Assembly (NCBI RefSeq): GCF_000718085.1
Contig: NZ_JOEC01000001.1
Coordinates: forward strand, 372,001-436,000
Reading direction: 5' to 3'
Length of the DNA: 64,000 bases
Source of the DNA: Mycetocola saprophilus
GTDB taxonomy: Bacteria; Actinomycetota; Actinomycetes; Actinomycetales; Microbacteriaceae
Part shown: piece by piece, positions 1 through 64,000 of the stretch
Numbering within the stretch: position 1 is the first letter of the stretch
Layout: each line of letters begins with the position of its first letter
The notes under the pieces: model-generated
What the model was told of the DNA's origin: nothing
The model's database searches: none
The model's input: only the letters and a program-made list of their open reading frames with translations
Made by a program: the position numbers and the translations under genes

Positions 1-405
1 CGGATCAACTGTCACCACAACTACACCGCGCGCGAGAAGCACTTCGGCAAGGAGGTGTGGGTGTCTCGGAAGGGCGCGATCAACGCCGAGGCCGGTGTGC
101 TGGGGCTCGTGCCGGGGTCGATGGGTACCCGCTCCTACGTGGTGGAGGGACTCGGGAACCCCGTCGCGCTCAAGTCCTCGCCGCACGGAGCGGGGCGCGA
201 GTACTCGCGCAGCGCCGCCCGGAAGGCGTTCACCCGGGAGCAGCTGCGGGAGGCGATGGCGGGGATCGAATACCGCGATACCGACGCCTTCATCGATGAG
301 ATTCCCGCCGCGTACAAGAACATTGACGTGGTGATGGAGGACTCGAAGGACCTGGTGAAGATCCTGCACACCCTGCGGCAGATCGTCAACGTCAAGGGCG
401 ATTAG
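1..405 (+). CDS. rtcB: RNA-splicing ligase RtcB, C-terminal part (5' end outside window)
   Basis: The frame is open from the first base and ends at TAG 403-405, so only the last 134 residues are present. RtcB joins 2',3'-cyclic-phosphate or 3'-phosphate RNA ends to 5'-OH ends using GTP and Mn2+. Visible family signatures are NCHHNY (residues 4-9 of the fragment), the GSMGT loop and PHGAGR. The His of PHGAGR (codon 184-186) is the residue that is guanylylated in characterised RtcB proteins. The fragment finishes with the usual basic, helical C-terminus. A 15-bp hairpin follows eight bases after the stop. No archease gene is visible on this side. Confidence 0.95.
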   Translation, partial: RINCHHNYTAREKHFGKEVWVSRKGAINAEAGVLGLVPGSMGTRSYVVEGLGNPVALKSSPHGAGREYSRSAARKAFTREQLREAMAGIEYRDTDAFIDEIPAAYKNIDVVMEDSKDLVKILHTLRQIVNVKGD

Positions 406-412
406 CCGCTTC

Positions 413-451
413 CATGCTTCGGCGCACCCGATATGTGTGCGCCGAAGCATG
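413..451 (+). terminator. 15-bp perfect hairpin behind rtcB
   Basis: Arms 413-427 (CATGCTTCGGCGCAC) and 437-451 pair perfectly around a 9-base loop. There is no U-run after it, so it may be a weak intrinsic terminator or an mRNA 3'-end stabiliser. Its position directly behind the rtcB stop supports a 3'-end role. Confidence 0.55.
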
Positions 452-584
452 AGACTCTCCTGTGCATACCGAGCCGCGTATACCGTTGCACCTAGACTGG
501 GGACAGCAATCGGCAACCGCCCTTCGCTTCATTGCAGCCACGTCTCTCCCCGAAGCGCTGCTAGCCAGAAGAACGGTGCCGATT

Positions 585-1715
585 ATGGAATCGACGTACG
601 CCGAACCCGCAACCTCCACCCTCGGTCCGGTCCGCCGCACCACGGCGAAGACCAGCGACTTCCCGCCGATTGCCCACGCCTATAAGCAGGTCTCCGCCGA
701 GGTGCGTGCGGCCGGTCTGCTCAAGCGCGCGCCACTGTTCTACGCGCTCGTGGGTGCGGGATTAGCGGTGGCGTTTGCCGGAGCGATTGCCGGATCGATT
801 CTGCTGGGGCACAGCTGGTTCCAGCTGATCCTCGCCGGGGTGTTTGGCATCCTGTTCACCCAGGTTGCCTTCCTCGCTCACGAGGCCGCACACCGTCAGA
901 TCCTCGCCTCGGGTCCGGCGAACGACCGCCTGGCCCGGGTGCTCACCTCGGTGGTGGGAATGAGCTATTCCTGGTGGGATTCCAAGCACAGCCGTCACCA
1001 CGCGAACCCCAATAAGGTGGGCAAGGACCCGGACATCGAGCTGGACACCATCTCGTTTATCGAGGAGGACGCGGCCACCGCAACGGGAGTGCGTCGCTTC
1101 ATCACCCAGCGTCAGGGCTGGCTGTTCTTCCCGCTGCTCACGCTGGAGGGCCTGAACCTGCATTTCCTGGGCTTCAAGCACCTGGCAAGCCCCGGTAAGG
1201 TCCGCGGTCGCTGGATCGAGATCGGCATGATCTCGGCGCGCTTCGCCCTGGTCCTGACCCCGCTGTTCCTGTTCCTGCCGCTGGGCATGGCCTTCGCCTT
1301 CTTCGGCGTGATGATGGCCGTGTTTGGGGTGTACATGGGTGCCTCCTTCGCCCCCAACCACAAGGGCATGCCGATCATCGATCCCTCGGCCCGTCTCGAC
1401 TTCTTCTCCAAGCAGGTGCGCACCTCCCGCAACATCCACGGTGGACCGTGGGTCGCCTGGTTCATGGGCGGCCTGAACTACCAGATCGAGCACCACCTGT
1501 TCCCGAGCATGGCGCGCCCGCACCTGGCCGCCACCCGCAAGATTGTCCGCGAACACTGCAAGACCCTCGAGGTTCCCTACACCGAAACCTCGGTGCTGCG
1601 CTCCTACGCGATCGTGATCGCCTACCTCAACCGGGTCGGCCTCGCCGCCCGAGACCCGTTCGACTGCCCGGCCGCCGCGCAGATGCGTCGCGGCGGGGGA
1701 CAGCTGGGGGTGTAA
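585..1715 (+). CDS. membrane fatty acid desaturase (acyl-lipid/acyl-CoA type)
   Basis: A 376-residue integral membrane di-iron enzyme that introduces a double bond into a fatty acyl chain. All three histidine boxes are present: HEAAH near residue 101, HSRHH near residue 135 and QIEHH near residue 300. The last is the Q/H-x2-HH form typical of FADS/DesA-like desaturases. Hydrophobic segments lie around residues 45-90 and 200-250. The frame is open further upstream, but ATG 585 is preferred because the 41 residues before it are not desaturase-like and AGAAG lies upstream. The regiospecificity cannot be read from sequence. The gene stands alone and probably adjusts membrane fluidity. Confidence 0.9.
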   Translation: MESTYAEPATSTLGPVRRTTAKTSDFPPIAHAYKQVSAEVRAAGLLKRAPLFYALVGAGLAVAFAGAIAGSILLGHSWFQLILAGVFGILFTQVAFLAHEAAHRQILASGPANDRLARVLTSVVGMSYSWWDSKHSRHHANPNKVGKDPDIELDTISFIEEDAATATGVRRFITQRQGWLFFPLLTLEGLNLHFLGFKHLASPGKVRGRWIEIGMISARFALVLTPLFLFLPLGMAFAFFGVMMAVFGVYMGASFAPNHKGMPIIDPSARLDFFSKQVRTSRNIHGGPWVAWFMGGLNYQIEHHLFPSMARPHLAATRKIVREHCKTLEVPYTETSVLRSYAIVIAYLNRVGLAARDPFDCPAAAQMRRGGGQLGV

Positions 1716-1735
1716 CACCCGTTACCGCATGTGAC

Positions 1736-1752
1736 GGGCACGGGTTGTGCCC
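1736..1752 (+). terminator. possible terminator behind the desaturase gene
   Basis: GGGCAC (1736-1741) and GTGCCC (1747-1752) form a short GC stem with a 5-base loop about 20 bases after the desaturase stop. No U-run follows, so the call is weak. Confidence 0.3.
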
Positions 1753-1844
1753 GCGGGATCCTGAGCCTACGCTCGCACCATGATTACTCCCACGCCCTCC
1801 GCCTCGCACGTGCGCCGTGCCCCGGCGCGGATCGGGCGGTAACG

Positions 1845-2285
1845 ATGTCTCCGCTGACGGGGCTGGCCTTCCTGGCCGGCCTCGTTGTGCTTTCCCTGGT
1901 GATCGGGCTGGTGCTGCGCGCCCGCGGCGGCCGGGTTTCCCATCCCGCCGTGGATGATCGCCTGGACCCGGGTCTATTTGGTGTGGACGCCCTGGGGTCC
2001 GCGGCCACCGTCGTGCAGTTCAGCACCGAGGTGTGCGCGCGCTGCCCGGGTACCAAACGCCTCCTGACAGCGCTCGCCGATGAGCGCGAGGGTGTTGGTT
2101 TTGTCCACGTGGATGTGACCCACAACCCCGCCCTCGCGAGTCGATTCAACCTCCTGCAGACCCCGACCGTGCTGGTCCTCGATGGTGCCGGACGGACCGC
2201 CGCCCGGTTGTCGGGAGTGATCGCGCGGGAGAGCGTGATCGCCGAGCTTGATGTGGTGGGGGAGGGAACCCGTGCGCGGGGGTGA
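1845..2285 (+). CDS. membrane-anchored thioredoxin-like protein
   Basis: A 146-residue protein with one N-terminal membrane helix (about residues 5-25) and a thioredoxin-fold domain. The redox motif is C-A-R-C within VCARCPGTK, and a cis-Pro loop is visible in LLQTPTVLVLDG. ATG 1845 is chosen because the helix begins directly after it, although the frame is open further upstream. A DUF4395 membrane protein follows; this thioredoxin/DUF4395 pairing is common in actinobacteria and suggests a thiol redox function at the membrane. The substrate is unknown. Confidence 0.8.
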   Translation: MSPLTGLAFLAGLVVLSLVIGLVLRARGGRVSHPAVDDRLDPGLFGVDALGSAATVVQFSTEVCARCPGTKRLLTALADEREGVGFVHVDVTHNPALASRFNLLQTPTVLVLDGAGRTAARLSGVIARESVIAELDVVGEGTRARG

Positions 2286-2395
2286 GTCTGCGTTGTCGGC
2301 GCGGCTGGACGCATTCAGCGCATCCTGGCGACCATCCGACATCGAGAGCGAACCAGCAGCCGTCCCCGTCAGCGAACCCGATCCTGGAGAATCCC

Positions 2396-2935
2396 ATGTC
2401 CGCAGCTGAAAACCACGTTCGCCCCGGGCCTCCGCCCAGCACCGTCGACCCGCGTGCGCCGCGCGTGGGGGCGGCCATCACCTCCGTGCTGCTGATTATC
2501 GGGGTGTTTCTCTCCCTCATCGGGACCTCGACCGGGGGCAACCTCGGCGGGCTCTCGCTGGGGCAGCGGGTTGCCGACCCGGGATTCCTCGTGCAGCTGT
2601 TGGTGGCGGTCCTGTTTGCTTGGTCGCTGATCGCCCCGGCCAGCCAGCCGCTGACCGTAATCTTCCGACGCCTGGTGCGCCCGCGCCTCGCGCCGCCCAC
2701 CGAGTGGGAGGATGCCCGGCCGCCGCGCTTTGCCCAGGCCGTGGGCCTCACCGTCGTCGGGATCGGGCTGCTGCTGCACCTGATCGGGGTGCCCTGGGCG
2801 CTGGTGATCGCCGGATCCGCCGCCTTCATCGCCGCCTTCCTCAACGCGGCAATCGGGTTCTGCCTCGGCTGCGAGATTTACCTGCTGCTGGTGCGGGTGG
2901 GGCTGATCGGACGCGGGCAACGCGCCGCGGTCTAG
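2396..2935 (+). CDS. DUF4395 family membrane protein
   Basis: A 179-residue protein with four predicted hydrophobic segments and the hallmark FCLGCEIYLL near the C-terminus. The two Cys in that motif sit at a membrane edge and could exchange disulfides with the thioredoxin-like protein encoded just upstream. ATG 2396 is preceded by CTGGAGA; earlier in-frame starts would add a non-conserved, polar leader. Function is not established for the family; a redox role is inferred only from the neighbour. Confidence 0.75.
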   Translation: MSAAENHVRPGPPPSTVDPRAPRVGAAITSVLLIIGVFLSLIGTSTGGNLGGLSLGQRVADPGFLVQLLVAVLFAWSLIAPASQPLTVIFRRLVRPRLAPPTEWEDARPPRFAQAVGLTVVGIGLLLHLIGVPWALVIAGSAAFIAAFLNAAIGFCLGCEIYLLLVRVGLIGRGQRAAV

Positions 2936-2983
2936 GCTCGTTGCCGAGAGCAGGCGCGTTTGGGGATCGGCGGCCGCCCCGAC

Positions 2984-3001
2984 TAGAGTGAACATTGTTC
3001 A
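2984..3001 (+). promoter_or_regulatory. operator-like dyad over a possible -10 element
   Basis: TGAACA-T-TGTTCA (2989-3001) is a perfect 6-bp inverted repeat of the kind bound by TetR-type repressors. It overlaps TAGAGT (2984-2989), a plausible -10 hexamer. It lies about 100 bases before the acyl-CoA ligase-thiolase operon. The nearest candidate regulator is the TetR gene at 5883-6533, at the downstream end of the same gene group; binding is inferred. Confidence 0.45.
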
Positions 3002-3093
3002 GGAGAACGCCGTTCAGGTCGGGAGGTTGTGGTGAGTCACGCGTGTACGGAACGCCTGGGAGCCCCGGCGCTCCCCGAGGGGACCGAGGTCTC

Positions 3094-4215
3094 GTGAGTC
3101 CACGAATCGTCCCGTTTCGTGGGGACACGGATGCGGTGCTGCGCCGCCTGGAGGAGGTCCGTGAGGCCGGAGACATCCCGCTGATCGGGGATTCCCGCTG
3201 GTCCTCGACCCGGTGGGACGCGGTGCGCGCGCTGGCGGCGGACGCGACCCCGCCCGTCGGCGCGGCATGGGCTAGCGTCACCTCCGGAACCAGCGGTACC
3301 CCGCGCATCCTGCTGCGCTCGGAGGAATCCTGGGCCGCGTCCTTCCCGACAATTACCGAGGTGCTCGGCGATGCTGCAACGGTCGTTCTACCCGCGCCCC
3401 CGGTATCCTCGCTCACCCTGTTTTCGCTTGCCCATGCGCGCTCGGGACTGGGACCGCGTCCGGTTTTTGACCCCGAGTCGATCCGGGAGGCCGAGGCCTT
3501 CCACGGAACCCCGCAGGGGCTTCAGCTGATGCTGGACGCGGAGGCGATCCCGTCGGTCCGCACGGCGCTCGTCGGCGGCTCGCATCTGGATCCGCGCCTG
3601 CGAGCCCGCGCCGAGGAGCGCGGCATTCGAGTGATCACCTACTACGGTGCCGCCGAACTCTCGTTTGTGGCGCTCGACCGCGGCGACGGGCTGCGGGCCT
3701 TTCCCGGCGTCGAACTGGAGGTGCGCGCGGGAGTCCTTTGGGTACGCTCGCCCTTCACCGCGCTGGGGTACGTGGGTGCGGCAGGGCCGCTGCGGCGAGA
3801 CGGGGACTGGATCACCGTAGGAGATCTGGCCACACTTGACCACGGCGTGCTGCGCCTGCGTGGGCGAGCGGACGGTGCCATCCAGACGGCCTCTGCCACG
3901 GTCATCCCCGAGGAGGTGGAGGCCGGACTACGGCGCATCCCGGGGGTTCGCGACGCGGTGGTCTTCGGCTATCCGGCCGGAAACATCGGGTCGCTGGTCG
4001 CGGCGATGGTCGAGACCGAGAGTGCGCCCGGGGATCCGGGGGAGGTGCTCACACTCGACGCTCTGCGCGATGCGGCATCCGATCGGCTTGCCCCCACCCA
4101 GCGCCCGCGGCTCTGGTTTGCCGGGAGTCTGCCCCGAACCGCGGCGGGCAAACCCGCCCGCGCCGAGATTGTGCGGCGAGTTCTCGCCGGAGAGGTGGAT
4201 CGTGTCCCACACTGA
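3094..4215 (+). CDS. class I adenylate-forming enzyme (acyl-CoA/OSB-CoA ligase-like)
   Basis: About 373 residues. It should activate a carboxylic acid as an acyl-adenylate and transfer it to CoA. Core motifs are TSGTSGTPR (phosphate-binding loop), YYGAAE, VGDLATLD, GRADG hinge and LPRTAAGKPAR with the C-terminal catalytic Lys. The N-terminal subdomain is short compared with roughly 500-residue acyl-CoA synthetases, resembling actinobacterial MenE-sized enzymes. GTG 3094 with GAGG four bases upstream is the likely start; the frame is open back to 2995. The 3' end overlaps the thiolase gene by 14 bases. The same ligase-thiolase pairing is known in B. subtilis yhfT-yhfS and S. aureus vraA-vraB. 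Substrate unknown. Confidence 0.75.
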   Translation: MSPRIVPFRGDTDAVLRRLEEVREAGDIPLIGDSRWSSTRWDAVRALAADATPPVGAAWASVTSGTSGTPRILLRSEESWAASFPTITEVLGDAATVVLPAPPVSSLTLFSLAHARSGLGPRPVFDPESIREAEAFHGTPQGLQLMLDAEAIPSVRTALVGGSHLDPRLRARAEERGIRVITYYGAAELSFVALDRGDGLRAFPGVELEVRAGVLWVRSPFTALGYVGAAGPLRRDGDWITVGDLATLDHGVLRLRGRADGAIQTASATVIPEEVEAGLRRIPGVRDAVVFGYPAGNIGSLVAAMVETESAPGDPGEVLTLDALRDAASDRLAPTQRPRLWFAGSLPRTAAGKPARAEIVRRVLAGEVDRVPH

Positions 4216-5485
4216 ACCCGTCATCATCGCCGCCCGGCGCACCCCGATCGGCACCCGTGGACGTGCCCTCTCTCACCTCCGGGTGGAGGAGCTGGCGGCA
4301 CCGGTGATCGTCGCGGCGCTCGGAGACGCGCGCGCCGCGGTGTCCGCGGCCTCGTTATCCACCGCCTCGTTATCCACCGCCTCGTCGTCCCCGGCCGAGT
4401 TGCCTCCGGCCGCGTTGTCCGCGGATGGGGTATCCACTCGGATCGCATCCGATCGCGGGGCGGCCGGGCCGACCGAGCAGCCGCACCGTGCGCGGCCCGA
4501 CGAGCTGTACATTGCCGATGTGATCCTCGGGAACTGTATGGGCCCCGGCGGCAACCCGGCGCGGGTCGCCGCCCTGGCCGCGGGCCTCGGCGTCCACACC
4601 CCCGGCGAGACCGTCGACCGTCAGTGTGGCAGTGGGCTGGCGGCAATCCTCGACGCGGTGAGCGCGATCCGGGCGGGCGATTCGCGTCCCCGCATCGCCG
4701 GGGGTGTCGAGAGCGCGTCGACCGCCCCCGTGCGCTCGATGGCCGGGATCGCCTATGACCGCGCCCCGTTTGCACCCGTGGGATTCCCTGACCCCGATAT
4801 GGTCCGCGCCGCCGAAGACCTTGCCGCCGCCAACGGGATTTCCCGGGCACGGCAGGACGCCCACGCCGCCCGGAGCCACGCCCGAGCCCTGGCCGCCCGG
4901 GACGCGGGACGCTTCCGAGACGAGCTGGTGAGTCTGGCCGGCCTTGAGGCCGACGACGCCATCGGTGGAGCGGCGGCGATCCTGGGTCGCCTTCCCTCCC
5001 TGTTTCCCGGGGGGAGCCTGACCGCCGGCACCTCCACCCGCATCGGCGACGGTGCCGCCGCGACCGTGGTGGTGCCGCGGGCGCTGGCCGGGGGAGCGCC
5101 GGGCCTGATTTTGCGGGGGCACGCGGTGGTGGGCTGTGACCCCGCCCTCCCGGGCATCGGCGCGGCTCCGGCAATCCTGGCGGCCCTGGAGCATGCCGAC
5201 GTGCCCCTCGCGCGCATCACCGGCATCGAGATTGTCGAGGCGTTTGCCGCCCAGTCCCTCGCCGTCCTGGATCGGATCGGTGTGGATGAGGACGACCCCC
5301 GGGTCTGCGCCGACGGTGGCGCGCTCGCCCTGGGGCATCCGTGGGGTGCCAGCGGTGCCGTGGGCATCGTGCGGCTGTTCAGCCGTCTGGTGCGTGGGGG
5401 CGCGCCGTCCGGCACGCTGGGGATCGCCGCCGCATCGATCGGCGGAGGCATGGGCGTGGCCGCGGTTGTGGAGGTGGTTCGATGA
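4202..5485 (+). CDS. thiolase family protein with altered active site and low-complexity insert
   Basis: A 427-residue thiolase fold (acetyl-CoA acyltransferase family). The acyl-accepting nucleophile is present as Cys142 in VDRQCGSG and the catalytic His379 in LGHPWGASG. The second catalytic Cys, normally in the CxGGGMG-type C-terminal loop, is replaced by Ser412 (TCG 5435-5437, ASIGGGMG). An Ala/Ser/Pro-rich insertion of about 50 residues (roughly 45-98) interrupts the N-terminal half and moves Cys142 far from its usual place near residue 90. GTG 4202 follows GGAGAGG at ideal spacing and overlaps the ligase gene; the stop overlaps the next ATG. It may do only a half-reaction, thioester hydrolysis or a degradative step. 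Confidence 0.85.
   Translation: MSHTEPVIIAARRTPIGTRGRALSHLRVEELAAPVIVAALGDARAAVSAASLSTASLSTASSSPAELPPAALSADGVSTRIASDRGAAGPTEQPHRARPDELYIADVILGNCMGPGGNPARVAALAAGLGVHTPGETVDRQCGSGLAAILDAVSAIRAGDSRPRIAGGVESASTAPVRSMAGIAYDRAPFAPVGFPDPDMVRAAEDLAAANGISRARQDAHAARSHARALAARDAGRFRDELVSLAGLEADDAIGGAAAILGRLPSLFPGGSLTAGTSTRIGDGAAATVVVPRALAGGAPGLILRGHAVVGCDPALPGIGAAPAILAALEHADVPLARITGIEIVEAFAAQSLAVLDRIGVDEDDPRVCADGGALALGHPWGASGAVGIVRLFSRLVRGGAPSGTLGIAAASIGGGMGVAAVVEVVR
4350..4394 (+). repeat. 15-bp tandem repeat inside the thiolase gene
   Basis: CCTCGTTATCCACCG occurs exactly twice (4350-4364 and 4365-4379), followed by a diverged third copy to 4394. It encodes SLSTA-SLSTA-SSSPA within the low-complexity insertion and probably arose by slippage. 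Confidence 0.85.
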
Positions 5486-5799
5486 GCGTGCGCGTATACG
5501 GTCCCACCGTGGATGAGCACACCCGCTGCATCCACTACGCCACCGAGCTGGATGTGATCGCGATCCGTTTCATCTGCTGCGATCGCTACTATCCCTGCCA
5601 CCTGTGCCACCAGGAAACCGCCGATCACCCCGCCACGCCCTGGCCGGCGGACGCCCGAGATCGGCTCGCGGTCCTGTGCGGGATGTGCGGGGTCGAACTC
5701 AGTGTCATCGAATACATGGCCGCGGATGCGTGCCCGCACTGTGCGGCACCGTTCAACCCCGGGTGCGCGCTGCACTACCCGCTGTACTTCGCCTCATAG
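5482..5799 (+). CDS. CHY zinc finger protein
   Basis: A 105-residue Cys/His-rich protein. It contains the CIHY start of the CHY-type zinc finger, FICCDRYYPCHLCH and two further CxxC pairs (CGMCG, CPHC), enough ligands for about three zinc ions. Its ATG overlaps the thiolase stop (ATGA at 5482-5485), so it is translated with that operon. CHY fingers occur in eukaryotic Pirh2 ubiquitin ligases, but stand-alone bacterial versions have no assigned role. A structural or regulatory partner of the ligase/thiolase is possible. Confidence 0.85.
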   Translation: MSVRVYGPTVDEHTRCIHYATELDVIAIRFICCDRYYPCHLCHQETADHPATPWPADARDRLAVLCGMCGVELSVIEYMAADACPHCAAPFNPGCALHYPLYFAS

Positions 5800-5882
5800 G
5801 GACCGGGCATTCAGTTTCCAGTGGAACCGAGCGGCACGCCGACGCAAATGCCACCGCGTGCCAAAAATGCTACTGTGTGGTC

Positions 5883-6533
5883 ATGGTAACGGTGTCATCG
5901 AGTCCCCGAGTGGGTGGCCTGCGCGATCGCAAGAAGGCCGAGACTCGGCGCACTCTCACGGATGCGGCCCAGCTGTCCTTCGCCGTGGGCGGTCCAACGC
6001 TGGAGCGCATGTGCACCGATGTGGGAGTGTCAAAGCGCACCTTTTTCCGCTATTTTGCGGGGCGTGAAGACGCGGCGATGATGCCGCTGCAGGATCAGTG
6101 GAACGCGTTTAGGACGATCCTGGATGAGCGGCTGCGCGACGTGAGATCCGGGGCTTCGGTGTTCGCGGTGGTTCAGGAGGCGTTTGCCGAGGCCACGCGA
6201 GTGTGCGCCGAGCGAGATCCCGAGTGGATCATCTCCATGCGGCGGGCCCTGGTCTTGGAGGGTGAGCATGCGTCGATCGTCGCGCACAATCTCGGATTTT
6301 GTGCGGCCCTCACCCCCGCGATAGCCGCGGCAATTGCCGCTCACGCGGGGGCCCAGGCGCTGCGTGCTCGCCTGCTCTTCGAGGTGTTCGTGGTGGCCGT
6401 GCGGGCGGCCCAACACTCGTGGTTGAATGCTCCGCTCGGCTCCGAAAACGTCGAGGTGCTCCTCGATCAGCTGGATCGCGCCGTGGCGACGCTGGCACCG
6501 AGTCTTGGCCTGCGGGTGCGCGTCGCTCGTTAG
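5883..6533 (+). CDS. TetR family transcriptional regulator
   Basis: A 216-residue protein with an N-terminal helix-turn-helix (about residues 30-60, ending SKRTFFRYF) and a ligand-binding C-terminal domain without a recognisable subfamily signature. ATG 5883 is the likely start; no strong Shine-Dalgarno is seen. It lies 80 bases behind the CHY zinc finger gene and could control the ligase-thiolase operon through the dyad at 2989-3001, or the now-degraded SDR gene that meets it tail to tail. Both targets are inferred. Confidence 0.8.
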   Translation: MVTVSSSPRVGGLRDRKKAETRRTLTDAAQLSFAVGGPTLERMCTDVGVSKRTFFRYFAGREDAAMMPLQDQWNAFRTILDERLRDVRSGASVFAVVQEAFAEATRVCAERDPEWIISMRRALVLEGEHASIVAHNLGFCAALTPAIAAAIAAHAGAQALRARLLFEVFVVAVRAAQHSWLNAPLGSENVEVLLDQLDRAVATLAPSLGLRVRVAR

Positions 6534-6655
6534 TAACGCGCGGAGATTCCGCCGTCGGCGTGCAGGAGCTGACCCGAGATCCAGTGCCCCGCCGGGGATA
6601 CCAGAAACGTGACATAGGAACCAATATCGGCCGGGGTTCCCAGCCGCCCACGCTC
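6530..6655 (-). pseudogene. C-terminal remnant of a short-chain dehydrogenase
   Basis: Reading the minus strand, about 40 residues match the end of SDR oxidoreductases: GRLGTPADIG, a hydrophobic VTFLVSP segment, ISGQLLHADGG and the stop TAA at 6532-6530. The Rossmann fold and YxxxK region are missing. The frame upstream becomes arginine/serine-rich noise running over arsC. It overlaps the last bases of the TetR gene. A deletion at the arsC side, possibly when the arsenic locus arrived, is the simplest explanation. Confidence 0.7.
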
Positions 6656-6662
6656 CGAGGGC

Positions 6663-7070
6663 CTACGGCCCGGCGGTGAGCTCGGCGAGCAGCGCCTCGA
6701 CCCGGGCGCGGATCTCGTCGCGGATGCCGCGGACGGTTTCGATGCCCTGCCCGGCGGGATCGGTGAGCTCCCAATCCTCATAACGCTTGCCGGGGAAGAT
6801 TGGGCAGGTGTCGCCGCAGCCCATCGTGATCACCACATCGGCCTCGCGGACTGCATCGGTGGTGAGGATCTTGGGGGAGTAGGCGGCGATATCGATGCCC
6901 ACCTCGGCCATCGCCTCGACCGCGACCGGATTCAGGGCATCTCGGGGTTCGGACCCGGCCGAACGCACATCGACGCGGCCCCCGGCCAGGTGCTCCAGGA
7001 AGCCGGCGGCCATCTGGGAACGGCCGGCGTTGTGGACGCAGACAAAGAGAACGGTGGCGATGGGGGACAT
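6663..7070 (-). CDS. arsC: arsenate reductase, low-molecular-weight phosphatase fold
   Basis: A 135-residue cytoplasmic enzyme that reduces As(V) to As(III) for export. The phosphatase loop is C11-VHNAGR-S, with the catalytic Asp in the late TDPAG segment. Two more Cys lie in MGCGDTCP (Cys85 and Cys89). Whether electrons come from thioredoxin or from mycothiol/mycoredoxin cannot be settled here. ATG 7070 has GAGGAG four bases upstream on the minus strand. It is divergent from arsR across an 83-base region packed with dyads. Confidence 0.92.
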   Translation of the reverse strand: MSPIATVLFVCVHNAGRSQMAAGFLEHLAGGRVDVRSAGSEPRDALNPVAVEAMAEVGIDIAAYSPKILTTDAVREADVVITMGCGDTCPIFPGKRYEDWELTDPAGQGIETVRGIRDEIRARVEALLAELTAGP

Positions 7071-7088
7071 GAGACTCCTCGGGTGGAT

Positions 7089-7137
7089 ATTGACGGGGAT
7101 CAATGTATAGGATGACTATACATTGATGCTCATCAAT
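7089..7137. promoter_or_regulatory. cluster of three overlapping dyads, likely ArsR operators
   Basis: Three inverted repeats overlap: ATTGA-N6-TCAAT (7089-7104), AATGTATAG-N5-CTATACATT (7102-7124, 9-bp arms) and ATTGATG-N2-CATCAAT (7122-7137). ArsR/SmtB proteins bind AT-rich dyads of this type. The cluster sits between divergent arsC and arsR, so one repressor could close both promoters. Confidence 0.75.
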
Positions 7138-7153
7138 ATGAAATGGAGACCTC

Positions 7154-7522
7154 GTGTCGCGCACCCCATCCCTCACCCTGGCGCTCACCGATATCTCGGG
7201 ACGCGCCGAAACCTGTGAGCCCGGGGGCGCGGCGGCCGCGCTCGATCGCACCGAGGCCGAAAAATTCGCCTCCCGACTCCGGGTGATCGCCGATCCCACC
7301 CGCCTGCGGCTCATCTCCCTGGTGTCCGCCCAGGCCAACCGCGAGGCGTGCGTGTGTGACCTGACCGAGCCGCTGGGACTCACCCAGGGCACCGTCTCCC
7401 ACCACCTGAAGATCCTGGTGGAGGCGGGCATCTTCACCCGCGAGCAGCGCGGAACCTGGGCCTACTTTGGTCTGGTTCCCGGCGCGCTGCCCGCGCTGGG
7501 TGCCGAGGTGCAGGCGCTCTAG
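7154..7522 (+). CDS. arsR: ArsR family arsenic-responsive repressor
   Basis: A 122-residue winged-helix repressor. The DNA-recognition region is LTQGTVSHHLKIL, directly after a CVCDL motif that in ArsR proteins supplies the As(III)-binding thiols. An additional N-terminal Cys in ETCEPGG could be a third ligand. GTG 7154 follows GGAGA at five bases. It is divergent from arsC and precedes arsB by 140 bases. Arsenite binding should release the dyads at 7089-7137. Confidence 0.9.
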   Translation: MSRTPSLTLALTDISGRAETCEPGGAAAALDRTEAEKFASRLRVIADPTRLRLISLVSAQANREACVCDLTEPLGLTQGTVSHHLKILVEAGIFTREQRGTWAYFGLVPGALPALGAEVQAL

Positions 7523-7563
7523 GAGCCGCTCGGCCCTCGCCGTCACCCCTTGTGATCGGACCC

Positions 7564-7630
7564 GGCCCGGCCCACCCGACTCGAAATTATTGCGCCGCGC
7601 CGGGCCCGAGGCCCCATCGGGGCGCATAAT
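7564..7630 (+). other. structured leader of arsB
   Basis: The 140-base arsR-arsB gap holds mutually exclusive pairings: GGCCCGGC (7564-7571) with GCCGGGCC (7599-7606), GCCCC-ATC-GGGGC (7611-7623), and a longer near-match between ATTATTGCGC (7586-7595) and GCGCATAAT (7622-7630). It may be only GC-driven; an intercistronic expression-setting structure is possible. Confidence 0.3.
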
Positions 7631-7662
7631 CTATTCATCCCCGCAGGCCAAGGAGCCCCCAC

Positions 7663-9036
7663 GTGACCGTTGTTGCCATCGCCATCTTTGTGATCACCCT
7701 GGTGCTGGTGATCTGGCAACCCCGAGGACTCGGCATCGGCTGGAGCGCGCTGGGCGGTGCCGCGCTGGCGCTGCTCACCACCGTTGTGAGCCTGAGTGAT
7801 ATCCCCACCGTCTGGGACATCGTGGGCAACGCGACGTTCGCGTTTGTGGGGATCGTGCTGATCTCGCTCATCCTGGACGAGTCCGGACTCTTTGAGTGGG
7901 CGGCCCTGCACGTGACCCGCTGGGGACGCGGTAACGGTCGCGCGCTGTTTGTCCTGGTGATCCTGCTGGGGGCGGTGATCTCGGCGCTGTTTGCCAACGA
8001 CGGGGCGGCGCTGATCCTCACCCCGATCGTGATCCAGATCCTGCTCGCCCTGAAATTCTCGGCCCGCGCCTCGCTGGGGTTTGTGCTCGCCTGCGGTTTT
8101 ATTGCCGACGCCGGCAGCCTGCCCCTGGTCATCTCCAACCTGGTCAACATCGTCAGCGCCGACTACTTCGGGGTGGATTTTGCCCGCTATGCGCTGGTCA
8201 TGGTTCCGGTGGGGATCGTGACCGTGGCGGCAAGCCTCGGCGTCCTCTACCTGGCGTTCAGACGCTCGATTCCCCGGCGCTACGATCCGGCCTCGGCAGC
8301 CGACCCGCGCTCGGCGATTCGCGATCCGCTGACCTTCACCGCCGGTTTTGTGGTGCTCGGGGTGCTGCTGGTGGGCTATTTTGTGGCCGATCCGCTGCAC
8401 ATCCCGCTCTCGATCGTGACCGCCGTGGGCGCGCTTGCGCTGATCCTGGTGGCCGCCCGGCAGCCCGCGTTCCTCTTTAGCCGGGCGAAGTCCCTCGAAG
8501 CGGGTGAGGGGGCGGGCACGGCACCCGATGGGAGCGTGCGGCTGCGGCGCATCTCGGTCACCAAGGTCGTCCGCGAGGCACCCTGGCAGATCGTGATCTT
8601 CTCGGTGGGGATGTACCTGGTGGTGTACGGCCTGCGAAATCAGGGCCTGACCGATCACCTGGCCGGGGTGTTTGCCGAGCTGGGCAACCACGGCGTGTGG
8701 ATCACCGCCCTGGGTGTCGGCGTGATCGTCGCGATCCTCGCCTCGATCATGAACAACCTGCCCACCGTGCTGATCGCGGCCCTGGCCATCGGCGCCGCCG
8801 GGGCCACCGGGCTGACCCACGAGGCGATGATCTACGCCAACGTGATCGGTTCGGACCTCGGCCCCAAGATTACCCCGATCGGCAGCCTGGCCACGCTGCT
8901 GTGGCTGCACGTGCTGGATCGCCGCGGCATCCACATCGGCTGGGGGCGCTACTTCAAGACCGGCATCGTGCTGACCCTGCCGGTGCTGGTGATCTCGCTG
9001 GCGAGCCTGGCCGGCTGGCTGCTGATCGTCGGATAG
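7663..9036 (+). CDS. arsB: arsenite efflux permease, ArsB/NhaD superfamily
   Basis: A 457-residue protein with about eleven membrane segments and the ion-transporter signature [15 protein letters not shown] (near residues 105-120) plus a second repeat around [10 protein letters not shown]. It should extrude As(OH)3 or arsenite using the proton gradient. GTG 7663 follows AAGGAG. It is in the same direction as arsR and completes the resistance path: ArsC reduces arsenate, ArsB exports arsenite. No arsA ATPase is nearby. Confidence 0.88.
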
Positions 9037-9110
9037 CGCACCCGCGCGCGACCGCGGTGTCCGCCCGGCTCCCTGGGGAACCGGACGGATGCGAGGGGTG
9101 TGGTGGGGTA

Positions 9111-10405
9111 CTAGCTCACCGCGCGGCGGCGACGGGCGCCGATGAACAGCACCGCGCCCAGGGCGATCAGGGCACCGATCGGCAGGGCAAACCCGGCGGC
9201 GTTTTCACCCGTGTGGGCGAGGATTCCGCCCGCAACCGCGGCGGCGTGTGCCGACGGGGAGGCGGTCCCGGGCGGAGCGGCCGGCGCCGAGGCGGTCGGG
9301 GTGCTCGAAGCCGGGGTCGAGGCGGTTGGGCTCGGGGTTGGCGTGGGATTCACGGCCCGGGCCTTGACGGTGATCGTCACCGAGGTGTCGAGCGGGTTGG
9401 TGCCCGGCTGGTCTTCATCGTTGACCGCGGGGACCGCGCGCAGTGCTTGGAGGTCCATCGGTGCCTGCGGGTCGCGCTCGATCAGGTACACGGTCACCGG
9501 GACCGTGTAGACACCGGGGGTGGTCGCGGTGCCGGACAGGGTGAAGGTCATCGGGGCGACGGGCTGGTCACCCGCGGCGCGGGCCGCCAGCGCGGGGAAC
9601 TCGGGTTCGAGGTTATCCGTGGCCGTCAGCTGCAGACCCGCGGGCAGGGTGCCCACGTGGATCACCGGCTTATAGGTGGGGTGGGCGAAATAGTGGAAGT
9701 CGATCAGTCGCTGGTCGAAGGAGGCTTCGACATCCTGCGAAATCGCGACGTTCGCGTCCACGGTGGTGCCGGTGAGCGGGATCAGCGAGTCCCGAACCCC
9801 CCGTGGTCTCACCAAAGTGCCGCTTAAGTGCCGGGAGGGTGCCGCGCACGAAGTCGAGGGCCGCCTGCTGGGAGGACTCGAATCCGGCCACATAGTCCTG
9901 CACGAGCACCGTGGTGGTGAAGGTGCTGGCACCGGTGGTGGCGATGCTGATGTTGCTGGGGAAGGTGGCATCCGGGGTGAAGGTCGGCGCGCTACCGTTG
10001 GTGTCCACCGCGAAGCCCAGGACCGGGCCGAAGAGCTCCGGGCCATCCCAGGCGAGGAGGGTGTTGCCCTTCTGTTCGGTCTGCGTGCTCTGATCCGAGC
10101 CCAGGTTGGCGAACAGGGTCGAGGTGACGTTGGCGGTGTTGCCCCCGGTGATCGAGTACGACCAGCGCCCATAGTTACCCTGGAAGGTGAGCACGAGCTT
10201 CACGGTGAAGTTGCCGTACAGCTCGGTGCCGGTGTTGCCGGTCAGGGTCAGGGTCGAGGTTCCGCCCTCGTTCAGGTCGAGATCGGTGGTGCTGGCGGAG
10301 AATTCCCAGGAGCGATCGCCCTCGGTCAGTGCCAGACCGACGCCGACGCCGGTGGCGGTGGCGCGGCGGGTTCGGGTGCCCGCGCGGAGGGGGGGAGGGG
10401 TTCAC
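9111..10405 (-). pseudogene. broken copy of an LPXTG-type surface protein (signal deletion, two frameshifts)
   Basis: The minus strand carries, in three successive frames, a relative of the protein at 22314-23867. The GTG start context GATTGGA-TCCT-GTG (GTG 10405) matches the intact copy. A frame change is needed at a G7 run (plus 10389-10395) and another at a C6 run (9797-9802). Between the residual GVGVGLAL signal core and the first domain, about 70 residues present in the paralog are missing, including the signal cleavage region. The 3' part is intact: a SGTATTPGVYTVPVTVYL module, Pro/Thr/Ala-rich linker, LAHTG sorting motif, membrane helix and RRRR tail. Sequencing errors could explain the homopolymer shifts but not the deletion. 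Confidence 0.8.
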
Positions 10406-10566
10406 AGGATCCAATCGGGGTGGATTCGCAGCGTCATGGGTCGACAGCAGGGTGTCGGTGTGATGCGAATAATCGCTTGACACCGTAGTGGAAAATCCCA
10501 GGAGACGTGAAGCAGTGTAGCGAATATTTCGCCCGTGTTACCCGAGTGGACCCGGGATGCCCAAAC

Positions 10567-10606
10567 GCCCCGCCCCCGAGCCGAACGATCGGCGCGGAGG
10601 CGGGGC
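10567..10606 (-). terminator. possible terminator of the GH3 gene
   Basis: GCCCCGCC (10567-10574) and GGCGGGGC (10599-10606) pair just past the GH3 stop; on the minus strand the stem is followed by GTTTGGG. The loop is long and the U-run short, so this is tentative. Confidence 0.4.
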
Positions 10607-10622
10607 ACGGTGCGGGGCGCCG

Positions 10623-12863
10623 TTAGCGCTGGCTGGCCACAAACGCCACCATCTCGCGCACCCGCTCCAGGGTCAGGCCCATCTTCCAGGACACCAGCTT
10701 GATGATCGGCACCTGCTCCACCATCCGCAGCAGCTCGGGGGCACCGCCGGCGGCAAACGCCTCCATTCGATCCCGAACGCTCTGCAGCAGCCGGCCACCC
10801 ACCGGGTGCGCAAACCACTCACCCACGGTGGAGTACTCGCTGAGCTCGGGCACCCAGCCGTCTCCGGGCACCTCGATGGTCTCGCTCAGATGAATGCGCC
10901 GGGAGGAGGAGCCGACCTGCACGGTGTAGGCCCCGGCATCCACGCGCCAGCGGTGCTGACCCGAGTCCCAGGTGGCGAAGTCGCGGGCGCTCAGGTTCAG
11001 GGTTACCCGCTCGCTTTCCCCGGGGGCCAGGTGCACCTTGGCGAATCCGCGCAGCTCGTGCGCGGGACGGGTCGGAGTGCCCTCGGTGGTGCCCACATAG
11101 AGCTGAACCACCTCGGATCCGGCGCGCTTGCCGACGTTGGTGATGGTGGCCGACACCACCCAGGTGTGGGGATCGGTGCCCGGCACCACGGCGAGATCGG
11201 CAAAGTCGAAGCGGGTATAGCCCAGGCCGAAGCCGAACTCATAGGCGACCGGCACATCCAGCGTGTTGTAGTGGCGGTAGCCCACATAGACGCCCTCGCC
11301 GTACCCCACGTGTCCGTCGCGTCCGGGGAAGTGCAGGAATGACGGGGTGTCCGAGAGGCGCAGCGGGATGGTTTCGGTTAGGCGGCCGCCGGGGGAGGAC
11401 AGGCCAAACAGGACCTCGGCGGTGGCCAGGCCGCCGCCCTGGCCCAGCAGCCAGGTTTCCAGGATCGCCTCCACCGAGGATGCCCACTCCGCCACCTCGA
11501 CCGTGGCCCCATTGGAGAGCACCACGACGATCGGGATGTTCAGGGTGGTCAGGCGTTCAAGCAGCGCGAGCTGCCCGGCGGGCAGCGCCAGGGTGTCGCG
11601 GTCAAAGCCCTCGGATTCGAAGCCGTCGGGCAGGCCCAGGAACAGCAGGATCTGCTCGGCGCCGGTCGCCGCGTTCACGGCCTCCTCGGCCAGGGACGCG
11701 GCGGTGTCCGGGGTATCGGTGAGCGAGAATCCGGGCGCAAAGGCGACGTTTTTGGCGCCGATCAGCGCGGTAATCTCCTCGAGGGCGCCGGATAGGCGGG
11801 TGGGAACTACGCGGCTGGATCCGCCACCCTGATAGCGCGGGGTGCGGGCGAACTCGCCGATCACCGCGATCCGCGCGCCGGCGGCGGGATCCAGCGGCAG
11901 CAGGTCGCCCTCGTTGCGCAGCAGGACCATCGCCTCGGCGGCGGCATCGGCGGCCAGGCGGTGGTGGGCGTCCACATCCACCGGATCGGTCGCGAGTGCC
12001 GGGTCGGTGGTGCGCGCGCCCAGCAGGCGCAGGCGCTCCGCCACGGTGTCCAGCACGGCCTCGTCGAGGGTGCCATTGTTGACCGCGTCCACAATTTCGG
12101 CATCCGTCTCCGACGGCGGCATCTCCAGATCGAGGCCCGCGGCTACCGAGGCGACCCGGTCATTCACCGCGCCCCAGTCGGACATGAGCACGCCGTCAAA
12201 GCCCCACTCGCCGCGCAGCAGGTCCGTGAGCAGCGCCGGATCCTCGCTGGCGAAGGTGCCGTTGATGCGGTTGTAGGCCGACATCAGCGCCCAGGGCTGC
12301 GCCTCGGTCACCACGTGCTCAAACGCCGGGAGATAGATTTCGCGCAGGGTGCGCTCATCCACATCGGCGCTCACCCGCATCCGGTCGGTCTCCTGGTTGT
12401 TGACCGCAAAGTGCTTGGGGGTTGCGGCCACGCCCCGGGACTGGATGCCGCGCACCAGGGCGGCGGCGATCCGTCCGGTGATGTGCGGGTCCTCGGACAC
12501 GTACTCAAAGTTGCGCCCACCCAGCGGGGAGCGCTTGATGTTCATGCCCGGACCCAGCAGCACGTGCACCCCCTGCGCGCGGGCCTCGCGGCCCAGCGCC
12601 TCGCCGATGCGGTGGGCGAGGTCCACGTTCCAGGAGGATCCGAGGCCCACGGCGGGCGGGAAGCAGGTGGCCGGGACGCTGTCGCCGATGCCGAGGTTGT
12701 CGCCGCCCTCCTGCTGGCGACGCAGGCCGTGCGGCCCGTCGGTGAGCATCAGGCGCGGGATGTCCCCGGCGGCAGTGGAGTACCAGGTGGCGCTGCCCGA
12801 GGTGAGCGAGGCCTTTTCTTCGAGGGTCAGCTCGGCGGGGGAGTCGGGGGAAGGGGATGTCAT
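10623..12863 (-). CDS. glycoside hydrolase family 3 (beta-glucosidase-like)
   Basis: A 746-residue enzyme hydrolysing non-reducing beta-linked sugars with retention. The catalytic Asp nucleophile lies in VLMSDWGAV, and the acid/base Glu is probably in ESEGFDR. Substrate-side motifs are LTDGPHGLR, PKHFAVNNQE and GRNFEYVSEDP. A fibronectin-III-like domain (ELRGFAKVHLAPGE onward) ends the fold. There is no signal peptide, so the substrate must be imported. It is not the short NagZ type. ATG 12863 overlaps the stop of the upstream TetR gene (ATGA). It faces away from the Opp-type importer and probably trims the imported oligosaccharides. Confidence 0.9.
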   Translation of the reverse strand: MTSPSPDSPAELTLEEKASLTSGSATWYSTAAGDIPRLMLTDGPHGLRRQQEGGDNLGIGDSVPATCFPPAVGLGSSWNVDLAHRIGEALGREARAQGVHVLLGPGMNIKRSPLGGRNFEYVSEDPHITGRIAAALVRGIQSRGVAATPKHFAVNNQETDRMRVSADVDERTLREIYLPAFEHVVTEAQPWALMSAYNRINGTFASEDPALLTDLLRGEWGFDGVLMSDWGAVNDRVASVAAGLDLEMPPSETDAEIVDAVNNGTLDEAVLDTVAERLRLLGARTTDPALATDPVDVDAHHRLAADAAAEAMVLLRNEGDLLPLDPAAGARIAVIGEFARTPRYQGGGSSRVVPTRLSGALEEITALIGAKNVAFAPGFSLTDTPDTAASLAEEAVNAATGAEQILLFLGLPDGFESEGFDRDTLALPAGQLALLERLTTLNIPIVVVLSNGATVEVAEWASSVEAILETWLLGQGGGLATAEVLFGLSSPGGRLTETIPLRLSDTPSFLHFPGRDGHVGYGEGVYVGYRHYNTLDVPVAYEFGFGLGYTRFDFADLAVVPGTDPHTWVVSATITNVGKRAGSEVVQLYVGTTEGTPTRPAHELRGFAKVHLAPGESERVTLNLSARDFATWDSGQHRWRVDAGAYTVQVGSSSRRIHLSETIEVPGDGWVPELSEYSTVGEWFAHPVGGRLLQSVRDRMEAFAAGGAPELLRMVEQVPIIKLVSWKMGLTLERVREMVAFVASQR

Positions 12864-13519
12864 CGAATCGGTGTCCTTTCGGGGTGGCCCGCGGTAACGC
12901 CGGGGCGATACTCGGGAAAACTGGGAGCCGGCCGCGGGGTGATCCCCAGGGTGCGCAGAAAGACCACGAGTGAATCGTAGGTCGTGACGCGGTCCGGCGC
13001 GAGCATCCACTGCAGCTGCAGGCCGTCGGCGAGGGCGACAAACTGGCGTGCGGCATCCAGCGGGGAGATGTCCACCGGGGGCGGCGACTCGGCAAAGAGC
13101 TCGGCGAAGGCGCGTCCGGCCACCGTGCACAGCAGCTCGTAGCGGTCGGCGAAGAAAACGTGCGCCGGATGCTCGGGGTCGGTGGCCTCGCTGGACACCT
13201 TCACAAACAGCGAGACGATGCCCGGGCGATAGACGTTGTCGTGGATCACATGCAGCGCCCATTCAAGCACCTCGAGCCCGTGGGCACCGTCGCGCAGCTC
13301 GGCGATATCCGAGCTGTCTCGGCGGCGCAGCACCTCGAGTAGCAGCTCGTCCTTGCTGCCGAAGTGGTGCAGGAGACCTACGTGACTGATGTGGGCGTTG
13401 GCCGCGATCTCGCGGATCGAGACGCCCTTGAAGCCCGATTCGGCAAACAGCTCAAACGCCGAGTCGATGATGCGGGTGCGGGTTTGCCCGCCCTTGCGAG
13501 TCGGGGGCGTGGGGGTCAC
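12860..13519 (-). CDS. TetR family regulator, coupled to GH3
   Basis: A 219-residue repressor-type protein: N-terminal helix-turn-helix with ISHVGLLHHFGSKDELL, and a C-terminal domain containing SSEATDPEHPAH and ADGLQLQW. It is clearly related to the regulator at 21474-22178, which closes the other end of this sugar cluster. GTG 13519 with GAGGAG upstream is preferred because an ATG ten bases upstream is in another frame. Its stop overlaps the GH3 start. It is divergent from the transporter operon, and the palindrome at 13585-13596 is a candidate target. Confidence 0.88.
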   Translation of the reverse strand: MTPTPPTRKGGQTRTRIIDSAFELFAESGFKGVSIREIAANAHISHVGLLHHFGSKDELLLEVLRRRDSSDIAELRDGAHGLEVLEWALHVIHDNVYRPGIVSLFVKVSSEATDPEHPAHVFFADRYELLCTVAGRAFAELFAESPPPVDISPLDAARQFVALADGLQLQWMLAPDRVTTYDSLVVFLRTLGITPRPAPSFPEYRPGVTAGHPERTPIR

Positions 13520-13584
13520 AGGGTCTCATCTCCTCGCTGAAATTCGGTGTGCGGCGGCGCGAATGCCCCGCTGAAAATAAAAAG

Positions 13585-13613
13585 TACCACATGGTAGAAA
13601 AATGTGTATAGGA
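13585..13613. promoter_or_regulatory. palindrome and -10-like element in the divergent sugar-operon promoter region
   Basis: TACCA-CA-TGGTA (13585-13596) is a short perfect dyad in an A/T-rich stretch. TATAGGAT follows at about 13606-13613, about 75 bases before the lipoprotein gene, and could be the -10 of the plus-strand operon. Binding by the adjacent TetR protein is inferred. Confidence 0.4.
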
Positions 13614-13689
13614 TGACGTACACCCCAACTGGGGACCCCCAACCCGATCCCGATTTCGATCAGTGATCTAAGCAACGAGGTTTAGAACT

Positions 13690-15219
13690 ATGAAACTTGG
13701 AAAGTGGAGTGGCTTTGCCGCACTCACCCTCGCCACGGGTGTTTTGCTGTCCGGATGTGCGGGCGCAGCTCAATCTCCGGCGGCATCCGACACCCTCAAC
13801 ATCGCCACGCTAAGTATCCCGCAGAGCCTGGACCCCACCGCCGCCACCGGCAGCAACGTGCCGTTCTTCCAGGCGGTCTATGACACACTGATTCGACGTC
13901 AGGCCAACGGGGACTTCACCCCGATGCTCGCCACCAAGTGGGAGTACAACGCCGACAACACCCAGCTCACCCTCACCCTGCGTGACGACGTGAAGTTCCA
14001 CGACGGTACACCCTTCAATGCCGAAGCGGTCAAGGCCAACATGGACCGGTTCCGAACCAGCACCGGTGGCGATTCCAAGGGGCTCAAAAACATCTCCGAA
14101 ATCACCGTCGTAGACCCCACCCACGTCACCATCACGCTGAGTGCCCCGGACCCCAGCCTGCTGTTCCGCCTGAGTGACTCGGCGGGTCTGATGGCCAACC
14201 CGGCCGCGTTTGCCAACCCGGACGCCCTGAAAACCACCCCGGACGGTACCGGCCCCTATCAGCTGGACAAAAGTAAAACCGTGATCGGCACCAAGTGGGT
14301 TTACGACCGTGATCCCAAGTACTGGGGCGACAAGCTGCCCTATCAGACGCTGACCCTGAGCGTCTTCGACAACGAAAACGCGATTGTTAACGGCCTGAAG
14401 ACCGGTCAGATCGACACCGCGCTGCTGCAGAGTGCCGATCAGCGCGCCGCCGCCAAGCAGGACGCACAGCTGAAGATCCAGGACTCCAACGTCGACGTGC
14501 AGAGCATCATCCTGTTTGACCGCGCCGGTGCGATGGTCCCCGCGCTCGGCGACGCCCGCGTGCGTCAGGCGCTGAACTACGCCATCGACCGCGACACCAT
14601 GCTCAAGCAGATCCGTCAGGGACTGGGCACCACCACCAGCCAGATGTTTGGCACCGACACCCTGGGCTATGACAAGTCGCTGGACAACTACTACACCCAC
14701 GACCCCAAGAAGGCCAAGGAACTCCTGGCCGAGGCAGGCTACGCCAACGGGTTCGACCTGACCCTGCCGCGGATGGCGGCCATCGTGGACGACGCGCTCG
14801 CCGCCTCGCTCAAGGCCGACTTCGCCGCCGTGGGTGTGAAGCTCACCTGGCAGGACGTCGACCAGGCCACCGCACTCAAGCAGATCTTCACCGATAAGGG
14901 CTTCCCCGGCCTCGTGCTGAGCCTCGGTCAGCCGGCAAACGACTGGCTGATGATCTCCAGCCAGCTGCTGCCGGGCTCGTTCAACATCTTCGGATACACC
15001 GATCCCGAGGCCACCGAACTGGTGAACAAGATTCAGCACGAGTCCGTCGCCGATTCGAAGGCCGACGCCCAGGCGCTCAACAAGCACATTGTTGAGCAGG
15101 GGTGGTTTGTTCCCTTCTATCGCCAGACCTATGCCCTGGTCACCGACGGCAGCGTTAACGTGACCCAGCAGTCGGGTATGGCCGTGCCGTCGATCTACAA
15201 CTACACCCCGGCCAAGTAA
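13690..15219 (+). CDS. ABC transporter solute-binding lipoprotein, family 5 (oligosaccharide/peptide)
   Basis: A 509-residue extracytoplasmic binding protein. A signal peptide ends in the lipobox LLSGC, with Cys23 predicted to be lipid-modified. The family 5 core is recognisable: IPQSLDPTAATGS, ADNTQLTLTLRDDVKFHDGTPF and VRQALNYAIDR. It opens an operon with two permease modules, two ATPases, GH20 and a sugar kinase, so its ligand is probably a GlcNAc- or glucose-containing oligosaccharide rather than a peptide. It has a strong preference for C-ending codons, suggesting high expression. Confidence 0.9.
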   Translation: MKLGKWSGFAALTLATGVLLSGCAGAAQSPAASDTLNIATLSIPQSLDPTAATGSNVPFFQAVYDTLIRRQANGDFTPMLATKWEYNADNTQLTLTLRDDVKFHDGTPFNAEAVKANMDRFRTSTGGDSKGLKNISEITVVDPTHVTITLSAPDPSLLFRLSDSAGLMANPAAFANPDALKTTPDGTGPYQLDKSKTVIGTKWVYDRDPKYWGDKLPYQTLTLSVFDNENAIVNGLKTGQIDTALLQSADQRAAAKQDAQLKIQDSNVDVQSIILFDRAGAMVPALGDARVRQALNYAIDRDTMLKQIRQGLGTTTSQMFGTDTLGYDKSLDNYYTHDPKKAKELLAEAGYANGFDLTLPRMAAIVDDALAASLKADFAAVGVKLTWQDVDQATALKQIFTDKGFPGLVLSLGQPANDWLMISSQLLPGSFNIFGYTDPEATELVNKIQHESVADSKADAQALNKHIVEQGWFVPFYRQTYALVTDGSVNVTQQSGMAVPSIYNYTPAK

Positions 15220-15243
15220 CAGGTAAGGCTCGTCCCCACGACC

Positions 15244-16185
15244 ATGATTTCCTTTCTCATTCGACGGCTCCTGGCGAGTATCGTCCTGCTGTTTGTCATC
15301 TCGGCAATAACATTCCTTCTGCTCTCCGCCCCGCACACCGATGTGGGACGTGTCCTGCTCGGTCAGGCGGCGGAGCAGAGCCTCGTTGACGCAAAAAACG
15401 CGGAGCTCGGGCTCAATCAGCCGGTACTCGTGCAGTATCTCACCTGGTTGGGTAACGCACTCCGCGGTGACCTGGGTTCGTCCTGGTTTACCAGCGAGAA
15501 TGTGCTCAGCGCGATTGGCAACCGGATCCCGGTCACCCTCTCCCTGATGGTGGGTGTGACCCTGATCACCGCGGTTGTCTCGTTTGCGCTGGGGATCTGG
15601 GCCGGTGTGCGCCGCGGCGCCGCCGACCGGTTTGTCCAGATCATCGGGGTCGTGGGGTACGCCCTGCCCGGCTTCCTGGTCACCCTGATCATGGTGCTGG
15701 TGTTTGCGGTACAGCTGCGCTGGTTCCCAGCGATCGGCTACGTGGACTTCTTCACCTCCCCGGCGGGCTGGCTCTCCACCGTGACGCTGCCGATCCTGGC
15801 GCTCTCGGTCGGATCGATCGCCGGGGTCTCCCAGCAGGTGCGCGCCTCGGTTATCGAGGTCATGCGTAAGGACTACGTGCGCACGCTGCGCTCGCGGGGG
15901 CTCAGCCCGCGCCGGATCATCTTCCGGCACGTGCTGCGAAACGCCTCGGCCCCCGCCCTCACGGTGCTCGGCATGCAGTTTGTGGGCATGCTGGGCGGCG
16001 CGGTCATCGTCGAGCAGATCTTCGGTCTGCCGGGTATTGGCAGCATGACCGTCTCCTATACAACCCGGGGTGATATCCCCATCATCATGGGCCTGGTGAT
16101 GTTCACGGTGATCGGCGTGGTGGTTATTAACCTCCTCGTGGACGTCGTGGTGAGCTGGCTCAACCCGAAAGCGAGACTCGCATGA
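15244..16185 (+). CDS. ABC permease, DppB/OppB type
   Basis: A 313-residue inner-membrane subunit with six predicted helices and the EAA-type loop RKDYVRTLRSRGLSPRR around residue 205, which contacts the ATPases. The N-terminal FLIRRLLASIVLLF start and ADR-type cytoplasmic loop fit the DppB family. ATG 15244 lies 24 bases behind the lipoprotein gene. The stop overlaps the next start (ATGA, 16182-16185). Confidence 0.92.
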   Translation: MISFLIRRLLASIVLLFVISAITFLLLSAPHTDVGRVLLGQAAEQSLVDAKNAELGLNQPVLVQYLTWLGNALRGDLGSSWFTSENVLSAIGNRIPVTLSLMVGVTLITAVVSFALGIWAGVRRGAADRFVQIIGVVGYALPGFLVTLIMVLVFAVQLRWFPAIGYVDFFTSPAGWLSTVTLPILALSVGSIAGVSQQVRASVIEVMRKDYVRTLRSRGLSPRRIIFRHVLRNASAPALTVLGMQFVGMLGGAVIVEQIFGLPGIGSMTVSYTTRGDIPIIMGLVMFTVIGVVVINLLVDVVVSWLNPKARLA

Positions 16186-17978
16186 GTGATCCCATTCCGG
16201 ACTCGACCGCCGCGATTGCGCTGGCCCCCACGGCCCGCCCGGTCACCGCGTTCCGCCGCTTCCTGAGCAAGCCCCTGGCCGTGGCCGCGGCGATTGTGCT
16301 GGCCCTCGTGGTGCTGGTGGCGATCTTCGCGCCGCTGCTTGCCCCGTTTGATCCCGGTGCCTCCTCGCTCAAGGATGCCTTCGGTCCCGCCGACGGAACC
16401 CACCTGCTGGGCTTCGACTCGGCCGGGCGCGACGTCTTCAGCCGCCTGATCTGGGGTGCCCAGAACACCATGAGCGGTGCGGGCATCGCGCTGATCGTGG
16501 CGCTGGTCCTGGGCATCCCGACCGGTCTGATCGCCGGTTACTACGGGCGCTGGTTCGATTCGGCCTCGAGCTGGATCGTGAACCTGGTGATGTCCCTCCC
16601 GGCGATGGTGGTGCTGCTGGCTTCGCGGGCGATCCTCGGCCCGACCGTCTGGGTCCTGATGATCGTGATGGGTGTCCTGGTGGCCCCGAGCTTCTTCCGC
16701 CTGGTGCGCGGCATCGTGGGCAATGTCCGCAACGAGCTGTATGTGGACGCCGCCCGGGTGTCGGGTCTGCGGGACTGGCGCATCATCGGTCGCCACGTGT
16801 TCATCGTGGTACGCGCGCCGATCATCATTCAGGTGGCTCTGGTGGCCGGCGTGGCCATCGGGCTGCAGGCGGGTCTGGAGTTTCTGGGAATCTCCAGCGG
16901 CGACACCCCGACCTGGGGTGCGATGCTCAACGAGGCGTTCCAGAACATTCAGCGCGCGCCACTGCTGCTGCTCTGGCCCGGTCTGGCTCTGGGCCTCACG
17001 AGTGCCTCGCTGGTGCTGCTAGCCAGCGGTCTCTCCGACGTGCTGGGCGAGCGCGGTGCCCCCGCGGCCCGCCGCCGCAAGAACAAGAACGCCGCCCCCG
17101 CGGACGTGGTTCCCAGCACCTCGGTGCCGGCCCCGGAAACCCGCGGTGCGCTGCTCTCGATCCGCGACCTGGCCGTGAGCTACGAGCTGGCCGACGGGAG
17201 CGACCGAGAGGTTGTGCACGGCATCAATCTGGACATCGAGCCCGGGGAAATCCTCGGCCTGGTGGGGGAGTCAGGTTCGGGAAAGAGCCAGACGGCGTTC
17301 TCGATCCTGGGCATCCTGCCCGAGGGCGGATCGGTCTCCCGCGGCAGCGTGACCATTCAGGGCACCGAGGTCATCGGCCTGGCCGAGAAGAAGCACCGCG
17401 AGCTGCGCGGCACCGTGGTGGCCTATGTGCCGCAGGAGCCGATGAGTAACCTCGATCCGTCCTTCACGATCGGCGATCAGCTCGCCGAACCGCTGCGCGT
17501 GCGCCTGGGACTCTCCAAGCAGGCGGCCAAGGCGCGAGTGCTGGAGCTGCTGCAGATGGTGGAGATCGCCGATCCCGCCCGCACCTTCGCCGCCTACCCG
17601 CATGAAATCTCCGGTGGCATGGCGCAGCGCGTGCTGATCGCCGGGGCCATGTCCTGCGACCCCGACCTGCTGGTGGCCGATGAGCCCACCACCGCGCTGG
17701 ATGTGACCGTTCAGGCCGAGGTGCTCAGCCTGCTGCGTCGCCTGCGCGCGGACCGCGGCATCGGCGTGCTGATCGTGACCCACAACCTCGGCGTGGTTGC
17801 CGACCTCTGCGATCGCGTGGCGGTCATGCAGCAGGGTCGGATCGTCGAGCAGGGCACCACCGAACAGATCCTGGTTACCCCCGAACACCCCTATACCCGC
17901 CAGCTGCTGGGGGCCGCACTCGACGGTGTCGACGCGCGTCCCGAATGGCAGCCCCGATCCACGGAGGTCTCCGCATGA
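16182..17978 (+). CDS. fused ABC permease (DppC-like) and ATPase (DppD-like)
   Basis: A 598-residue natural fusion. Residues 1-290 are a DppC-type permease (six helices; EAA loop [14 protein letters not shown]). A charged, Pro/Ala-rich linker (about 291-325) follows, then a complete nucleotide-binding domain: Walker A GESGSGKS (about 362-369), a Q-loop in YVPQEP, signature ISGGMAQR, Walker B with DEPTTALD, and the H-loop THNLG. The reading frame is continuous with no stop or start between the domains. It overlaps the permease before and the ATPase after by four bases each. With the separate ATPase, one transporter would still have two nucleotide sites. Confidence 0.93.
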
Positions 17979-18817
17979 CCCGGGAAAACTCGCTCCTTGA
18001 GGTCAACGACGTGCGCGTCGCGTTTGGCAGCAAGGGCTTCCGGAAGTCCCCCAACGAGGTACTGCACGGCGTCTCCCTCGACGTCCGTGAGGGCGAGACG
18101 ATGGGGCTGGTGGGGGAGTCGGGCTCCGGCAAAACCACCATCGGCCGGGCGATCCTCGGGCTGGCCCCGGTCTCCGGGGGCGAGATCCTCTTCCAGGGGA
18201 AGCGGATCGACAACCTCTCGGCCCGGCACCGCCGCTCGCTCAGCCGAGACATTCAGGTGGTGTTCCAGGATCCCTACACCTCGCTGAACCCGGCCATCTC
18301 GATCGGGGACACCCTCTCCGAGCCGCTGCTCGCCCAGGGCTACACCTCGCGCGACGCCAGGCGCCGGGTGGGCCAGCTCCTGGATCGGGTGTCCCTGCCC
18401 GCGGATGCGCTGGAGCGGCTGCCGCGGGAATTCTCCGGCGGTCAGCGACAGCGGGTCGCGATCGCCCGGGCGCTGGCGATCAGCCCCAAGCTGATCGTGT
18501 GCGACGAGGCCGTGTCGGCGCTCGACCTGACGACCCAGCGCACGGTGCTGGAATTGCTGCTGGAGATCCAGGAGCAGACCGGGGTGTCCTACCTCTTTAT
18601 CTCGCACGACCTGGCGGTGGTGCGCTATATGAGCCACCGCATCTCGGTGATCTACCGCGGCGACATCGTCGAGACCGGCACCGCGCGGGGGGTCACCGAC
18701 AACCCGCAGAACCCCTACACCCGCAAGCTCCTGCTCTCGGCCCCGATCGCGCAGCCCGCCGAGCAGGCAGCGCGCCGGGCCGCCTATGAGCGCGAGTTTG
18801 CGTCCACCCCGCGATAA
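17975..18817 (+). CDS. ABC transporter ATPase, DppF type
   Basis: A 280-residue ATPase with Walker A GESGSGKTT, Q-loop FQDPYTSLNP, signature FSGGQRQR, Walker B CDEAVSALD and H-loop SHDLAV. The C-terminal NPQNPYTRKLLLSAP segment is typical of oligopeptide/oligosaccharide ATPases. ATG 17975 overlaps the fusion gene stop; the frame is open upstream, but the extra ten residues lie inside the fused gene. It should pair with the ATPase half of the fusion protein. Confidence 0.93.
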   Translation: MTRENSLLEVNDVRVAFGSKGFRKSPNEVLHGVSLDVREGETMGLVGESGSGKTTIGRAILGLAPVSGGEILFQGKRIDNLSARHRRSLSRDIQVVFQDPYTSLNPAISIGDTLSEPLLAQGYTSRDARRRVGQLLDRVSLPADALERLPREFSGGQRQRVAIARALAISPKLIVCDEAVSALDLTTQRTVLELLLEIQEQTGVSYLFISHDLAVVRYMSHRISVIYRGDIVETGTARGVTDNPQNPYTRKLLLSAPIAQPAEQAARRAAYEREFASTPR

Positions 18818-18844
18818 TCCAGACGGTAAGGAAGCCCTCCCCTG

Positions 18845-20452
18845 ATGACACACACAACCCCCTCACCCCTGGTTCCACTGCCCGCTTCGGTGCACCTGGG
18901 CGACCCGATTGCGCTGGGTGAGACCCTGCGGATCGAGGCCGCGCCCGGGCTCGATGCGGTCCTGGACACGTTTGCCACGCTGGCCCGGCGCACCCGCGGG
19001 GTGGAGGTCGAGCCCGTTGCCGTGGGGATCGACGCCCGGATCCGGGTCGAGCTGGGCCTCGACCCGGAGTCCACCGGGATCGCCCCGGCCGCGGGTTTTG
19101 ACCCGCGGCCGGTCCCCGCCGACGAGCGCTTCACCATCGACACCCACGAGGGCCTTGTTCTGCTGCGCGCGGCCTCTTCCGAGGGGGCGTTCCGTGGCCT
19201 GGTCACGATCCTGCAGGCGCTGGACACCTCGGGTTCCGAGCTCGTGCTGCCCGCGCTCACGATCGTGGACGGCCCCGCCTTTGCCTGGCGGGGACTCTCC
19301 TTCGACACGGTGCGGCACCTCTACCCGACCGCCGAGATCGAGGCGGTGATCGACCTGCTGGCCTATCACCGCATCAGCGTTCTGCACCTGCACCTGAGCG
19401 ACACCCAGGGTTGGCGGCTGGAATCCACGGCCTATCCGCGGGTCGCCTCGGTCTCGGCCACGGGGGAGCGTGAACACTGGACCCGGGAGGAGTTCCGGGC
19501 ACTGATCACCTTCGCCGCCGAGCGGTTTATTACGATCATTCCCGAGCTGGATCTGCCCGGACACACGGCCGCGGCGATCGCCGCCTATCCCGAGCTGGAT
19601 ACCCCCGGTACCTTCGATCACCCGCAGGTGAAGTTCCTCTCGCCCGAGAACCCGGAGGCCGTGACCTTCGCGACCACGGTCCTGAGCGAGCTGGCCGAGA
19701 TCAGCCCCGGTCCCTACCTCCACATCGGTGGGGATGAGGCCTTCGGGATGCCGGATGAGCAGTACGCGGACTTCGTCGGTCTGCTGCACGCCCACGTGCG
19801 CGGCCTCGGCAAGCGGGTCATTGGCTGGCAGGAGGCTGCGCGGGCCGAGGTCTTCGAGCCGAGCGACGTGCTGCAATTCTGGATCGCCGAGAAGGACGCC
19901 TTCGACGCCGACGCCATGCGTGCCAGCGTCCCCGAGGAGTACCTGCCGCTGGTCGAGCTGGCCGCAAAGACCTTCGCCCATGCCCCCGGGGATATCGGCC
20001 TGGCGACCGCGCGGGAGACCCCGATCCTGGTGTCCTCCTCCTCGCCGCTGTACCTGGATCGCCGGCACGCCGAGGGCCGGGTGGATGCCGATGGCACCCC
20101 GCTCGCCGTGGCCGCGGGTGAGCCCGGGTTCCCGCACTATGCGGCCGAACCGACCTCGGGCCTGAACGATTGGGATCCCGTCGCCCACGCCCGCACCGCG
20201 CTGAACGATGCCCGGGTGGTTGGGGTCGAGGCGGCGATCTGGGCCGAGACGATCGAGTCGATCGACGACCTGGCCTTCCTGCTTCTGCCGCGCCTCCCGC
20301 TGGTAGCCGAGCGGATGTGGCGGGCCGAGCCCCGAGAGTGGGCCGACACCGCCGCGCGACTGCGCGCGCAGACCCCGGTGTGGGACGCGCTCGGATTCGG
20401 TGGCTACTATCGCTCGGCCGAGGTCTTCGGCACCGCCGAGGCTCGGGCATGA
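18845..20452 (+). CDS. beta-N-acetylhexosaminidase, glycoside hydrolase family 20
   Basis: A 535-residue enzyme releasing terminal GlcNAc/GalNAc from oligosaccharides by substrate-assisted catalysis. A GH20b-like N-terminal domain (about residues 1-140) precedes a TIM barrel. The catalytic Asp-Glu pair is in HIGGDEA (about residue 300), and HLHLSDTQGWRLE and IPELDLPGH are diagnostic. The aromatic pocket continues in EAAIWAETI. There is no signal peptide, so it acts on imported sugars. The stop overlaps the ROK kinase start. This gene points to chitobiose-like or other amino-sugar oligosaccharides as transport substrate. Confidence 0.94.
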   Translation: MTHTTPSPLVPLPASVHLGDPIALGETLRIEAAPGLDAVLDTFATLARRTRGVEVEPVAVGIDARIRVELGLDPESTGIAPAAGFDPRPVPADERFTIDTHEGLVLLRAASSEGAFRGLVTILQALDTSGSELVLPALTIVDGPAFAWRGLSFDTVRHLYPTAEIEAVIDLLAYHRISVLHLHLSDTQGWRLESTAYPRVASVSATGEREHWTREEFRALITFAAERFITIIPELDLPGHTAAAIAAYPELDTPGTFDHPQVKFLSPENPEAVTFATTVLSELAEISPGPYLHIGGDEAFGMPDEQYADFVGLLHAHVRGLGKRVIGWQEAARAEVFEPSDVLQFWIAEKDAFDADAMRASVPEEYLPLVELAAKTFAHAPGDIGLATARETPILVSSSSPLYLDRRHAEGRVDADGTPLAVAAGEPGFPHYAAEPTSGLNDWDPVAHARTALNDARVVGVEAAIWAETIESIDDLAFLLLPRLPLVAERMWRAEPREWADTAARLRAQTPVWDALGFGGYYRSAEVFGTAEARA

Positions 20453-21477
20453 GCACCCCGGCCGCCGCGCGCCTGGCCGCGACCCCCGAGCAGATCGCGC
20501 TGGCGATCGATATCGGCGGGACGACCATCAAGGGCGCCGCGCTCACGCGATCCGGTGAGGTGTGTGCGGAGATCACGGTCCCCACCCGGGAACAGCAGCG
20601 CGGCCCGCTGGACGGCGTCCGCCTGGTCCTCACCGAGCTGCAACGAGAGCTGGGGGAGGGCGGGCGCGAGGCACACCGGGTGGGCCTCGCTTCGCCGGGG
20701 CTGATCGACACCCCCACCGGCACCGTCGGCTATTCGGCAAACCTCGGCTGGCGCGACCTCGCCCTCACCGACATCATCGCCGCGGAGTTCGGGCTGCCCG
20801 CGGTCCTGCTGCACGATGCCCGCGCGGGTGCGGTGGCCGAGCGTTCGGCGCTGGCGGCGGCCGGGGAGCCCGATGCCTCGCTGGCCTTCGTGCCGATCGG
20901 CACCGGTATCGCCGCCGCCCTCGTGGACGGCGACCGGTTTGTGACCGGCGGTGCCGGCGGCGCGGGGGAGTTTGGGCACATCGTGGTGGTGCCCGGCGGC
21001 GAGGCCTGCCCGTGCGGTCTGGCCGGATGCGTGGAAATTTACGCGTCGGCCGCCAACATCGTCCGCCGGTACCGGGAACGCGGCGGCGTGGCCTCCGGTG
21101 CCGACCAGGTGGCCGCGCGGATCCCCACCGATCCCCGGGCCGCCGAGGTGTGGAGCGACGCGGTGGACGCGCTGGCACGTGGACTCGCCGCGCTGACCGC
21201 GATCCTCGATCCCGCCCGCATCGTCATCGGCGGCGGGCTGGGCCTGGCAGGGGATACCCTGCTGATCCCGCTGCGCGCGCGCACCCGCACCCTGCTGCCG
21301 TGGCGGCCGGTCCCGCCGATCGGAGCGTCGGCCACCGGGGCACGAGCCGGTCTGGTTGGGGCGGGTGTGGCCGCCTGGGGCGAGGAGGGTCCCGATGCGG
21401 GCTTTGTCGCCGCGGCGATCCGCCACCTGGAGGAGGCTTCCGGGGCCGCCGGAAATCACGGTCAGCGCGCCAGCTAG
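20449..21477 (+). CDS. ROK family sugar kinase (probable N-acetylglucosamine or glucose kinase)
   Basis: A 342-residue protein. The phosphate-binding start IDIGGTTIKGA (about residue 20), the GAGGAGEFGHI loop and the zinc site CPCGLAGCVE are all intact. ATG 20449 overlaps the GH20 stop (ATGA). There is no helix-turn-helix, so it is a kinase, not a ROK repressor. Placed last in the operon, it should phosphorylate the monosaccharide released by GH20 or GH3. The acceptor sugar cannot be fixed from sequence. No nagA or nagB is in the window. Confidence 0.9.
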   Translation: MSTPAAARLAATPEQIALAIDIGGTTIKGAALTRSGEVCAEITVPTREQQRGPLDGVRLVLTELQRELGEGGREAHRVGLASPGLIDTPTGTVGYSANLGWRDLALTDIIAAEFGLPAVLLHDARAGAVAERSALAAAGEPDASLAFVPIGTGIAAALVDGDRFVTGGAGGAGEFGHIVVVPGGEACPCGLAGCVEIYASAANIVRRYRERGGVASGADQVAARIPTDPRAAEVWSDAVDALARGLAALTAILDPARIVIGGGLGLAGDTLLIPLRARTRTLLPWRPVPPIGASATGARAGLVGAGVAAWGEEGPDAGFVAAAIRHLEEASGAAGNHGQRAS

Positions 21478-22178
21478 CGTGTTGTGGTCTCCACCGGCAG
21501 CCCGATCGCACCCAAATAGGTGAGGATCGAGCGCTCCAGATTCACCGTCTCGGGGGCATACTCCCACTGAATCTGCAGGCCGTCGGAGAGGGCCACCATA
21601 TGCTGGGCCGCCTGATCGGCGGGAACCAGCGGCGTGGTCATGCCCAGGCGCGCATAGGTGCGGGCAATCGAGTCGCTGATCAGCTCCTGCGCGGTCTGAT
21701 AGCGCGTCACGAAGTGCTGGTGGGCGGGGTGGGCGGGATCGGTGGCCTCGCTGGAAATCTTCACGTACAGCGGGATCATGTGCGGCTGGGTGGTGATGCG
21801 GTGTAGGTGATCCAGGTACCAGCGCAGGTCGATCAGCGGATCCTCGGAGCTCTTCTGCGCCTCGTGCAGCGCGGTGAGCTGCTCGCGCAGGCTGTGCTCA
21901 TCGGTGATGTCTCGGGACACCATGATCCGCATCAGGATCTCGTCCTTATTGGCAAAGTGATGCAGCAGTCCCACGTGGGTGATCTCGGCGCGGGCGGCGA
22001 TCTCCCGCAGCGACACCGCGTTGAATCCCGACTCGGCAAACAGCTCAAGGGCCGCATCGAGAATGCGCTGCTGGGTGCGAGCCCCCTTGGAGCCCTTTTT
22101 GGGGATCCGGGCGCGCGATTGTGCCATCGTCAGAACGGCCGGGGCGGTGCCGGGTTCGGGTCGTTCCGAGGTGCTCAT
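21474..22178 (-). CDS. TetR family regulator, paralog of the one at 12860-13519
   Basis: About 234 residues, with helix-turn-helix ITHVGLLHHFANKDEIL and the C-terminal motifs SSEATDPAHPAH and SDGLQIQW shared with the regulator at the other end of the sugar cluster. The basic N-terminal extension (PKKGSKGARTQQ) precedes helix 1. ATG 22178 is taken; ATG 22127 is an alternative without a ribosome-binding site. It is convergent with the ROK kinase and overlaps it by three bases. It may sense the same sugar class. Confidence 0.85.
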   Translation of the reverse strand: MSTSERPEPGTAPAVLTMAQSRARIPKKGSKGARTQQRILDAALELFAESGFNAVSLREIAARAEITHVGLLHHFANKDEILMRIMVSRDITDEHSLREQLTALHEAQKSSEDPLIDLRWYLDHLHRITTQPHMIPLYVKISSEATDPAHPAHQHFVTRYQTAQELISDSIARTYARLGMTTPLVPADQAAQHMVALSDGLQIQWEYAPETVNLERSILTYLGAIGLPVETTTR

Positions 22179-22313
22179 GACCCCCAAGCTTACGGGCATT
22201 CGGTCGCCGCGAGCGTCTATTACAGGCGTGTGTCCGAGCGATCCGCCCACGCACAATCGGCCGATTTCTCGCGGGGAGAAATCGACCGATTGAGGTGACG
22301 GATCAGGCGGTGC

Positions 22314-23867
22314 CTACTCCGCCGCCCGGCGGCGTCGCGCGCCCAGCAGGAGGACCGCTCCCACGGCCGCGAGCAGGCCAATCGGCAGGGCCAGCGCACC
22401 GAAGTCGCCACCGGTGGTGGGCAGGGCGGAGCCTCCGCGGGCGCTGCCCGGGGTGGTACCCGGGGGCGTGCCCACCGGGGGAGCCGCGGCACCGGTCGGG
22501 GTGGCGGTGCTTCCCGGGGTCTCGGCGGGTGCGGTCGGGGTGGGCGACTCGTTACTCACCCGCGGGGCCACGGTGACCGTGAGTGTGGTGTCCAGCGGGT
22601 AGACGCCGATGGGCTGGGGGAAGGGTAACTCCTGGCCGTCGGTGGTCCCGGGGAAAGCGTCCTTGGGGATCGCGAGATAGATGGTGACCGGGACCGTGTA
22701 GACACCGGGGGTGGTCGCGGTCCCGCTCAGGCGGAAGGAGATCGGTGCCTCCGCGGGCGCATCGGCCGCGACGCGGGCGTCGAGGGCCGGTCGCGGAACC
22801 GGGAGGATTTCCTCCCCCTCTTCCGGCCAGATTACCTCGGGCTCGGCATCCTCTTCGGCGGTGGGCTTGTCTCCGATGATCGTGGTGAGGGTGAGTCCGG
22901 CGGGCAGCCCCGTTGCCCGGGCGGTGGCGTCGAGCCCGGGGAGTAGGAAGTACCCCATGTCGATCAGTTCCTCACCGATTGTGGTGGTGAGCTCGGTGTC
23001 GACGGGGGTGCCCTGAATCACCGAGGCGTTCTGGAAACTCAGCGGTGCGCCGGGGGCCAGGTGGGTCTCGCCAAAGTGCGCATCGATGTTGGCCAGCAGC
23101 GGGCGAGTGAATGCCAGCGCGGCGTTCAGCGAACTGGGCGCTCCGACCGGATAGTCAACCAGCAGGGCGGTCACCTCAAACGAGCCCGCCCCCGTGGTGG
23201 AAGCCGAAAACTCGCCGGAGTCCGAATCCGAAGTCAGGGTCGGGGCCAAGCCGTCGGTTTTGACCGAGATTCCGGTGATCGGGGCGGGCGGTCCGGAGGC
23301 GTCCACGTTGTGGGCGAGCAGGGTGGTGGCGGTGGCTTCGATCACCGACGTGTGTCGGGCGGCAAAGGCTCCGGCGAAGGTCGCGGTCAGGGTATCCGCG
23401 TTGTCGCCCGCAATCGAATACGACCAGCGGGCGTAGTTGCCCTCGATGGTCAGGGTCAGGGTCACCGTGTAGGCCTCGGCGAAGGTCTCACCCGTGTTTC
23501 CGGTGAGGGTGATGACGCTCTTCCCGCCCACGCGGGTGTTCACCGAGTGCGTGTCCGCCGCAAAGTCCCAGCCGACTCCATCCCGGCTGAGGCTCAGCGC
23601 GCCGATCTCCTGAAATGCCGAGAAGGTCCAGCCCACCAGTCCGGGATCGGCGCGGAAGCCGAAACCGTTGTGGAGGGTTCCGGTGACGATGTTGGCCGGG
23701 CCCCAGACGATGGAGGATGAGTTGATGGTTTGCACGGTGTTCACGTCCGCCTGGGCGGGCTGGGTAGCCGAGGCTCCGAGCAGGGAACCGGCCACCAGGG
23801 CGAGGCCGATGCCGGCGGCGCCGAGGCGTCGAGACGGAGAATGATGACGCAGGATTGAGGCTCTCAC
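22314..23867 (-). CDS. secreted LPXTG-anchored surface protein, intact paralog
   Basis: About 517 residues. A signal peptide (basic RRLG, hydrophobic GIGLALVAGSLLG, cleavage near AQA-DV) leads into beta-rich domains with GKSVITLTGNTGE and YARWSYSIAG. A SGTATTPGVYTVPVTIYL module and a Thr/Pro/Ala-rich wall-spanning stretch follow. The C-terminus is a complete sortase signal: LPTTG, a membrane helix and RRRR. GTG 23867 is favoured because GATTGGA-CCCC-GTG matches the start of the broken copy at 10405; TTG 23876 is an alternative. No known enzymatic domain was recognised; a surface or adhesion role is inferred. Confidence 0.8.
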   Translation of the reverse strand: MRASILRHHSPSRRLGAAGIGLALVAGSLLGASATQPAQADVNTVQTINSSSIVWGPANIVTGTLHNGFGFRADPGLVGWTFSAFQEIGALSLSRDGVGWDFAADTHSVNTRVGGKSVITLTGNTGETFAEAYTVTLTLTIEGNYARWSYSIAGDNADTLTATFAGAFAARHTSVIEATATTLLAHNVDASGPPAPITGISVKTDGLAPTLTSDSDSGEFSASTTGAGSFEVTALLVDYPVGAPSSLNAALAFTRPLLANIDAHFGETHLAPGAPLSFQNASVIQGTPVDTELTTTIGEELIDMGYFLLPGLDATARATGLPAGLTLTTIIGDKPTAEEDAEPEVIWPEEGEEILPVPRPALDARVAADAPAEAPISFRLSGTATTPGVYTVPVTIYLAIPKDAFPGTTDGQELPFPQPIGVYPLDTTLTVTVAPRVSNESPTPTAPAETPGSTATPTGAAAPPVGTPPGTTPGSARGGSALPTTGGDFGALALPIGLLAAVGAVLLLGARRRRAAE

Positions 23868-24129
23868 GGGGTCCAATCGGGTGTGCGCATGGGTTTCGCC
23901 TGGCCGAGTGCACGCGGCGATGCGGCTTTAGCTAGGAATCGTAGTGGAATGGGGGCGTTAAGGCGAGGGTTCGGGACGCCCTGATCGCGTTTGTGCCGAG
24001 GACTGGGGGTATCGAGACTCATGCGGCACCGGTCGTCACGGAGCGGGTGCCGTCCTCGTGCCTGGCGGCCACCCCGGGTAGGCTGAGTGCAGCGTCGGGC
24101 GAGGGCCCGCGCCTGGCGAGGGGATACTC

Positions 24130-24777
24130 ATGACCGCAGCTGAATCCGTCAATAACGGCCCGGAAGACGCCGATGGGCCCGGCGGCCTGCGCGATTATGG
24201 CTCCACCTCGCTGACCGAGCTGGACCTCGACATCACCGGCGTGGAGCGCCTGGTCCTGCCCGAATCCCTGACCCATCTCACCGTTCGCGGATTCTCCTCG
24301 GGGTCCGCCTATGTCTCGGTCGAGGATCTGGTGGAGGGCCTGAGCGGACTGGGCGCCGTGGGGATCCCGGTCACCGAGGTGTCGGCGGCGCATTCCGGAC
24401 GCGATCTGAGTGTTCGTGTGGTGGGCGGGATGCCCGCGCTGGACGGCCTGGAAAACGTGAGAACCCTCCGCGTCGAGGAGATTGCCCTGCTCGACCTCGA
24501 CGACGTGGTCGACTCGTTCCCCGCGCTCACCTCGCTTGAGCTCTCGGGGGATCCCGGACGCCTGGTCGAGGTGCCCTCCCTCGCCGAGCTGACGGCGCTC
24601 GAGCACCTCACGCTGCGCGGATTCCCGGATCTTGACGCGCGCACCCTCCCCGATCCCGCATTCCTGCCGGTGCTCGGGACGCTCACGCTGGCGGGCTTTC
24701 CCGATGGCACCGTCGCCGAGCTGCGTGCCCGCTACCCGCGGGTGCGGATCGTGATCGGTGCGGAGGAGACCCGATGA
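24130..24777 (+). CDS. leucine-rich-repeat-like protein of unknown function
   Basis: A 215-residue acidic protein with no signal peptide or membrane helix. It has irregular repeats of the form L-x-x-L-x-L (for example LTELDLDITGVERLVLP, LTSLELSGDP, LEHLTLRGFP, LGTLTLAGFP), consistent with a solenoid. Its stop overlaps the start of the UvrA-like gene (ATGA, 24774-24777), so the two are translationally coupled. It could be a protein-interaction partner, but nothing in the sequence names a function. Confidence 0.7.
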   Translation: MTAAESVNNGPEDADGPGGLRDYGSTSLTELDLDITGVERLVLPESLTHLTVRGFSSGSAYVSVEDLVEGLSGLGAVGIPVTEVSAAHSGRDLSVRVVGGMPALDGLENVRTLRVEEIALLDLDDVVDSFPALTSLELSGDPGRLVEVPSLAELTALEHLTLRGFPDLDARTLPDPAFLPVLGTLTLAGFPDGTVAELRARYPRVRIVIGAEETR

Positions 24778-27275
24778 GTGGGCGCGAGTCGCTGCACATC
24801 GAGGTGCGCGGCGGCCGCGTGCACAACCTCAAAAACGTGGACGTGGACGTGCCGCTGGGCGAAATGGTGGCGATCGCCGGGGTGTCGGGTTCGGGGAAGT
24901 CCTCGCTGGCAATGGGGATCCTCTACGCCGAGGGATCCCGCCGCTACGTGGAGGCCCTGTCCACCTATACCCGCCGGCGCATGTCACATGCGACCCGGGC
25001 GGCGGTGGATTCGGTCCGCCATATCCCCGCGGCCCTGGCGCTGCGCCAGCGTCCCGGCGTGCCCGGGGTGCGCTCGACCTTCGGCACCTCGACCGAGTTG
25101 CTCAACGTACTGCGGGTGATGTTCTCGCGTCTCGCCTCACACTCGTGCCCCAACGGCCACCGCCACGTGCCCACGATCGACGTGGCCGCCGACCTGCCGC
25201 TCACCTGTGCGACCTGCTCGGCCGTGTTTCGCGCCCCCGGGGCCGAATCCCTCGCGTTCAATGCCGACGGTGCCTGTCCCACCTGCTCGGGCACCGGCAT
25301 CGTGCGCGACGTGGATGATGCCTCCCTGGTTCCCGACCCCTCCAAAACCATCGCCGAGGGTGCGGTGACCCCGTGGGGGATGGCCGGCCTGTCGGTCATG
25401 CCGCAGGTGGTGGCCGAGTTTGGGGTGCGGATCGACGTGCCCTACTCCGAGCTGAGTGAGCGGGAACGCCAGATCGTGTTGGATGGTCCCGATGAGAAGC
25501 GGCACATCACCGTCGCCTCAAAAAACGGCAAGGTGTTCTCGATGGACTTCACCTTCCGCAGCGCCCGGCGGGCGGTCCGCGAGGCCCTGAATAATGCGAC
25601 CAGCGAGAAGGGGCTGGCCCGGGTGAACCGCTACATCACCGCGGGAACCTGCCGCGACTGCGAGGGTACTCGGCTCAGCGTGGCCGCCCGGGATCCACGA
25701 ATCGAGGGGATGAACCTCGCCGAGGCGACCGCGCTCTCCCTGGACCGGATCACCGAGTGGGCACCCTCCGTGGAGGCGACCCTGCCACCCGAGATGCGGG
25801 CGATGGCGCGCCTGCTCGTCGATCAGCTCACCGACATGGGGCGTCGCCTGCGTGAGCTGGGCCTCGGCTACCTGACCCTGGATCGTGCCGGATCCACCCT
25901 GTCCACGGGGGAGCGGCAGCGCGTGCAGCTGGCCCGCGCGGTCCGCAACCAGACCACCGGAGTCCTCTACGTGCTGGACGAACCCTCGATCGGGCTGCAT
26001 CCCGCGAACCTCGACGGGCTGATCGGCGTGATCCGGGACCTGCTGGCCGAGGGGAACTCGGTGGTCCTGGTGGATCACGACGTGCAGGTCCTACGCGAGG
26101 CCGACCGGATCATCGAGATCGGCCCGGGCTCGGGGGTGGATGGTGGCACCGTGGTCGCCAATGACACCCTCGCCGAAATCGTAAACAACCCCGACTCGGT
26201 GATCGGCGGCTTCATCGCCGGAACCGAACCGGTGGTGGTGCGCCCGCGCGTGGGCACCGAGGAGGTGTTTGCGCACGGCGGCATCGAAATCGAGACCGCC
26301 CCGCTGCACACCGTACACGCGCTCCGGGCGCGGTTCCCCCGGGGTCGCCTGACCGCGGTCACCGGGATGTCGGGCTCGGGCAAAACCACCCTGGTGCTGG
26401 AAAGCCTGGTTCCCGCGCTCGCCGCCGAGGGGAAGATTCCAGCACACGTGACCCGCATCGAGGCCGACGGCATCAGCCGCGCCGACGTGGTGGATGCCAC
26501 CCCGATCGGCACCAATATCCGCTCCACCGTGGCCACCTACAGCGGGGTTCTCGACGTGCTGCGGCGCGAGTTTGGCGGCCTGCCCGCGGCGACCTCGCGT
26601 GGGCTCGGGGCCGCCGACTTCTCCTATAACACCGGCTCGCTGCGCTGCCCGCGCTGCGAGGGGACCGGACAGATCGTACTGGACGTGCAGTTCCTCCCCG
26701 ACGTGGATATCGACTGCCCCGACTGCGCGGGTACCCGCTTCGCGCCGCTGGCCCAGGAGATTCGCCGCACCGGTCCCGACGGCACCGAGTATTCCCTACC
26801 GGATCTGCTGGCCCTCACCGTCACCCAGGCCGTGGACGCGCTCGCCGACCTGCCCCGGGTGCGCAAGAAGCTCGCCACCCTGGTTGACCTGGGGCTCGGC
26901 TACCTGACCCTAGGGGAGGACACCCCGGCCCTTTCCGGCGGCGAGGCGCAGCGCCTCAAGCTCGCCTCCGAGCTGGGCCGGGATCAGCACAGCGCGGTAT
27001 TTGTGCTGGATGAGCCGAGCGTGGGCCTGCATCCGCGCGATATTCGGGTGCTGCTGCGGGTGCTGGACGGGCTGCTGGAGCGCGGGGCCACGGTCATCGT
27101 GATCGAGCATGATCTCGACATGATCGCCAACGCCGACTATGTGATCGACCTGGGTCCCGGTGGCGGAAGCGATGGGGGACGCATCGTCGCGACCGGAACG
27201 CCGGAGGAGGTTGCAGCCCGACCCGAGAGCGTCACCGGCACGCACCTGCGGGACTATCTCGCGCACACCGTCTAA
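24774..27275 (+). CDS. UvrA-like ABC ATPase lacking the UvrB-binding domain (UvrA2 class)
   Basis: An 833-residue twin-ABC protein, shorter than the roughly 940-970 residues of canonical UvrA. Walker A motifs are GVSGSGKSS (about residue 38) and GMSGSGKTT (about 533). Signatures are LSTGERQR and LSGGEAQR, and Walker B regions LDEPSIGLHP and LDEPSVGLHP. Zinc-finger CxxC pairs are kept (CPTCSGTG, CRDCEGTR, CPRCEGTG, CPDCAGTR). The region after RLASHSCPNGH that should hold the UvrB-binding domain is collapsed to a few dozen residues. Such UvrA2 proteins are linked to tolerance of DNA-binding drugs rather than core excision repair. Coupled to the LRR-like gene. Confidence 0.88.
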   Translation: MSGRESLHIEVRGGRVHNLKNVDVDVPLGEMVAIAGVSGSGKSSLAMGILYAEGSRRYVEALSTYTRRRMSHATRAAVDSVRHIPAALALRQRPGVPGVRSTFGTSTELLNVLRVMFSRLASHSCPNGHRHVPTIDVAADLPLTCATCSAVFRAPGAESLAFNADGACPTCSGTGIVRDVDDASLVPDPSKTIAEGAVTPWGMAGLSVMPQVVAEFGVRIDVPYSELSERERQIVLDGPDEKRHITVASKNGKVFSMDFTFRSARRAVREALNNATSEKGLARVNRYITAGTCRDCEGTRLSVAARDPRIEGMNLAEATALSLDRITEWAPSVEATLPPEMRAMARLLVDQLTDMGRRLRELGLGYLTLDRAGSTLSTGERQRVQLARAVRNQTTGVLYVLDEPSIGLHPANLDGLIGVIRDLLAEGNSVVLVDHDVQVLREADRIIEIGPGSGVDGGTVVANDTLAEIVNNPDSVIGGFIAGTEPVVVRPRVGTEEVFAHGGIEIETAPLHTVHALRARFPRGRLTAVTGMSGSGKTTLVLESLVPALAAEGKIPAHVTRIEADGISRADVVDATPIGTNIRSTVATYSGVLDVLRREFGGLPAATSRGLGAADFSYNTGSLRCPRCEGTGQIVLDVQFLPDVDIDCPDCAGTRFAPLAQEIRRTGPDGTEYSLPDLLALTVTQAVDALADLPRVRKKLATLVDLGLGYLTLGEDTPALSGGEAQRLKLASELGRDQHSAVFVLDEPSVGLHPRDIRVLLRVLDGLLERGATVIVIEHDLDMIANADYVIDLGPGGGSDGGRIVATGTPEEVAARPESVTGTHLRDYLAHTV

Positions 27276-27296
27276 ACATTTTTCTCGATTGCCGGA

Positions 27297-27349
27297 ATAC
27301 CCTCTGGGGGTATATCGTTGGCTCAGATGTGATACCCAGGAGGGGTATC
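27297..27349 (+). promoter_or_regulatory. two CsoR-type copper operators in the copZ promoter
   Basis: ATACCC-TCTGG-GGGTAT (27297-27313) and GATACCC-AGGAG-GGGTATC (27331-27349) are near-identical GC-tract dyads of the type bound by CsoR tetramers, 35 bp centre to centre. The first sits between TTGCCG (27289-27294) and TATATC (27311-27316), which are spaced 16 bases as -35 and -10. The regulator gene is the third gene of the same locus. Confidence 0.85.
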
Positions 27350-27367
27350 CCTCGAGAGGAGAAAATC

Positions 27368-27577
27368 ATGGCAACCACCGAGTACCGCGTCACCGGAATG
27401 ACCTGCGGACACTGTGAGTCTTCGGTTCGCGAAGAGATTGAGCAGATCGCCGGTGTCGAGGACATTCGCGTGAGTGTGCAGACCGGCGAACTGGTCATCA
27501 CCTCCGCCGCCGAGCTCGACGATGCCGCCGTGCTGGCAGCCGTCACCGAGGCGGGCTACTCCGCCGTCCGGGCCTAG
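27368..27577 (+). CDS. copZ: copper chaperone CopZ
   Basis: A 69-residue heavy-metal-associated domain with the Cu(I) motif GMTCGHC at residues 10-16. ATG 27368 follows GAGAGGAGAAA at good spacing. It is the first gene behind the two CsoR operators and should hand Cu(I) to the CopA exporter or to CsoR. It overlaps no neighbour; copA follows after 69 bases containing a hairpin. Confidence 0.94.
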   Translation: MATTEYRVTGMTCGHCESSVREEIEQIAGVEDIRVSVQTGELVITSAAELDDAAVLAAVTEAGYSAVRA

Positions 27578-27605
27578 GCCCCACCCCACCTCACGCCGTT
27601 GCATG

Positions 27606-27631
27606 CCGGTCCCTCCCACAGGAGGGACCGG
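27606..27631 (+). other. perfect 11-bp intercistronic hairpin between copZ and copA
   Basis: CCGGTCCCTCC (27606-27616) pairs with GGAGGGACCGG (27621-27631) around CACA. It is followed by AAAAAGGAAGAG, which is the copA ribosome-binding site, and not by a U-run. It more likely sets the copZ:copA ratio by protecting copZ mRNA ends than by terminating. Confidence 0.65.
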
Positions 27632-27646
27632 AAAAAGGAAGAGAAG

Positions 27647-29911
27647 ATGAGTACCTCAACACCCGTGGCCGGTGGCCCCCACATCGAACTGGAAATCGGC
27701 GGGATGACCTGCGCATCCTGTGCGATGCGGATCGAGAAAAAACTCAATAAACTCGACGGCGTCGATGCCACGGTGAACTACGCCACCGAGAAGGCCCGGG
27801 TCGCGATCCCCGAGGGATACGATCCCGCCCTGCTGATCGCCGAGGTCGAGAAGGCTGGCTATGCGGCCACCCTGCCCGCGCCGGTGAAGCCCAGGGATGT
27901 CGCGGACCCGAACGCCGAGGACGCCGATCCCGAACTGATTGCGCTGCGTCAGCGCCTGATCGGGTCGATCGTGCTGAGCGTCCCGGTCATCCTGATGGCG
28001 ATGATCCCCGCCCTCCAATTCACCTACTGGCAGTGGGCGTCCCTCGCGCTCGCCGCTCCGGTGATTATCTGGGGTGCCTGGCCCTTCCACCGTGCCGCCT
28101 GGGTCAACCTCAAGCACGGCGCGGCCACGATGGACACCCTGATTTCGATGGGCACCGGTGCCGCCCTGCTGTGGTCGATCTATGCGCTGTTCTGGGGCAC
28201 CGCGGGCATGCCTGGGATGACCCACCCGTTCGAATTCACCATCGGCCCCTCCGATGGGGCCTCCAATATCTACCTCGAGGTGGGTGCCGGGGTCACGATG
28301 TTCATCCTGGCCGGGCGCTACTTTGAGAAGCGCTCCAAGCGTCAGGCCGGTGCCGCACTGCGCGCGCTGATGGAACTCGGTGCCAAGGACGTGTCGGTGC
28401 TGCGCGGCGGCATCGAAACCAAGATCGACGTGGCCGAGCTGCGCGTCGGGGACGAATTCATCGTGCGTCCGGGGGAGAAGATCGCCACCGACGGCGTGGT
28501 GACCTCGGGCACCTCGGCGGTGGATGCGTCGATGCTCACCGGCGAATCCGTGCCCGTGGAGGTTGAACCCGGTGACGCCGTGACCGGCGCGACCGTCAAC
28601 GCCGGTGGACGCCTGGTTGTGCGCGCCACCCGGATCGGCTCGGACACCCAGCTTGCGCAGATGGCCAAGCTGGTGGAGGAAGCGCAGACCGGCAAGGCCG
28701 AAGTGCAGCGCCTGGCGGATAAGATCTCCGGGGTGTTTGTGCCGATCGTGATCGTAATTGCCCTGGTCACCCTGGCCGGCTGGCTGATCGCCGGATTCCC
28801 CGCGGCCGCCGCCTTCACCGCCGCCGTGGCCGTGCTGGTGATTGCCTGCCCGTGTGCGCTGGGCCTGGCGACCCCGACCGCGCTGCTGGTGGGAACCGGT
28901 CGCGGTGCCCAGATGGGCATCCTGATCAAAGGACCGGAGATTCTGGAATCCACCCGCCGGGTCGACACCGTGGTGCTGGATAAGACCGGCACCGTGACCA
29001 CGGGCAAGATGACCCTGGCTCAGGCGATCACCGAACCCGGCACCGAGCGCGGAGACCTGCTGCGCCTGGCCGGTGCGTTGGAGGATGCCTCCGAGCACCC
29101 GATCGCGCAGGCCATCGCCGCCGGTGCGACGGCCGAGAACATCGAGTTGCCCGCGGCCCGGGGATTCACCAACATCGAGGGCAAGGGTGTGCAGGGTGTG
29201 GTGGACGGTCATGCGGTTTTGGTGGGACGCGAGTCCCTGCTGGCCGAGTGGTCGATCACGCTGAGTGCTCGGGTTTCCGCCGCCAAGGTCGAGGCGGAGC
29301 AGGCCGGAAAGACCGTGGTGGCGGTGGCCTGGGATGGGCAGGCTCGCGGCATCCTGGTGGTTGCCGACGCGGTCAAGCCCACCAGCCGCGAGGCGATCAC
29401 CGCACTCAAGGCGCTCGGGCTGACCCCGATTCTGCTGACCGGAGACAATACCGCGGTGGCCCGGCGGATCGCCGCCGAGGTGGGCATCGAGACGGTGATC
29501 GCCGAGGTGCTGCCCGCGGATAAGGTGGCCGAGGTGATCCGGTTGCAGGAGTCCGGCCGGGTGGTCGCGATGGTGGGCGACGGCGTGAACGATGCGCCGG
29601 CGCTCGCCCAGGCCGACCTGGGCCTGGCGATGGGCACGGGAACCGATGTGGCCATCGAGGCGTCGGATATCACCCTGGTGCGCGGAGATCTGCGCGGCGT
29701 GGTGGATGCGATCCGGCTCTCCCGCAAAACCCTGGGCACCATCAAAACCAACCTGTTCTGGGCCTTCGCCTATAACGTGGCGGCGATTCCGGTGGCGGCG
29801 CTGGGCATGCTCAACCCGATGCTGGCGGGGGCCGCGATGGCCCTGTCGAGCGTGTTTGTGGTGGGGAACAGCCTGCGCCTGCGCGGATTCCGCAGCATCG
29901 TCAAAAACTAG
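27647..29911 (+). CDS. copA: copper-exporting P1B-type ATPase
   Basis: A 754-residue membrane pump. One N-terminal metal-binding domain carries GMTCASC (residues 19-25). The ion-path motif CPC is in the sixth helix ([11 protein letters not shown]). The phosphorylated Asp is in DKTGT, with TGES in the actuator domain and GDGVND in the hinge. The nucleotide-binding HP motif is in [10 protein letters not shown] 27647 follows AAGGAAGAG. With copZ and csoR it forms a copper-efflux locus. Confidence 0.95.
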
Positions 29912-30019
29912 TCCCCCGTGTGGGCCCGGAGTATCGGACCCACGTCGCCGCCGAGGTGCGGTGCCCGATATCCTGGATGCAGCAGTCTCGGCCCCGGCCG
30001 AACGATCAAAGGAGCCAGC

Positions 30020-30433
30020 ATGGCGACCACCGCAGCCCACAGCACCAACCCCGGTGTCGACACCGCCGCGAACGCCGCGGCCGTGGTTGAGTCCGTCGAG
30101 TCGGCGGTCGAGGGTCACTCGGGCGATTCCTGCGCCACCGAGGGGCACCACCACGGCTACATCAGCGATAAGACCGGCTACCAGAAGCGGATGCGTCGGA
30201 TCGAGGGGCAGGCGCGTGGGATCTCCAAGATGATCGACGACGAGAAGTACTGCATCGACATTCTCACCCAGATCAGTGCCCTGACCAGCGCGCTGGAATC
30301 GGTCGCGATTGGCCTGGTGGACGACCACCTCAAGCATTGCGTGATGGACGCCGCCCGTCTCGGTAACGCCGAGGAGGCCTCCGCCAAGCTCAAGGAAGCC
30401 ACCGACGCGATCGCGCGCCTGGTCCGCTCCTAG
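30020..30433 (+). CDS. csoR: copper-sensing repressor CsoR
   Basis: A 137-residue all-helical repressor. The Cu(I) ligands Cys-His-Cys are visible as EKYCIDIL, then His and Cys in DHLKHC. The DNA-contact basic stretch is QKRMRRIEGQARGI. An unusual N-terminal extension of about 50 residues ends in GHHHG and could add metal affinity. ATG 30020 follows AAAGGAGC. It lies 108 bases behind copA with no operator of its own in the gap. It should repress at 27297-27349 until Cu(I) binds. Confidence 0.92.
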   Translation: MATTAAHSTNPGVDTAANAAAVVESVESAVEGHSGDSCATEGHHHGYISDKTGYQKRMRRIEGQARGISKMIDDEKYCIDILTQISALTSALESVAIGLVDDHLKHCVMDAARLGNAEEASAKLKEATDAIARLVRS

Positions 30434-30451
30434 ACCGCCCACCTCCACCGC

Positions 30452-30477
30452 GGGCCGCACGGATTCCCGTGCGGCCC
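30452..30477 (+). terminator. intrinsic terminator behind csoR
   Basis: GGGCCGCACGG (30452-30462) and CCGTGCGGCCC (30467-30477) form a perfect 11-bp stem with loop ATTC, followed shortly by GTGTTTTA. It separates the copper locus from the convergent PIN-domain gene. Confidence 0.8.
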
Positions 30478-30485
30478 TCGGTGTT

Positions 30486-31079
30486 TTAGTCATTTTCGAA
30501 TGCCGCGAGGCGCAGCAGCTCCGCCGTATCGGTGAAGCCGTATCGACTCTCCAGGTGGCCAATTATCTGCTCCGAGGTGGTTTCTGGACCAAAGAGTCCG
30601 CTGCGCTGAGAAATCTCCTCGAGCGCCGATAGCGCCCTCAGCGGACTATCGCTCACGATGTCAAAAGCAAACTTGCGAGCCGATACCGGGGTGATGCTCA
30701 CCGGAAGCAGAGCTACGGGAAAATCCTTCAGATTATCGGTCACGATAAATCCTGCTCCGGCCACCTGCGCGGCGGCGACCACGTGCTCATCATCTCGATC
30801 CGGAAGTCCAAACGTTCCATCCAACGGCTCCCAGCCGTGAACGAGCGCTTCCGGGAAGACATGACGCATTCGATCCGTCAGACGCATCGCCGAAAGCTGG
30901 GCACGGATTGGAGTCAGGTGGCGTCTCTCGATAAGTTTCCGCGTCTCGCTTTCTTCAAGTTCATCAAGTACCGCTTCACTCCAGACGGGCCGAAAGCTTC
31001 CCTCGATGGCAAGAGAAAGGAAGAAGTCGCGCTGCAGGCTGGGCCAGAGAATATTGGTGTCAAGCAGCGCGGTGAACAT
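30486..31079 (-). CDS. PIN-domain protein, probable toxin
   Basis: A 197-residue protein with the PIN nuclease outline: ALLDTNILW with the first acidic residue at the N-terminus, an acidic SEAVLDELEE in the second position, and a late DRDDEHVVAAA plus VTDNLKDF. Such domains act as Mg2+-dependent RNases in VapC-like toxins. A C-terminal helical extension (after residue 140) goes beyond the roughly 130 residues of a minimal PIN domain. It follows the HTH gene by 14 bases on the same strand. Base composition is visibly less GC-rich than neighbours. Confidence 0.8.
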   Translation of the reverse strand: MFTALLDTNILWPSLQRDFFLSLAIEGSFRPVWSEAVLDELEESETRKLIERRHLTPIRAQLSAMRLTDRMRHVFPEALVHGWEPLDGTFGLPDRDDEHVVAAAQVAGAGFIVTDNLKDFPVALLPVSITPVSARKFAFDIVSDSPLRALSALEEISQRSGLFGPETTSEQIIGHLESRYGFTDTAELLRLAAFEND

Positions 31080-31093
31080 GTGTGGGCCCGACT

Positions 31094-31633
31094 TTAGGGC
31101 AGCTCGATGTCTTGCCGCCGGCGTTCCGATACAACCCGACGCGCCTTCTTTAGCTCGGCAAGGACTTCGTCGAGCGGGGTATCTTCATCGACGTCAGTTG
31201 AGAGTCTGGCCAGGGTTGCATACTGCTCCTCGCGGCGGTGCTTGCGATACTCCAGCACGTCAGTCAGTGTGACACGGCGGTGGGTGCCGACGCGCTCGAA
31301 CGGGATTCTTCCCTCGTCGAGCAGCTTGATGACCGTGGGACGGCTCACTCCCAGAAGATCAGCCGCCTGCTGTGTGGTGAGGGTTTTACCTCGGGGAGAA
31401 ACGGTGACCGAGAGGCCGCGTCGCATCGCATCGACCACCTGCACAAGCACGTGATAGATCACTGCGGGGAGTTCAACCTGATCATCAGTGGCATCGCCGG
31501 ACAACACATACCTGGGGGCGGTGTGACCGGACTGGACCTTCGAATGCGCGACGAAGAAATCGTGCACTCGTGCGATGCCGGGCTCGTCGGAAACATCGTA
31601 GGTTTCCGAGACGAGCGGTGTGTTGGGGGACAT
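31094..31633 (-). CDS. excisionase-type helix-turn-helix protein, probable antitoxin
   Basis: A 179-residue protein with a MerR/excisionase-like helix-turn-helix in the middle (LTTQQAADLLGVSRPTVIKLLDEGRIP, then RVGTHRRV). The charged C-terminal tail (about 140-179) probably contacts the PIN protein. ATG 31633 has AAGGAGG upstream. The promoter side carries AAGTG (31649-31653) and CACTT (31668-31672) as a possible autoregulatory dyad. Order antitoxin then toxin, the close spacing and lower GC suggest an acquired toxin-antitoxin pair. Confidence 0.78.
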   Translation of the reverse strand: MSPNTPLVSETYDVSDEPGIARVHDFFVAHSKVQSGHTAPRYVLSGDATDDQVELPAVIYHVLVQVVDAMRRGLSVTVSPRGKTLTTQQAADLLGVSRPTVIKLLDEGRIPFERVGTHRRVTLTDVLEYRKHRREEQYATLARLSTDVDEDTPLDEVLAELKKARRVVSERRRQDIELP

Positions 31634-31715
31634 GTCCTACCTCCTTACAAGTGCAAGAAACGTAACACACTTCGAATGTTTTGTTTAGGTTTTACTCCTG
31701 ACTCCCTGGTAGCGC

Positions 31716-32336
31716 TCAGCTCTGTGGGGCAAAGCTGGCCACAAAGTCGATGGCGCCGCCCAGGGCGGTGGCGAGGGGGGCGATGCTGTGTTGCGCCTGC
31801 GCCAGGAGCATGCCGCCCTGGAACGCGGCGAGCAGGATCGTGGCGAGGGTGGCCGGATCCGCGTCGGGGCGTAGGTCGCCGCGCTCGCGCATCGTGGTCA
31901 GGCCGGATTCGAAGACTGCGTGCCAGCGGTCAAACCCGGCGGTGACGTCCGCCGTGAGGTTCAGATCGGATTTGAGGACGTCGCCGGCGAGGGACCCGAA
32001 CCGGCAGCCGCCCTCCCAGGAGTTCGGGCGCTCGGTGTAAAACGCCGCCCAGGATCGCAGGGCCGCGATACTGTCGAGGTCGCCGTGGGCGGTGGTGTGG
32101 ATGAGCTCGATGACCTGATCCCCGCGCCGGGCGAGAATCGCGCGTACCAGGCTCTCCTTATCGGGGAAGTAGTGCGAGAGCTGGGATCCGCTGACCTTCG
32201 CCGCCGCGCGAATCTCGGGATTGGTTGCCCCCTGGACCCCGTGCGCGAGCATCAGGTCGGCCGCGGCATCCACGATCCGGTCGCGGGTTGCGCGGCCCTT
32301 GGCGGTGGCGGGCAGGAGCTCTTCGGCTGGGGTCAT
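31716..32336 (-). CDS. TetR family regulator of the adjacent epoxide-hydrolase-like gene
   Basis: A 206-residue regulator with helix-turn-helix NPEIRAAAKVSGSQLSHYFPDKESLV and a C-terminal domain containing a GCRFGSLAGD segment seen in the YxaF/LmrA-like group. It is divergent from the alpha/beta hydrolase gene, with two strong inverted repeats between them. ATG 32336. It probably represses itself and the hydrolase and is released by a small hydrophobic compound. Confidence 0.88.
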   Translation of the reverse strand: MTPAEELLPATAKGRATRDRIVDAAADLMLAHGVQGATNPEIRAAAKVSGSQLSHYFPDKESLVRAILARRGDQVIELIHTTAHGDLDSIAALRSWAAFYTERPNSWEGGCRFGSLAGDVLKSDLNLTADVTAGFDRWHAVFESGLTTMRERGDLRPDADPATLATILLAAFQGGMLLAQAQHSIAPLATALGGAIDFVASFAPQS

Positions 32337-32353
32337 ACGGTCAGCCTATCAGG

Positions 32354-32408
32354 GAATGGGCTTGACAGCCCATTCTTAACGGCACAAAATGGGCTAGCGA
32401 GCCCATTT
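32354..32408 (+). promoter_or_regulatory. promoter with two near-identical TetR operators
   Basis: GAATGGGCT-TGAC-AGCCCATTC (32354-32375) and AAATGGGCT-AGCG-AGCCCATTT (32387-32408) each have perfect 9-bp arms, 33 bp centre to centre. TTGACA (32362-32367) lies inside the first, and CAAAAT (32385-32390), 17 bases on, overlaps the second. Repressor on both would cover -35 and -10 of the hydrolase promoter. Confidence 0.85.
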
Positions 32409-32432
32409 GGGTTTCGCGTCGAAAGGACCCCC

Positions 32433-33509
32433 ATGAACACCTCCGCCCCCACACCCACCACGTCCGCCGCGCTTGACGACCTCTCGGCGCGGATCCGCGG
32501 CACTCGACTGATCGTCAACCCCTGGGTGGGGGATCCCGCACGCGGCATTCCCGGCGAGCGGTTTGCCCGCCTCCTGAGCACCTGGTCTGAGGACTTCGAT
32601 TGGCCCGCCCACGAGCGACGCATCCATGCCTATCCTTGGGAAACCGTGGGGGAGGGGGAGCGCGCGCTGCGGGTGATCCATCGGCGCTCGGCCACGCCGG
32701 ATGCCCCAACCGTGGTGCTCCTGCACGGCTGGCCGGACTCGGTGCTGCGCTTCGAGCGGGTGCTACCGCTGCTGGAGGACGTCAATGTTGTCATCCCGGC
32801 GCTGCCCGGATTCCCGTTTGCCCCGCCGCTGGAAGGCGCTCCGGTTTCGACCGCCGATATTGCCGGGATGGTGGCCGAGGCAATGCGAGCGCTCGGCTAT
32901 TCGCGCTTTGTGATCTCGGCCGGGGACGTGGGCGGCACCGTGGCCGAGTTGCTGGCCGCGGCTCATCCCGAGCGCGTCTCGGCGCTGCATCTGACGAACC
33001 TGGCGGCGGCCAGGGTCGGAATGATCGACCCGACCACCGCGACTCCCGAGGAGCTGGCGTTTGCCGCCGCCGCGGGTGGCTGGCGGCAGGCGCACGGCGG
33101 GTTTGTGGCCGAGCAGGCGACCCGTCCCGGCACGGTGACCGCGATGCTGGGCGATTCTCCGGCGGCCCTGCTGGCCTGGATGGGAGAGAAGCTGATCGGC
33201 TGGGCCGGACCCGCCGACACTCTCAGTGACGGTGACCTGCTGACCTGGATCAGTGCCGCCTGGTTCACCGAGACCGCGGGCACCGCGCTCTCGACCTATT
33301 CCGTGCCCGTGGTGCTTCCCGCCCGGATCGAGACCCCGACGATCTACTCGGCCTTCGCCGAGGACTTCATGCCCGCCCCGCGCGCGTTTGTGGAGCGGTT
33401 TGTGAACCTGGCGGCGTTTATCGAGCACCCCACGGGTGGACACTTTGCCGCCTGGGAGGCACCCGCGGCATACGTGGAGGATCTGCGCCGGGCGCTCGCC
33501 CTGGGCTAG
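32433..33509 (+). CDS. alpha/beta hydrolase, epoxide hydrolase-like
   Basis: A 358-residue protein with an epoxide-hydrolase N-terminal region (about 1-80, with FDWPAHERRIHAYPWE) followed by the hydrolase fold. Catalytic elements are the oxyanion HGWPDS (about residue 97), a nucleophile elbow SAGDVGG with Asp rather than Ser, and the late His in TGGHFAAWE. An Asp nucleophile fits epoxide opening rather than ester cleavage. ATG 32433 follows GAAAGGA. The substrate is unknown. Confidence 0.85.
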   Translation: MNTSAPTPTTSAALDDLSARIRGTRLIVNPWVGDPARGIPGERFARLLSTWSEDFDWPAHERRIHAYPWETVGEGERALRVIHRRSATPDAPTVVLLHGWPDSVLRFERVLPLLEDVNVVIPALPGFPFAPPLEGAPVSTADIAGMVAEAMRALGYSRFVISAGDVGGTVAELLAAAHPERVSALHLTNLAAARVGMIDPTTATPEELAFAAAAGGWRQAHGGFVAEQATRPGTVTAMLGDSPAALLAWMGEKLIGWAGPADTLSDGDLLTWISAAWFTETAGTALSTYSVPVVLPARIETPTIYSAFAEDFMPAPRAFVERFVNLAAFIEHPTGGHFAAWEAPAAYVEDLRRALALG

Positions 33510-33613
33510 GCGGGCAGCGCGGGTCGGCGGCGGGCTCGATGGTGCAGGGCCGTGGCCGAACCTTGCCTCTGGACCCCGTGGCCGTGTGTTTTCGCCCGTC
33601 CGCGCCGACTCGA

Positions 33614-34252
33614 CTAACCGATCCGGCTCGCCCGCACCACCACGTCCCGTCGGTGGGCCGGTGCGTCGGCGTGGACCGAGGCGAGTTCGACCTCCTCCGC
33701 GGCCACGATGCTCCACTCATCGGCGGGAAGCAGCGCGATGATCCCCTCGATGGTCGCGGTGGCCTCGACCGGATGGGCGTTGGCGTCCGGGTGATTGCCG
33801 TGGTGTCCGGTGGCATGGCCGGCGATGAACAGGGTGCCACCCGGGGCAACCCACTCGGCGATCCGACGGTAGAAATCCAGCTGCGGCATCGCTGGGTGGG
33901 CAAAGTGGGTGCTCACCAGGTCGAACCCGGTTTCCGGCACCCAGGTGCCCAGGTCGGCCTCGATCCAGGTGGCCCGGTCCGCAACTCCGGCGGCGCGTGC
34001 CCGCTCGGCGGCCACCGCCAGGGCACCGGCCGAGATATCCGCCCCGGTGACCCGCCATCCGTGCTCGGCCAGCCAGAGCGCCTCGGCACCGGTGCCGCAG
34101 CCCGCTTCCAGGGCGGTGCCCGGCGCGAGGTCGCTCAGAAAGGTCTCGAGGTGCGGGTGGGGCGGGGTTCGGTGGCTGCCGCGCAGGATCGACTCATCCC
34201 AGTGCTGCTCCCAGTAGGCGCGGTCGAAGGTGTGGTGAGAGGACGTGGTCAT
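33614..34252 (-). CDS. class I SAM-dependent methyltransferase
   Basis: A 212-residue cytoplasmic enzyme. Motif I is LEAGCGTGAEALWLAEHG (about residues 48-65), the acidic ribose-binding residue lies in VTGADIS, and FDLVSTHFAH is the post-II strand. The substrate-facing region holds a His-rich loop GHATGHHGNH. ATG 34252 has AAAGG on the minus strand upstream. It resembles the thiopurine/tellurite-type methyltransferase group, but the substrate is not identifiable. Confidence 0.8.
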   Translation of the reverse strand: MTTSSHHTFDRAYWEQHWDESILRGSHRTPPHPHLETFLSDLAPGTALEAGCGTGAEALWLAEHGWRVTGADISAGALAVAAERARAAGVADRATWIEADLGTWVPETGFDLVSTHFAHPAMPQLDFYRRIAEWVAPGGTLFIAGHATGHHGNHPDANAHPVEATATIEGIIALLPADEWSIVAAEEVELASVHADAPAHRRDVVVRASRIG

Positions 34253-34328
34253 GGGAGGCCTTTCGATGGGGATATCCCAGTCTGCGCCGCGCCCGGTGAG
34301 ACCTGCAATATCTTTTGCCAAATGGAAA

Positions 34329-34356
34329 ACGGCCCCTTCCCGCGGGAAGGGGCCGT
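34329..34356 (-). terminator. strong terminator for the SGNH hydrolase operon
   Basis: ACGGCCCCTTCCC (34329-34341) pairs with GGGAAGGGGCCGT (34344-34356). On the minus strand the stem is followed by TTTTCCATTT. It sits 11 bases past the SGNH hydrolase stop. Confidence 0.85.
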
Positions 34357-34366
34357 CGGCCGAAAA

Positions 34367-35539
34367 TCAGAGGGACCAGGTAGCGGTTCCCTCACCCAGC
34401 GCGATTCGGGCGAAACGCTCGCCCATGATCTGGTGGGACTCGGCACCCGGGTGCAGGGCGTCGGGCAGCGGGTGGGTTTCGGTGTCCGCCTCGCCATAGA
34501 GCTCCTGGCCATCCAGATAGAACAGGTTCGGATCGGTGGCGCGGCGCTCGGTGATGATGCGCTCAAGCTCGGCGCGAATCACGCGCAGGGTCAGCTTGCC
34601 GGCCTTGACCTCATCGGGGTTGCCGGTCGCGATAAAGCGCAGCTGCCCCGTGACCAGTGCCTCCAGATCAAACATGCCGGGGCCCGGGGTGTCCTCGTGG
34701 ATGCCGCAGTAGATCGGGGCGATCACCAGCAGCGGGGTGTCCGGGTGACCCTCCCGGATCGTGTCAAGGAAGCCGTGCACGGCCGGGCCGAATGCGCGCA
34801 CCCGCATCAGATCGAGATTGGTGAGGTTGATCCCGAGCTTGAGGCTGATCAGGTCGGCGGGGGTATCCCGAATCGTTCGGGCGGTGAAGGGATCCAGCAG
34901 GGCGCTGCCGCCAAAGCCCAGGTTCACCAGCTCCAGATCCGCGCCGCGGGCGGCCACCACGGGCCAGATGCCGGTGGGCCGCACCGCGTTGGAGCCGTGG
35001 CTGATCGAGGAACCGTGATGCACCCACACCGGGCGCGCATCCGCGGCAATCGGGGTGACTGGGGCGTCGGTGCGCAGTGCGGCAATCGCGATCTGCTCGT
35101 TGTGCGGCAGCCAGATCTCCACGAGTTTTGACACGCCAGACAGCCCCTCGAAGCGCAGCGTGGCGACCGGACCCACCTCGGTGGTGGGCGCGCCGGTGGC
35201 CATATCGATCGTGGTGGTGGACCCGCCCGAGGTGACCACCTGGGTGATCCGCTCGCCGTCGATCGTGAGCTCCACGATCCCGTCCGGGCGTGCGGGCACG
35301 CCGCTATAGGTGGTACGCGAGCGGAACAGGTCCAGCTCGATCACGGTGGCGGCGCTGAAAAATGCCAGCCGCACACCCGAGGGCTGCGCCTCAACCATGC
35401 TCAGCTGCGGATCGGTGTTCTGCGCGCGAGCCCAGGCGGGCAGGCGGTGCGGCAGCAGTCCGTGTTCGGTGGATTCGAGCTCGGCGGCCCCGCGGATGAG
35501 GGTATCGTTCAGCGGCACGGGGAGGAGTCTGGTTTTCAT
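34367..35539 (-). CDS. SGNH/GDSL-type hydrolase
   Basis: A 390-residue protein with an N-terminal beta-sandwich-like region (about 1-165) and a C-terminal SGNH fold. Block I is HHGSSISHGSN with the nucleophilic Ser, block II the Gly in LGFGGSALLD, block III the Asn in KLGINLTN, and block V DALHPGAESH with Asp-His. There is no signal peptide. It may deacylate or deacetylate a sugar or lipid ester. It is the last gene of a minus-strand operon, seven bases behind the AI-2E-type permease gene. Confidence 0.82.
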   Translation of the reverse strand: MKTRLLPVPLNDTLIRGAAELESTEHGLLPHRLPAWARAQNTDPQLSMVEAQPSGVRLAFFSAATVIELDLFRSRTTYSGVPARPDGIVELTIDGERITQVVTSGGSTTTIDMATGAPTTEVGPVATLRFEGLSGVSKLVEIWLPHNEQIAIAALRTDAPVTPIAADARPVWVHHGSSISHGSNAVRPTGIWPVVAARGADLELVNLGFGGSALLDPFTARTIRDTPADLISLKLGINLTNLDLMRVRAFGPAVHGFLDTIREGHPDTPLLVIAPIYCGIHEDTPGPGMFDLEALVTGQLRFIATGNPDEVKAGKLTLRVIRAELERIITERRATDPNLFYLDGQELYGEADTETHPLPDALHPGAESHQIMGERFARIALGEGTATWSL

Positions 35540-35546
35540 GATGTGA

Positions 35547-36740
35547 CTACTTTTTGGAGTTCTGACGCGGGATCCACACCTGCTTGATAATCAGCAGGAT
35601 CGAGGCGGTCACCGGAATCGCCACCAGCGCGCCCAGCAGGCCCAGCAGCGTGCCACCGATGAGGGCACCGATCACCACGAGGGATCCGGGGATCGAAATT
35701 GCCCGGCTCATCACCCGCGGAGTCAGCACGTAGGCCTCGACCTGCACGTAGGCGATGTAGATCAGCGCAAACAGCAGTGCCGAGATCGGGCTGGTGAACA
35801 GCGCGAGCACGCTCGCCACGGCCCAGAACAGGACCGAACCGACCAGCGGGATCAGCGTGATGCAGAACGCCACCACGCTCATCAGCAGCGGGAACGGCAG
35901 GCCGAGGATCGCGTAGAGCACACCCGAGAAGACCGCGTTGAAGAACGCCAGCACCACCATGCCACCCAGGTAGCCGCCGATCGAATCGGTGATCTGGTCG
36001 GTCAGGTCCGAGATGCGGGCGCGGTTGCGGGCCGGGGCCAGCTCGTACATGGCCGACTTGATCTGCGGCAGGGAAGCCACGAAGTACAGGGTCAGCACCA
36101 GGACGATCAGCACACCGGACAGACCCGAGAAGATCGTGGCACCCACCTGGAACGCACCGCCGCCGATGGCCGCGATGTTGCCCGGGTCGGACAGGAACTT
36201 CTGAATGTCACCGATCAGCGATTCGAAGCCCTCACCAAACATCCCCTCCAGGCGGTGGAAGAGATCGCTGTGCATGAAGTCCTTGATCATCGAGGGGACC
36301 GACTGCACAAACTGGGTGACCTGATCCACCACGGTCGGGATTACCAGCCACATCATGCCCACGATGATCGCCAGCAGACCGACGATGGTGATCACGATCG
36401 ACCAGGTGCGGCTGAGCCCGCGCCCGGAGAGCCAGCGCACCACGGGGTCGATGCCCAGCGCGATAAACAGCGCAAAGACGATGTAGATGATCACCGTGGA
36501 AATGTTGGTGATCGCGGCCCCCAGGCTGAAGGCCGCCAGGCCACCCAGGGTGAGCAGGAAACCGGCAACAAACGGGTTGTCGAGTCGGGTCCAGAAGCGG
36601 CGTGACGGCGGGACGTTAACCGGGGCCGAGGCCGAATCGGGGTCGACCGGGGTCTCCGGGGTCTCCGGGGTCTCCGTGGGCTCCGGGGTGGCCGGGGCTG
36701 CCGACTCGGCGGTGCTGTCCGGGGTGGATTTCTCGGGCAT
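35547..36740 (-). CDS. AI-2E family transporter (PerM-like)
   Basis: A 397-residue membrane protein with about eight helices and the family segment VEAYVLTPRVMSRAISIPGSLVVIGALIGG near the C-terminus. A long periplasmic-side amphipathic section (about 150-220) separates the first and second helix groups. The N-terminal 55 residues are a Pro/Glu/Thr tail with TPE-type repeats, encoded by 9-base tandem units near 36640-36680. The substrate is uncertain: family members include Na+/H+ antiporters and autoinducer-2 exporters. It lies 29 bases behind the amidohydrolase gene. Confidence 0.85.
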   Translation of the reverse strand: MPEKSTPDSTAESAAPATPEPTETPETPETPVDPDSASAPVNVPPSRRFWTRLDNPFVAGFLLTLGGLAAFSLGAAITNISTVIIYIVFALFIALGIDPVVRWLSGRGLSRTWSIVITIVGLLAIIVGMMWLVIPTVVDQVTQFVQSVPSMIKDFMHSDLFHRLEGMFGEGFESLIGDIQKFLSDPGNIAAIGGGAFQVGATIFSGLSGVLIVLVLTLYFVASLPQIKSAMYELAPARNRARISDLTDQITDSIGGYLGGMVVLAFFNAVFSGVLYAILGLPFPLLMSVVAFCITLIPLVGSVLFWAVASVLALFTSPISALLFALIYIAYVQVEAYVLTPRVMSRAISIPGSLVVIGALIGGTLLGLLGALVAIPVTASILLIIKQVWIPRQNSKK

Positions 36741-36769
36741 GGTTTCCTCTGAGTTTTCGGGTGTGTGAG

Positions 36770-38005
36770 TTAGGGCTTGAGCCAGGCGAGCGCCGCGGCG
36801 CTCAGGGCGGCGATGCCCAGCGGCAGGGTCGGGATGATCGCCGGGGCAAACAGCGGCGAGTGGTTGGAGGGCAGCGCGGAGACCCGAGCGACCAGGTCCT
36901 GCTGGCTGGTCACATCGGCGAAGGGTGCGGGATCGGCCCCGCCGAGCAGCCAGTACATGCACGGCACTTCGGCGGCCTCGGCGAGCATGCCCACGTCCTC
37001 GCTGCCGGTGACCAGGCCCGGGTCGATGACCTGCACGCCGGGAATGGCGGCGGTCAGGGCCGCGTGCACGCGCGCGGTCGCGGCCTCGTCGTTGACCACC
37101 GCGGGGTAGGAGTGGGCGTGCACAATGGTGGGTTCGCGATCGGCGCCGGAGGTCAGGGCCTCGCCGCGGACGATGCGCTCGATGGCCGCGATCACCCGGG
37201 CACGCACCGCGGGGTCCACGCTGCGCAGGCTGATTGTGAGTTCGGCGCTGTCGGGGATGATGTTGGGGGCCGAGCCCGCGTGCACCGAGCCGATGGTCAG
37301 CACGGCGGTTTCGGTTCCGGCTACCTCGCGGGACACGATGGTCTGCAGGCGCAGGATGACGGAGGCCGCGAGCACGATCGGGTCCACGGTGGTTTCGGGG
37401 CGGGAGCCGTGCCCGCCGCGTCCAAACAGGGTGATCACAAACGAGTCGGAGGCGGCAAAGGCGGGGCCGGATCGCAGGCCGAATGCGCCGGCAGGGAACG
37501 GGGCCACGTGCTGTCCGAGCACCACATCGGGGGTCCCGAAGCGTTCAAATAGGCCGTCCTCGATCATGGTGCGGGCGCCCGAGCCCTGCTCCTCGGCGGG
37601 CTGGAAGACCAGCATCAGGCGTCCGGTCCAGGTGGGATCCGCGGCCAGGGCCGAGGCGGCGCCGAGCAGGGCGGTGGTGTGCATGTCGTGGCCGCACGCG
37701 TGCATCAGCGGGACCTCGACCCCCTCGGCGTTGATCGTCGAATCGGTGCTCGCATAGGGAAGTCCGGTTTCCTCGCGCACGGGCAGCGCATCCATGTCCG
37801 CGCGCAGCAGCACGGTGGCGCCGGGGCCGCGATCGAGGATGCCCACCACGCCGGTGATGCCCACGCCCTCGGTCACCTCATACCCGGCGGAGCGCAGGTG
37901 ATCGGCGACGATTCCCGCGGTGCGCACCTCCTGGAATCCCAGCTCCGGATGGGTGTGCAGATCGCGGTAAACGGCCTCAAAATCGGTGCTGGTGTGCGGC
38001 GACAT
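36770..38005 (-). CDS. M20 family amidohydrolase (N-acyl-amino-acid/peptidoglycan-derived amide hydrolase)
   Basis: A 411-residue metallo-amidohydrolase of the M20D group. Metal ligands are visible in HACGHDMHT (about residues 101-109), the catalytic Glu pair in PAEEQGSGA, and a late His in NHSPLF. A dimerisation/lid domain occupies roughly residues 180-300. Related enzymes cleave N-acyl amino acids, IAA conjugates or hippurate. ATG 38005 starts an operon with the AI-2E-type permease and SGNH hydrolase. Confidence 0.88.
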   Translation of the reverse strand: MSPHTSTDFEAVYRDLHTHPELGFQEVRTAGIVADHLRSAGYEVTEGVGITGVVGILDRGPGATVLLRADMDALPVREETGLPYASTDSTINAEGVEVPLMHACGHDMHTTALLGAASALAADPTWTGRLMLVFQPAEEQGSGARTMIEDGLFERFGTPDVVLGQHVAPFPAGAFGLRSGPAFAASDSFVITLFGRGGHGSRPETTVDPIVLAASVILRLQTIVSREVAGTETAVLTIGSVHAGSAPNIIPDSAELTISLRSVDPAVRARVIAAIERIVRGEALTSGADREPTIVHAHSYPAVVNDEAATARVHAALTAAIPGVQVIDPGLVTGSEDVGMLAEAAEVPCMYWLLGGADPAPFADVTSQQDLVARVSALPSNHSPLFAPAIIPTLPLGIAALSAAALAWLKP

Positions 38006-38311
38006 TCGAACTCCTGGCTCGGTGAATACTAATTGATATCCACCGTAGTGCCGGGTTCGGGTAAAACCGAGGACTACCGCGCCGTGGCCGGGGTTTCCGA
38101 CCGATGGTCACCCGGTTCGCCGCGCGCGGGCACGAGGATACTCCGCCGTAGGAGGCCCGCTCGGGACAGCGGATCAACCAGTCTCCGGCCCCACGATCCA
38201 GCAAAAAGTTCGGAAATATCCTGTTTTGTCATGACCGTCGCTACCCAAAGCTCGATAGTGTTCTCTTATTACCGTAGCGCTGGCTCCGTGGGGACGGGGA
38301 GGGGGAAGCTC
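38006..38311. other. divergent intergenic region
   Basis: These 306 bases separate the minus-strand amidohydrolase operon from the plus-strand FUSC-like gene. The left end is AT-rich (AATACTAATTGATATC near 38026-38041) and could hold the amidohydrolase promoter. The right end has a purine-rich GGGGAGGGGGAAG before ATG 38312. No gene, strong dyad or RNA structure was recognised in it. Confidence 0.5.
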
Positions 38312-39301
38312 ATGACGCACGTTGTTTTCAAGAATTTTGCGCTGACGCGTCGCGCCATTCTGGGGGCGCTCATACTGGTGGGGTCGGCGGCGGTGCTGCT
38401 GGCGGCCCTTTACGGGTTCATCGGACCCCACACCGCGCAGGCCGGATATTTGGCGATCATGTTCCTGCTCTCGCCGTCGCGCGCGCTGCTGCCGCGCTGG
38501 CGGGCGATGGCGGCGCTGTGGGCCGTAATCGTGGCGATGCTGGGCTTTACGTTGGGCTCGCTGGGAACCTTTCCGGTGCTGGTGGCGCTGGTGGGGGTGT
38601 GCCTGGTGCAGGGCCTATTCCGGATCGGGGACATCTCCTCGATGACCCGCTCGCCGGTCAACCTGATCGTTTTTGCCTCGCTGTCCCACACCGACGTGCA
38701 GTTCTGGCAGGTGCTGCTGGGCTCGAGTCTGGGAGCCGCGTTCATGCTCGCGTTTGCGACCCTCATGCCCACTAAACACGACTCGCTGCCCACGCCCTCG
38801 CCGGTCAGGGAGCGGCTGGGGTACGGGGTCATGCTCGCGGTGGGTTCGCTGGGCATCGTCGCCATCGGCGAGGCCGTGGACTTCCCCTACGTCAGCTGGA
38901 CGCTGCTGTCCTACTGCATGATTCTCGCGGTCGGCGTCGATAACCGCACCAGCCGCGCCCGCGATCGCGTGGTGGGCACCGCGATCGGTGCGGTGTTTGC
39001 CACGCTGGTCTCGCTGCTCCCAGCCCCGGTGCCGATCCTCGTGGCGCTGGTCTGCACGCTGCTGTGTGTGGCCTATATTCTCTCCGGCAACTATCCGATG
39101 TTTGTGACCCTGCTCACCCCGGTGGTGCTGCTCACCACCTCCTCCGATCAGCCCGCCCACCTGGTGGGCCTCGGCCGGATCGAATCCGTGGCCATCGCCG
39201 CCGTGTTGGCGCTCGTGGTCAACGTGATTGCCCATACAATCCTGCATGACCGCCATGCGCGGATTGTGCCGCGCCCCCAAGCCTCAACCCTCAACCCCTA
39301 A
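38312..39301 (+). CDS. FUSC-like membrane protein
   Basis: A 329-residue protein with ten or so hydrophobic helices in two sets of about five, separated by a polar loop (PTKHDSLPTPSPVRERLGYG). The layout fits the FUSC/aromatic acid exporter group. ATG 38312 is preceded by a very strong Shine-Dalgarno; the longer upstream frame is not membrane-like. A DUF308 gene follows after eight bases, so the two are probably one operon. An exporter role is inferred from family only. Confidence 0.75.
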   Translation: MTHVVFKNFALTRRAILGALILVGSAAVLLAALYGFIGPHTAQAGYLAIMFLLSPSRALLPRWRAMAALWAVIVAMLGFTLGSLGTFPVLVALVGVCLVQGLFRIGDISSMTRSPVNLIVFASLSHTDVQFWQVLLGSSLGAAFMLAFATLMPTKHDSLPTPSPVRERLGYGVMLAVGSLGIVAIGEAVDFPYVSWTLLSYCMILAVGVDNRTSRARDRVVGTAIGAVFATLVSLLPAPVPILVALVCTLLCVAYILSGNYPMFVTLLTPVVLLTTSSDQPAHLVGLGRIESVAIAAVLALVVNVIAHTILHDRHARIVPRPQASTLNP

Positions 39302-39309
39302 GGAAAACC

Positions 39310-39903
39310 ATGACTCAGGAACCCTCCCTTTCCCGCACCCTCACCAACGGTGTGCGCACGGCCCTCGGCATCGCCGGAATCATCGCGATCATCATCGGTA
39401 TCTTGATCCTGGTGGCGCCGCTGAAGACCGCCTCGGTTATCACCGCGTTCATCGCGATCTACGCGGTTGTGGCCGGCGTGATCTATGCGGCCCTGGGCAT
39501 CTTTGCCAAGAGCGCCTCCACCTGGGGTCGGATCGGCAACGTGCTGCTCGGTGTGTTGTTTGTGGTCGCCGGAATCGTGGCCTTCACCGACCTGGGCAAC
39601 GTCACCACCGTGCTGGCGATCTTCACCGCGATCTTCATCGGTGTGAGCTGGATCTTCGAGGGTGTGCTGGCCTTCGCGAGCCTGCGTGGCGCCTCCAATA
39701 AGGTGTGGGGCGTGGTCTTTGCCGTGCTGAGCATCATTGCCGGTATCCTCGTGATCACCGCGCCGTTCGCCTTCGCCGCCCTGCTGTGGCTGATCCTGGG
39801 TGTTGCCCTGGTGGTGCTGGGTATCCTGCAGATCGTGCGTGCGTTTAGCTACCGTGGACCCGCAAGCGGTGCCACCATCCGCGTGGACGAAACCCGCATC
39901 TAG
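39310..39903 (+). CDS. HdeD/DUF308 family membrane protein
   Basis: A 197-residue protein with six membrane helices arranged as three similar hairpins, the hallmark of DUF308/HdeD proteins. HdeD of E. coli is linked to acid resistance; function here is not known. The codons are strongly biased, suggesting good expression. It is co-directional with the FUSC-like gene and followed by a 15-bp terminator. Confidence 0.82.
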   Translation: MTQEPSLSRTLTNGVRTALGIAGIIAIIIGILILVAPLKTASVITAFIAIYAVVAGVIYAALGIFAKSASTWGRIGNVLLGVLFVVAGIVAFTDLGNVTTVLAIFTAIFIGVSWIFEGVLAFASLRGASNKVWGVVFAVLSIIAGILVITAPFAFAALLWLILGVALVVLGILQIVRAFSYRGPASGATIRVDETRI

Positions 39904-39913
39904 TTTTTCTGCC

Positions 39914-39948
39914 AACGCCCCCATCCGGTTGTGCCGGATGGGGGCGTT
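39914..39948 (+). terminator. 15-bp perfect terminator stem behind the DUF308 gene
   Basis: AACGCCCCCATCCGG (39914-39928) and CCGGATGGGGGCGTT (39934-39948) pair around TTGTG. The minus-strand side ends GTTGGCAGAAAAAC, so it may serve both converging transcripts. Confidence 0.85.
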
Positions 39949-39964
39949 GTCTGTTGGCGTGTGT

Positions 39965-40043
39965 TTTAGTCGGCGGGCAGGGCACGGAGCAACGGGGCGT
40001 TGTGTGGTGCTTTAGTCGGCGGGCAGGGCACGGAGCAACGGGG
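39965..40043. repeat. 33-bp direct repeat duplicating the end of the anti-sigma gene
   Basis: A 33-base unit beginning TTTAGTCGGCGGGCAGGG is found exactly at 39965-39997 and 40011-40043, 46 bases apart. The second copy is the stop and last codons (LLRALPAD) of the anti-sigma gene on the minus strand; the first is the same text beyond the stop. The sequence before each copy is also similar (GGGGCGTTGT), indicating an imperfect tandem duplication. Confidence 0.9.
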
Positions 40044-40818
40044 TGGGGGAGTCGGCACGCCGCACATCCACCGAGCGAATGCCCTCGAGCGGGGTTGTGG
40101 TGGTCACCTCGACCCGCGCCGGACTGCCCGGCGCGGCGACCCAGGTGGATACCGCCCGCTCGCGTCCGGCATTGTCGGTGAGGACCAGGGAGTAGTCCAC
40201 CGGTTCGGCACCCGGGTAGGGGGCGGCGGGGGAGGTGTAGGAGCAGTCCATGGTGACCCGGGTGCCGCCGGGAATGTCGCGCAGGGTGACCACCGCGTCG
40301 ATCGGTGCCAGCTCGGGACCCACCTGGGCGAGGGTGAGGCGCTCGGTCTTGGGTTCCAGCACATGCAGGGTGAGTGGGATCGCGGCCCCGATGACCAGCA
40401 CGGCGGCGGCCGCGCCGATGGTCCAGCCGCGGGCACGCCGACTCAGGCGGCGTCGCCGCGGGCGCGGGAGGTGCGCGGCGGTTTCATCGCTTTCGGACGG
40501 GAACGGTTCCGCCGCGTTGGCCGGGACGTTCGCGTCGGAGGGCGACGCGGGATCCGAGCCGTCCCGGGACTGCGCCTGGCCCTCCCATGTCGGTTCCGTG
40601 GCCTCCGGCGCAGGCCGCTCGGCTTCGGGAATATCCCGCTCGTTTGGTGGGGTAATCCGCGAGAGCAGCCCGGGCAGCGAGGCGAGCTCGGACATGTGCA
40701 GGCGACACCGCTCGCACTCGGCCAGGTGCTCCTCATAGGCGCGACGATCGGCGGGTCCCAGGGCCCCCAGGACATAGGCGGCATCCCACTCGTCAAAGCG
40801 GGTGTGGATATCGGTCAC
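40012..40818 (-). CDS. zinc-finger membrane anti-sigma factor, RskA-like
   Basis: A 268-residue protein. The N-terminal ZAS-type domain carries H-x3-C-x2-C in EEHLAECERC (residues 30-39) and should hold the sigma factor. An acidic, Pro/Ala-rich linker and a basic RPRRRRLSRRARG stop lead to one membrane helix (about 130-155). An extracytoplasmic RskA-type beta domain of about 110 residues (LAQVGPELAP..., GTRVTMDCSYTS) follows. GTG 40818 overlaps the sigma factor stop (GTGA), giving coupled stoichiometric production. Confidence 0.9.
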   Translation of the reverse strand: MTDIHTRFDEWDAAYVLGALGPADRRAYEEHLAECERCRLHMSELASLPGLLSRITPPNERDIPEAERPAPEATEPTWEGQAQSRDGSDPASPSDANVPANAAEPFPSESDETAAHLPRPRRRRLSRRARGWTIGAAAAVLVIGAAIPLTLHVLEPKTERLTLAQVGPELAPIDAVVTLRDIPGGTRVTMDCSYTSPAAPYPGAEPVDYSLVLTDNAGRERAVSTWVAAPGSPARVEVTTTTPLEGIRSVDVRRADSPTPLLRALPAD

Positions 40819-41327
40819 CGGGTGACCCCCTTTTCCTGAAGCGCGAGTTTGAGCGCGCGCAGCCCGTAGTGCAGCCGCGACTTGACCGTCCCCTCGGGAA
40901 TCCCCAGGTCCGCCGAGAGCTCCACGGTGCTGCGGCCCCCAAAGTACGCCCCGGTGACCACCGCCCGATGCTCGCCGCTCAGGGCCGCCAGGGCCTCGGC
41001 CACCAGGATCGAATCAAACAGCGCGTCGGTGTGGTCATCGGAGCGGCCCTCGGGCATCTCCTCGACCCCGATTTCGTGGCGGCGACGGGCGCTGCGGGCC
41101 TCATCCACCACCAGGTTCCGGGCCACCGTATACAGCCAGGACCTGGCGCTTTCGGGATCATCGGACATGATCCGTGGATTGCGCCAGGCACGCAGCAGGG
41201 TTTCCTGCACGATGTCGTCGGCCCCGGCAAAATCACCGGTGAGGCGCACCACAAAACGCCAGATCACCGCGCCATGCTGCTCATGCAGCTCGCGCAGAAC
41301 CCGCGCCTCATGCTCGGTGGACATCAC
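40815..41327 (-). CDS. ECF (group IV) RNA polymerase sigma factor
   Basis: A 170-residue sigma factor with only regions 2 and 4. Region 2 includes ADDIVQETLLRAWRN and the -10-reading SARSWLYTVARNLVVDEAR; region 4 the helix-turn-helix LGIPEGTVKSRLHYGLRALK. Its cognate anti-sigma follows with a GTGA overlap. It is divergent from a flavin redox operon, and both starts have matching promoter elements (TGAACC-N16-CGTGT). Autoregulation and direct control of that operon are therefore likely. Confidence 0.93.
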   Translation of the reverse strand: MMSTEHEARVLRELHEQHGAVIWRFVVRLTGDFAGADDIVQETLLRAWRNPRIMSDDPESARSWLYTVARNLVVDEARSARRRHEIGVEEMPEGRSDDHTDALFDSILVAEALAALSGEHRAVVTGAYFGGRSTVELSADLGIPEGTVKSRLHYGLRALKLALQEKGVTR

Positions 41328-41353
41328 GCCCTCGTTTCCTTGCTCACTCCCGG

Positions 41354-41381
41354 TACACGATATTCGAGGCCCGATGGTTCA
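41354..41381 (-). promoter_or_regulatory. probable ECF-type promoter of the sigma/anti-sigma operon
   Basis: On the minus strand TGAACC (41381-41376) and CGTGTA (41359-41354) are separated by 16 bases, the AAC...CGT architecture of ECF promoters. The -10 element is 27 bases before the sigma factor ATG at 41327. It matches the plus-strand element at 41416-41443. Confidence 0.75.
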
Positions 41382-41415
41382 AAGCTGAGTTTTTTCTGTA
41401 GAAAACCCGATTGGC

Positions 41416-41443
41416 TGAACCGGGCCGCCGCCTACCTCGTGTG
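41416..41443 (+). promoter_or_regulatory. probable ECF-type promoter of the flavin redox operon
   Basis: TGAACC (41416-41421) and CGTGTG (41438-41443) with a 16-base spacer, 34 bases before the ATG of the FMN-binding lipoprotein. The same hexamers and spacer occur facing the sigma gene. The region between the two promoters holds GTTTTTTCTGTAGAAAAC (41389-41406), an AT-rich dyad-like centre. Confidence 0.75.
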
Positions 41444-41477
41444 ACCGTTGTCTCGAACCACCACGGAAGGTAACACC

Positions 41478-41966
41478 ATGGATATGCTTCGCACCCCCGG
41501 CACCGTTCGCACCAGCGCCCTGATTGGCATCGGTGTGGCCGCCATCGCCGCCCTCTCCGGCTGTGCAACCGGCGACCTCACCAAGAGCGGATCGGACGCG
41601 GGTTCCTCCACAAACCCCAGTGCCCCCGCCGCACAGTCTCAGGCCGACCCGGGCGCATCACCCGCGGCCGGCGCGCTGAAGGACGGCACCTATTCCGCCG
41701 ACGGCAACTACACCTCGCCCGGCGGGCAGGAATCGATCGGCGTCACGGTCACTCTCAAGGCCGGCGTGGTGAGCGATGTCAAGGTTGTCCCCAAGGGGCA
41801 AAACCCCACCGCCAAGCAGTTTGAATCCCAGTTCGCCTCGGGGATCGCCGGCCAGGTTGTGGGCAAGAACATCTCCGACCTCAACGTGGGCACCGTATCG
41901 GGCTCCTCGCTGACCGGGGAGGGCTTCAACGACGCCATCAACAACATCATCTCCCAGGCGAAGTAG
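41478..41966 (+). CDS. FMN-binding-domain lipoprotein
   Basis: A 162-residue exported protein. The signal peptide ends in the lipobox ALSGC (about residue 29), followed by a Ser/Ala/Pro linker. The C-terminal 90 residues are an FMN-binding domain (DGTYSADGNYTSPGGQESIGVTVTL...), ending VSGSSLTGEGFNDA. That is the place of the S/T-G-A-T/S-like motif whose Ser/Thr receives FMN covalently from ApbE. ATG 41478 follows GGAAGG. Its last base is shared with the GTG of apbE. It should sit outside the membrane as a one-flavin electron carrier. Confidence 0.88.
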   Translation: MDMLRTPGTVRTSALIGIGVAAIAALSGCATGDLTKSGSDAGSSTNPSAPAAQSQADPGASPAAGALKDGTYSADGNYTSPGGQESIGVTVTLKAGVVSDVKVVPKGQNPTAKQFESQFASGIAGQVVGKNISDLNVGTVSGSSLTGEGFNDAINNIISQAK

Positions 41967-42850
41967 TGGTTCCAGCTCCCGTCCCCTGGCGCTTTGAGGC
42001 GATCGGAACCGGCTGGCAGATCACCACGGAGAACGAGATTTCTTCCGGTGACCGGGCGGCCGTGTCCACGCTGATCGATGCGTATGACGCGGTGTATTCG
42101 CGGTTTCGCGCCGACTCCCTGGTGCGCGGTTTCGCGCAGACCGGCGGCAGCGTGGACCTCGGCGCGCACTGGCCGGACCTCTGGGACACCTATGTGGACC
42201 TCGAGGATCTGACCGCGGGCGCGGTCACCCCGCTGGTGGGGCGGGCGCTGGAAACCCTGGGCTATGACGCCGCCTACTCGCTGATCCCCTCGGGAATCCC
42301 CGGGCCGGTCCCGGCGCTCGGCGACACCCTGCGCAGTGTGGGAACGGTCCTCACCGCGACCGAACCGGTGCTGCTGGATGTGGGGGCAGTGGGCAAGGGT
42401 CAGCTGGTGGATCTGGTAGTTGGGTTGCTGATGGCGCGCGGATACACGGCCCTCACCGTGGACGCCGGCGGCGATATTCGCCATGCCGGATCCTCCGGAC
42501 TCCGGGTCGCGCTGGAACACCCCTTTGATCGGACCCGGGCGATCGGCGTGATCGAACTCGCCGGCTCCGGCCCGCGCGGCGCGATCGCCGGATCGGCCAC
42601 CAACCGCCGCGCCTGGGGCGAGGGCCTGCACCACGTATTGGATGGCCGCACCGGGAAACCGGTGGATTCGATTGTGGCCACCTGGGCGATCGGGGAGTCG
42701 GCGCTGATCGCCGATGCCGCCGCGACCGCCCTGTTTTTTGCCGGACCCGAGGCCGTGGCGACGCGGCTGGATGTCGACTGGGTTCGGATGTTTACAAATG
42801 GACGCGTGGAGTATTCTCGTACGCTTCCCGGAGAGGTTTTTATCGCATGA
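41966..42850 (+). CDS. apbE: FAD:protein FMN transferase
   Basis: A 294-residue ApbE-family enzyme that attaches FMN to Ser/Thr of target proteins using FAD and Mg2+. Motifs are GTGWQI near the start, DVGAVGKGQLVDLV (the usual KG-x3-D region), DAGGDIRHAG, and HHVLDGRTGKPVD. The Asp/Thr metal site is in ADAAATALF. No lipobox or signal peptide is evident, so it may act on the cytoplasmic side before export, unlike many secreted ApbE proteins. GTG 41966 overlaps the lipoprotein stop; its stop overlaps the next gene. Confidence 0.92.
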   Translation: MVPAPVPWRFEAIGTGWQITTENEISSGDRAAVSTLIDAYDAVYSRFRADSLVRGFAQTGGSVDLGAHWPDLWDTYVDLEDLTAGAVTPLVGRALETLGYDAAYSLIPSGIPGPVPALGDTLRSVGTVLTATEPVLLDVGAVGKGQLVDLVVGLLMARGYTALTVDAGGDIRHAGSSGLRVALEHPFDRTRAIGVIELAGSGPRGAIAGSATNRRAWGEGLHHVLDGRTGKPVDSIVATWAIGESALIADAAATALFFAGPEAVATRLDVDWVRMFTNGRVEYSRTLPGEVFIA

Positions 42851-44352
42851 GTGCCCGACTGGACCGCCTGCTTGGTCGTGTGACAATGTATCGCCTGGTG
42901 CTGCTGGTGTTGCTGGCGCTCTGGGTGATCGCGGCCGTGCTCTCGCTGGCCGGAGTGCTCGCGTTCCCGATCCTTGGACTCGTGTTGAGCCTCGTGGTCG
43001 CGGTGGTGGTCGGCTGGGTTTCCAATCGAGTCTTCGCGCTGATCTGGCGGGTCGCCCCGCACGGCGAGTCCTCGCTGGTGACCGCGCTGATCCTGGTGTT
43101 TTTGTTTTTCCCGCTGCCAACCATCGAGAGTCAGGGAATGCTGGCGCTCGCCGTGGCCGCGGCGAACCTGAGTAAGTATCTGCTGGCCTGGCGTGGTCGC
43201 CATGTCTTCAACCCGGTAGCCGCCGGGGCGATGGTGGTCGCGGCCACCGGGATCGGCGGGGCCGTGTGGTGGATCGCGACCCCGGCGCTGTTTATCCCGC
43301 TGATCCTCGGCGCGGCCCTGGTACTGCACCGGGCGCGAGCCTGGGATATCGCGCTGCCGGTGATCGTGATCGGGGTGGTGGGCACGCTACTCAAGCTGGT
43401 GTCCACCGGCGCGGATCCGCTGGGCGCCGGATGGACCGCCCTGGCCTCCTACCCCTACCTCTTCCTCGGGGCATTCATGATGAGTGAGCCGCTGACGGCA
43501 CCGCCGCGGCGCCGCTGGCGGATGCTGGTGAGCGCCATCGTCGGGCTGGTATCGCTGATCCCGCTGAATCTGGGTGTGCTGGCGATGTCGCCGGAACTCG
43601 CGCTGCTGGTGGGGAACGCGGTCGCGTTCGGGTTTGGTCCGCGCTCGCGTGTGCGGCTGACCCTGGAGGCCCGCGCGGAGCATGCGGGTGGCATCGCCGA
43701 TCTGTCCTTCGTGCCCGAGCGCCCGCTACGCCTGCGCCCCGGCCAGTATCTGGAACTCTCGATCCCGCATCGGGGTGCCGACGGGCGCGGCCTGCGCCGG
43801 GTATTCAGCGTGGCCTCGGCACCGGGATCCTCCGCGGTGCGCATCATCACGCGGGTCGAGGAGCGGGCCAGCTCGTTCAAGCAGGCGCTGCTCGCCCTGG
43901 AACCCGGAACCCACGTGGCCGTGAGCGCCGTGGGTGGCGATTTCACCGTGCGCGGAGGTGCCGACGAACTGTGGCTGGCCAACGGCGTGGGGCTCACTCC
44001 GTTCCTGGCCGCGGCGGATGCGCGCACCGCGCGTCCGGCATCGGGACCCACGCTGATCTGGGCGCTGCGGGCGGGGGAGGACCCGGTTTGGGCCGAACCC
44101 GTGCTGCGTCGCGGCGGCGTTCGGGTGCTGATCGTGGGGCCGGAATCCCTGGGTCTCGACGGCGCTCTGCCCGAGGGCTGGCTGTACGCGGGCACCCGGG
44201 TGGATGAGCACGCCCTGGCGATCGCCCGCCCGGCCGGCCGCCCCACCCACGCGTATGTGGCGGGCTCTCCGGCGTTTGTAGTGTCGGCCTCGCGGGCGGC
44301 CCGCTCGCATGGTGTGCACCGGGTCCGCACCGATCGGTTCATCGGCTACTAG
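42847..44352 (+). CDS. NqrB/RnfD-like membrane domain fused to FNR-type flavin reductase
   Basis: A 501-residue two-part protein. Residues 1-260 form about ten helices resembling NqrB/RnfD and related proteins, with NLSKYLLAWRGRHVFNPVA and the family-typical FMMSEPLTAPP (Thr in the position linked to flavin attachment in this fold). Residues about 275-500 are a ferredoxin-NADP reductase-type module: FAD motif RRVFSVAS, a GTHVAVSAVGGDF loop, and the NAD(P) site LANGVGLTPFLAA. It should move electrons from cytoplasmic NAD(P)H across the membrane to the flavin lipoprotein. ATG 42847 overlaps apbE (ATGA). Confidence 0.85.
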   Translation: MSARLDRLLGRVTMYRLVLLVLLALWVIAAVLSLAGVLAFPILGLVLSLVVAVVVGWVSNRVFALIWRVAPHGESSLVTALILVFLFFPLPTIESQGMLALAVAAANLSKYLLAWRGRHVFNPVAAGAMVVAATGIGGAVWWIATPALFIPLILGAALVLHRARAWDIALPVIVIGVVGTLLKLVSTGADPLGAGWTALASYPYLFLGAFMMSEPLTAPPRRRWRMLVSAIVGLVSLIPLNLGVLAMSPELALLVGNAVAFGFGPRSRVRLTLEARAEHAGGIADLSFVPERPLRLRPGQYLELSIPHRGADGRGLRRVFSVASAPGSSAVRIITRVEERASSFKQALLALEPGTHVAVSAVGGDFTVRGGADELWLANGVGLTPFLAAADARTARPASGPTLIWALRAGEDPVWAEPVLRRGGVRVLIVGPESLGLDGALPEGWLYAGTRVDEHALAIARPAGRPTHAYVAGSPAFVVSASRAARSHGVHRVRTDRFIGY

Positions 44353-44397
44353 CGCCCGCCCGCGTCCGGGCTGGTGCGAGCCCCGCGACCCCTCCGG

Positions 44398-44964
44398 CTA
44401 CCGGGCGGGTCGCGGGCTGACCCGCGCGCGAGCCGCATGCCGGGACACCCGCGCCCGGTTTCCGCAGCCCGCGGCGGTGCACCAGCGGCGCTTGGCGTTG
44501 GTCGCGATAAAGAGCTGTGAGCAGTCCTCGGCCGGGCAGTGGCGCAGGCGTCCGGCGGCCGCCGCATCGCTCAGTTCCAGGGCCGACAGAATCAGTTTGG
44601 CGCGGGTGGCCTCCTCGGCCGTGCGCGCGGTGGTGGTGTACTCGACGTGCAGGTGACCCTCTCGCACGCTCAGGTAGCTCTGCACCGGGGCCGCGAAGAG
44701 GATCGTATTGGCGGCGGTGAGGACCGGCGTATCCGGGGCGCTGCCCTCGTCGATCGCCCGGATCAGCGCCCCCACGAGCGTGCGGAGGCTCCGGGTGTCC
44801 TCCGCGTTCAGCGCGGTGATCGCCGGATCCCGTTCGGACTGGAACCGCCAAAACTCGGCCAGCGCGCCGGGCGCATCGAGCTGATCCACCGCCGGGGTGT
44901 GGGCGGTCTTGAGCGTGTTGAGCAGATCGATTGCCGCGGGCTCGCCCAGAAGCGTGAAGGTCAT
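44398..44964 (-). CDS. CGNR zinc finger (ABATE domain) putative transcriptional regulator
   Basis: A 188-residue protein. The N-terminal ABATE-like domain (about 1-120) starts LLGEPAAIDLLNTL, and the C-terminal zinc finger reads HCPAEDC...RRWCTAAGCGNR, giving the CGNR signature with four Cys ligands. Such proteins are presumed stress-responsive DNA-binding regulators. It is divergent from a TehA-like transporter gene, and the 55-base gap carries two dyads. Confidence 0.88.
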   Translation of the reverse strand: MTFTLLGEPAAIDLLNTLKTAHTPAVDQLDAPGALAEFWRFQSERDPAITALNAEDTRSLRTLVGALIRAIDEGSAPDTPVLTAANTILFAAPVQSYLSVREGHLHVEYTTTARTAEEATRAKLILSALELSDAAAAGRLRHCPAEDCSQLFIATNAKRRWCTAAGCGNRARVSRHAARARVSPRPAR

Positions 44965-44978
44965 GACACCAGTGTAGA

Positions 44979-45011
44979 ACTAATGGATTAACCAGGCAAG
45001 AATGCATTAGT
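44979..45011. promoter_or_regulatory. dyads between the CGNR regulator and the TehA-like gene
   Basis: ACTAATG (44979-44985) and CATTAGT (45005-45011) are perfect inverted arms 19 bases apart; TAAT-GG-ATTA (44981-44990) is a second, smaller palindrome. Their place in a short divergent gap suggests an operator for the CGNR protein. Confidence 0.5.
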
Positions 45012-45019
45012 ATCCAATC

Positions 45020-45961
45020 ATGACTGCACAACGTATCCCCATGATTACCTTCGCGATCGGCTTCGGTCTCGCCGGACTTGCCCAGACCTGGAGCGCCGCC
45101 GACGCGGTGTGGGGGCTCAGCCCGATGATCGGCGACGCCTTCTGGGGCCTCGCCGCCCTGTCCTGGGTCTGGCTCCTGGTGGCCCATGCGATTCGAGGGT
45201 TTTCCGCCGAACAGGGGCTGATGGGTCAGCTGCGCAATCCGGCGCAGGGTCCGGTGGCCGCGCTGGCACCCGCGCTGGGAATGTTCCTGGGTGCGCGACT
45301 GTACCCGATGGTTCCCTGGGCGGGAACGACGCTGGTGCTGATCTCGATTGCCGTCGGCGCGGTGTTTGCCGGCTGGATCCTGGGTCGCTGGGCCCGAGGC
45401 AACATCGAGATCGACTTCGTGCACGGAGGCTACCTGCTCCCCACGGTGGCCGCGGGGTATATCGCCGCGGGATCGGCCGCCAAGATCGGGTGGATCGGAC
45501 TCGGCTGGGGTGCCTTCGGGGTGGCCACACTGTTCTGGGTGCTGGTGTTTACCCTGATCCTGGCGCGCCTCGCGCTGCGTCCGGCCCTGCCCGCACCGCT
45601 GGTGCCCTCGCTGGCGATCCTGATGGCACCGCCCGCCGTGGGTGGCGGGGCGTGGATCGCGCTGACCGGCACTCACGTGGGGATCGGCATCGAGGTGTTG
45701 CTGGGACTCACCGCGATTCTGGTCCTGTTGCAGCTGGGCCTGCTGCCGCTGTATCGCCGCACCCCGTTTACCCTCGGTGCCTGGTCCTATACGTTCCCGC
45801 TGGGCGCGGTGGCCGCGTTTGTGATCAGTGCCACGGCGAGCCCGGTGTGGGCGGGGATCGGCGTGCTGGTGGTGACCGCGACGATCCTCACCGTGGCCAC
45901 CCTCTCGGTGCGCACGGTGTTGGCAACCCGCGCCACGATGCAGGCGGCGGCCGCAGTATAG
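45020..45961 (+). CDS. TehA/SLAC1-type membrane transporter
   Basis: A 313-residue protein with ten predicted helices, matching the tellurite-resistance/dicarboxylate transporter (TDT) fold of anion channels. The conserved Phe-gate region and the GAWSYTFPLGAV segment are present. Transported anion and physiological role are not readable. It is divergent from the CGNR-type regulator, which probably controls it. Confidence 0.8.
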   Translation: MTAQRIPMITFAIGFGLAGLAQTWSAADAVWGLSPMIGDAFWGLAALSWVWLLVAHAIRGFSAEQGLMGQLRNPAQGPVAALAPALGMFLGARLYPMVPWAGTTLVLISIAVGAVFAGWILGRWARGNIEIDFVHGGYLLPTVAAGYIAAGSAAKIGWIGLGWGAFGVATLFWVLVFTLILARLALRPALPAPLVPSLAILMAPPAVGGGAWIALTGTHVGIGIEVLLGLTAILVLLQLGLLPLYRRTPFTLGAWSYTFPLGAVAAFVISATASPVWAGIGVLVVTATILTVATLSVRTVLATRATMQAAAAV

Positions 45962-46045
45962 GTGGCCCCTAAACGCCGAATCTCCGCGAGACCCGATGGG
46001 CGCGGGCCCTCGATTCTCGTGGTGTGCTGGGCGCGCGGTGTTTCG

Positions 46046-46501
46046 CTATCCCTGCCAGGCCAGGGTTTCGGCGAGGAGCTTGCGCAGGGCGCGCGCCGAC
46101 TCGTGACCCATGGCCGCCTCGAACGATTCCTGAGCGGCAATCCAGGCGGGCATCGCGGCCCGCAGGGTGGTGTGCCCGGCCTCGGTGATGCGGACATCGC
46201 GGGCGCGTCGATCGCTGGCCTCGGCGACCTCGACGAGTCCCGCTCGCACCAGCGGTTTCACGTTGGCGCTGAGCGTGCTGCGGTCCATGCCCAGCGTGGC
46301 GGCGAGCACGCTGATTCGGGCTTCGCCCTCGAGGGCGAGGGCTCGAAGCACGCTGAACTGGGTGGTGCGGATCCCGGTTCCGGCGAGGGCTCGGTCATAG
46401 ACGGCGTTGAGGTGCCGATCCACCCGGCGCACCAGATAGCTGTTGCATGTGCCGCCACTGGAAATCTCTGGTGTCACATTTGTACCCGGGTTTGCGTCCA
46501 T
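46046..46501 (-). CDS. MarR family transcriptional regulator
   Basis: A 151-residue winged-helix protein: LNAVYDRALAGTGIRTTQFSVLRAL dimer helix, recognition region LGMDRSTLSANVKPLVRAGLV, and wing ASDRRARDVRIT. Two N-terminal residues groups include a Cys (GGTCNS) that could sense thiol-reactive compounds. It is divergent from a MerB-like gene across a 65-base gap with an inverted repeat. Confidence 0.9.
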   Translation of the reverse strand: MDANPGTNVTPEISSGGTCNSYLVRRVDRHLNAVYDRALAGTGIRTTQFSVLRALALEGEARISVLAATLGMDRSTLSANVKPLVRAGLVEVAEASDRRARDVRITEAGHTTLRAAMPAWIAAQESFEAAMGHESARALRKLLAETLAWQG

Positions 46502-46517
46502 TCGGGGAGCCTAACAG

Positions 46518-46541
46518 AATTAGGGGGATATCAACCTAATT
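46518..46541. promoter_or_regulatory. MarR-type inverted repeat before the MerB-like gene
   Basis: AATTAGG (46518-46524) and CCTAATT (46535-46541) are perfect arms with a 10-base spacer. The size and AT content suit a MarR dimer. It lies 26 bases before the MerB-like ATG. Confidence 0.65.
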
Positions 46542-46566
46542 GTGAACGAAACGGAAGAGAACCCGC

Positions 46567-47259
46567 ATGAGCGACATCAGTACCACCGAACGCGTCCGCC
46601 TCGCCATCTATCGTCACTTCGCCCGGACAGGTCAGGCCAGCACCCCGGATTCGGTGGCCGAACGGTTGAATATCGGTCCCGAGGAGGCCGATGCGGCCTT
46701 CGACGCGCTCATCCTGGACCGACACATCGCCGTATCGCCGGAGGGGGAGATCGTGTTGGCGCATCCGTTCGCCACCCGAAACTTCGGATTCTCGGTGATG
46801 GGGGAGCGGGTGCTGTGGTGGGGAGGCTGTGCCTGGGACTCGTTTGCGATCCCGCACCTGGTGCCCGAGGAGCCCGCGGTGGTGGTGGCCACCACGTGTC
46901 CGCACTGTGACGCCGCACACTCCTGGACGGTCACGCGGGACGCGGCCCCCGAGGGGGACCAGGTGGTGCACTTCCTGATGCCGATGGGGCGGGTGTGGGA
47001 CGACGTGATTCACGCGTGCGCAAACCAGCGGATCTTCTGTTCTGTCGACTGCGTCGAGGACTGGGCTCGCGCATCCGGCCACGAGGTCGGAGCGATCTTT
47101 GACCTGCGGACCCTCTGGAATCTGTCCGCGCAGTGGTACGCCGGCCGCCTGGACCCGGGGTATGTGCGTCGGGAGCCGCTGGTGGCCGCCGAGTACTTCG
47201 CCGGTGTCGGGCTGACCGGCCCATTCTGGGGGACTCCCGCCCTCACAGCAAACCCCTAG
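46567..47259 (+). CDS. alkylmercury lyase (MerB) family protein
   Basis: A 230-residue protein with an N-terminal winged-helix-like region (1-65) and a MerB-type catalytic half. The three catalytic positions of MerB have clear counterparts: Cys88 and Asp91 in GGCAWDSFAIP, and Cys158 in RIFCSVDCVEDW. MerB uses these to protonolyse carbon-mercury bonds. Additional Cys pairs (CPHC at 111-114, Cys151, Cys162) are unusual. No merA, merT or MerR-type gene is in the window, so the true substrate may be another organometal or thiol-reactive compound. The divergent MarR probably regulates it. Confidence 0.82.
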   Translation: MSDISTTERVRLAIYRHFARTGQASTPDSVAERLNIGPEEADAAFDALILDRHIAVSPEGEIVLAHPFATRNFGFSVMGERVLWWGGCAWDSFAIPHLVPEEPAVVVATTCPHCDAAHSWTVTRDAAPEGDQVVHFLMPMGRVWDDVIHACANQRIFCSVDCVEDWARASGHEVGAIFDLRTLWNLSAQWYAGRLDPGYVRREPLVAAEYFAGVGLTGPFWGTPALTANP

Positions 47260-47319
47260 GCACATCCCTCGACACCCCGGGCCCTCCCTGCATAGTCTTT
47301 CCGCACAAGGAGGCCCACC

Positions 47320-48591
47320 ATGAACCCGGCACACACCATCAATCGCCCCGCCTGGCCCGCCCACGACGCCGTCGTGCGGCCGTGGCGTCAGCGCCAGCGC
47401 GGCGGCACACGCGCCGATCGGATCTTCGCCGAGGTGGTGGCATATGTGCCCCCAGCCATCGCCGATCTCCCCGTGGCGGCCCCGCCCGAGCTGGTGTTGC
47501 TCGGTGAGGAGGCGCTGGTCGCGGCCGCCCGCTCCGATGCCCGCGGCCGGGGGCGCTCGGCGGCGCTTGGGCGATTCATGGTGCGCTCCGAGTCCGTGGC
47601 CTCGTCCAAGATCGAGCGCATTACACCCGATTCCGTGGCCCTCGCCCGGGCGCTGGCCGGGCAGGGGAAAAGCGCGCCGGCGCGCAGCGTGGTGGCCGCG
47701 ATGGAGGCGATCCACGGGCTGCTCCTGCGCGCCGGCTCGACGGGGCGGATCACGCGTGACGATGTCCTCGATGCGCATGCGGCGCTCATGCGGGAGGACT
47801 CCGACCCGGGGGACCGTGCCTGGGCCGGCCGCTTCCGGGCCGAGCAGAATTGGCTCGGAGGCAGCGACCACAGTCCGCGTGACGCCGTCTTCGTGCCACC
47901 GCCACCGGATCTGGTTCCGAACCTCATGAGCGATCTGATCCGCTTTGCCAATCGCGATGACGTGCCCGTGCTCATTCAGGCTGCCATCGTGCACGCCCAG
48001 TTTGAGTCGATCCATCCCTTTACCGATGGAAACGGGCGCATCGGCCGGGCGCTGATCGGTGCCCTTCTGCAGCGACGTGGTGTCACCCTGTACGCAACTC
48101 TGCCGGTTGCCTGCGCGCTGGGGGCCATGCGCCCGCGGTATTTCGAGGCGCTCGCCGCGTACCGACGGGGCGAGATCGACGCGCTGGTTCGGATTCTCGG
48201 GGTGGCGATCACGGTGGCCGCCGACGAGGCGGGGGTGTCCTTCCTCCGCTTGCGGGCGCTCCCTGGGCGCTGGCGTTGCTTGCTCGGGGTACCTGCCGAG
48301 TCCGCCGAGGATCGGATCCTTGAGTTTTTGCACGATCGGACCACCCTGATGCTGTCCGATCTCGTGACTCACACCGGTGCGCCGGCGGACACGCTGGCAG
48401 GGGTCACCGATGCGCTGGAGGCCGCGGGGATTCTGCGTGAGGTCACCGGTCGGCTGCGGGAGCGCATCTGGGTGGTGGCCGATGTGGTGGATGAGCTCGA
48501 CGATCTGGAGCGTCGAATTCATGCTCGGCTGGCATCGGGTGCGGGTGCGGGTGCGGGTGCGGCTGCCGTTCCGACGTCTAGTGGCGGCTAG
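47320..48591 (+). CDS. Fic-domain protein (AMP-transferase type)
   Basis: A 423-residue protein. The Fic active-site loop HPFTDGNGRIGR (about residue 232) is complete with catalytic His, so it should transfer AMP to a target hydroxyl. The N-terminal inhibitory helix is present as SSKIER (about residues 95-100), placing it in the class with the regulatory motif before the core; the residue after Glu is Arg rather than the usual Gly/Asn. A C-terminal winged-helix-like region (about 330-400) and a GAGAGAGAAA tail follow. ATG 47320 with AAGGAGG upstream. It stands alone; no antitoxin gene is adjacent. Confidence 0.9.
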   Translation: MNPAHTINRPAWPAHDAVVRPWRQRQRGGTRADRIFAEVVAYVPPAIADLPVAAPPELVLLGEEALVAAARSDARGRGRSAALGRFMVRSESVASSKIERITPDSVALARALAGQGKSAPARSVVAAMEAIHGLLLRAGSTGRITRDDVLDAHAALMREDSDPGDRAWAGRFRAEQNWLGGSDHSPRDAVFVPPPPDLVPNLMSDLIRFANRDDVPVLIQAAIVHAQFESIHPFTDGNGRIGRALIGALLQRRGVTLYATLPVACALGAMRPRYFEALAAYRRGEIDALVRILGVAITVAADEAGVSFLRLRALPGRWRCLLGVPAESAEDRILEFLHDRTTLMLSDLVTHTGAPADTLAGVTDALEAAGILREVTGRLRERIWVVADVVDELDDLERRIHARLASGAGAGAGAAAVPTSSGG

Positions 48592-49133
48592 CCGCGGGCT
48601 CGGGCGTTGTCGGCGGAGATCACGGTGTCCACCAGGGTTTCGACCAGGATGTCGAGATGGGGACGATCCACCGCGAACCGCTTAATGCCCTGCAGGCTCA
48701 GGGTGATCATCTCGCTCAGGCGCGAGGGGGAGTTGTCCCCGGGGAGAAGTGCCTGAAGGTAACGCTCAAACCGCGCATTGCTGCGCGTGACGGCGGGGAA
48801 CTTCGGGTTGAAGAGGTCCGAGGCCTCGGGGTTTTGCTGGACCAGATCGTATCCCGATCCCACCCAGCTCAGACACGCATGCAGGAGGCGATCGCGTGGG
48901 GTCGTCATCTGCGCGAGTTCGTCATCCAGACGCGCAAAGAGTGCGTCGGCGAGGGTGTCGATCACGGCCCCGAATAGCGCATCCTTATCGGCAAACTCCG
49001 CGTAGAGGGTGGGGCGGGAGATCTCATTGCGTCGAGCCACATCGGCGAGCGTCGTTCGGGCATACCCGTTGCGACAAAACAGCGCGGTTGCATCGCGAAT
49101 AATCCGGGCGCGGCGCGGTTCTCTGGGGTCCAT
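48588..49133 (-). CDS. TetR family regulator divergent from an SDR gene
   Basis: A 181-residue regulator with helix-turn-helix LADVARRNEISRPTLYAEFADKDALF and a C-terminal domain of the TetR_C_7/AcrR-like kind. ATG 49133. It converges with the Fic gene with a three-base overlap of stops and is divergent from the SDR gene at 49237, whose promoter region contains CTTTACA...TGTAAAG. Confidence 0.86.
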   Translation of the reverse strand: MDPREPRRARIIRDATALFCRNGYARTTLADVARRNEISRPTLYAEFADKDALFGAVIDTLADALFARLDDELAQMTTPRDRLLHACLSWVGSGYDLVQQNPEASDLFNPKFPAVTRSNARFERYLQALLPGDNSPSRLSEMITLSLQGIKRFAVDRPHLDILVETLVDTVISADNARARG

Positions 49134-49179
49134 GTTTCCAGATTATCCAGTCGGCGGGGAATTTTTCACCGATTCCGAT

Positions 49180-49206
49180 CTTTACAGATTTACGATAAGT
49201 GTAAAG
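49180..49206 (+). promoter_or_regulatory. TetR-type dyad before the SDR gene
   Basis: CTTTACA (49180-49186) and TGTAAAG (49200-49206) are perfect 7-bp arms with a 13-base AT-rich spacer, 31 bases before the SDR ATG and about 45 bases from the TetR start. Confidence 0.6.
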
Positions 49207-49236
49207 TTGGAAAAACTGAAACGAAGGGTGGTCGGC

Positions 49237-50076
49237 ATGACCAACAACAAAACGTGGTTTATTACCGGTGCCGGACGCGGATTCGGTCGAATCTGGGCGC
49301 AGGCGGCACTCGAGCGGGGCGACCGTGTCGCCCTGACCCTGCGCAATCCCGTCCAGGCCGCAGATCTGATGGAGCGGTTCCCCGATACCGCCCTTGCGCT
49401 GCGGCTGGATGTCACCGACCGCGCGGCCGTATTCGCCGCGGTGAGGGCCGCGCACGACCACTTCGGTCGCCTCGACGTCATCGTCAATAACGCGGGCTTT
49501 GGTCAGATGGGTGCCATCGAAGAGGTGGATGAGGCGAGCACTCGGGCCAACTTTGAGACCAATGTGTTCGGGACGCTCTCGGTGATTCAGGCGGCCCTGC
49601 CGCTGCTGCGCGCCCAGGGCGCGGGGCACATTATCAACCTCTCCAGCGTTGCCGGAATCGTCGCCGTGCCCACCGCGGGCATCTACGAGGGGGCGAAGTT
49701 TGCGGTGGAGGGAATCTCCGAGGCGCTGGCGGCCGAGGTAGCCCAGTTTGGGATTCGGGTGAGCATCGTGGAGCCCAGCGGATATGCCACCGAGTTCCTG
49801 AGCGCTAACTCGCTCGGATCGGCCCCGACGATGCCCGAATACGACGCGCTACGGGAGGAACTTGCGGCTTCCCTTGGGGAGGGCGTTCTGGGTGATCCTG
49901 CGGCCAGTGCCGGCGCGATCCTGGCGCTGGTGGATGCCGAGGAGCCGCCGCTGCGCCTCATGCTGGGCAACCTGCTGCCGTTCGTGAAGGACGTGTACGC
50001 CCGGCGCATCGCCACCTGGGAGGCCTGGGATCACGTGGCCCTGGCCGCGCACGGATACCCCGGTTCGAAGAACTAA
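49237..50076 (+). CDS. short-chain dehydrogenase/reductase
   Basis: A 279-residue classical SDR. The cofactor motif is TGAGRGFG (residues 10-17), the structural NNAGFG follows at about 87, and the catalytic Ser, Tyr and Lys are in NLSSVAG and YEGAK. An Arg/Asn pair in LRNP after the second strand hints at NADP(H) preference. ATG 49237 lies behind AAACGAAGGG. The substrate is unknown; the upstream TetR suggests an inducible detoxification step. Confidence 0.88.
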   Translation: MTNNKTWFITGAGRGFGRIWAQAALERGDRVALTLRNPVQAADLMERFPDTALALRLDVTDRAAVFAAVRAAHDHFGRLDVIVNNAGFGQMGAIEEVDEASTRANFETNVFGTLSVIQAALPLLRAQGAGHIINLSSVAGIVAVPTAGIYEGAKFAVEGISEALAAEVAQFGIRVSIVEPSGYATEFLSANSLGSAPTMPEYDALREELAASLGEGVLGDPAASAGAILALVDAEEPPLRLMLGNLLPFVKDVYARRIATWEAWDHVALAAHGYPGSKN

Positions 50077-50096
50077 CCCGGCGTACCCGGGGGTGC

Positions 50097-50684
50097 CTAC
50101 TCGTGAAAGGTGAGCACCCCCGCGAGGTCAAGGTCGGAACCCGACCCGCTCACGCCCGCCTGGGCGAGCAGGACCGCCCCCAGGGCCGTGCTCCAAAAGG
50201 TTCGCACCTCGACGCCGACCGGGCGCTCCAGGGTCCAGCCGTTGCGTCGCAGAAGGCGCTCCAGGTAACGCTCCGATCTGCGAAACAGCAGGTCGAGATG
50301 GGTGTCCACGGTGGGGGCCAGTTCGGGTTTGGCAATGCCCGCGGCCAGTGCGCGAGAGACCGCGGGGAGTGCCGGGAGGGCGAGGGTGGTGCGGGCGATC
50401 TTGCGTCGTATTGCCGCCGCGTCCCAGGCCGAGTCGCCGACTCGGGAGAGGCGTTCCGAGTCGTGCAGCAGGGCGTAAAACGCCGCGTGCACAAGCAGGG
50501 AATCCTTGGATCCAAAGTGGTAGGTGACCTGATTGGGAAACACGCCCGCGCCGGCGGCGATCTCGGCCACACTCACGTCCCCACCGCCGCGCTCCAGGCA
50601 CAGCGTCGCGGTCGCCTCGATCAGCCGATGCCGGGTCGAGACGGATCGGGTGCTCGCCTGGGAGTTCTTCTGTTGTGCACTCAC
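50097..50684 (-). CDS. TetR family regulator of an orphan FabF gene
   Basis: A 195-residue regulator with helix-turn-helix SVAEIAAGAGVFPNQVTYHFGSKDSLLV. The C-terminal half resembles the FabR/TetR_C_33-like group in length and spacing, but I see no decisive motif. GTG 50684 is the likely start, with little Shine-Dalgarno. It is divergent from the fabF-like gene across 68 bases containing two TTGTA-type dyads. Confidence 0.83.
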   Translation of the reverse strand: MSAQQKNSQASTRSVSTRHRLIEATATLCLERGGGDVSVAEIAAGAGVFPNQVTYHFGSKDSLLVHAAFYALLHDSERLSRVGDSAWDAAAIRRKIARTTLALPALPAVSRALAAGIAKPELAPTVDTHLDLLFRRSERYLERLLRRNGWTLERPVGVEVRTFWSTALGAVLLAQAGVSGSGSDLDLAGVLTFHE

Positions 50685-50691
50685 GGCTCAA

Positions 50692-50733
50692 TTGTATGTG
50701 ATACAAATTGATATCTAGTTGTATGACGTACAA
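50692..50733. promoter_or_regulatory. two TTGTA-type operators between TetR and FabF genes
   Basis: TTGTAT-GTG-ATACAA (50692-50706) and TTGTA-TGACG-TACAA (50719-50733) are 15-bp dyads 27 bp centre to centre. Both occupy the short divergent gap, so the TetR protein probably represses both genes. Confidence 0.75.
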
Positions 50734-50752
50734 ATTGTAGAAGGGTACCGCT

Positions 50753-51967
50753 ATGCGCGAATTGATGGATGTGGTTGTGACCGGGTTGGGAACCATTACC
50801 CCGCTCGGGACCGGCGTCGCCGAGACCTGGGAGGCGCTGCTGTCCGGTAAGTCCGGCATTCGTGTGGCGGATCACCTCGTGGAGGGGCTGGTTGCGGGCA
50901 CCCTGGCGGAGGATCCGGCCGAGCGCCTGACGCCGGTTCAGGCGAAGCGCCTGGACCGTTCCCAGCAGTCGGCGGTGGTGGCCGCCGCCGAGGCCTGGGC
51001 GGATTCCGGGCTCGTGGATCCCGACCCGGAGCGGTTGGCGGTGGCGATCGGTACCGGAATCGGCGGGGTCGAGTCGCTGCTGCATGAGCACGACGTGCTC
51101 GCGGCGTCGGGAGTGCGTCGGGTGTCGCCACGCACGGTGCCGATGCTGATGCCGAATGCGGCGGCCGCCGTGGTCAGCATCGAGTATGGGGCACAGGCGG
51201 GCGTCTATACGCCCGTGTCCGCCTGTTCCTCGGGGGCCGAGGCCATCGCGCTGGGTGCCCGTCTGATCCGGGCGGGGGAGGCCGATGTGGTCATCGTCGG
51301 CGGAACCGAGGCCGCGATCACCCCGATCACCGTGGCCGGGTTTACCCAGGCCCGCGCCCTGGCGAAGCCCACCGGGGATGCGGCGGATGCCTCGCGGCCG
51401 TTTGCCACCGACCGCAACGGCTTTGTGATCGGGGAGGGGGCGGCCGTGCTGATTCTGGAGAGTGCCGCGCATGCTGCTGCCCGCGGTGCCCGGGTGCACG
51501 CGGTGTTGGCCGGGGCGGGAATCGCCTCGGATGCGCACCATATGACCGCCCCGGCCCCCGATGGTCGCGGTCAGATCCAGGCCATGCGGCGTGCCCTGGC
51601 CCAGGCAGGCCTGGCACCGGATGAGGTGACCCACGTCAACGCGCATGCCACCGGTACCCCGGTCGGCGATATCGCCGAGGCGCGCGCGATCACCTCGGTG
51701 TTTGGTCCCGATATCGCGGTGACCGCGCCCAAGGGGGCGATCGGGCACCTGTTTGGTGGTGCCGGCGCAATCGAGGCGCTGCTGACCGTTCTCGCCGTTC
51801 GCGACGGGGTGATCCCACCCACGCGCAACCTCACCCCCGACACGGTGGACCCGGACATCGGCCTCGACATTGTCACCGAACGCCGCGACCTGCCCCAGCC
51901 CGCGGCCCTCAGCAACTCCTTCGGTTTCGGTGGCCAAAACGTGTCCCTGGTATTCACACGGCCCTAG
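50753..51967 (+). CDS. orphan 3-oxoacyl-ACP synthase II (FabF-like)
   Basis: A 404-residue condensing enzyme with the full Cys-His-His set: Cys in VSACSSGAEA, His in NAHATGTPVGD and His in KGAIGHLFGGAGA. The C-terminal NSFGFGGQN is diagnostic for KAS I/II. Actinobacteria usually encode their fatty acid genes together; here no acpP, fabD or fabH is adjacent, so this is a separately regulated copy. It may alter chain length or serve stress-induced lipid synthesis under the divergent TetR. Confidence 0.88.
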   Translation: MRELMDVVVTGLGTITPLGTGVAETWEALLSGKSGIRVADHLVEGLVAGTLAEDPAERLTPVQAKRLDRSQQSAVVAAAEAWADSGLVDPDPERLAVAIGTGIGGVESLLHEHDVLAASGVRRVSPRTVPMLMPNAAAAVVSIEYGAQAGVYTPVSACSSGAEAIALGARLIRAGEADVVIVGGTEAAITPITVAGFTQARALAKPTGDAADASRPFATDRNGFVIGEGAAVLILESAAHAAARGARVHAVLAGAGIASDAHHMTAPAPDGRGQIQAMRRALAQAGLAPDEVTHVNAHATGTPVGDIAEARAITSVFGPDIAVTAPKGAIGHLFGGAGAIEALLTVLAVRDGVIPPTRNLTPDTVDPDIGLDIVTERRDLPQPAALSNSFGFGGQNVSLVFTRP

Positions 51968-51975
51968 ACGGGCCA

Positions 51976-52003
51976 GCCCCGCCCCGGAACTCCGGGACGG
52001 GGC
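51976..52003. terminator. hairpin between converging fabF and siderophore lipoprotein genes
   Basis: GCCCCG-C-CCCGG (51976-51987) pairs with CCGGG-A-CGGGGC (51992-52003) around AACT, with one mismatch. It lies nine bases behind fabF and 22 bases past the opposing gene's stop, so it can serve both. Confidence 0.7.
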
Positions 52004-52025
52004 ACATTCGCCGGGGTGCCCGGCG

Positions 52026-52997
52026 CTACTTGATCTTCTTCAGGGCCGACTCGATCGAGTCGATGATGCCCAGGGAATCGGAGTAGGAGCCCGAGAGGAA
52101 GTCCTGGGTCCCGATGCTCAGGCCCGCCTTGACCGCGGGCAGCTCCTGATAGCCCGGGAGGGCAAACAGCTTGGCGATGTTATTGGCCGGGGTGCCGTCG
52201 TTGTTTTCGTAGTAGACGATTGCATCGGCGTCACTCAGCAGATCGGTGCGCTCATACGACACCGACTGGTTCTGACCGGCCGGGGTCCCCGCGGTGGCCG
52301 AGGCGAACTTTGCGCCGAGGGCGCTCAGCACGGTGCCCACCTGGGTCTTATCCGAGTAGATCCAGTAGTTGCCGTCGTCAAAGCCGCCCTGGATGATGGC
52401 CCACTTGGTTTTTGCCAGCTGATCCGCATACGTCTTGGAGACCTCGGCAATGCGGTCGTCGTAGCGCTTCTTGAGCTCGGTCAGCTTGGGTTCGGCGTTG
52501 ATGTAGTCGGCGGTGTAGGCGGGATACGTGGCCCAGGTGCTCTTCTCATCGAACGGGGCAAACACGGTCGGAGCGATCGCCTCAAGCTTGGGATACACAT
52601 CGCGCAGGTAGGGCACGTCCACGCCGATAATCAGGTCGGGCTTGAGGGCGGCAATCTTTTCCAGGTTGACCTTTCCGCCCTGCACCACCTTTTCGATCGG
52701 CTCCCAGCGCTTGAGGTAGCGCTGGGGAACGTATTCGGCGCCGGCGTCTTCGACACCCACCGGGGTGATCCCGAAGTCCAGCAGCGACTCGGTGCTGAAG
52801 GAGTGGATCGAGACGATCCGCTTCGGGTGTGCGGGTATTTTGACCGACCCGTTGGCGGTGCTCACCGAACGTGTGGCGGCGGATGCCGAGGCATCCTCGC
52901 CGCCGGGGGCGCTGGTGCTGCAGGCGGCGAGTGCCAGGGCGAGAGCCGCGCCACCCAGCGCGAGCAGCGTCTTACGAAATCGGAACTGTGTGTTCAT
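52026..52997 (-). CDS. iron-siderophore ABC transporter binding lipoprotein
   Basis: A 323-residue extracytoplasmic binding protein. The signal peptide ends in LAAC (about residue 26, lipid-modified Cys). The mature part has the two-lobed FhuD/BtuF outline: KIPAHPKRIVSIHSFSTESLLDFGI, then IAALKPDLIIGVD, and a long connecting helix. ATG 52997 follows AAGGA closely. It is the last gene of a minus-strand operon after two FecCD permeases. Ligand is probably a ferric hydroxamate or catecholate siderophore, inferred from family and iron-box context. Confidence 0.9.
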   Translation of the reverse strand: MNTQFRFRKTLLALGGAALALALAACSTSAPGGEDASASAATRSVSTANGSVKIPAHPKRIVSIHSFSTESLLDFGITPVGVEDAGAEYVPQRYLKRWEPIEKVVQGGKVNLEKIAALKPDLIIGVDVPYLRDVYPKLEAIAPTVFAPFDEKSTWATYPAYTADYINAEPKLTELKKRYDDRIAEVSKTYADQLAKTKWAIIQGGFDDGNYWIYSDKTQVGTVLSALGAKFASATAGTPAGQNQSVSYERTDLLSDADAIVYYENNDGTPANNIAKLFALPGYQELPAVKAGLSIGTQDFLSGSYSDSLGIIDSIESALKKIK

Positions 52998-53038
52998 GGG
53001 TCCTTCGATCGGGGGTTGGGGGATAGAAATTCTGAGGG

Positions 53039-54145
53039 TTAGCGGCGTCGGCCCTCGGCCACCAGCAGCCACACAAAGTAGCCACCGCCGAGGATCACCG
53101 TGACCAGGCCCACGGGCACCGGGTCGGGCAGCGCGTGCTGGGCGATCGCGTCGGCGGTGAGGAGGAGGGCGGCACCGGTCAGCGCGGAGGGGAGAAAGGT
53201 GATGCCCGCGGCACCGGCAAGACGTCGGGCGATCTGCGGGGCCGCCAGCGCCACAAATGCGATCGGCCCGGAAAAGGAGGTCACCAGGGCGCTCAGTCCA
53301 ACTCCGATGATGATCGCCAGCAGCCGGGTGCGCTCCACCGCGACACCGAGCTGGGCCCCCGCATCATCGCCGAGCTCCAGCAGACCGAGCGCCGGGGTGA
53401 TCAGGATCGCCGCGAGAAACAGCACCAGCAGCGGGATGATCGCGATGCTCAGCTGATCCATTCCCGATCTATCCAGCGACCCCGCACCCCAGAATCCGGC
53501 ATTCACGGCCTGCTGGGTATCGGCGTGCAGGATCAGCCAGGTATTGACCGAGGTCAGCATCGCGGTGACGCCGATGCCCACCACGATCAGCCGAAATCCC
53601 ACCATCCCGTTGCGATACGCCAGCACGTACACGGCGGCGGCCGTCAGCAGCCCGCCGATGACCGCGCCCGCGGCGGTGGTGACTCCGCCGGGGAGGTTCA
53701 GCACCAGCATCACGATCAGCGCGCCGGTGTAGGCGCCGGTATCGAACCCGATGATGTCCGGGCTGCCCAGCGGGTTGCGGGTGAGGGACTGGAAAATCGC
53801 GCCGGAAAGGCCCAGTGCCGCGCCGAAGAGCAGCGCGGTGAGGACACGGGGGAGGCGCCACTCCAGCACAATCGTGGATTCGATTCCGGTTGCGTGCCCA
53901 AACAGCGCGCCCGCCACCTGCCCGATGCTCAGGATGTAGTCGCCGGTGGCCAGCGAAAAGACGCCCACGACGACGGCCATGAGGAGGAGCCCGGCGACCG
54001 CGATCAGCGTACGACGTGGTATCCGCAACGAGAGCCCTCGGGTGCGCCAGACCAGGTGCACGGGAGGCTTCACGGCCCGCATCGACCGCCGCCGGGTCCA
54101 CCAAACCGCCCTGCCCGCCGCGCGCCGTGTGTCGATCCGGCTCAC
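53039..54145 (-). CDS. FecCD-type siderophore permease (second subunit)
   Basis: A 368-residue permease with about ten helices. Family marks are WRLPRVLTALLFGAALGLSGAIFQSLTRNPLGSPDIIG and PIAFVALAAPQIARRL, the latter contacting the ATPase. GTG 54145 overlaps the stop of the preceding permease gene (GTGA); the further upstream frame lies inside that gene. It pairs with the product of 54142-55203 as a heterodimer. Confidence 0.92.
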   Translation of the reverse strand: MSRIDTRRAAGRAVWWTRRRSMRAVKPPVHLVWRTRGLSLRIPRRTLIAVAGLLLMAVVVGVFSLATGDYILSIGQVAGALFGHATGIESTIVLEWRLPRVLTALLFGAALGLSGAIFQSLTRNPLGSPDIIGFDTGAYTGALIVMLVLNLPGGVTTAAGAVIGGLLTAAAVYVLAYRNGMVGFRLIVVGIGVTAMLTSVNTWLILHADTQQAVNAGFWGAGSLDRSGMDQLSIAIIPLLVLFLAAILITPALGLLELGDDAGAQLGVAVERTRLLAIIIGVGLSALVTSFSGPIAFVALAAPQIARRLAGAAGITFLPSALTGAALLLTADAIAQHALPDPVPVGLVTVILGGGYFVWLLVAEGRRR

Positions 54146-55203
54146 AGCGCGGCCACCCGGGAGCGGCGCACCAGCAGGATCAGCACCGGTGCCCCGACAA
54201 ACGCGGTCACCAGCCCCACCGGTAGCTCGGCCGGCTGCATCAGAACGCGTCCGGCCACATCCGCGGCGAGCAGGAGGCACGGGCCCAGCACCACTGAGTA
54301 GGCGAGAATCCAGCCCTGCGCGGGTCCCACGATCGCCCGGGCGACGTGGGGAATCATCAGCCCCACAAATGCGATCGGCCCCACCAGCGCGGTCGCGGAT
54401 CCCGCCAGCAGGGTGACCGCAAAAATCGCCAGGGTGCGGGTGATGTTCGCCCGGGTGCCGAGCGAGGTGGCCACATCGTCCCCGATCGCGAGGGCGTTGA
54501 GCCCGCGGGAGGCGATGACCGCCAGCAGGATGCCGATCACGATCACCGGACCCACCGCCACGGCCGCCGACAGAGGCTGGGCGAGCAGGCTCCCCGAGCC
54601 CCAGCCGGCCATCTTCTGAAAGGTCGAGGGGTGGTCAAGCTGAATCGTCGAGGAGATACCGCCGAGCACCGCGGCCACCCCCACCCCCGCCAGGGTCATC
54701 CGCAGCGCGGTGGCCCCCTCGCGGGCGCTGGCTCCGATCATCCACACCACCACGGTCGCGATAATCGCGCCGGCCAGGGCCAGCCAGAGGTATTGTCCGA
54801 TCGCGCTCATCCCGAAAAACGCGACGCCGATCGTGACCGCCAGCGCGGCCCCGGCGTTCACCCCGAGGATGCCCGGGTCGGCCAGCGGGTTGCGGGTGAA
54901 CGCCTGGATCACGCCGCCGGCCACGCCGAGGGCCGCCCCGGCCAGCAGGCCAAGCACCGTGCGCGGGACACGCAGCCCGGTGATGATCGCCCCGTCGTCG
55001 AAGTGGTCGGGGTCGATCAGTGTCGGCAAAATATGGGCGAGGGGGACCGGTTTGGCGCCGATCGCGATGCTTGCAGCACACAGCGCCACCAGGGCGCAGG
55101 TGGCAAGAATCAGCCAGCCGAGGCGTCGCCCCAGGCGGACGCGGGTGCGCGCAGTCGGCACCGGTGCGGGGGTTGCCGAACGAGCGGGAGAATCGAACAA
55201 CAC
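54142..55203 (-). CDS. FecCD-type siderophore permease (first subunit)
   Basis: A 353-residue permease with ten predicted helices, RVPRTVLGLLAGAALGVAGGVIQAFTRNPLADPGILG and the ATPase-contact loop IAFVGLMIPHVAR. GTG 55203 is the first good start, 45 bases downstream of a 12-bp iron-box-like palindrome. It leads a permease-permease-lipoprotein operon with no ATPase gene; a stand-alone FhuC-type ATPase elsewhere must energise it. Confidence 0.92.
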   Translation of the reverse strand: MLFDSPARSATPAPVPTARTRVRLGRRLGWLILATCALVALCAASIAIGAKPVPLAHILPTLIDPDHFDDGAIITGLRVPRTVLGLLAGAALGVAGGVIQAFTRNPLADPGILGVNAGAALAVTIGVAFFGMSAIGQYLWLALAGAIIATVVVWMIGASAREGATALRMTLAGVGVAAVLGGISSTIQLDHPSTFQKMAGWGSGSLLAQPLSAAVAVGPVIVIGILLAVIASRGLNALAIGDDVATSLGTRANITRTLAIFAVTLLAGSATALVGPIAFVGLMIPHVARAIVGPAQGWILAYSVVLGPCLLLAADVAGRVLMQPAELPVGLVTAFVGAPVLILLVRRSRVAAL

Positions 55204-55247
55204 AAACAGCTTTCTGCGTGGAGAGGATGCCGAAGCAAAATATTGCT

Positions 55248-55259
55248 AAGGCTAGCCTT
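55248..55259 (-). promoter_or_regulatory. iron-box-like palindrome (DtxR/IdeR type)
   Basis: AAGGCTAGCCTT is a perfect 12-bp palindrome, agreeing with the core AGG(C/T)TA(A/G)CCT of actinobacterial DtxR/IdeR sites. It lies just upstream of the siderophore permease operon, consistent with repression in high iron. Confidence 0.8.
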
Positions 55260-55406
55260 GCCTTGCTGTTCCAACGATATTTGTCCACTCTCGAGGGGAC
55301 AAGAGTGTCGAGTGCCAATGTGTGTTGTTGATCCGACGCGAGCTGGCGGATCCGCGATATTCACGGGTGCGGATGCCGTGTCCGGGGTGCCCGAGGGCGC
55401 AAAACA

Positions 55407-55441
55407 CCCCTGCCTGGCGCGATAAACCGGCCGGGCAGGGG
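55407..55441 (-). terminator. terminator of the alcohol dehydrogenase gene
   Basis: CCCCTGCC (55407-55414) pairs with GGCAGGGG (55434-55441); on the minus strand the stem is followed by TGTTTTGC. It starts ten bases past the dehydrogenase stop. Confidence 0.7.
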
Positions 55442-55450
55442 CGAAATGAT

Positions 55451-56488
55451 CTACGGCTTGACCAGGACCTTGAGTGCGCGGCGCTCGTCCATGGCCACAT
55501 AGCCCGAGGGGACATCCTCGATCGAGACGGTCATATCAAAGACCCGACCCGGGTTGACGGTGCCATCCAGCACCAGCGGCAGGAGCGTGTCGATGTACTT
55601 GCGGACCGGTGCGACGCCGCCGGTCAGGGTCACATTCGGGCGGAAGAGCACGCGGCCCGCGGGGGCCTCGACATACTGGGGCACACCCACGCGGCTGATC
55701 GCGCCGCCGGGACGGACCACTCCGAGTGCCTGCTCATACGCGGGGAGGAAGCCCACGGCCTCCAGGACGCGGTGGGCACCGTGGCCGCCCGAGAGCTCGC
55801 GCACCTGGGCGATGCCCTCCTCGCCACGGGCGGACACCACGTCGGTGGCCCCGAACTCGCGGCCCAGGTTGGTGCGGGCCTCGTGGCGTCCCATCAGGAT
55901 GATCTTCTCGGCACCCAGCTGCTTGGCCGAGAGGACCGCGAGCAGCCCCACGGCGCCGTCGCCGATGACCACGACGGTCTCGCCCGGTCGCACCCCCGCG
56001 GTGATGGCCGCGTGGTAGCCGGTGCCGTAGACATCGGACAGGGTGAGTAGGGAGGGGAGCAGGTCGGAGTCCTCGGTGATGCCGGGAACCGGGATCAGGG
56101 TGCCATCGGCCTGGGGGACCCGGGTGGCCTCGCCCTGACCGCCGCCCACGTTCTCATCGCCCCAGTCGCCGCCGTGCAGGCACGAGGTAAACAGGCCCTC
56201 GCGGCAGAATTCGCAGGTACCGTCCGACCACACAAAGGGAGCGATCACGAAGTCGCCGCGGGACACCGTCCGCACGGCCGAGCCGGTGTCTTCAACCACG
56301 CCGATGAACTCGTGACCGATCGCACGCGGGTCGCTTCCCGCCGGCTTGTTGTGGAAGGGGTGTAGGTCCGAGCCGCAGATACAGGCGCGGACGATGCGGA
56401 CAATGGCGTCGGTGGGTTCGAGGATGACGGGGTCGGGAACGGTCTCGACCCGAACATCGCCGGCTCCATGAATTATCGTTGCGCGCAT
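55451..56488 (-). CDS. zinc-dependent alcohol dehydrogenase (MDR superfamily)
   Basis: A 345-residue medium-chain dehydrogenase. Catalytic zinc ligands are in CICGSDLHP and GHEF; structural zinc Cys are in TCEFCREGLFTSC. The Rossmann motif is VVIGDGAVGLLA (about residue 175), followed by RHEART, suggesting NAD(P) binding. It is probably the class acting on small aldehydes or polyols. ATG 56488. It is monocistronic, divergent from the second Opp-type operon. Confidence 0.9.
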   Translation of the reverse strand: MRATIIHGAGDVRVETVPDPVILEPTDAIVRIVRACICGSDLHPFHNKPAGSDPRAIGHEFIGVVEDTGSAVRTVSRGDFVIAPFVWSDGTCEFCREGLFTSCLHGGDWGDENVGGGQGEATRVPQADGTLIPVPGITEDSDLLPSLLTLSDVYGTGYHAAITAGVRPGETVVVIGDGAVGLLAVLSAKQLGAEKIILMGRHEARTNLGREFGATDVVSARGEEGIAQVRELSGGHGAHRVLEAVGFLPAYEQALGVVRPGGAISRVGVPQYVEAPAGRVLFRPNVTLTGGVAPVRKYIDTLLPLVLDGTVNPGRVFDMTVSIEDVPSGYVAMDERRALKVLVKP

Positions 56489-56758
56489 GACTGCTCCTTT
56501 TGTGTCGCGGTCCCCTCGCGGGAGGCACCTCCTCCATTAGACCGCGAACCGCGCAAAACACGAAGTCTGTCCTGAATGTCCGCAAGTGGGTCCGAACGGG
56601 TTTTCGCAGGATTTTCCCGAGATTGCGGGCAACGATGCCCTCGGATAACACCGGACCGCTATACCGGGAGCGGGGATTTTCGTAGTGTCGCCCGCAGGGT
56701 CTTTGCATCGAAGCGTGGGCCCTTCCGGCGATGATGCTCGAGAAAAGAGGGACCGTCC

Positions 56759-58423
56759 ATGTCGACAAGACGCAGGAGAAAGTTCGCAGCCCTGATGGCG
56801 GTGGTCGCCGCGGCGGCGCTGGTGCTCAGCGGGTGCGCCGACGGCGGGGGAGGCAAGGCGGGGGCCGACCGCCCGCTCCGCGTCTGGTCGGGGGCTACCT
56901 CACCGATCGCCAATAACTTCAACCCGTTTGCGCCGGGCTCGGCCGCCCACTTCACCTACGGCGTGATCTACGAACCGCTGTTCTTTTTCAACCAGCTCGC
57001 CGATGAAAAACCCACCGGTCTGATCGGCGACTCGTATGAGTTCAACGCCGACGGGACGGTACTGACCGTGGCGATTAAACCCGATCAGAAGTGGTCCGAT
57101 GGTACGCCGCTCACGGCGCAGGATGTGGCGTTCTCGTTTGGATACGGCTCCAATAAGTCCGAGAAGTTGGTGTCGGCGGTGGCCGAGGGTGACACGACCG
57201 TGGTGCTCTCCTATGCGGTGCCGCAGTTCACCGCGGCACCTCAGATCTTGGGGGCGACGTGGATCATCCCCGAGCGCATCTGGTCGAGCATCACCGACTT
57301 CGCCACCGAGACCAACCAAAAGCCGATCGGTTCGGGACCCTATGTGCTGAAAAATGCCACCGATGCGTCCTACACCGTCGAGGCCAATCCGAACTTCCGC
57401 GACGGGGCTCCCGCGGTGAAGACCGTGCAGAACATCGCGATCGATTCCAACCAGTCGGCGGAAGATCTCTTGAAGACGGGCAAGATCGACTGGGCCGGGC
57501 AGTTCATCGCCAACCCCAAATCGATCACCTCGGGCGGAACCATTTCGAGCCTCAATCAGCAGCAGGATCCGACGGTCCTGCTCACGTGCTCCTCGACCGA
57601 GCTGGGATGTACCGGACCGCAAACCGATCCGGCCGTGCGCCGAGCCATCAACGTGGCCATCGACCGCGGCGAGATCGGGTCCAAGGCGTTTGCCGGCCAG
57701 TCGGGCGTGGTGTCCCCCTCGTTCGCGCTGCTGCCGCGGGATAAGAAGTGGGTGACGGATCCGAAACTTGAAACCAGCCCGCAGAAGGCCAATGCGGCCG
57801 AGGCCGGATCGATTCTGGAGGCCGCCGGTTATGTTCGGAGTGCCGACGGGGTGTTCGCCAAGGAGGGGAAGTCGATCGAGATCGATCTGTTCTCCCCGGA
57901 TGGATGGACCGACTATAACGACGCGGCCAAGCTGATCAGTGAGCAGGCGGCGGCCGCGGGAATCCGGATCAAGAATCGCACGGTGTCCCTGGCCGAGTAC
58001 TGGACCCCGACCACCAACGGAAACTTCCAGATGGCGCTGTACGGTGCGCCGCAGTCCCTGGTTGCCGACCCGTATTCGAACTACGAGCGCTTCTTCGCGA
58101 CCGCCTCCACGGCGCCGGTCGGCCAGCCGCCGGCCACGGGCCTGAATCTGGCGCGCTACAGCAACCCCATCGTGGACACGGCGGTGGCGGAGGCCGGCGC
58201 GACCCAGGACGAGGGAATCAAGAAGGCCGCCTACGCCCGCATTCAGACCGAGATCGCGCGTGACCTGCCGTATATCCCGGTGGTCCTCAACGCGAGCATG
58301 GCGTTTTTCAATACCCGCGATTTCAACGGTTGGCCCGGCGATTCGCGGCCCTACGCGGCACCGTTGCCCTACCTGGCCACGGCTTCGGGGGTGGTGTTGT
58401 CCCGGCTGAGGCCGGCGAAGTAG
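56759..58423 (+). CDS. ABC solute-binding lipoprotein, family 5 (first paralog)
   Basis: A 554-residue lipoprotein with signal peptide and lipobox VLSGC (Cys26). The mature part opens DRPLRVWSG and continues with NNFNPF, FNADGTVLTVAIKPDQKWSDGTPL and AVRRAINVAIDR, the family 5 pattern. It aligns throughout with the next gene's product but uses less biased codons. ATG 56759 is used. It belongs to an operon-like set with two permeases and two ATPases. Ligand unknown; oligosaccharide or peptide. Confidence 0.88.
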   Translation: MSTRRRRKFAALMAVVAAAALVLSGCADGGGGKAGADRPLRVWSGATSPIANNFNPFAPGSAAHFTYGVIYEPLFFFNQLADEKPTGLIGDSYEFNADGTVLTVAIKPDQKWSDGTPLTAQDVAFSFGYGSNKSEKLVSAVAEGDTTVVLSYAVPQFTAAPQILGATWIIPERIWSSITDFATETNQKPIGSGPYVLKNATDASYTVEANPNFRDGAPAVKTVQNIAIDSNQSAEDLLKTGKIDWAGQFIANPKSITSGGTISSLNQQQDPTVLLTCSSTELGCTGPQTDPAVRRAINVAIDRGEIGSKAFAGQSGVVSPSFALLPRDKKWVTDPKLETSPQKANAAEAGSILEAAGYVRSADGVFAKEGKSIEIDLFSPDGWTDYNDAAKLISEQAAAAGIRIKNRTVSLAEYWTPTTNGNFQMALYGAPQSLVADPYSNYERFFATASTAPVGQPPATGLNLARYSNPIVDTAVAEAGATQDEGIKKAAYARIQTEIARDLPYIPVVLNASMAFFNTRDFNGWPGDSRPYAAPLPYLATASGVVLSRLRPAK

Positions 58424-58428
58424 TGGCG

Positions 58429-58454
58429 GGCCCCGCGCCCGCGGGTGCGGGGCC
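58429..58454 (+). terminator. hairpin between the two binding-protein genes
   Basis: GGCCCCGC (58429-58436) pairs with GCGGGGCC (58447-58454), starting six bases past the first lipoprotein stop. There is no U-run, but with a promoter downstream it suggests at least partial separation of the two genes. Confidence 0.55.
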
Positions 58455-58527
58455 GTTCCGGAAACATGATGAACACACAAGGGTGATTGCGAAACATAAT
58501 CGTGACCGGAAATAAACAAGAAAGTGC

Positions 58528-58554
58528 TTTACTAGAAACCCCTTTTCCTATAAT
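58528..58554 (+). promoter_or_regulatory. promoter of the second binding-protein gene
   Basis: A perfect TATAAT (58549-58554) is preceded by TTTACT (58528-58533) with a 15-base spacer; TGCTTT with 18 is an alternative. The start of transcription would give a leader of about 75 bases before ATG 58637. Confidence 0.6.
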
Positions 58555-58636
58555 CTCCTGAGAACAGACAGCAAGGATGCTGTCGAGCAACACCTTTCAC
58601 CATCCAGCTCTAACGCTCATGAGAAGAGGTTTTACT

Positions 58637-60307
58637 ATGGCCACGAGTCGACGCAAACGACTAGGCATGATGTTCGCCGCCGGTGCGGCAGCACTCGCAC
58701 TCACCCTGACCGGGTGTGCCAGCAACGGAGAGGGCGGATCCGGCGGATCCGACCGACCGCTGCGGGTCTGGTCGGGATCGATGACCCCCATCAACAACAA
58801 CTTCAACCCGTTCTCCGTGGACACCGCCGCCCACTTCACGTTCGGCCCGATTTACGAGCCCCTGTTCTTCTTCAACCAGCTCTCCGCAGACCCGGCCACC
58901 GGCCTGATCGGCGACAAGTACGAGTACAGCGAAGATGGCACCGTCCTGACGATCAAGATCAAAGCCGATCAGAAGTGGTCCGATGGAACAGCCCTCACCG
59001 CCAAGGACGTCGCCTTCACCTTCGGCTACGGTCCCAACAAGGACCCCGAGATGGTTTCGGTAGAAGCCACCGATGACACCACCGTTGTCCTCACCTACTC
59101 GGTCCCCAAGTTCACCGCCGCCTCGCTGATCCTGGGTTCCACCTGGATCATTCCGGAGCACATCTGGAAGGACATTAAGGACTACACCACCGAGACCAAC
59201 CCCAAGCCCGTGGGCTCGGGACCCTACGTGCTGAAGTCCTTCAGCGACGCGGCCTACACGGTCGAAGCAAACCCCGAGTACCGTGATGGTGCCCCGGCGG
59301 TCAAGACCGTGCAGGTTATCGGTATCGACTCCAACCAGTCCTCCGAGGACCTGCTGAAGACCGGCAAGATCGACTGGGTGGGTCAGTTCATCGCCAACCC
59401 CGACGCGATCACCAAGGACGGCCGGATCTCGACCCTCAACCAGCAGCAGGACCCCACCACGATGCTCACCTGCTCCTCGGTGGAGCTGGGCTGCACCGGC
59501 GCACAGACCGACCCGGCCGTGCGCCAGGCGATCAACGTGGCCATCGACCGCTCGGCGATCAGCGACAAGGCGTTCGCCGGACTCTCCGGCATCGCCTCAC
59601 CCTCGTTCGCCCTGCTTCCGCGCGACGAGAAGTGGCTCTCCAGCCCGGACCTCGCCAAGAGCCCGCAGGAGCCCAACATCACCGAGGCCGACGGCATCCT
59701 CGAGGCCGCCGGCTACACCAAGGGATCCGACGGATTCTACGGTAAGGACGGCAAGTCGTTCGAGATCGACCTGTTCTCCCCGGACGGCTGGACCGACTAC
59801 AACGACGCGGCCAAGCTGATCAGCGAGCAGGCGGCAAAGGCCGGCATCCGCATCAACAACCGCACCGTCTCCGAGGCCGAATACTGGACCCCGCTGGCGA
59901 ACGGTAACTTCCAGATGGCACTCTACGGCGTGACCCAGTCGCTGGTGGCGGACCCGTACTCGACCTACGACCGTTACTTCTCGACCCCGGCCACCGCCAA
60001 GGTGGGGGAGCAGCCGGTCAAGGGTGTCAACTACGCCCGTTACAGCAACCCGATCGTGGATGCCGAGGTGAAGGTGGCAGCCGCCACCGAGGACGAGGCC
60101 ATTAAGAAGGACGCCTACGCCAAGATCCAGACCGAGATCGCCCGCGATCTGCCCTATATCCCCGTGGTACTGAACGCCAGCCAGGCGTTCTTCAACACCA
60201 AGGACTACACCGGATGGCCGAGTGAGAAGGACCTGTACGCGGCACCGCTGCCCTACCTGTCCACCGCCTCGGCTATCGTTCTCACCCACCTGAAGCCCGC
60301 GAAGTAG
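58637..60307 (+). CDS. ABC solute-binding lipoprotein, family 5 (second paralog)
   Basis: A 556-residue lipoprotein (lipobox TLTGC) closely related along its length to the product of 56759-58423, sharing DRPLRVWSG, NNFNPF, KTGKIDW and DLFSPDGWTDYNDAAKLISEQA. Its codons are almost all the preferred C-ending ones, indicating much higher expression than the first copy. ATG 58637 lies seven bases after AGAGG. It is 46 bases before the permease genes, so it is probably the main receptor of this transporter. Confidence 0.9.
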   Translation: MATSRRKRLGMMFAAGAAALALTLTGCASNGEGGSGGSDRPLRVWSGSMTPINNNFNPFSVDTAAHFTFGPIYEPLFFFNQLSADPATGLIGDKYEYSEDGTVLTIKIKADQKWSDGTALTAKDVAFTFGYGPNKDPEMVSVEATDDTTVVLTYSVPKFTAASLILGSTWIIPEHIWKDIKDYTTETNPKPVGSGPYVLKSFSDAAYTVEANPEYRDGAPAVKTVQVIGIDSNQSSEDLLKTGKIDWVGQFIANPDAITKDGRISTLNQQQDPTTMLTCSSVELGCTGAQTDPAVRQAINVAIDRSAISDKAFAGLSGIASPSFALLPRDEKWLSSPDLAKSPQEPNITEADGILEAAGYTKGSDGFYGKDGKSFEIDLFSPDGWTDYNDAAKLISEQAAKAGIRINNRTVSEAEYWTPLANGNFQMALYGVTQSLVADPYSTYDRYFSTPATAKVGEQPVKGVNYARYSNPIVDAEVKVAAATEDEAIKKDAYAKIQTEIARDLPYIPVVLNASQAFFNTKDYTGWPSEKDLYAAPLPYLSTASAIVLTHLKPAK

Positions 60308-60353
60308 GAATGGGTCCCATGGCCATCACCACACAAGTTAAGGGGGGTTGAAC

Positions 60354-61358
60354 GTGGTTTTTTATGTTCGACGAATCCTGTTCTACGTCATCACGCTCTG
60401 GGCTGCGGTTTCGCTCAACTTCCTTCTGCCACGGTTGTTGCCGGGTGACCCGGCCGCGATCATGCTGGGGAAGCTCCGGCGTGCAAACGGAGGCAGGCCC
60501 CTCTCCGAGGAAACCATTCGGGGGATCACCTCGATGCTCGGTGCTGAAAAGGGGATGACCTTCTGGGACCAGTACATCGCGTACTGGGGTCGGATTCTGC
60601 AGGGAGATTTGGGGATCTCCTCGACGCGGTATCCGGCCCCGGTTATCGAGCTGATCGGGGCGGCGCTGCCCTGGACCGTTATTCTGGTCGGCGTCGCCAC
60701 CGTGCTCTCCTTCGTGCTCGGCATTGTGGCCGGCGCCTGGGTGGGCTGGAAGCGTGGAACCTGGGTGGACCACCTGGTTCCGGCCACCACCTTCCTGCAG
60801 TCCATCCCGTATTTCTGGCTGGCACTCGTGCTGGTCGCCGTCCTCTCCGTCCAGTTGGGTGTCTTGCCCATCATCGGCGGATACGACGTCTTTGACTTCC
60901 CCGGCGGACCCGAGTGGAGCTGGGCCTTCTTCGGCAGCACCGTGGTCCATGCGATCCTGCCCGCCATCACCATCGTGATTTCCTCGGTGGGCGGCTGGCT
61001 GCTGGGCATGCGCAACATGATGGTGCAGACCATGTCCGAGGACTATGTGGTCACCGCCGAAGCCAAGGGCCTCACCCCGAGCCGGATCCGCACCCGCTAC
61101 GCCGCCCGCAACGCGGTGATTCCGAGCCTGGCCGGCTTCGGAATCGCGCTGGGCTTCGTGGTCGCCGGATCCATCGTGACCGAGCAGGTGTTCAGCTACC
61201 CGGGTATTGGCAAGCTGATGATCCAGTCGGTGCAGGGCCTGGACTATTCGCTGATGCAGGGCGTGTTCCTGGTGATCACCCTGGCGGTGCTCGCGGCGAA
61301 CTTCCTGATGGAAATGATTTACGGATTTATTGACCCGAGAGTGAGACACCGTGGCTGA
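60354..61358 (+). CDS. ABC permease, DppB/OppB type
   Basis: A 334-residue permease with six helices. The start is VFYVRRILFYVITLWAAVSLNFLLPRLLPGDP, the canonical opening of DppB-like subunits, and the EAA loop is EDYVVTAEAKGLTPSRIRTRY. GTG 60354 stands seven bases behind AGGGGGG; TTG 60348 is less likely because it overlaps that site. The 3' end overlaps the next gene by eight bases. Confidence 0.92.
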   Translation: MVFYVRRILFYVITLWAAVSLNFLLPRLLPGDPAAIMLGKLRRANGGRPLSEETIRGITSMLGAEKGMTFWDQYIAYWGRILQGDLGISSTRYPAPVIELIGAALPWTVILVGVATVLSFVLGIVAGAWVGWKRGTWVDHLVPATTFLQSIPYFWLALVLVAVLSVQLGVLPIIGGYDVFDFPGGPEWSWAFFGSTVVHAILPAITIVISSVGGWLLGMRNMMVQTMSEDYVVTAEAKGLTPSRIRTRYAARNAVIPSLAGFGIALGFVVAGSIVTEQVFSYPGIGKLMIQSVQGLDYSLMQGVFLVITLAVLAANFLMEMIYGFIDPRVRHRG

Positions 61359-62370
61359 CAACACGACGCCCGAGGTCCCGGTTCGTACCGGACCCACCCC
61401 CACCTCGACCCTCGCGACGATTCGGATCGCCAAGAACGACCGCAAGCGTCGGCCGCTGCCGCGGATCTCCGGCAAGCTGCTGACCGGCATCATCATCGTG
61501 GTGGTCATCGCACTGTTCGGAATCCTGGCACCGTTCTTTGTGCAGGACCCGCGCTTCTCCGGTAACGACGCGTTGCTGCCACCGGGGGATGGACACATCC
61601 TCGGTACCACCAAGCTCGGCTACGACGTCTTCGCCCAGCTCGCCTGGGGTACCCGCGGCTCGCTGTTTGTGGGTGTGGTTGCCGGGGCGCTGGCGCTGCT
61701 GCTGGCCATCCTGTTTGGTGTGCTGGCCGGATACTTCGGCGGGGTGGTGGATGAGATCCTGACCCTGCTCACCAACATCATGCTGGTGATCCCCGGTCTG
61801 CCGCTGGTCATGGTCATCGCCGCCTACGTGCAGAACACCGAGGGGCTGGGGCCGTTTGCCCGAAGCTCGTTCCTGGTGGCCATCGTGCTGGGCATCACCG
61901 GCTGGGCCGGATCCGCCGTGGTGCTGCGCGCCACCGCCAAGTCGCTGCGGATGCGTGACTATGTCGCCGCCTCCCGGGTGGCCGGCGAGCGTCCGCTGCG
62001 GGTCATCTTTGTGGAGATCCTGCCGAACCTGGTCCCGCTGCTGGCGGCCCAGCTGATCTTCGGTGTGATCTTCGCGATCCTCGGCGAGGCCGGCCTGTCC
62101 TACCTGGGACTGGGCCCGACCGGATCGATCACCCTGGGCACCATGCTCAACGATGCCCAGACCGGGCAGGCCGTGGGCAGCCAGGCCTGGTGGTGGTTCA
62201 TTCCGCCGGGGGCGCTGATCGCCCTGCTGGGTACCGGACTGTCCCTGATTAACTTCGCGATCGATGAGATCGTCAACCCCAAGCTGCGCCTCGCACCGCA
62301 GGCCGCGCGCAACCAGCGCAAGGCCAACCGCGAGGGTCGTAGCGTCAGCGAAAACGGAGCGATCGCATGA
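61351..62370 (+). CDS. ABC permease, DppC/OppC type
   Basis: A 339-residue permease with a 45-residue cytoplasmic N-terminus, six helices and the EAA loop VAASRVAGERPLRVIFVEILPN. The GTTKLGYDVFAQLAWGTRGSL region is typical of DppC. GTG 61351 overlaps the DppB-type gene; the stop overlaps the ATPase gene (ATGA, 62367-62370). Confidence 0.92.
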   Translation: MADNTTPEVPVRTGPTPTSTLATIRIAKNDRKRRPLPRISGKLLTGIIIVVVIALFGILAPFFVQDPRFSGNDALLPPGDGHILGTTKLGYDVFAQLAWGTRGSLFVGVVAGALALLLAILFGVLAGYFGGVVDEILTLLTNIMLVIPGLPLVMVIAAYVQNTEGLGPFARSSFLVAIVLGITGWAGSAVVLRATAKSLRMRDYVAASRVAGERPLRVIFVEILPNLVPLLAAQLIFGVIFAILGEAGLSYLGLGPTGSITLGTMLNDAQTGQAVGSQAWWWFIPPGALIALLGTGLSLINFAIDEIVNPKLRLAPQAARNQRKANREGRSVSENGAIA

Positions 62371-63248
62371 GTGCCACCCCGGTCCTCACCGCCCACGGCG
62401 TGAGCATTACCTATGAGGTTGATCCGCCCGTGCAGGCCGTCAAGGATGTATCTCTGACCCTGCACCGCGGCGAAATCCTCGGTCTTGCCGGAGAATCCGG
62501 CTGCGGGAAAACCACGTTCGCATACGGGCTGAACCGCCTGCTCAAGGCACCCGCGGTCATGACCGGCGGCGACGTGGAATTCCACGACGTGGACGGCACC
62601 GACATCAACGTGGTGGGTCTCTCCGGTGAGGGGCTGCGCCGCTTCCGCTGGGACAAGGTCTCGATGGTGTTCCAGGGTTCGATGAACTCGCTGAACCCGG
62701 TGATGACCGTTCAGGCTCAGCTGGAGGATGTGTTTATCACCCACCGTCCGGGCATGCGCAAGGCCCAGCGTCGCGAGCGCTCGGCGGAACTGCTCGAGCT
62801 GGTTGGGGTGGACCCCAACCGCCTCGGGGCGTTTCCACACGAGCTCTCCGGCGGTATGCGGCAGCGCATCATGATCGCGATGGCCCTCGCGCTCAACCCG
62901 CAGGTCATGATCATGGACGAGCCCACCACCGCACTGGATGTGGTGGTGCAGCGCGGAATCATCCGCGAGATCATGCGGCTGCGCGAGCGGCTGGGCTTCG
63001 CGGTGATCTTCATCACCCACGACCTGCCGCTGCTGATCGAGATCAGCGACCGGATCGCGATCATGCGGGACGGGGCGATCGTGGAACTCGACGACGCCGA
63101 GAAGATCTATCACGACCCGCAGCACGAGTACACCCAGAAGCTGCTGGCCAGCTTCCCCAGCCTGCGTGGCGAGCGGGGCGACTTTGTTCGTCTCGGCCAC
63201 GGGGAAACGCCAGCCAAGGCTCCCGCCCAGTCCGGAGGTATCGCATGA
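62367..63248 (+). CDS. ABC transporter ATPase, DppD type
   Basis: A 293-residue ATPase with Walker A GESGCGKTT, Q-loop VFQGSMNSLNPV, signature LSGGMRQR, Walker [10 protein letters not shown] and H-loop THDLPL. The C-terminal QHEYTQKLLASFP segment is usual for this subgroup. It starts and ends with ATGA overlaps, so it is translated with its neighbours. Confidence 0.93.
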   Translation: MSATPVLTAHGVSITYEVDPPVQAVKDVSLTLHRGEILGLAGESGCGKTTFAYGLNRLLKAPAVMTGGDVEFHDVDGTDINVVGLSGEGLRRFRWDKVSMVFQGSMNSLNPVMTVQAQLEDVFITHRPGMRKAQRRERSAELLELVGVDPNRLGAFPHELSGGMRQRIMIAMALALNPQVMIMDEPTTALDVVVQRGIIREIMRLRERLGFAVIFITHDLPLLIEISDRIAIMRDGAIVELDDAEKIYHDPQHEYTQKLLASFPSLRGERGDFVRLGHGETPAKAPAQSGGIA

Positions 63249-64000
63249 GTCACGCCAAGCCCAACGGTCCCTCGACCTTGGAAATCAAAAACCTCAAGCG
63301 CGACTACACGCTGCGCTCGGGCTTCAAGCGCAACGTGCTGCACGCGGTCTCGGACGTGTCCTTCACCCTCGAACCCGGACGTACCATCGCCCTGGTGGGG
63401 GAGAGCGGATCGGGCAAGTCCACGGTCGCGCGGATCATCTCGCGGCTGGAAAACGCCACCGGGGGACAGGTTCTGCTCGACGGAGCCCCCGCCCCCACGC
63501 GGGGTCGGGCCCTGGAGCGCTACCGCTCGAAGGTGCAGATGGTCTTCCAGGACCCGTTTGCCTCGCTCAACCCGTTCCACACGATCCTGCATCACGTGGA
63601 GCGTCCGCTGCGCATTCATCATCCGCACCTCTCCTCCAAGCAGATCAAGGAGCGGGCGTATGAGCTGCTGGAGCGGGTGCAGCTGACCCCGGCCTCGCGC
63701 TATGCCGACCGCCGTCCGCATGAGCTTTCCGGTGGACAGCGTCAGCGGGTGGCCATCGCCCGGGCCCTGGCCCCGGGGGCGACCTACATCGTGGCCGACG
63801 AGCCGGTGTCGATGCTGGACGTTTCGATCCGGCTGGGCGTGCTGAACCTGCTCGCCGAACTGCAGCGCAGCGAGGGACTGGGTGTGCTCTACATCACCCA
63901 CGACCTGGCCACCGCCCGGCACTTCTCCGACGAGATCATGGTCATGTATCGCGGCAAGATTGTGGAGCGCGGCGAGCCCGACTCCGTCATTTTGAACCCC
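63245..64000 (+). CDS. ABC transporter ATPase, DppF type (3' end outside window)
   Basis: The first 252 residues are present; the frame is open at the right edge. Walker [11 protein letters not shown]-loop FQDPFASLNP, signature LSGGQRQR, Walker B ADEPVSMLD and H-loop THDLAT are all complete, so only the short C-terminal tail is missing. It is the fourth coupled gene of the second Opp-type transporter. Confidence 0.93.
   Translation, partial: MSHAKPNGPSTLEIKNLKRDYTLRSGFKRNVLHAVSDVSFTLEPGRTIALVGESGSGKSTVARIISRLENATGGQVLLDGAPAPTRGRALERYRSKVQMVFQDPFASLNPFHTILHHVERPLRIHHPHLSSKQIKERAYELLERVQLTPASRYADRRPHELSGGQRQRVAIARALAPGATYIVADEPVSMLDVSIRLGVLNLLAELQRSEGLGVLYITHDLATARHFSDEIMVMYRGKIVERGEPDSVILNP

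What the first reader, a model, noticed from the sequence alone, without database searches (positions are those of the whole stretch)
40012..44352. ECF sigma/anti-sigma pair wired to a compact flavin trans-membrane electron-transfer module
A sigma factor and RskA-like anti-sigma are divergent from an FMN-binding lipoprotein, ApbE and an NqrB-like/FNR fusion. All three redox genes overlap, so they act together. Together they give a full route: NAD(P)H oxidation, membrane flavin, extracytoplasmic covalent FMN carrier. ApbE-dependent extracellular electron transfer is known in Gram-positives, but this minimal three-gene form under its own ECF switch in an actinobacterium looks uncharacterised to me.
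Basis: partly seen in the sequence, partly recalled or inferred. Interest (0 to 1): 0.8.

Follow-up and report, generated by a model that had tools for sequence, protein, structure and literature searches.

The report
SigL-type switch for flavin electron export
A five-gene block in a Mycetocola bacterium pairs a stress-type transcription switch with a small membrane machine predicted to move electrons from NAD(P)H to a flavin protein outside the cell; the machine was already known from genome surveys, but its control by this switch, seen as a shared promoter in many relatives, appears new.

Summary
The redox trio (FMN-binding lipoprotein, ApbE, NqrB/RnfD-FNR fusion) is an already described 'NQR/RNF-like' system (Meheust 2021; 2024 preprint), so it is not new. 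The regulators are SigL/RslA-type, not RskA-type. What looks new is the wiring. The 150-bp divergent region holds two outward TGAACC-N16-CGTGT promoters; the genome's other four exact copies lie inside predicted ORFs. A TGAAC-N17-CGT site precedes the lipoprotein gene in 10 of 11 loci with a nearby sigma pair and in 17 of 71 without one (shuffle mean 0.29, max 3). Among unlinked family loci it tracks the anti-sigma's presence elsewhere in the genome (13/21 vs 1/30); outside the family 3/5 vs 0/15, weaker if faint matches count (3/10 vs 0/10). Linkage needs three changes on the fusion tree, and a same-genus genome has a clean empty site lacking all five genes. Related SigL pairs stand by Rieske or Lipoprotein_15 lipoproteins, suggesting an extracytoplasmic redox regulon. 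Two oddities: ApbE lacks a signal peptide though its presumed substrate is exported, and one outer anti-sigma cysteine is kept in 128 of 128 aligned rows. No biochemistry was possible.

The parts
40012..40818 (-). RslA-type membrane anti-sigma factor: cytosolic zinc-binding HxxxCxxC domain, one hydrophobic membrane segment (about residues 129-147), extracytoplasmic domain with a single cysteine (Cys192)
   Evidence: zf-HC2 29.8 bits; PDB 3hug_B E 4e-12; hydropathy; Cys192 in 128 of 128 aligned rows (125 distinct)
40243..40245 (-). codon of the invariant extracytoplasmic Cys192 of the anti-sigma (candidate sensor; inference)
40815..41327 (-). SigL-type ECF sigma factor
   Evidence: NF007227 218.4 bits over cut-off 202; PDB 6dv9_F SigL 193.8 bits
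41355..41381 (-). predicted autoregulatory promoter of the sigma gene, TGAACC-N16-CGTGT
   Evidence: TGAAC-N17-CGT upstream of 25 of 30 related sigma genes, this one and other linked ones included
41416..41442 (+). predicted promoter of the redox operon, TGAACC-N16-CGTGT
   Evidence: TGAAC-N17-CGT in 10 of 11 linked and 17 of 71 unlinked loci
41478..41966 (+). FMN-binding lipoprotein (NqrC/RnfG-like); candidate flavinylation site SGSS at 41898-41909, acceptor probably Ser144
41966..42850 (+). ApbE, FAD:protein FMN transferase, without a signal peptide
   Evidence: PF02424 116.8 bits; no in-frame ATG/GTG/TTG in the 47 open codons upstream and no N-terminal hydrophobic segment
42847..44352 (+). 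fusion of an NqrB/RnfD-like membrane domain (residues about 3-267) and an FNR/NqrF-like FAD/NAD(P)H domain (about 263-500)

Best explanation
The block is a self-contained inducible electron-export unit. A SigL-type ECF sigma factor, held by a membrane RslA-type anti-sigma factor, drives its own gene and, from a divergent promoter of the same type, an operon for an NQR/RNF-like module: the NqrB/RnfD-FNR fusion oxidises NAD(P)H inside, passes electrons across the membrane through FAD and a probably non-covalent membrane flavin, and reduces a lipoprotein whose FMN is attached by ApbE. Shown by sequence: the genes, predicted folds, promoter-like sites, their conservation, and presence or absence of the five genes as a block. 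Inferred from known families: sigma-promoter recognition, electron route and direction, flavinylation of Ser144. Further inference: the anti-sigma releases the sigma on an oxidising signal, at its zinc thiols (as shown for M. tuberculosis RslA) and/or at the single outer cysteine, so envelope oxidation would turn on reducing power towards the envelope. The final electron acceptor is unknown.
For: Divergent TGAACC-N16-CGTGT pair, 2 in the window against 0.09 expected, 0 of 100 shuffles with two; the other 4 exact matches in the genome lie inside predicted ORFs. TGAAC-N17-CGT before the lipoprotein in 10 of 11 linked loci; in the eleventh, L071, it precedes a Lipoprotein_15-type gene upstream of the lipoprotein gene. 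17 of 71 unlinked loci against 0-2 at other spacings and 0 on the opposite strand at that spacing; shuffle mean 0.29, max 3 of 300. Such a site at 25 of 30 related sigma genes. Motif tracks anti-sigma presence: 13/21 vs 1/30 (cut-off E 1e-20; 14/26 vs 0/25 at 1e-6). Linkage needs three changes on the fusion tree. Same five-gene arrangement in L209. Empty site in G003. Folds. Redox sensitivity of RslA: PMC2877774 (abstract and section 10).
Against: Physical linkage is a minority state (11 of 154 family genomes; a lower bound because both listings are truncated). 54 of 71 unlinked loci lack the exact motif, including 8 of 21 whose genome has the anti-sigma, so many relatives may regulate the module otherwise. 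Outside the family the tracking depends on the cut-off: 3/5 vs 0/15 at E 1e-20 (p 0.009) but 3/10 vs 0/10 at 1e-6 (p 0.21). With the tree taken into account there are only 4 independent pairs (about 3 agree, hardly any against; median p 0.25). Well-supported branches force only 2 of the 3 changes of linkage. The anti-sigma search may also find paralogues; a second match exists in G000. The flavinylation motif departs from the textbook one, and ApbE has no signal peptide. No expression or biochemical data.
Confidence: 0.7

Rival explanations
1. The sigma/anti-sigma pair is a neighbour by chance: the redox trio is an ordinary NQR/RNF-like cluster with other promoters, and the pair controls other genes.
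For: 72 of the 83 fusion loci whose surroundings were read (some cut by contig ends) show no adjacent SigL-type pair; four of them (L043, L084, L106, L107) have only a more distant ECF-like ORF nearby. Such pairs are common in the family (anti-sigma matches in 162 of 398 genomes).
Against: Divergent matched promoters, their conservation at one exact spacing in linked and unlinked loci, tracking of the anti-sigma within the family, linkage in separate places on the tree, block presence/absence.
Confidence: 0.1
2. The promoter is real, but the physiological role is iron acquisition or ferric reduction, induced by metal limitation, rather than a response to envelope oxidation.
For: Six NQR/RNF-like clusters in the published survey contain a VIT1 iron transporter (PMC8238504 section 13); flavin electron export can reduce ferric iron (recalled for other systems).
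Against: No iron transporter was recognised among the five neighbouring genes put through Pfam (M20 peptidase, FUSC, DUF308, CGNR regulator, SLAC1/TehA). Other genes beside related SigL pairs are Rieske/DUF2231 and Lipoprotein_15 types, which do not point to iron uptake.
Confidence: 0.2
3. The module supplies electrons to an envelope repair or terminal reductase encoded elsewhere (for example thiol or methionine sulfoxide repair), with the lipoprotein as the shuttle.
For: The lipoprotein is the only wholly extracytoplasmic protein of the block; an RslA-type redox-responsive regulator would suit an oxidative-damage response (PMC2877774).
Against: No reductase partner is encoded in the block; partner families elsewhere in the genome were not searched.
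Confidence: 0.3

Closest known systems
NQR/RNF-like flavinylation system (Meheust et al. 2021, PMC8238504; modelled further in PMC10979944, 2024)
   Same: NqrB/RnfD-like membrane domain fused to an NAD-binding domain, with an NqrC/RnfG-like FMN-binding partner and ApbE; loss of the covalent flavin site of NqrB/RnfD (reported in the preprint).
   Different: A SigL/RslA regulator and its promoter are not in either text as held ('sigma' occurs 0 times in both). The window's own fusion falls under the Pfam thresholds. ApbE has no signal peptide; the acceptor motif is GSS.
M. tuberculosis SigL-RslA
   Same: Sigma factor 193.8 bits to SigL over residues 6-170; anti-sigma cytosolic domain with HxxxCxxC; CG followed by TG at the -10 element, as reported for SigL promoters (PMC6372665, passages).
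   Different: The M. tuberculosis regulon is reported as cell-wall and polyketide genes (PMC2877774 abstract); here the apparent target is an electron-transfer operon. Of the two -10-contacting SigL residues named, Asp60 is kept and His54 is Asn (counted on the alignment).
Listeria-type flavin extracellular electron transfer (PplA, FmnB, Ndh2, EetA/B; recalled)
   Same: FMN attached by an ApbE-type enzyme to a lipoprotein outside the membrane of a Gram-positive.
   Different: No separate NADH dehydrogenase, quinone synthesis or Eet proteins in the block; one fusion protein spans the membrane.
NQR and RNF complexes
   Same: Fold of the NqrB/RnfD and NqrF domains.
   Different: The block has no counterpart of NqrA, D, E / RnfA, B, C, E; one-way electron flow expected (as proposed in PMC8238504).

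Membership tests
[quoted passage not shown]
NQR/RNF-like flavinylation system | C-terminal NAD-binding domain (PF00175) | tested here: met
NQR/RNF-like flavinylation system | Same cluster holds an ApbE or FMN-binding protein with signal peptide or lipidation site | tested here: met
   Lipobox LSGC in the FMN-binding protein (by motif, no SignalP available); ApbE 116.8 bits.
NQR/RNF-like flavinylation system | Covalent FMN on the extracytoplasmic protein | not testable with these tools
   Candidate acceptor Ser in GSS, present in 78 of 80 rows.
Canonical ApbE substrate | D-x-x-[S/T]-G-A-[S/T] motif (PMC12052999 section 8) | tested here: not met
   Window reads G-T-V-S-G-S-S; 1 of 80 rows (L082) has the canonical motif and 25 of 80 keep an Asp at its first place. 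So it is filed as a variant site, not a canonical one.
SigL/RslA pair | Sigma matches the SigL-type model over its cut-off | tested here: met
   NF007227 218.4 against 202 (that this model stands for SigL is recalled); PDB SigL 193.8 bits.
SigL/RslA pair | Adjacent membrane anti-sigma with zinc motif HxxxCxxC | tested here: met
   HLAECERC; 3hug_B E 4e-12 (that 3hug is the SigL/RslA complex is recalled, chain A matches SigL); one hydrophobic segment.
SigL/RslA pair | Autoregulated TGAAC/CGT-type promoter | tested here: met
   Sequence level only.
SigL/RslA pair | Anti-sigma binds the sigma and releases it on oxidation | not testable with these tools
   Reported for M. tuberculosis RslA (PMC2877774 abstract).
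   Only zf-HC2 above cut-off, no RskA Pfam hit at E up to 0.1.
Numbered ECF group of the published ECF classification | Match to a group model | not tested
   Models not available; the classification paper is not held.

The most novel reading that the evidence does not exclude
SigL-type sigma factors of Micrococcales command a regulon for extracytoplasmic electron transfer with swappable output (flavin module, Rieske/DUF2231, Lipoprotein_15). The sensor is the single invariant outer cysteine of the anti-sigma, so envelope oxidation directly opens an NAD(P)H-fed electron exit. In this module FMN is attached in the cytosol, before export, by an ApbE that has no signal peptide.
Probability: 0.25. 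Interest if true: 0.78.

Novelty: new variant of a known kind. Interest (0 to 1): 0.55.

Why it matters
Published surveys found many flavin-based electron exits; the two I could consult do not mention a sigma factor. Here a defined sigma factor, anti-sigma and promoter sequence make the question of when cells open such an exit testable in ordinary actinobacteria, and may tie the flavin route to other envelope redox lipoproteins through one promoter. The outer cysteine that outlasts the zinc site gives a concrete candidate sensor, and the ApbE without a signal peptide raises the question of where extracytoplasmic flavoproteins receive their FMN in Gram-positives.

Tried and rejected
RskA identity of the anti-sigma: rejected. 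Covalent FMN on the NqrB/RnfD-like domain: no SGAT-type motif seen in A1; the 2024 preprint reports loss of the site for the family. First impression that the sigma linkage is confined to Mycetocola (whose crude gene picker dropped ORFs): overturned by scanning all ORFs. ApbE-less modules as ApbE-independent: not supported, since all five genomes concerned (G019, G099, G160, G209, G253) have PF02424 matches elsewhere. Phylogenetically independent test of motif against anti-sigma: underpowered. A careful tree did not finish; the quick tree was used, without L094, whose fusion did not pass the filter. Plain Foldseek showed flavohaemoglobin, NADPH oxidase, FNR and NqrF-type chains in the 50 rows printed; VIA-align 2 then showed RnfD/NqrB. 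A model of the N-terminal domain alone was made but not searched with. Literature: searches for a link between ECF factors and flavinylation or these lipoproteins gave 3, 14, 0, 0 and 0 papers, none on point as judged from the listings; most subscription papers are not in the library.
Full report
OBSERVATION. The five genes are present at 40012-44352 as described. Sigma and anti-sigma overlap by 4 nt, lipoprotein and ApbE by 1 nt, ApbE and fusion by 4 nt. The genome is probably a Mycetocola: the only named relative returned is M. lacteus JCM 11654, 95% identical over the fusion protein, and the same-genus genome G001 has a contig of the same length as that record's. The lipoprotein most likely starts at ATG 41478.

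THE REGULATORS. The sigma factor is SigL-type (NF007227 218.4 over 202; PDB SigL 193.8 bits). The anti-sigma is RslA-type (3hug_B E 4e-12 over residues 7-63; HLAECERC) with one hydrophobic membrane segment, not RskA. RslA of M. tuberculosis loses zinc and affinity for SigL on oxidation (PMC2877774, abstract and section 10).

PROMOTERS. The 150-bp divergent region holds TGAACC-N16-CGTGT twice, facing outward: 41355-41381 (-) and 41416-41442 (+), with 0.09 expected per window and 0 of 100 shuffles holding two. The genome has six exact matches (3+3; reversed-pattern control 1+0); the other four lie inside predicted ORFs. Surroundings of 83 fusion loci were read (window, L035-L114, L209, L210). 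Eleven have the sigma/anti-sigma pair nearby: window, L035, L038, L042, L071, L095, L097, L098, L100 (the contig ends inside the anti-sigma, so its sigma gene is not seen), L209, L210. Four others (L043, L084, L106, L107) have only a more distant ECF-like ORF. Ten of the 11 have TGAAC-N17-CGT in the 300 nt examined upstream of the lipoprotein. In L071 a matching site precedes a Lipoprotein_15-type gene that lies upstream of the lipoprotein gene. Of 71 unlinked loci, 17 have it at exactly this spacing, against 0-2 at each other spacing from 11 to 24 and 0 on the opposite strand at this spacing; dinucleotide shuffles give mean 0.29, maximum 3 in 300. L099 had no detected lipoprotein and was not counted.

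TRANS CONTROL. An anti-sigma profile search over the 398 family genomes found matches in 162 (E up to 1e-6; seven candidates scored per genome). Comparing places and the read surroundings gives linkage in at least 11 of 154 fusion genomes, in four genera (both lists are truncated). For unlinked family loci the motif is present in 13 of 21 whose genome has the anti-sigma at E below 1e-20 and in 1 of 30 without (Fisher p 4.8e-6); counting matches down to 1e-6 as present it is 14 of 26 against 0 of 25 (p 1.1e-5). For the 20 order/class loci it is 3 of 5 against 0 of 15 at 1e-20 (p 0.009), but 3 of 10 against 0 of 10 if the five faint matches count (p 0.21). Rows are related by descent: a test on independent pairs in the family has only 4 pairs, about 3 agreeing and hardly any against (median p 0.25). 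The correlation is suggestive, not proven. Of the 30 best related sigma genes (linked ones included), 25 carry the site 41-119 nt before the assumed start, and 11 of 30 regions carry one on the other strand too; the five sigma genes found outside the family also carry one.

EVOLUTION. On a quick maximum-likelihood tree of 82 fusions (SH-aLRT only), seven linked loci including the window form one clade (support 99), and the other four sit as two pairs elsewhere; the label needs three changes, of which well-supported branches force two. The same-genus genome G003 has M20 peptidase, FUSC, DUF308, then 70 bp, then CGNR and TehA, with all five genes missing between DUF308 and CGNR (L234). Neither G003 nor G002 has a match for the fusion, ApbE or this anti-sigma. 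The five genes thus behave as one unit in this genus. In five linked loci (L042, L095, L097, L098, L100) no apbE was found between lipoprotein and fusion, but all five genomes have ApbE matches elsewhere.

WIDER REGULON. At related sigma loci (50 loci, 46 genomes) Lipoprotein_15-like genes were found near the sigma in 10 genomes (divergent from it in 8, by my reading of the strands) and Rieske-like genes in 5 (all divergent, 4 with a DUF2231-like gene). These were found by phmmer with two seeds for each type; 30 of the loci had only 1.5 kb flanks. Many loci showed neither. Pfam confirms Rieske (L220, L228, L214), DUF2231 (L220) and Lipoprotein_15 (L218) in representatives; the DUF2231-like gene of L214 had no Pfam hit.

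TWO ODDITIES. (1) ApbE begins 9 residues before the conserved FEAIGTGW, has no upstream in-frame ATG/GTG/TTG in its 47-codon open stretch and no N-terminal hydrophobic segment. In the 55 loci where the motif was located (56 less one artefact, L060; it was not located in 19 others) there are 3-48 residues between the lipoprotein's stop and the motif and no strongly hydrophobic stretch (highest 15-residue mean 1.17). A review describes ApbE as typically membrane-anchored and periplasmic, installing FMN on secreted targets, with a cytosolic Klebsiella ApbE serving a soluble fumarate reductase (PMC12052999, passages). So the FMN may be attached before export, or ApbE reaches the outside unconventionally. 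(2) The anti-sigma has one conserved extracytoplasmic cysteine, Cys192, in 128 of 128 aligned rows (8 of A2 plus the best 120 of 2093 hits; 125 distinct), while the zinc triad is complete in 122; in the locus set it is present in 46 of 47 rows, the other being misaligned. The L038 and L210 anti-sigmas have lost the zinc site but keep Cys192. This makes Cys192 a candidate sensor.

FLAVINYLATION SITE. The published motif is D-x-x-[S/T]-G-A-[S/T], with Asp replaceable at small cost and Thr preferred over Ser (PMC12052999 section 8, passages). Here it is G-T-V-S-G-S-S; G-S-S is present in 78 of 80 rows (not in L075 and the canonical L082), and 25 of 80 keep an Asp at the first place. Flavinylation is plausible but unproven.

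VERDICT. A known kind of flavin electron-export module with a SigL/RslA control that I did not find described in the texts I could search, supported by promoter conservation beyond physical linkage.

Noticed in passing
L220:3001-4601, L228:3899-5004, L214:5735-7439, L223:5825-7538, L205: SigL-type sigma genes divergent from a Rieske-type lipoprotein gene, in four of the five with a DUF2231-like gene; the first four loci have TGAAC-N17-CGT sites on both strands. Looks like an envelope redox pair.
   Followed up: partly
L218:3802-4302, L071:9121-9648, L187, L188, L191, L227: Lipoprotein_15-type secreted lipoproteins (PF03640 confirmed for L218) next to the same kind of sigma gene; in L071 the gene stands upstream of the flavin genes, with the site in front of it.
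   Followed up: partly
window 41966-42850 and homologous loci: ApbE enzymes of this module lack a signal peptide although the presumed substrate is an exported lipoprotein.
   Followed up: partly
L038:4753-5460, L210 anti-sigma, P0202, P0220, P0235, P0241: Anti-sigma relatives that have lost all or most of the zinc motif HxxxCxxC but keep the single extracytoplasmic cysteine.
   Followed up: partly
L096 (G099), L099 (G209): Genomes with a second fusion copy of a different clade, without the sigma linkage and next to its own apbE.
   Followed up: no
window 46567-47259 (+): Protein weakly like alkylmercury lyase MerB (23.8 bits, cut-off 193).
   Followed up: no
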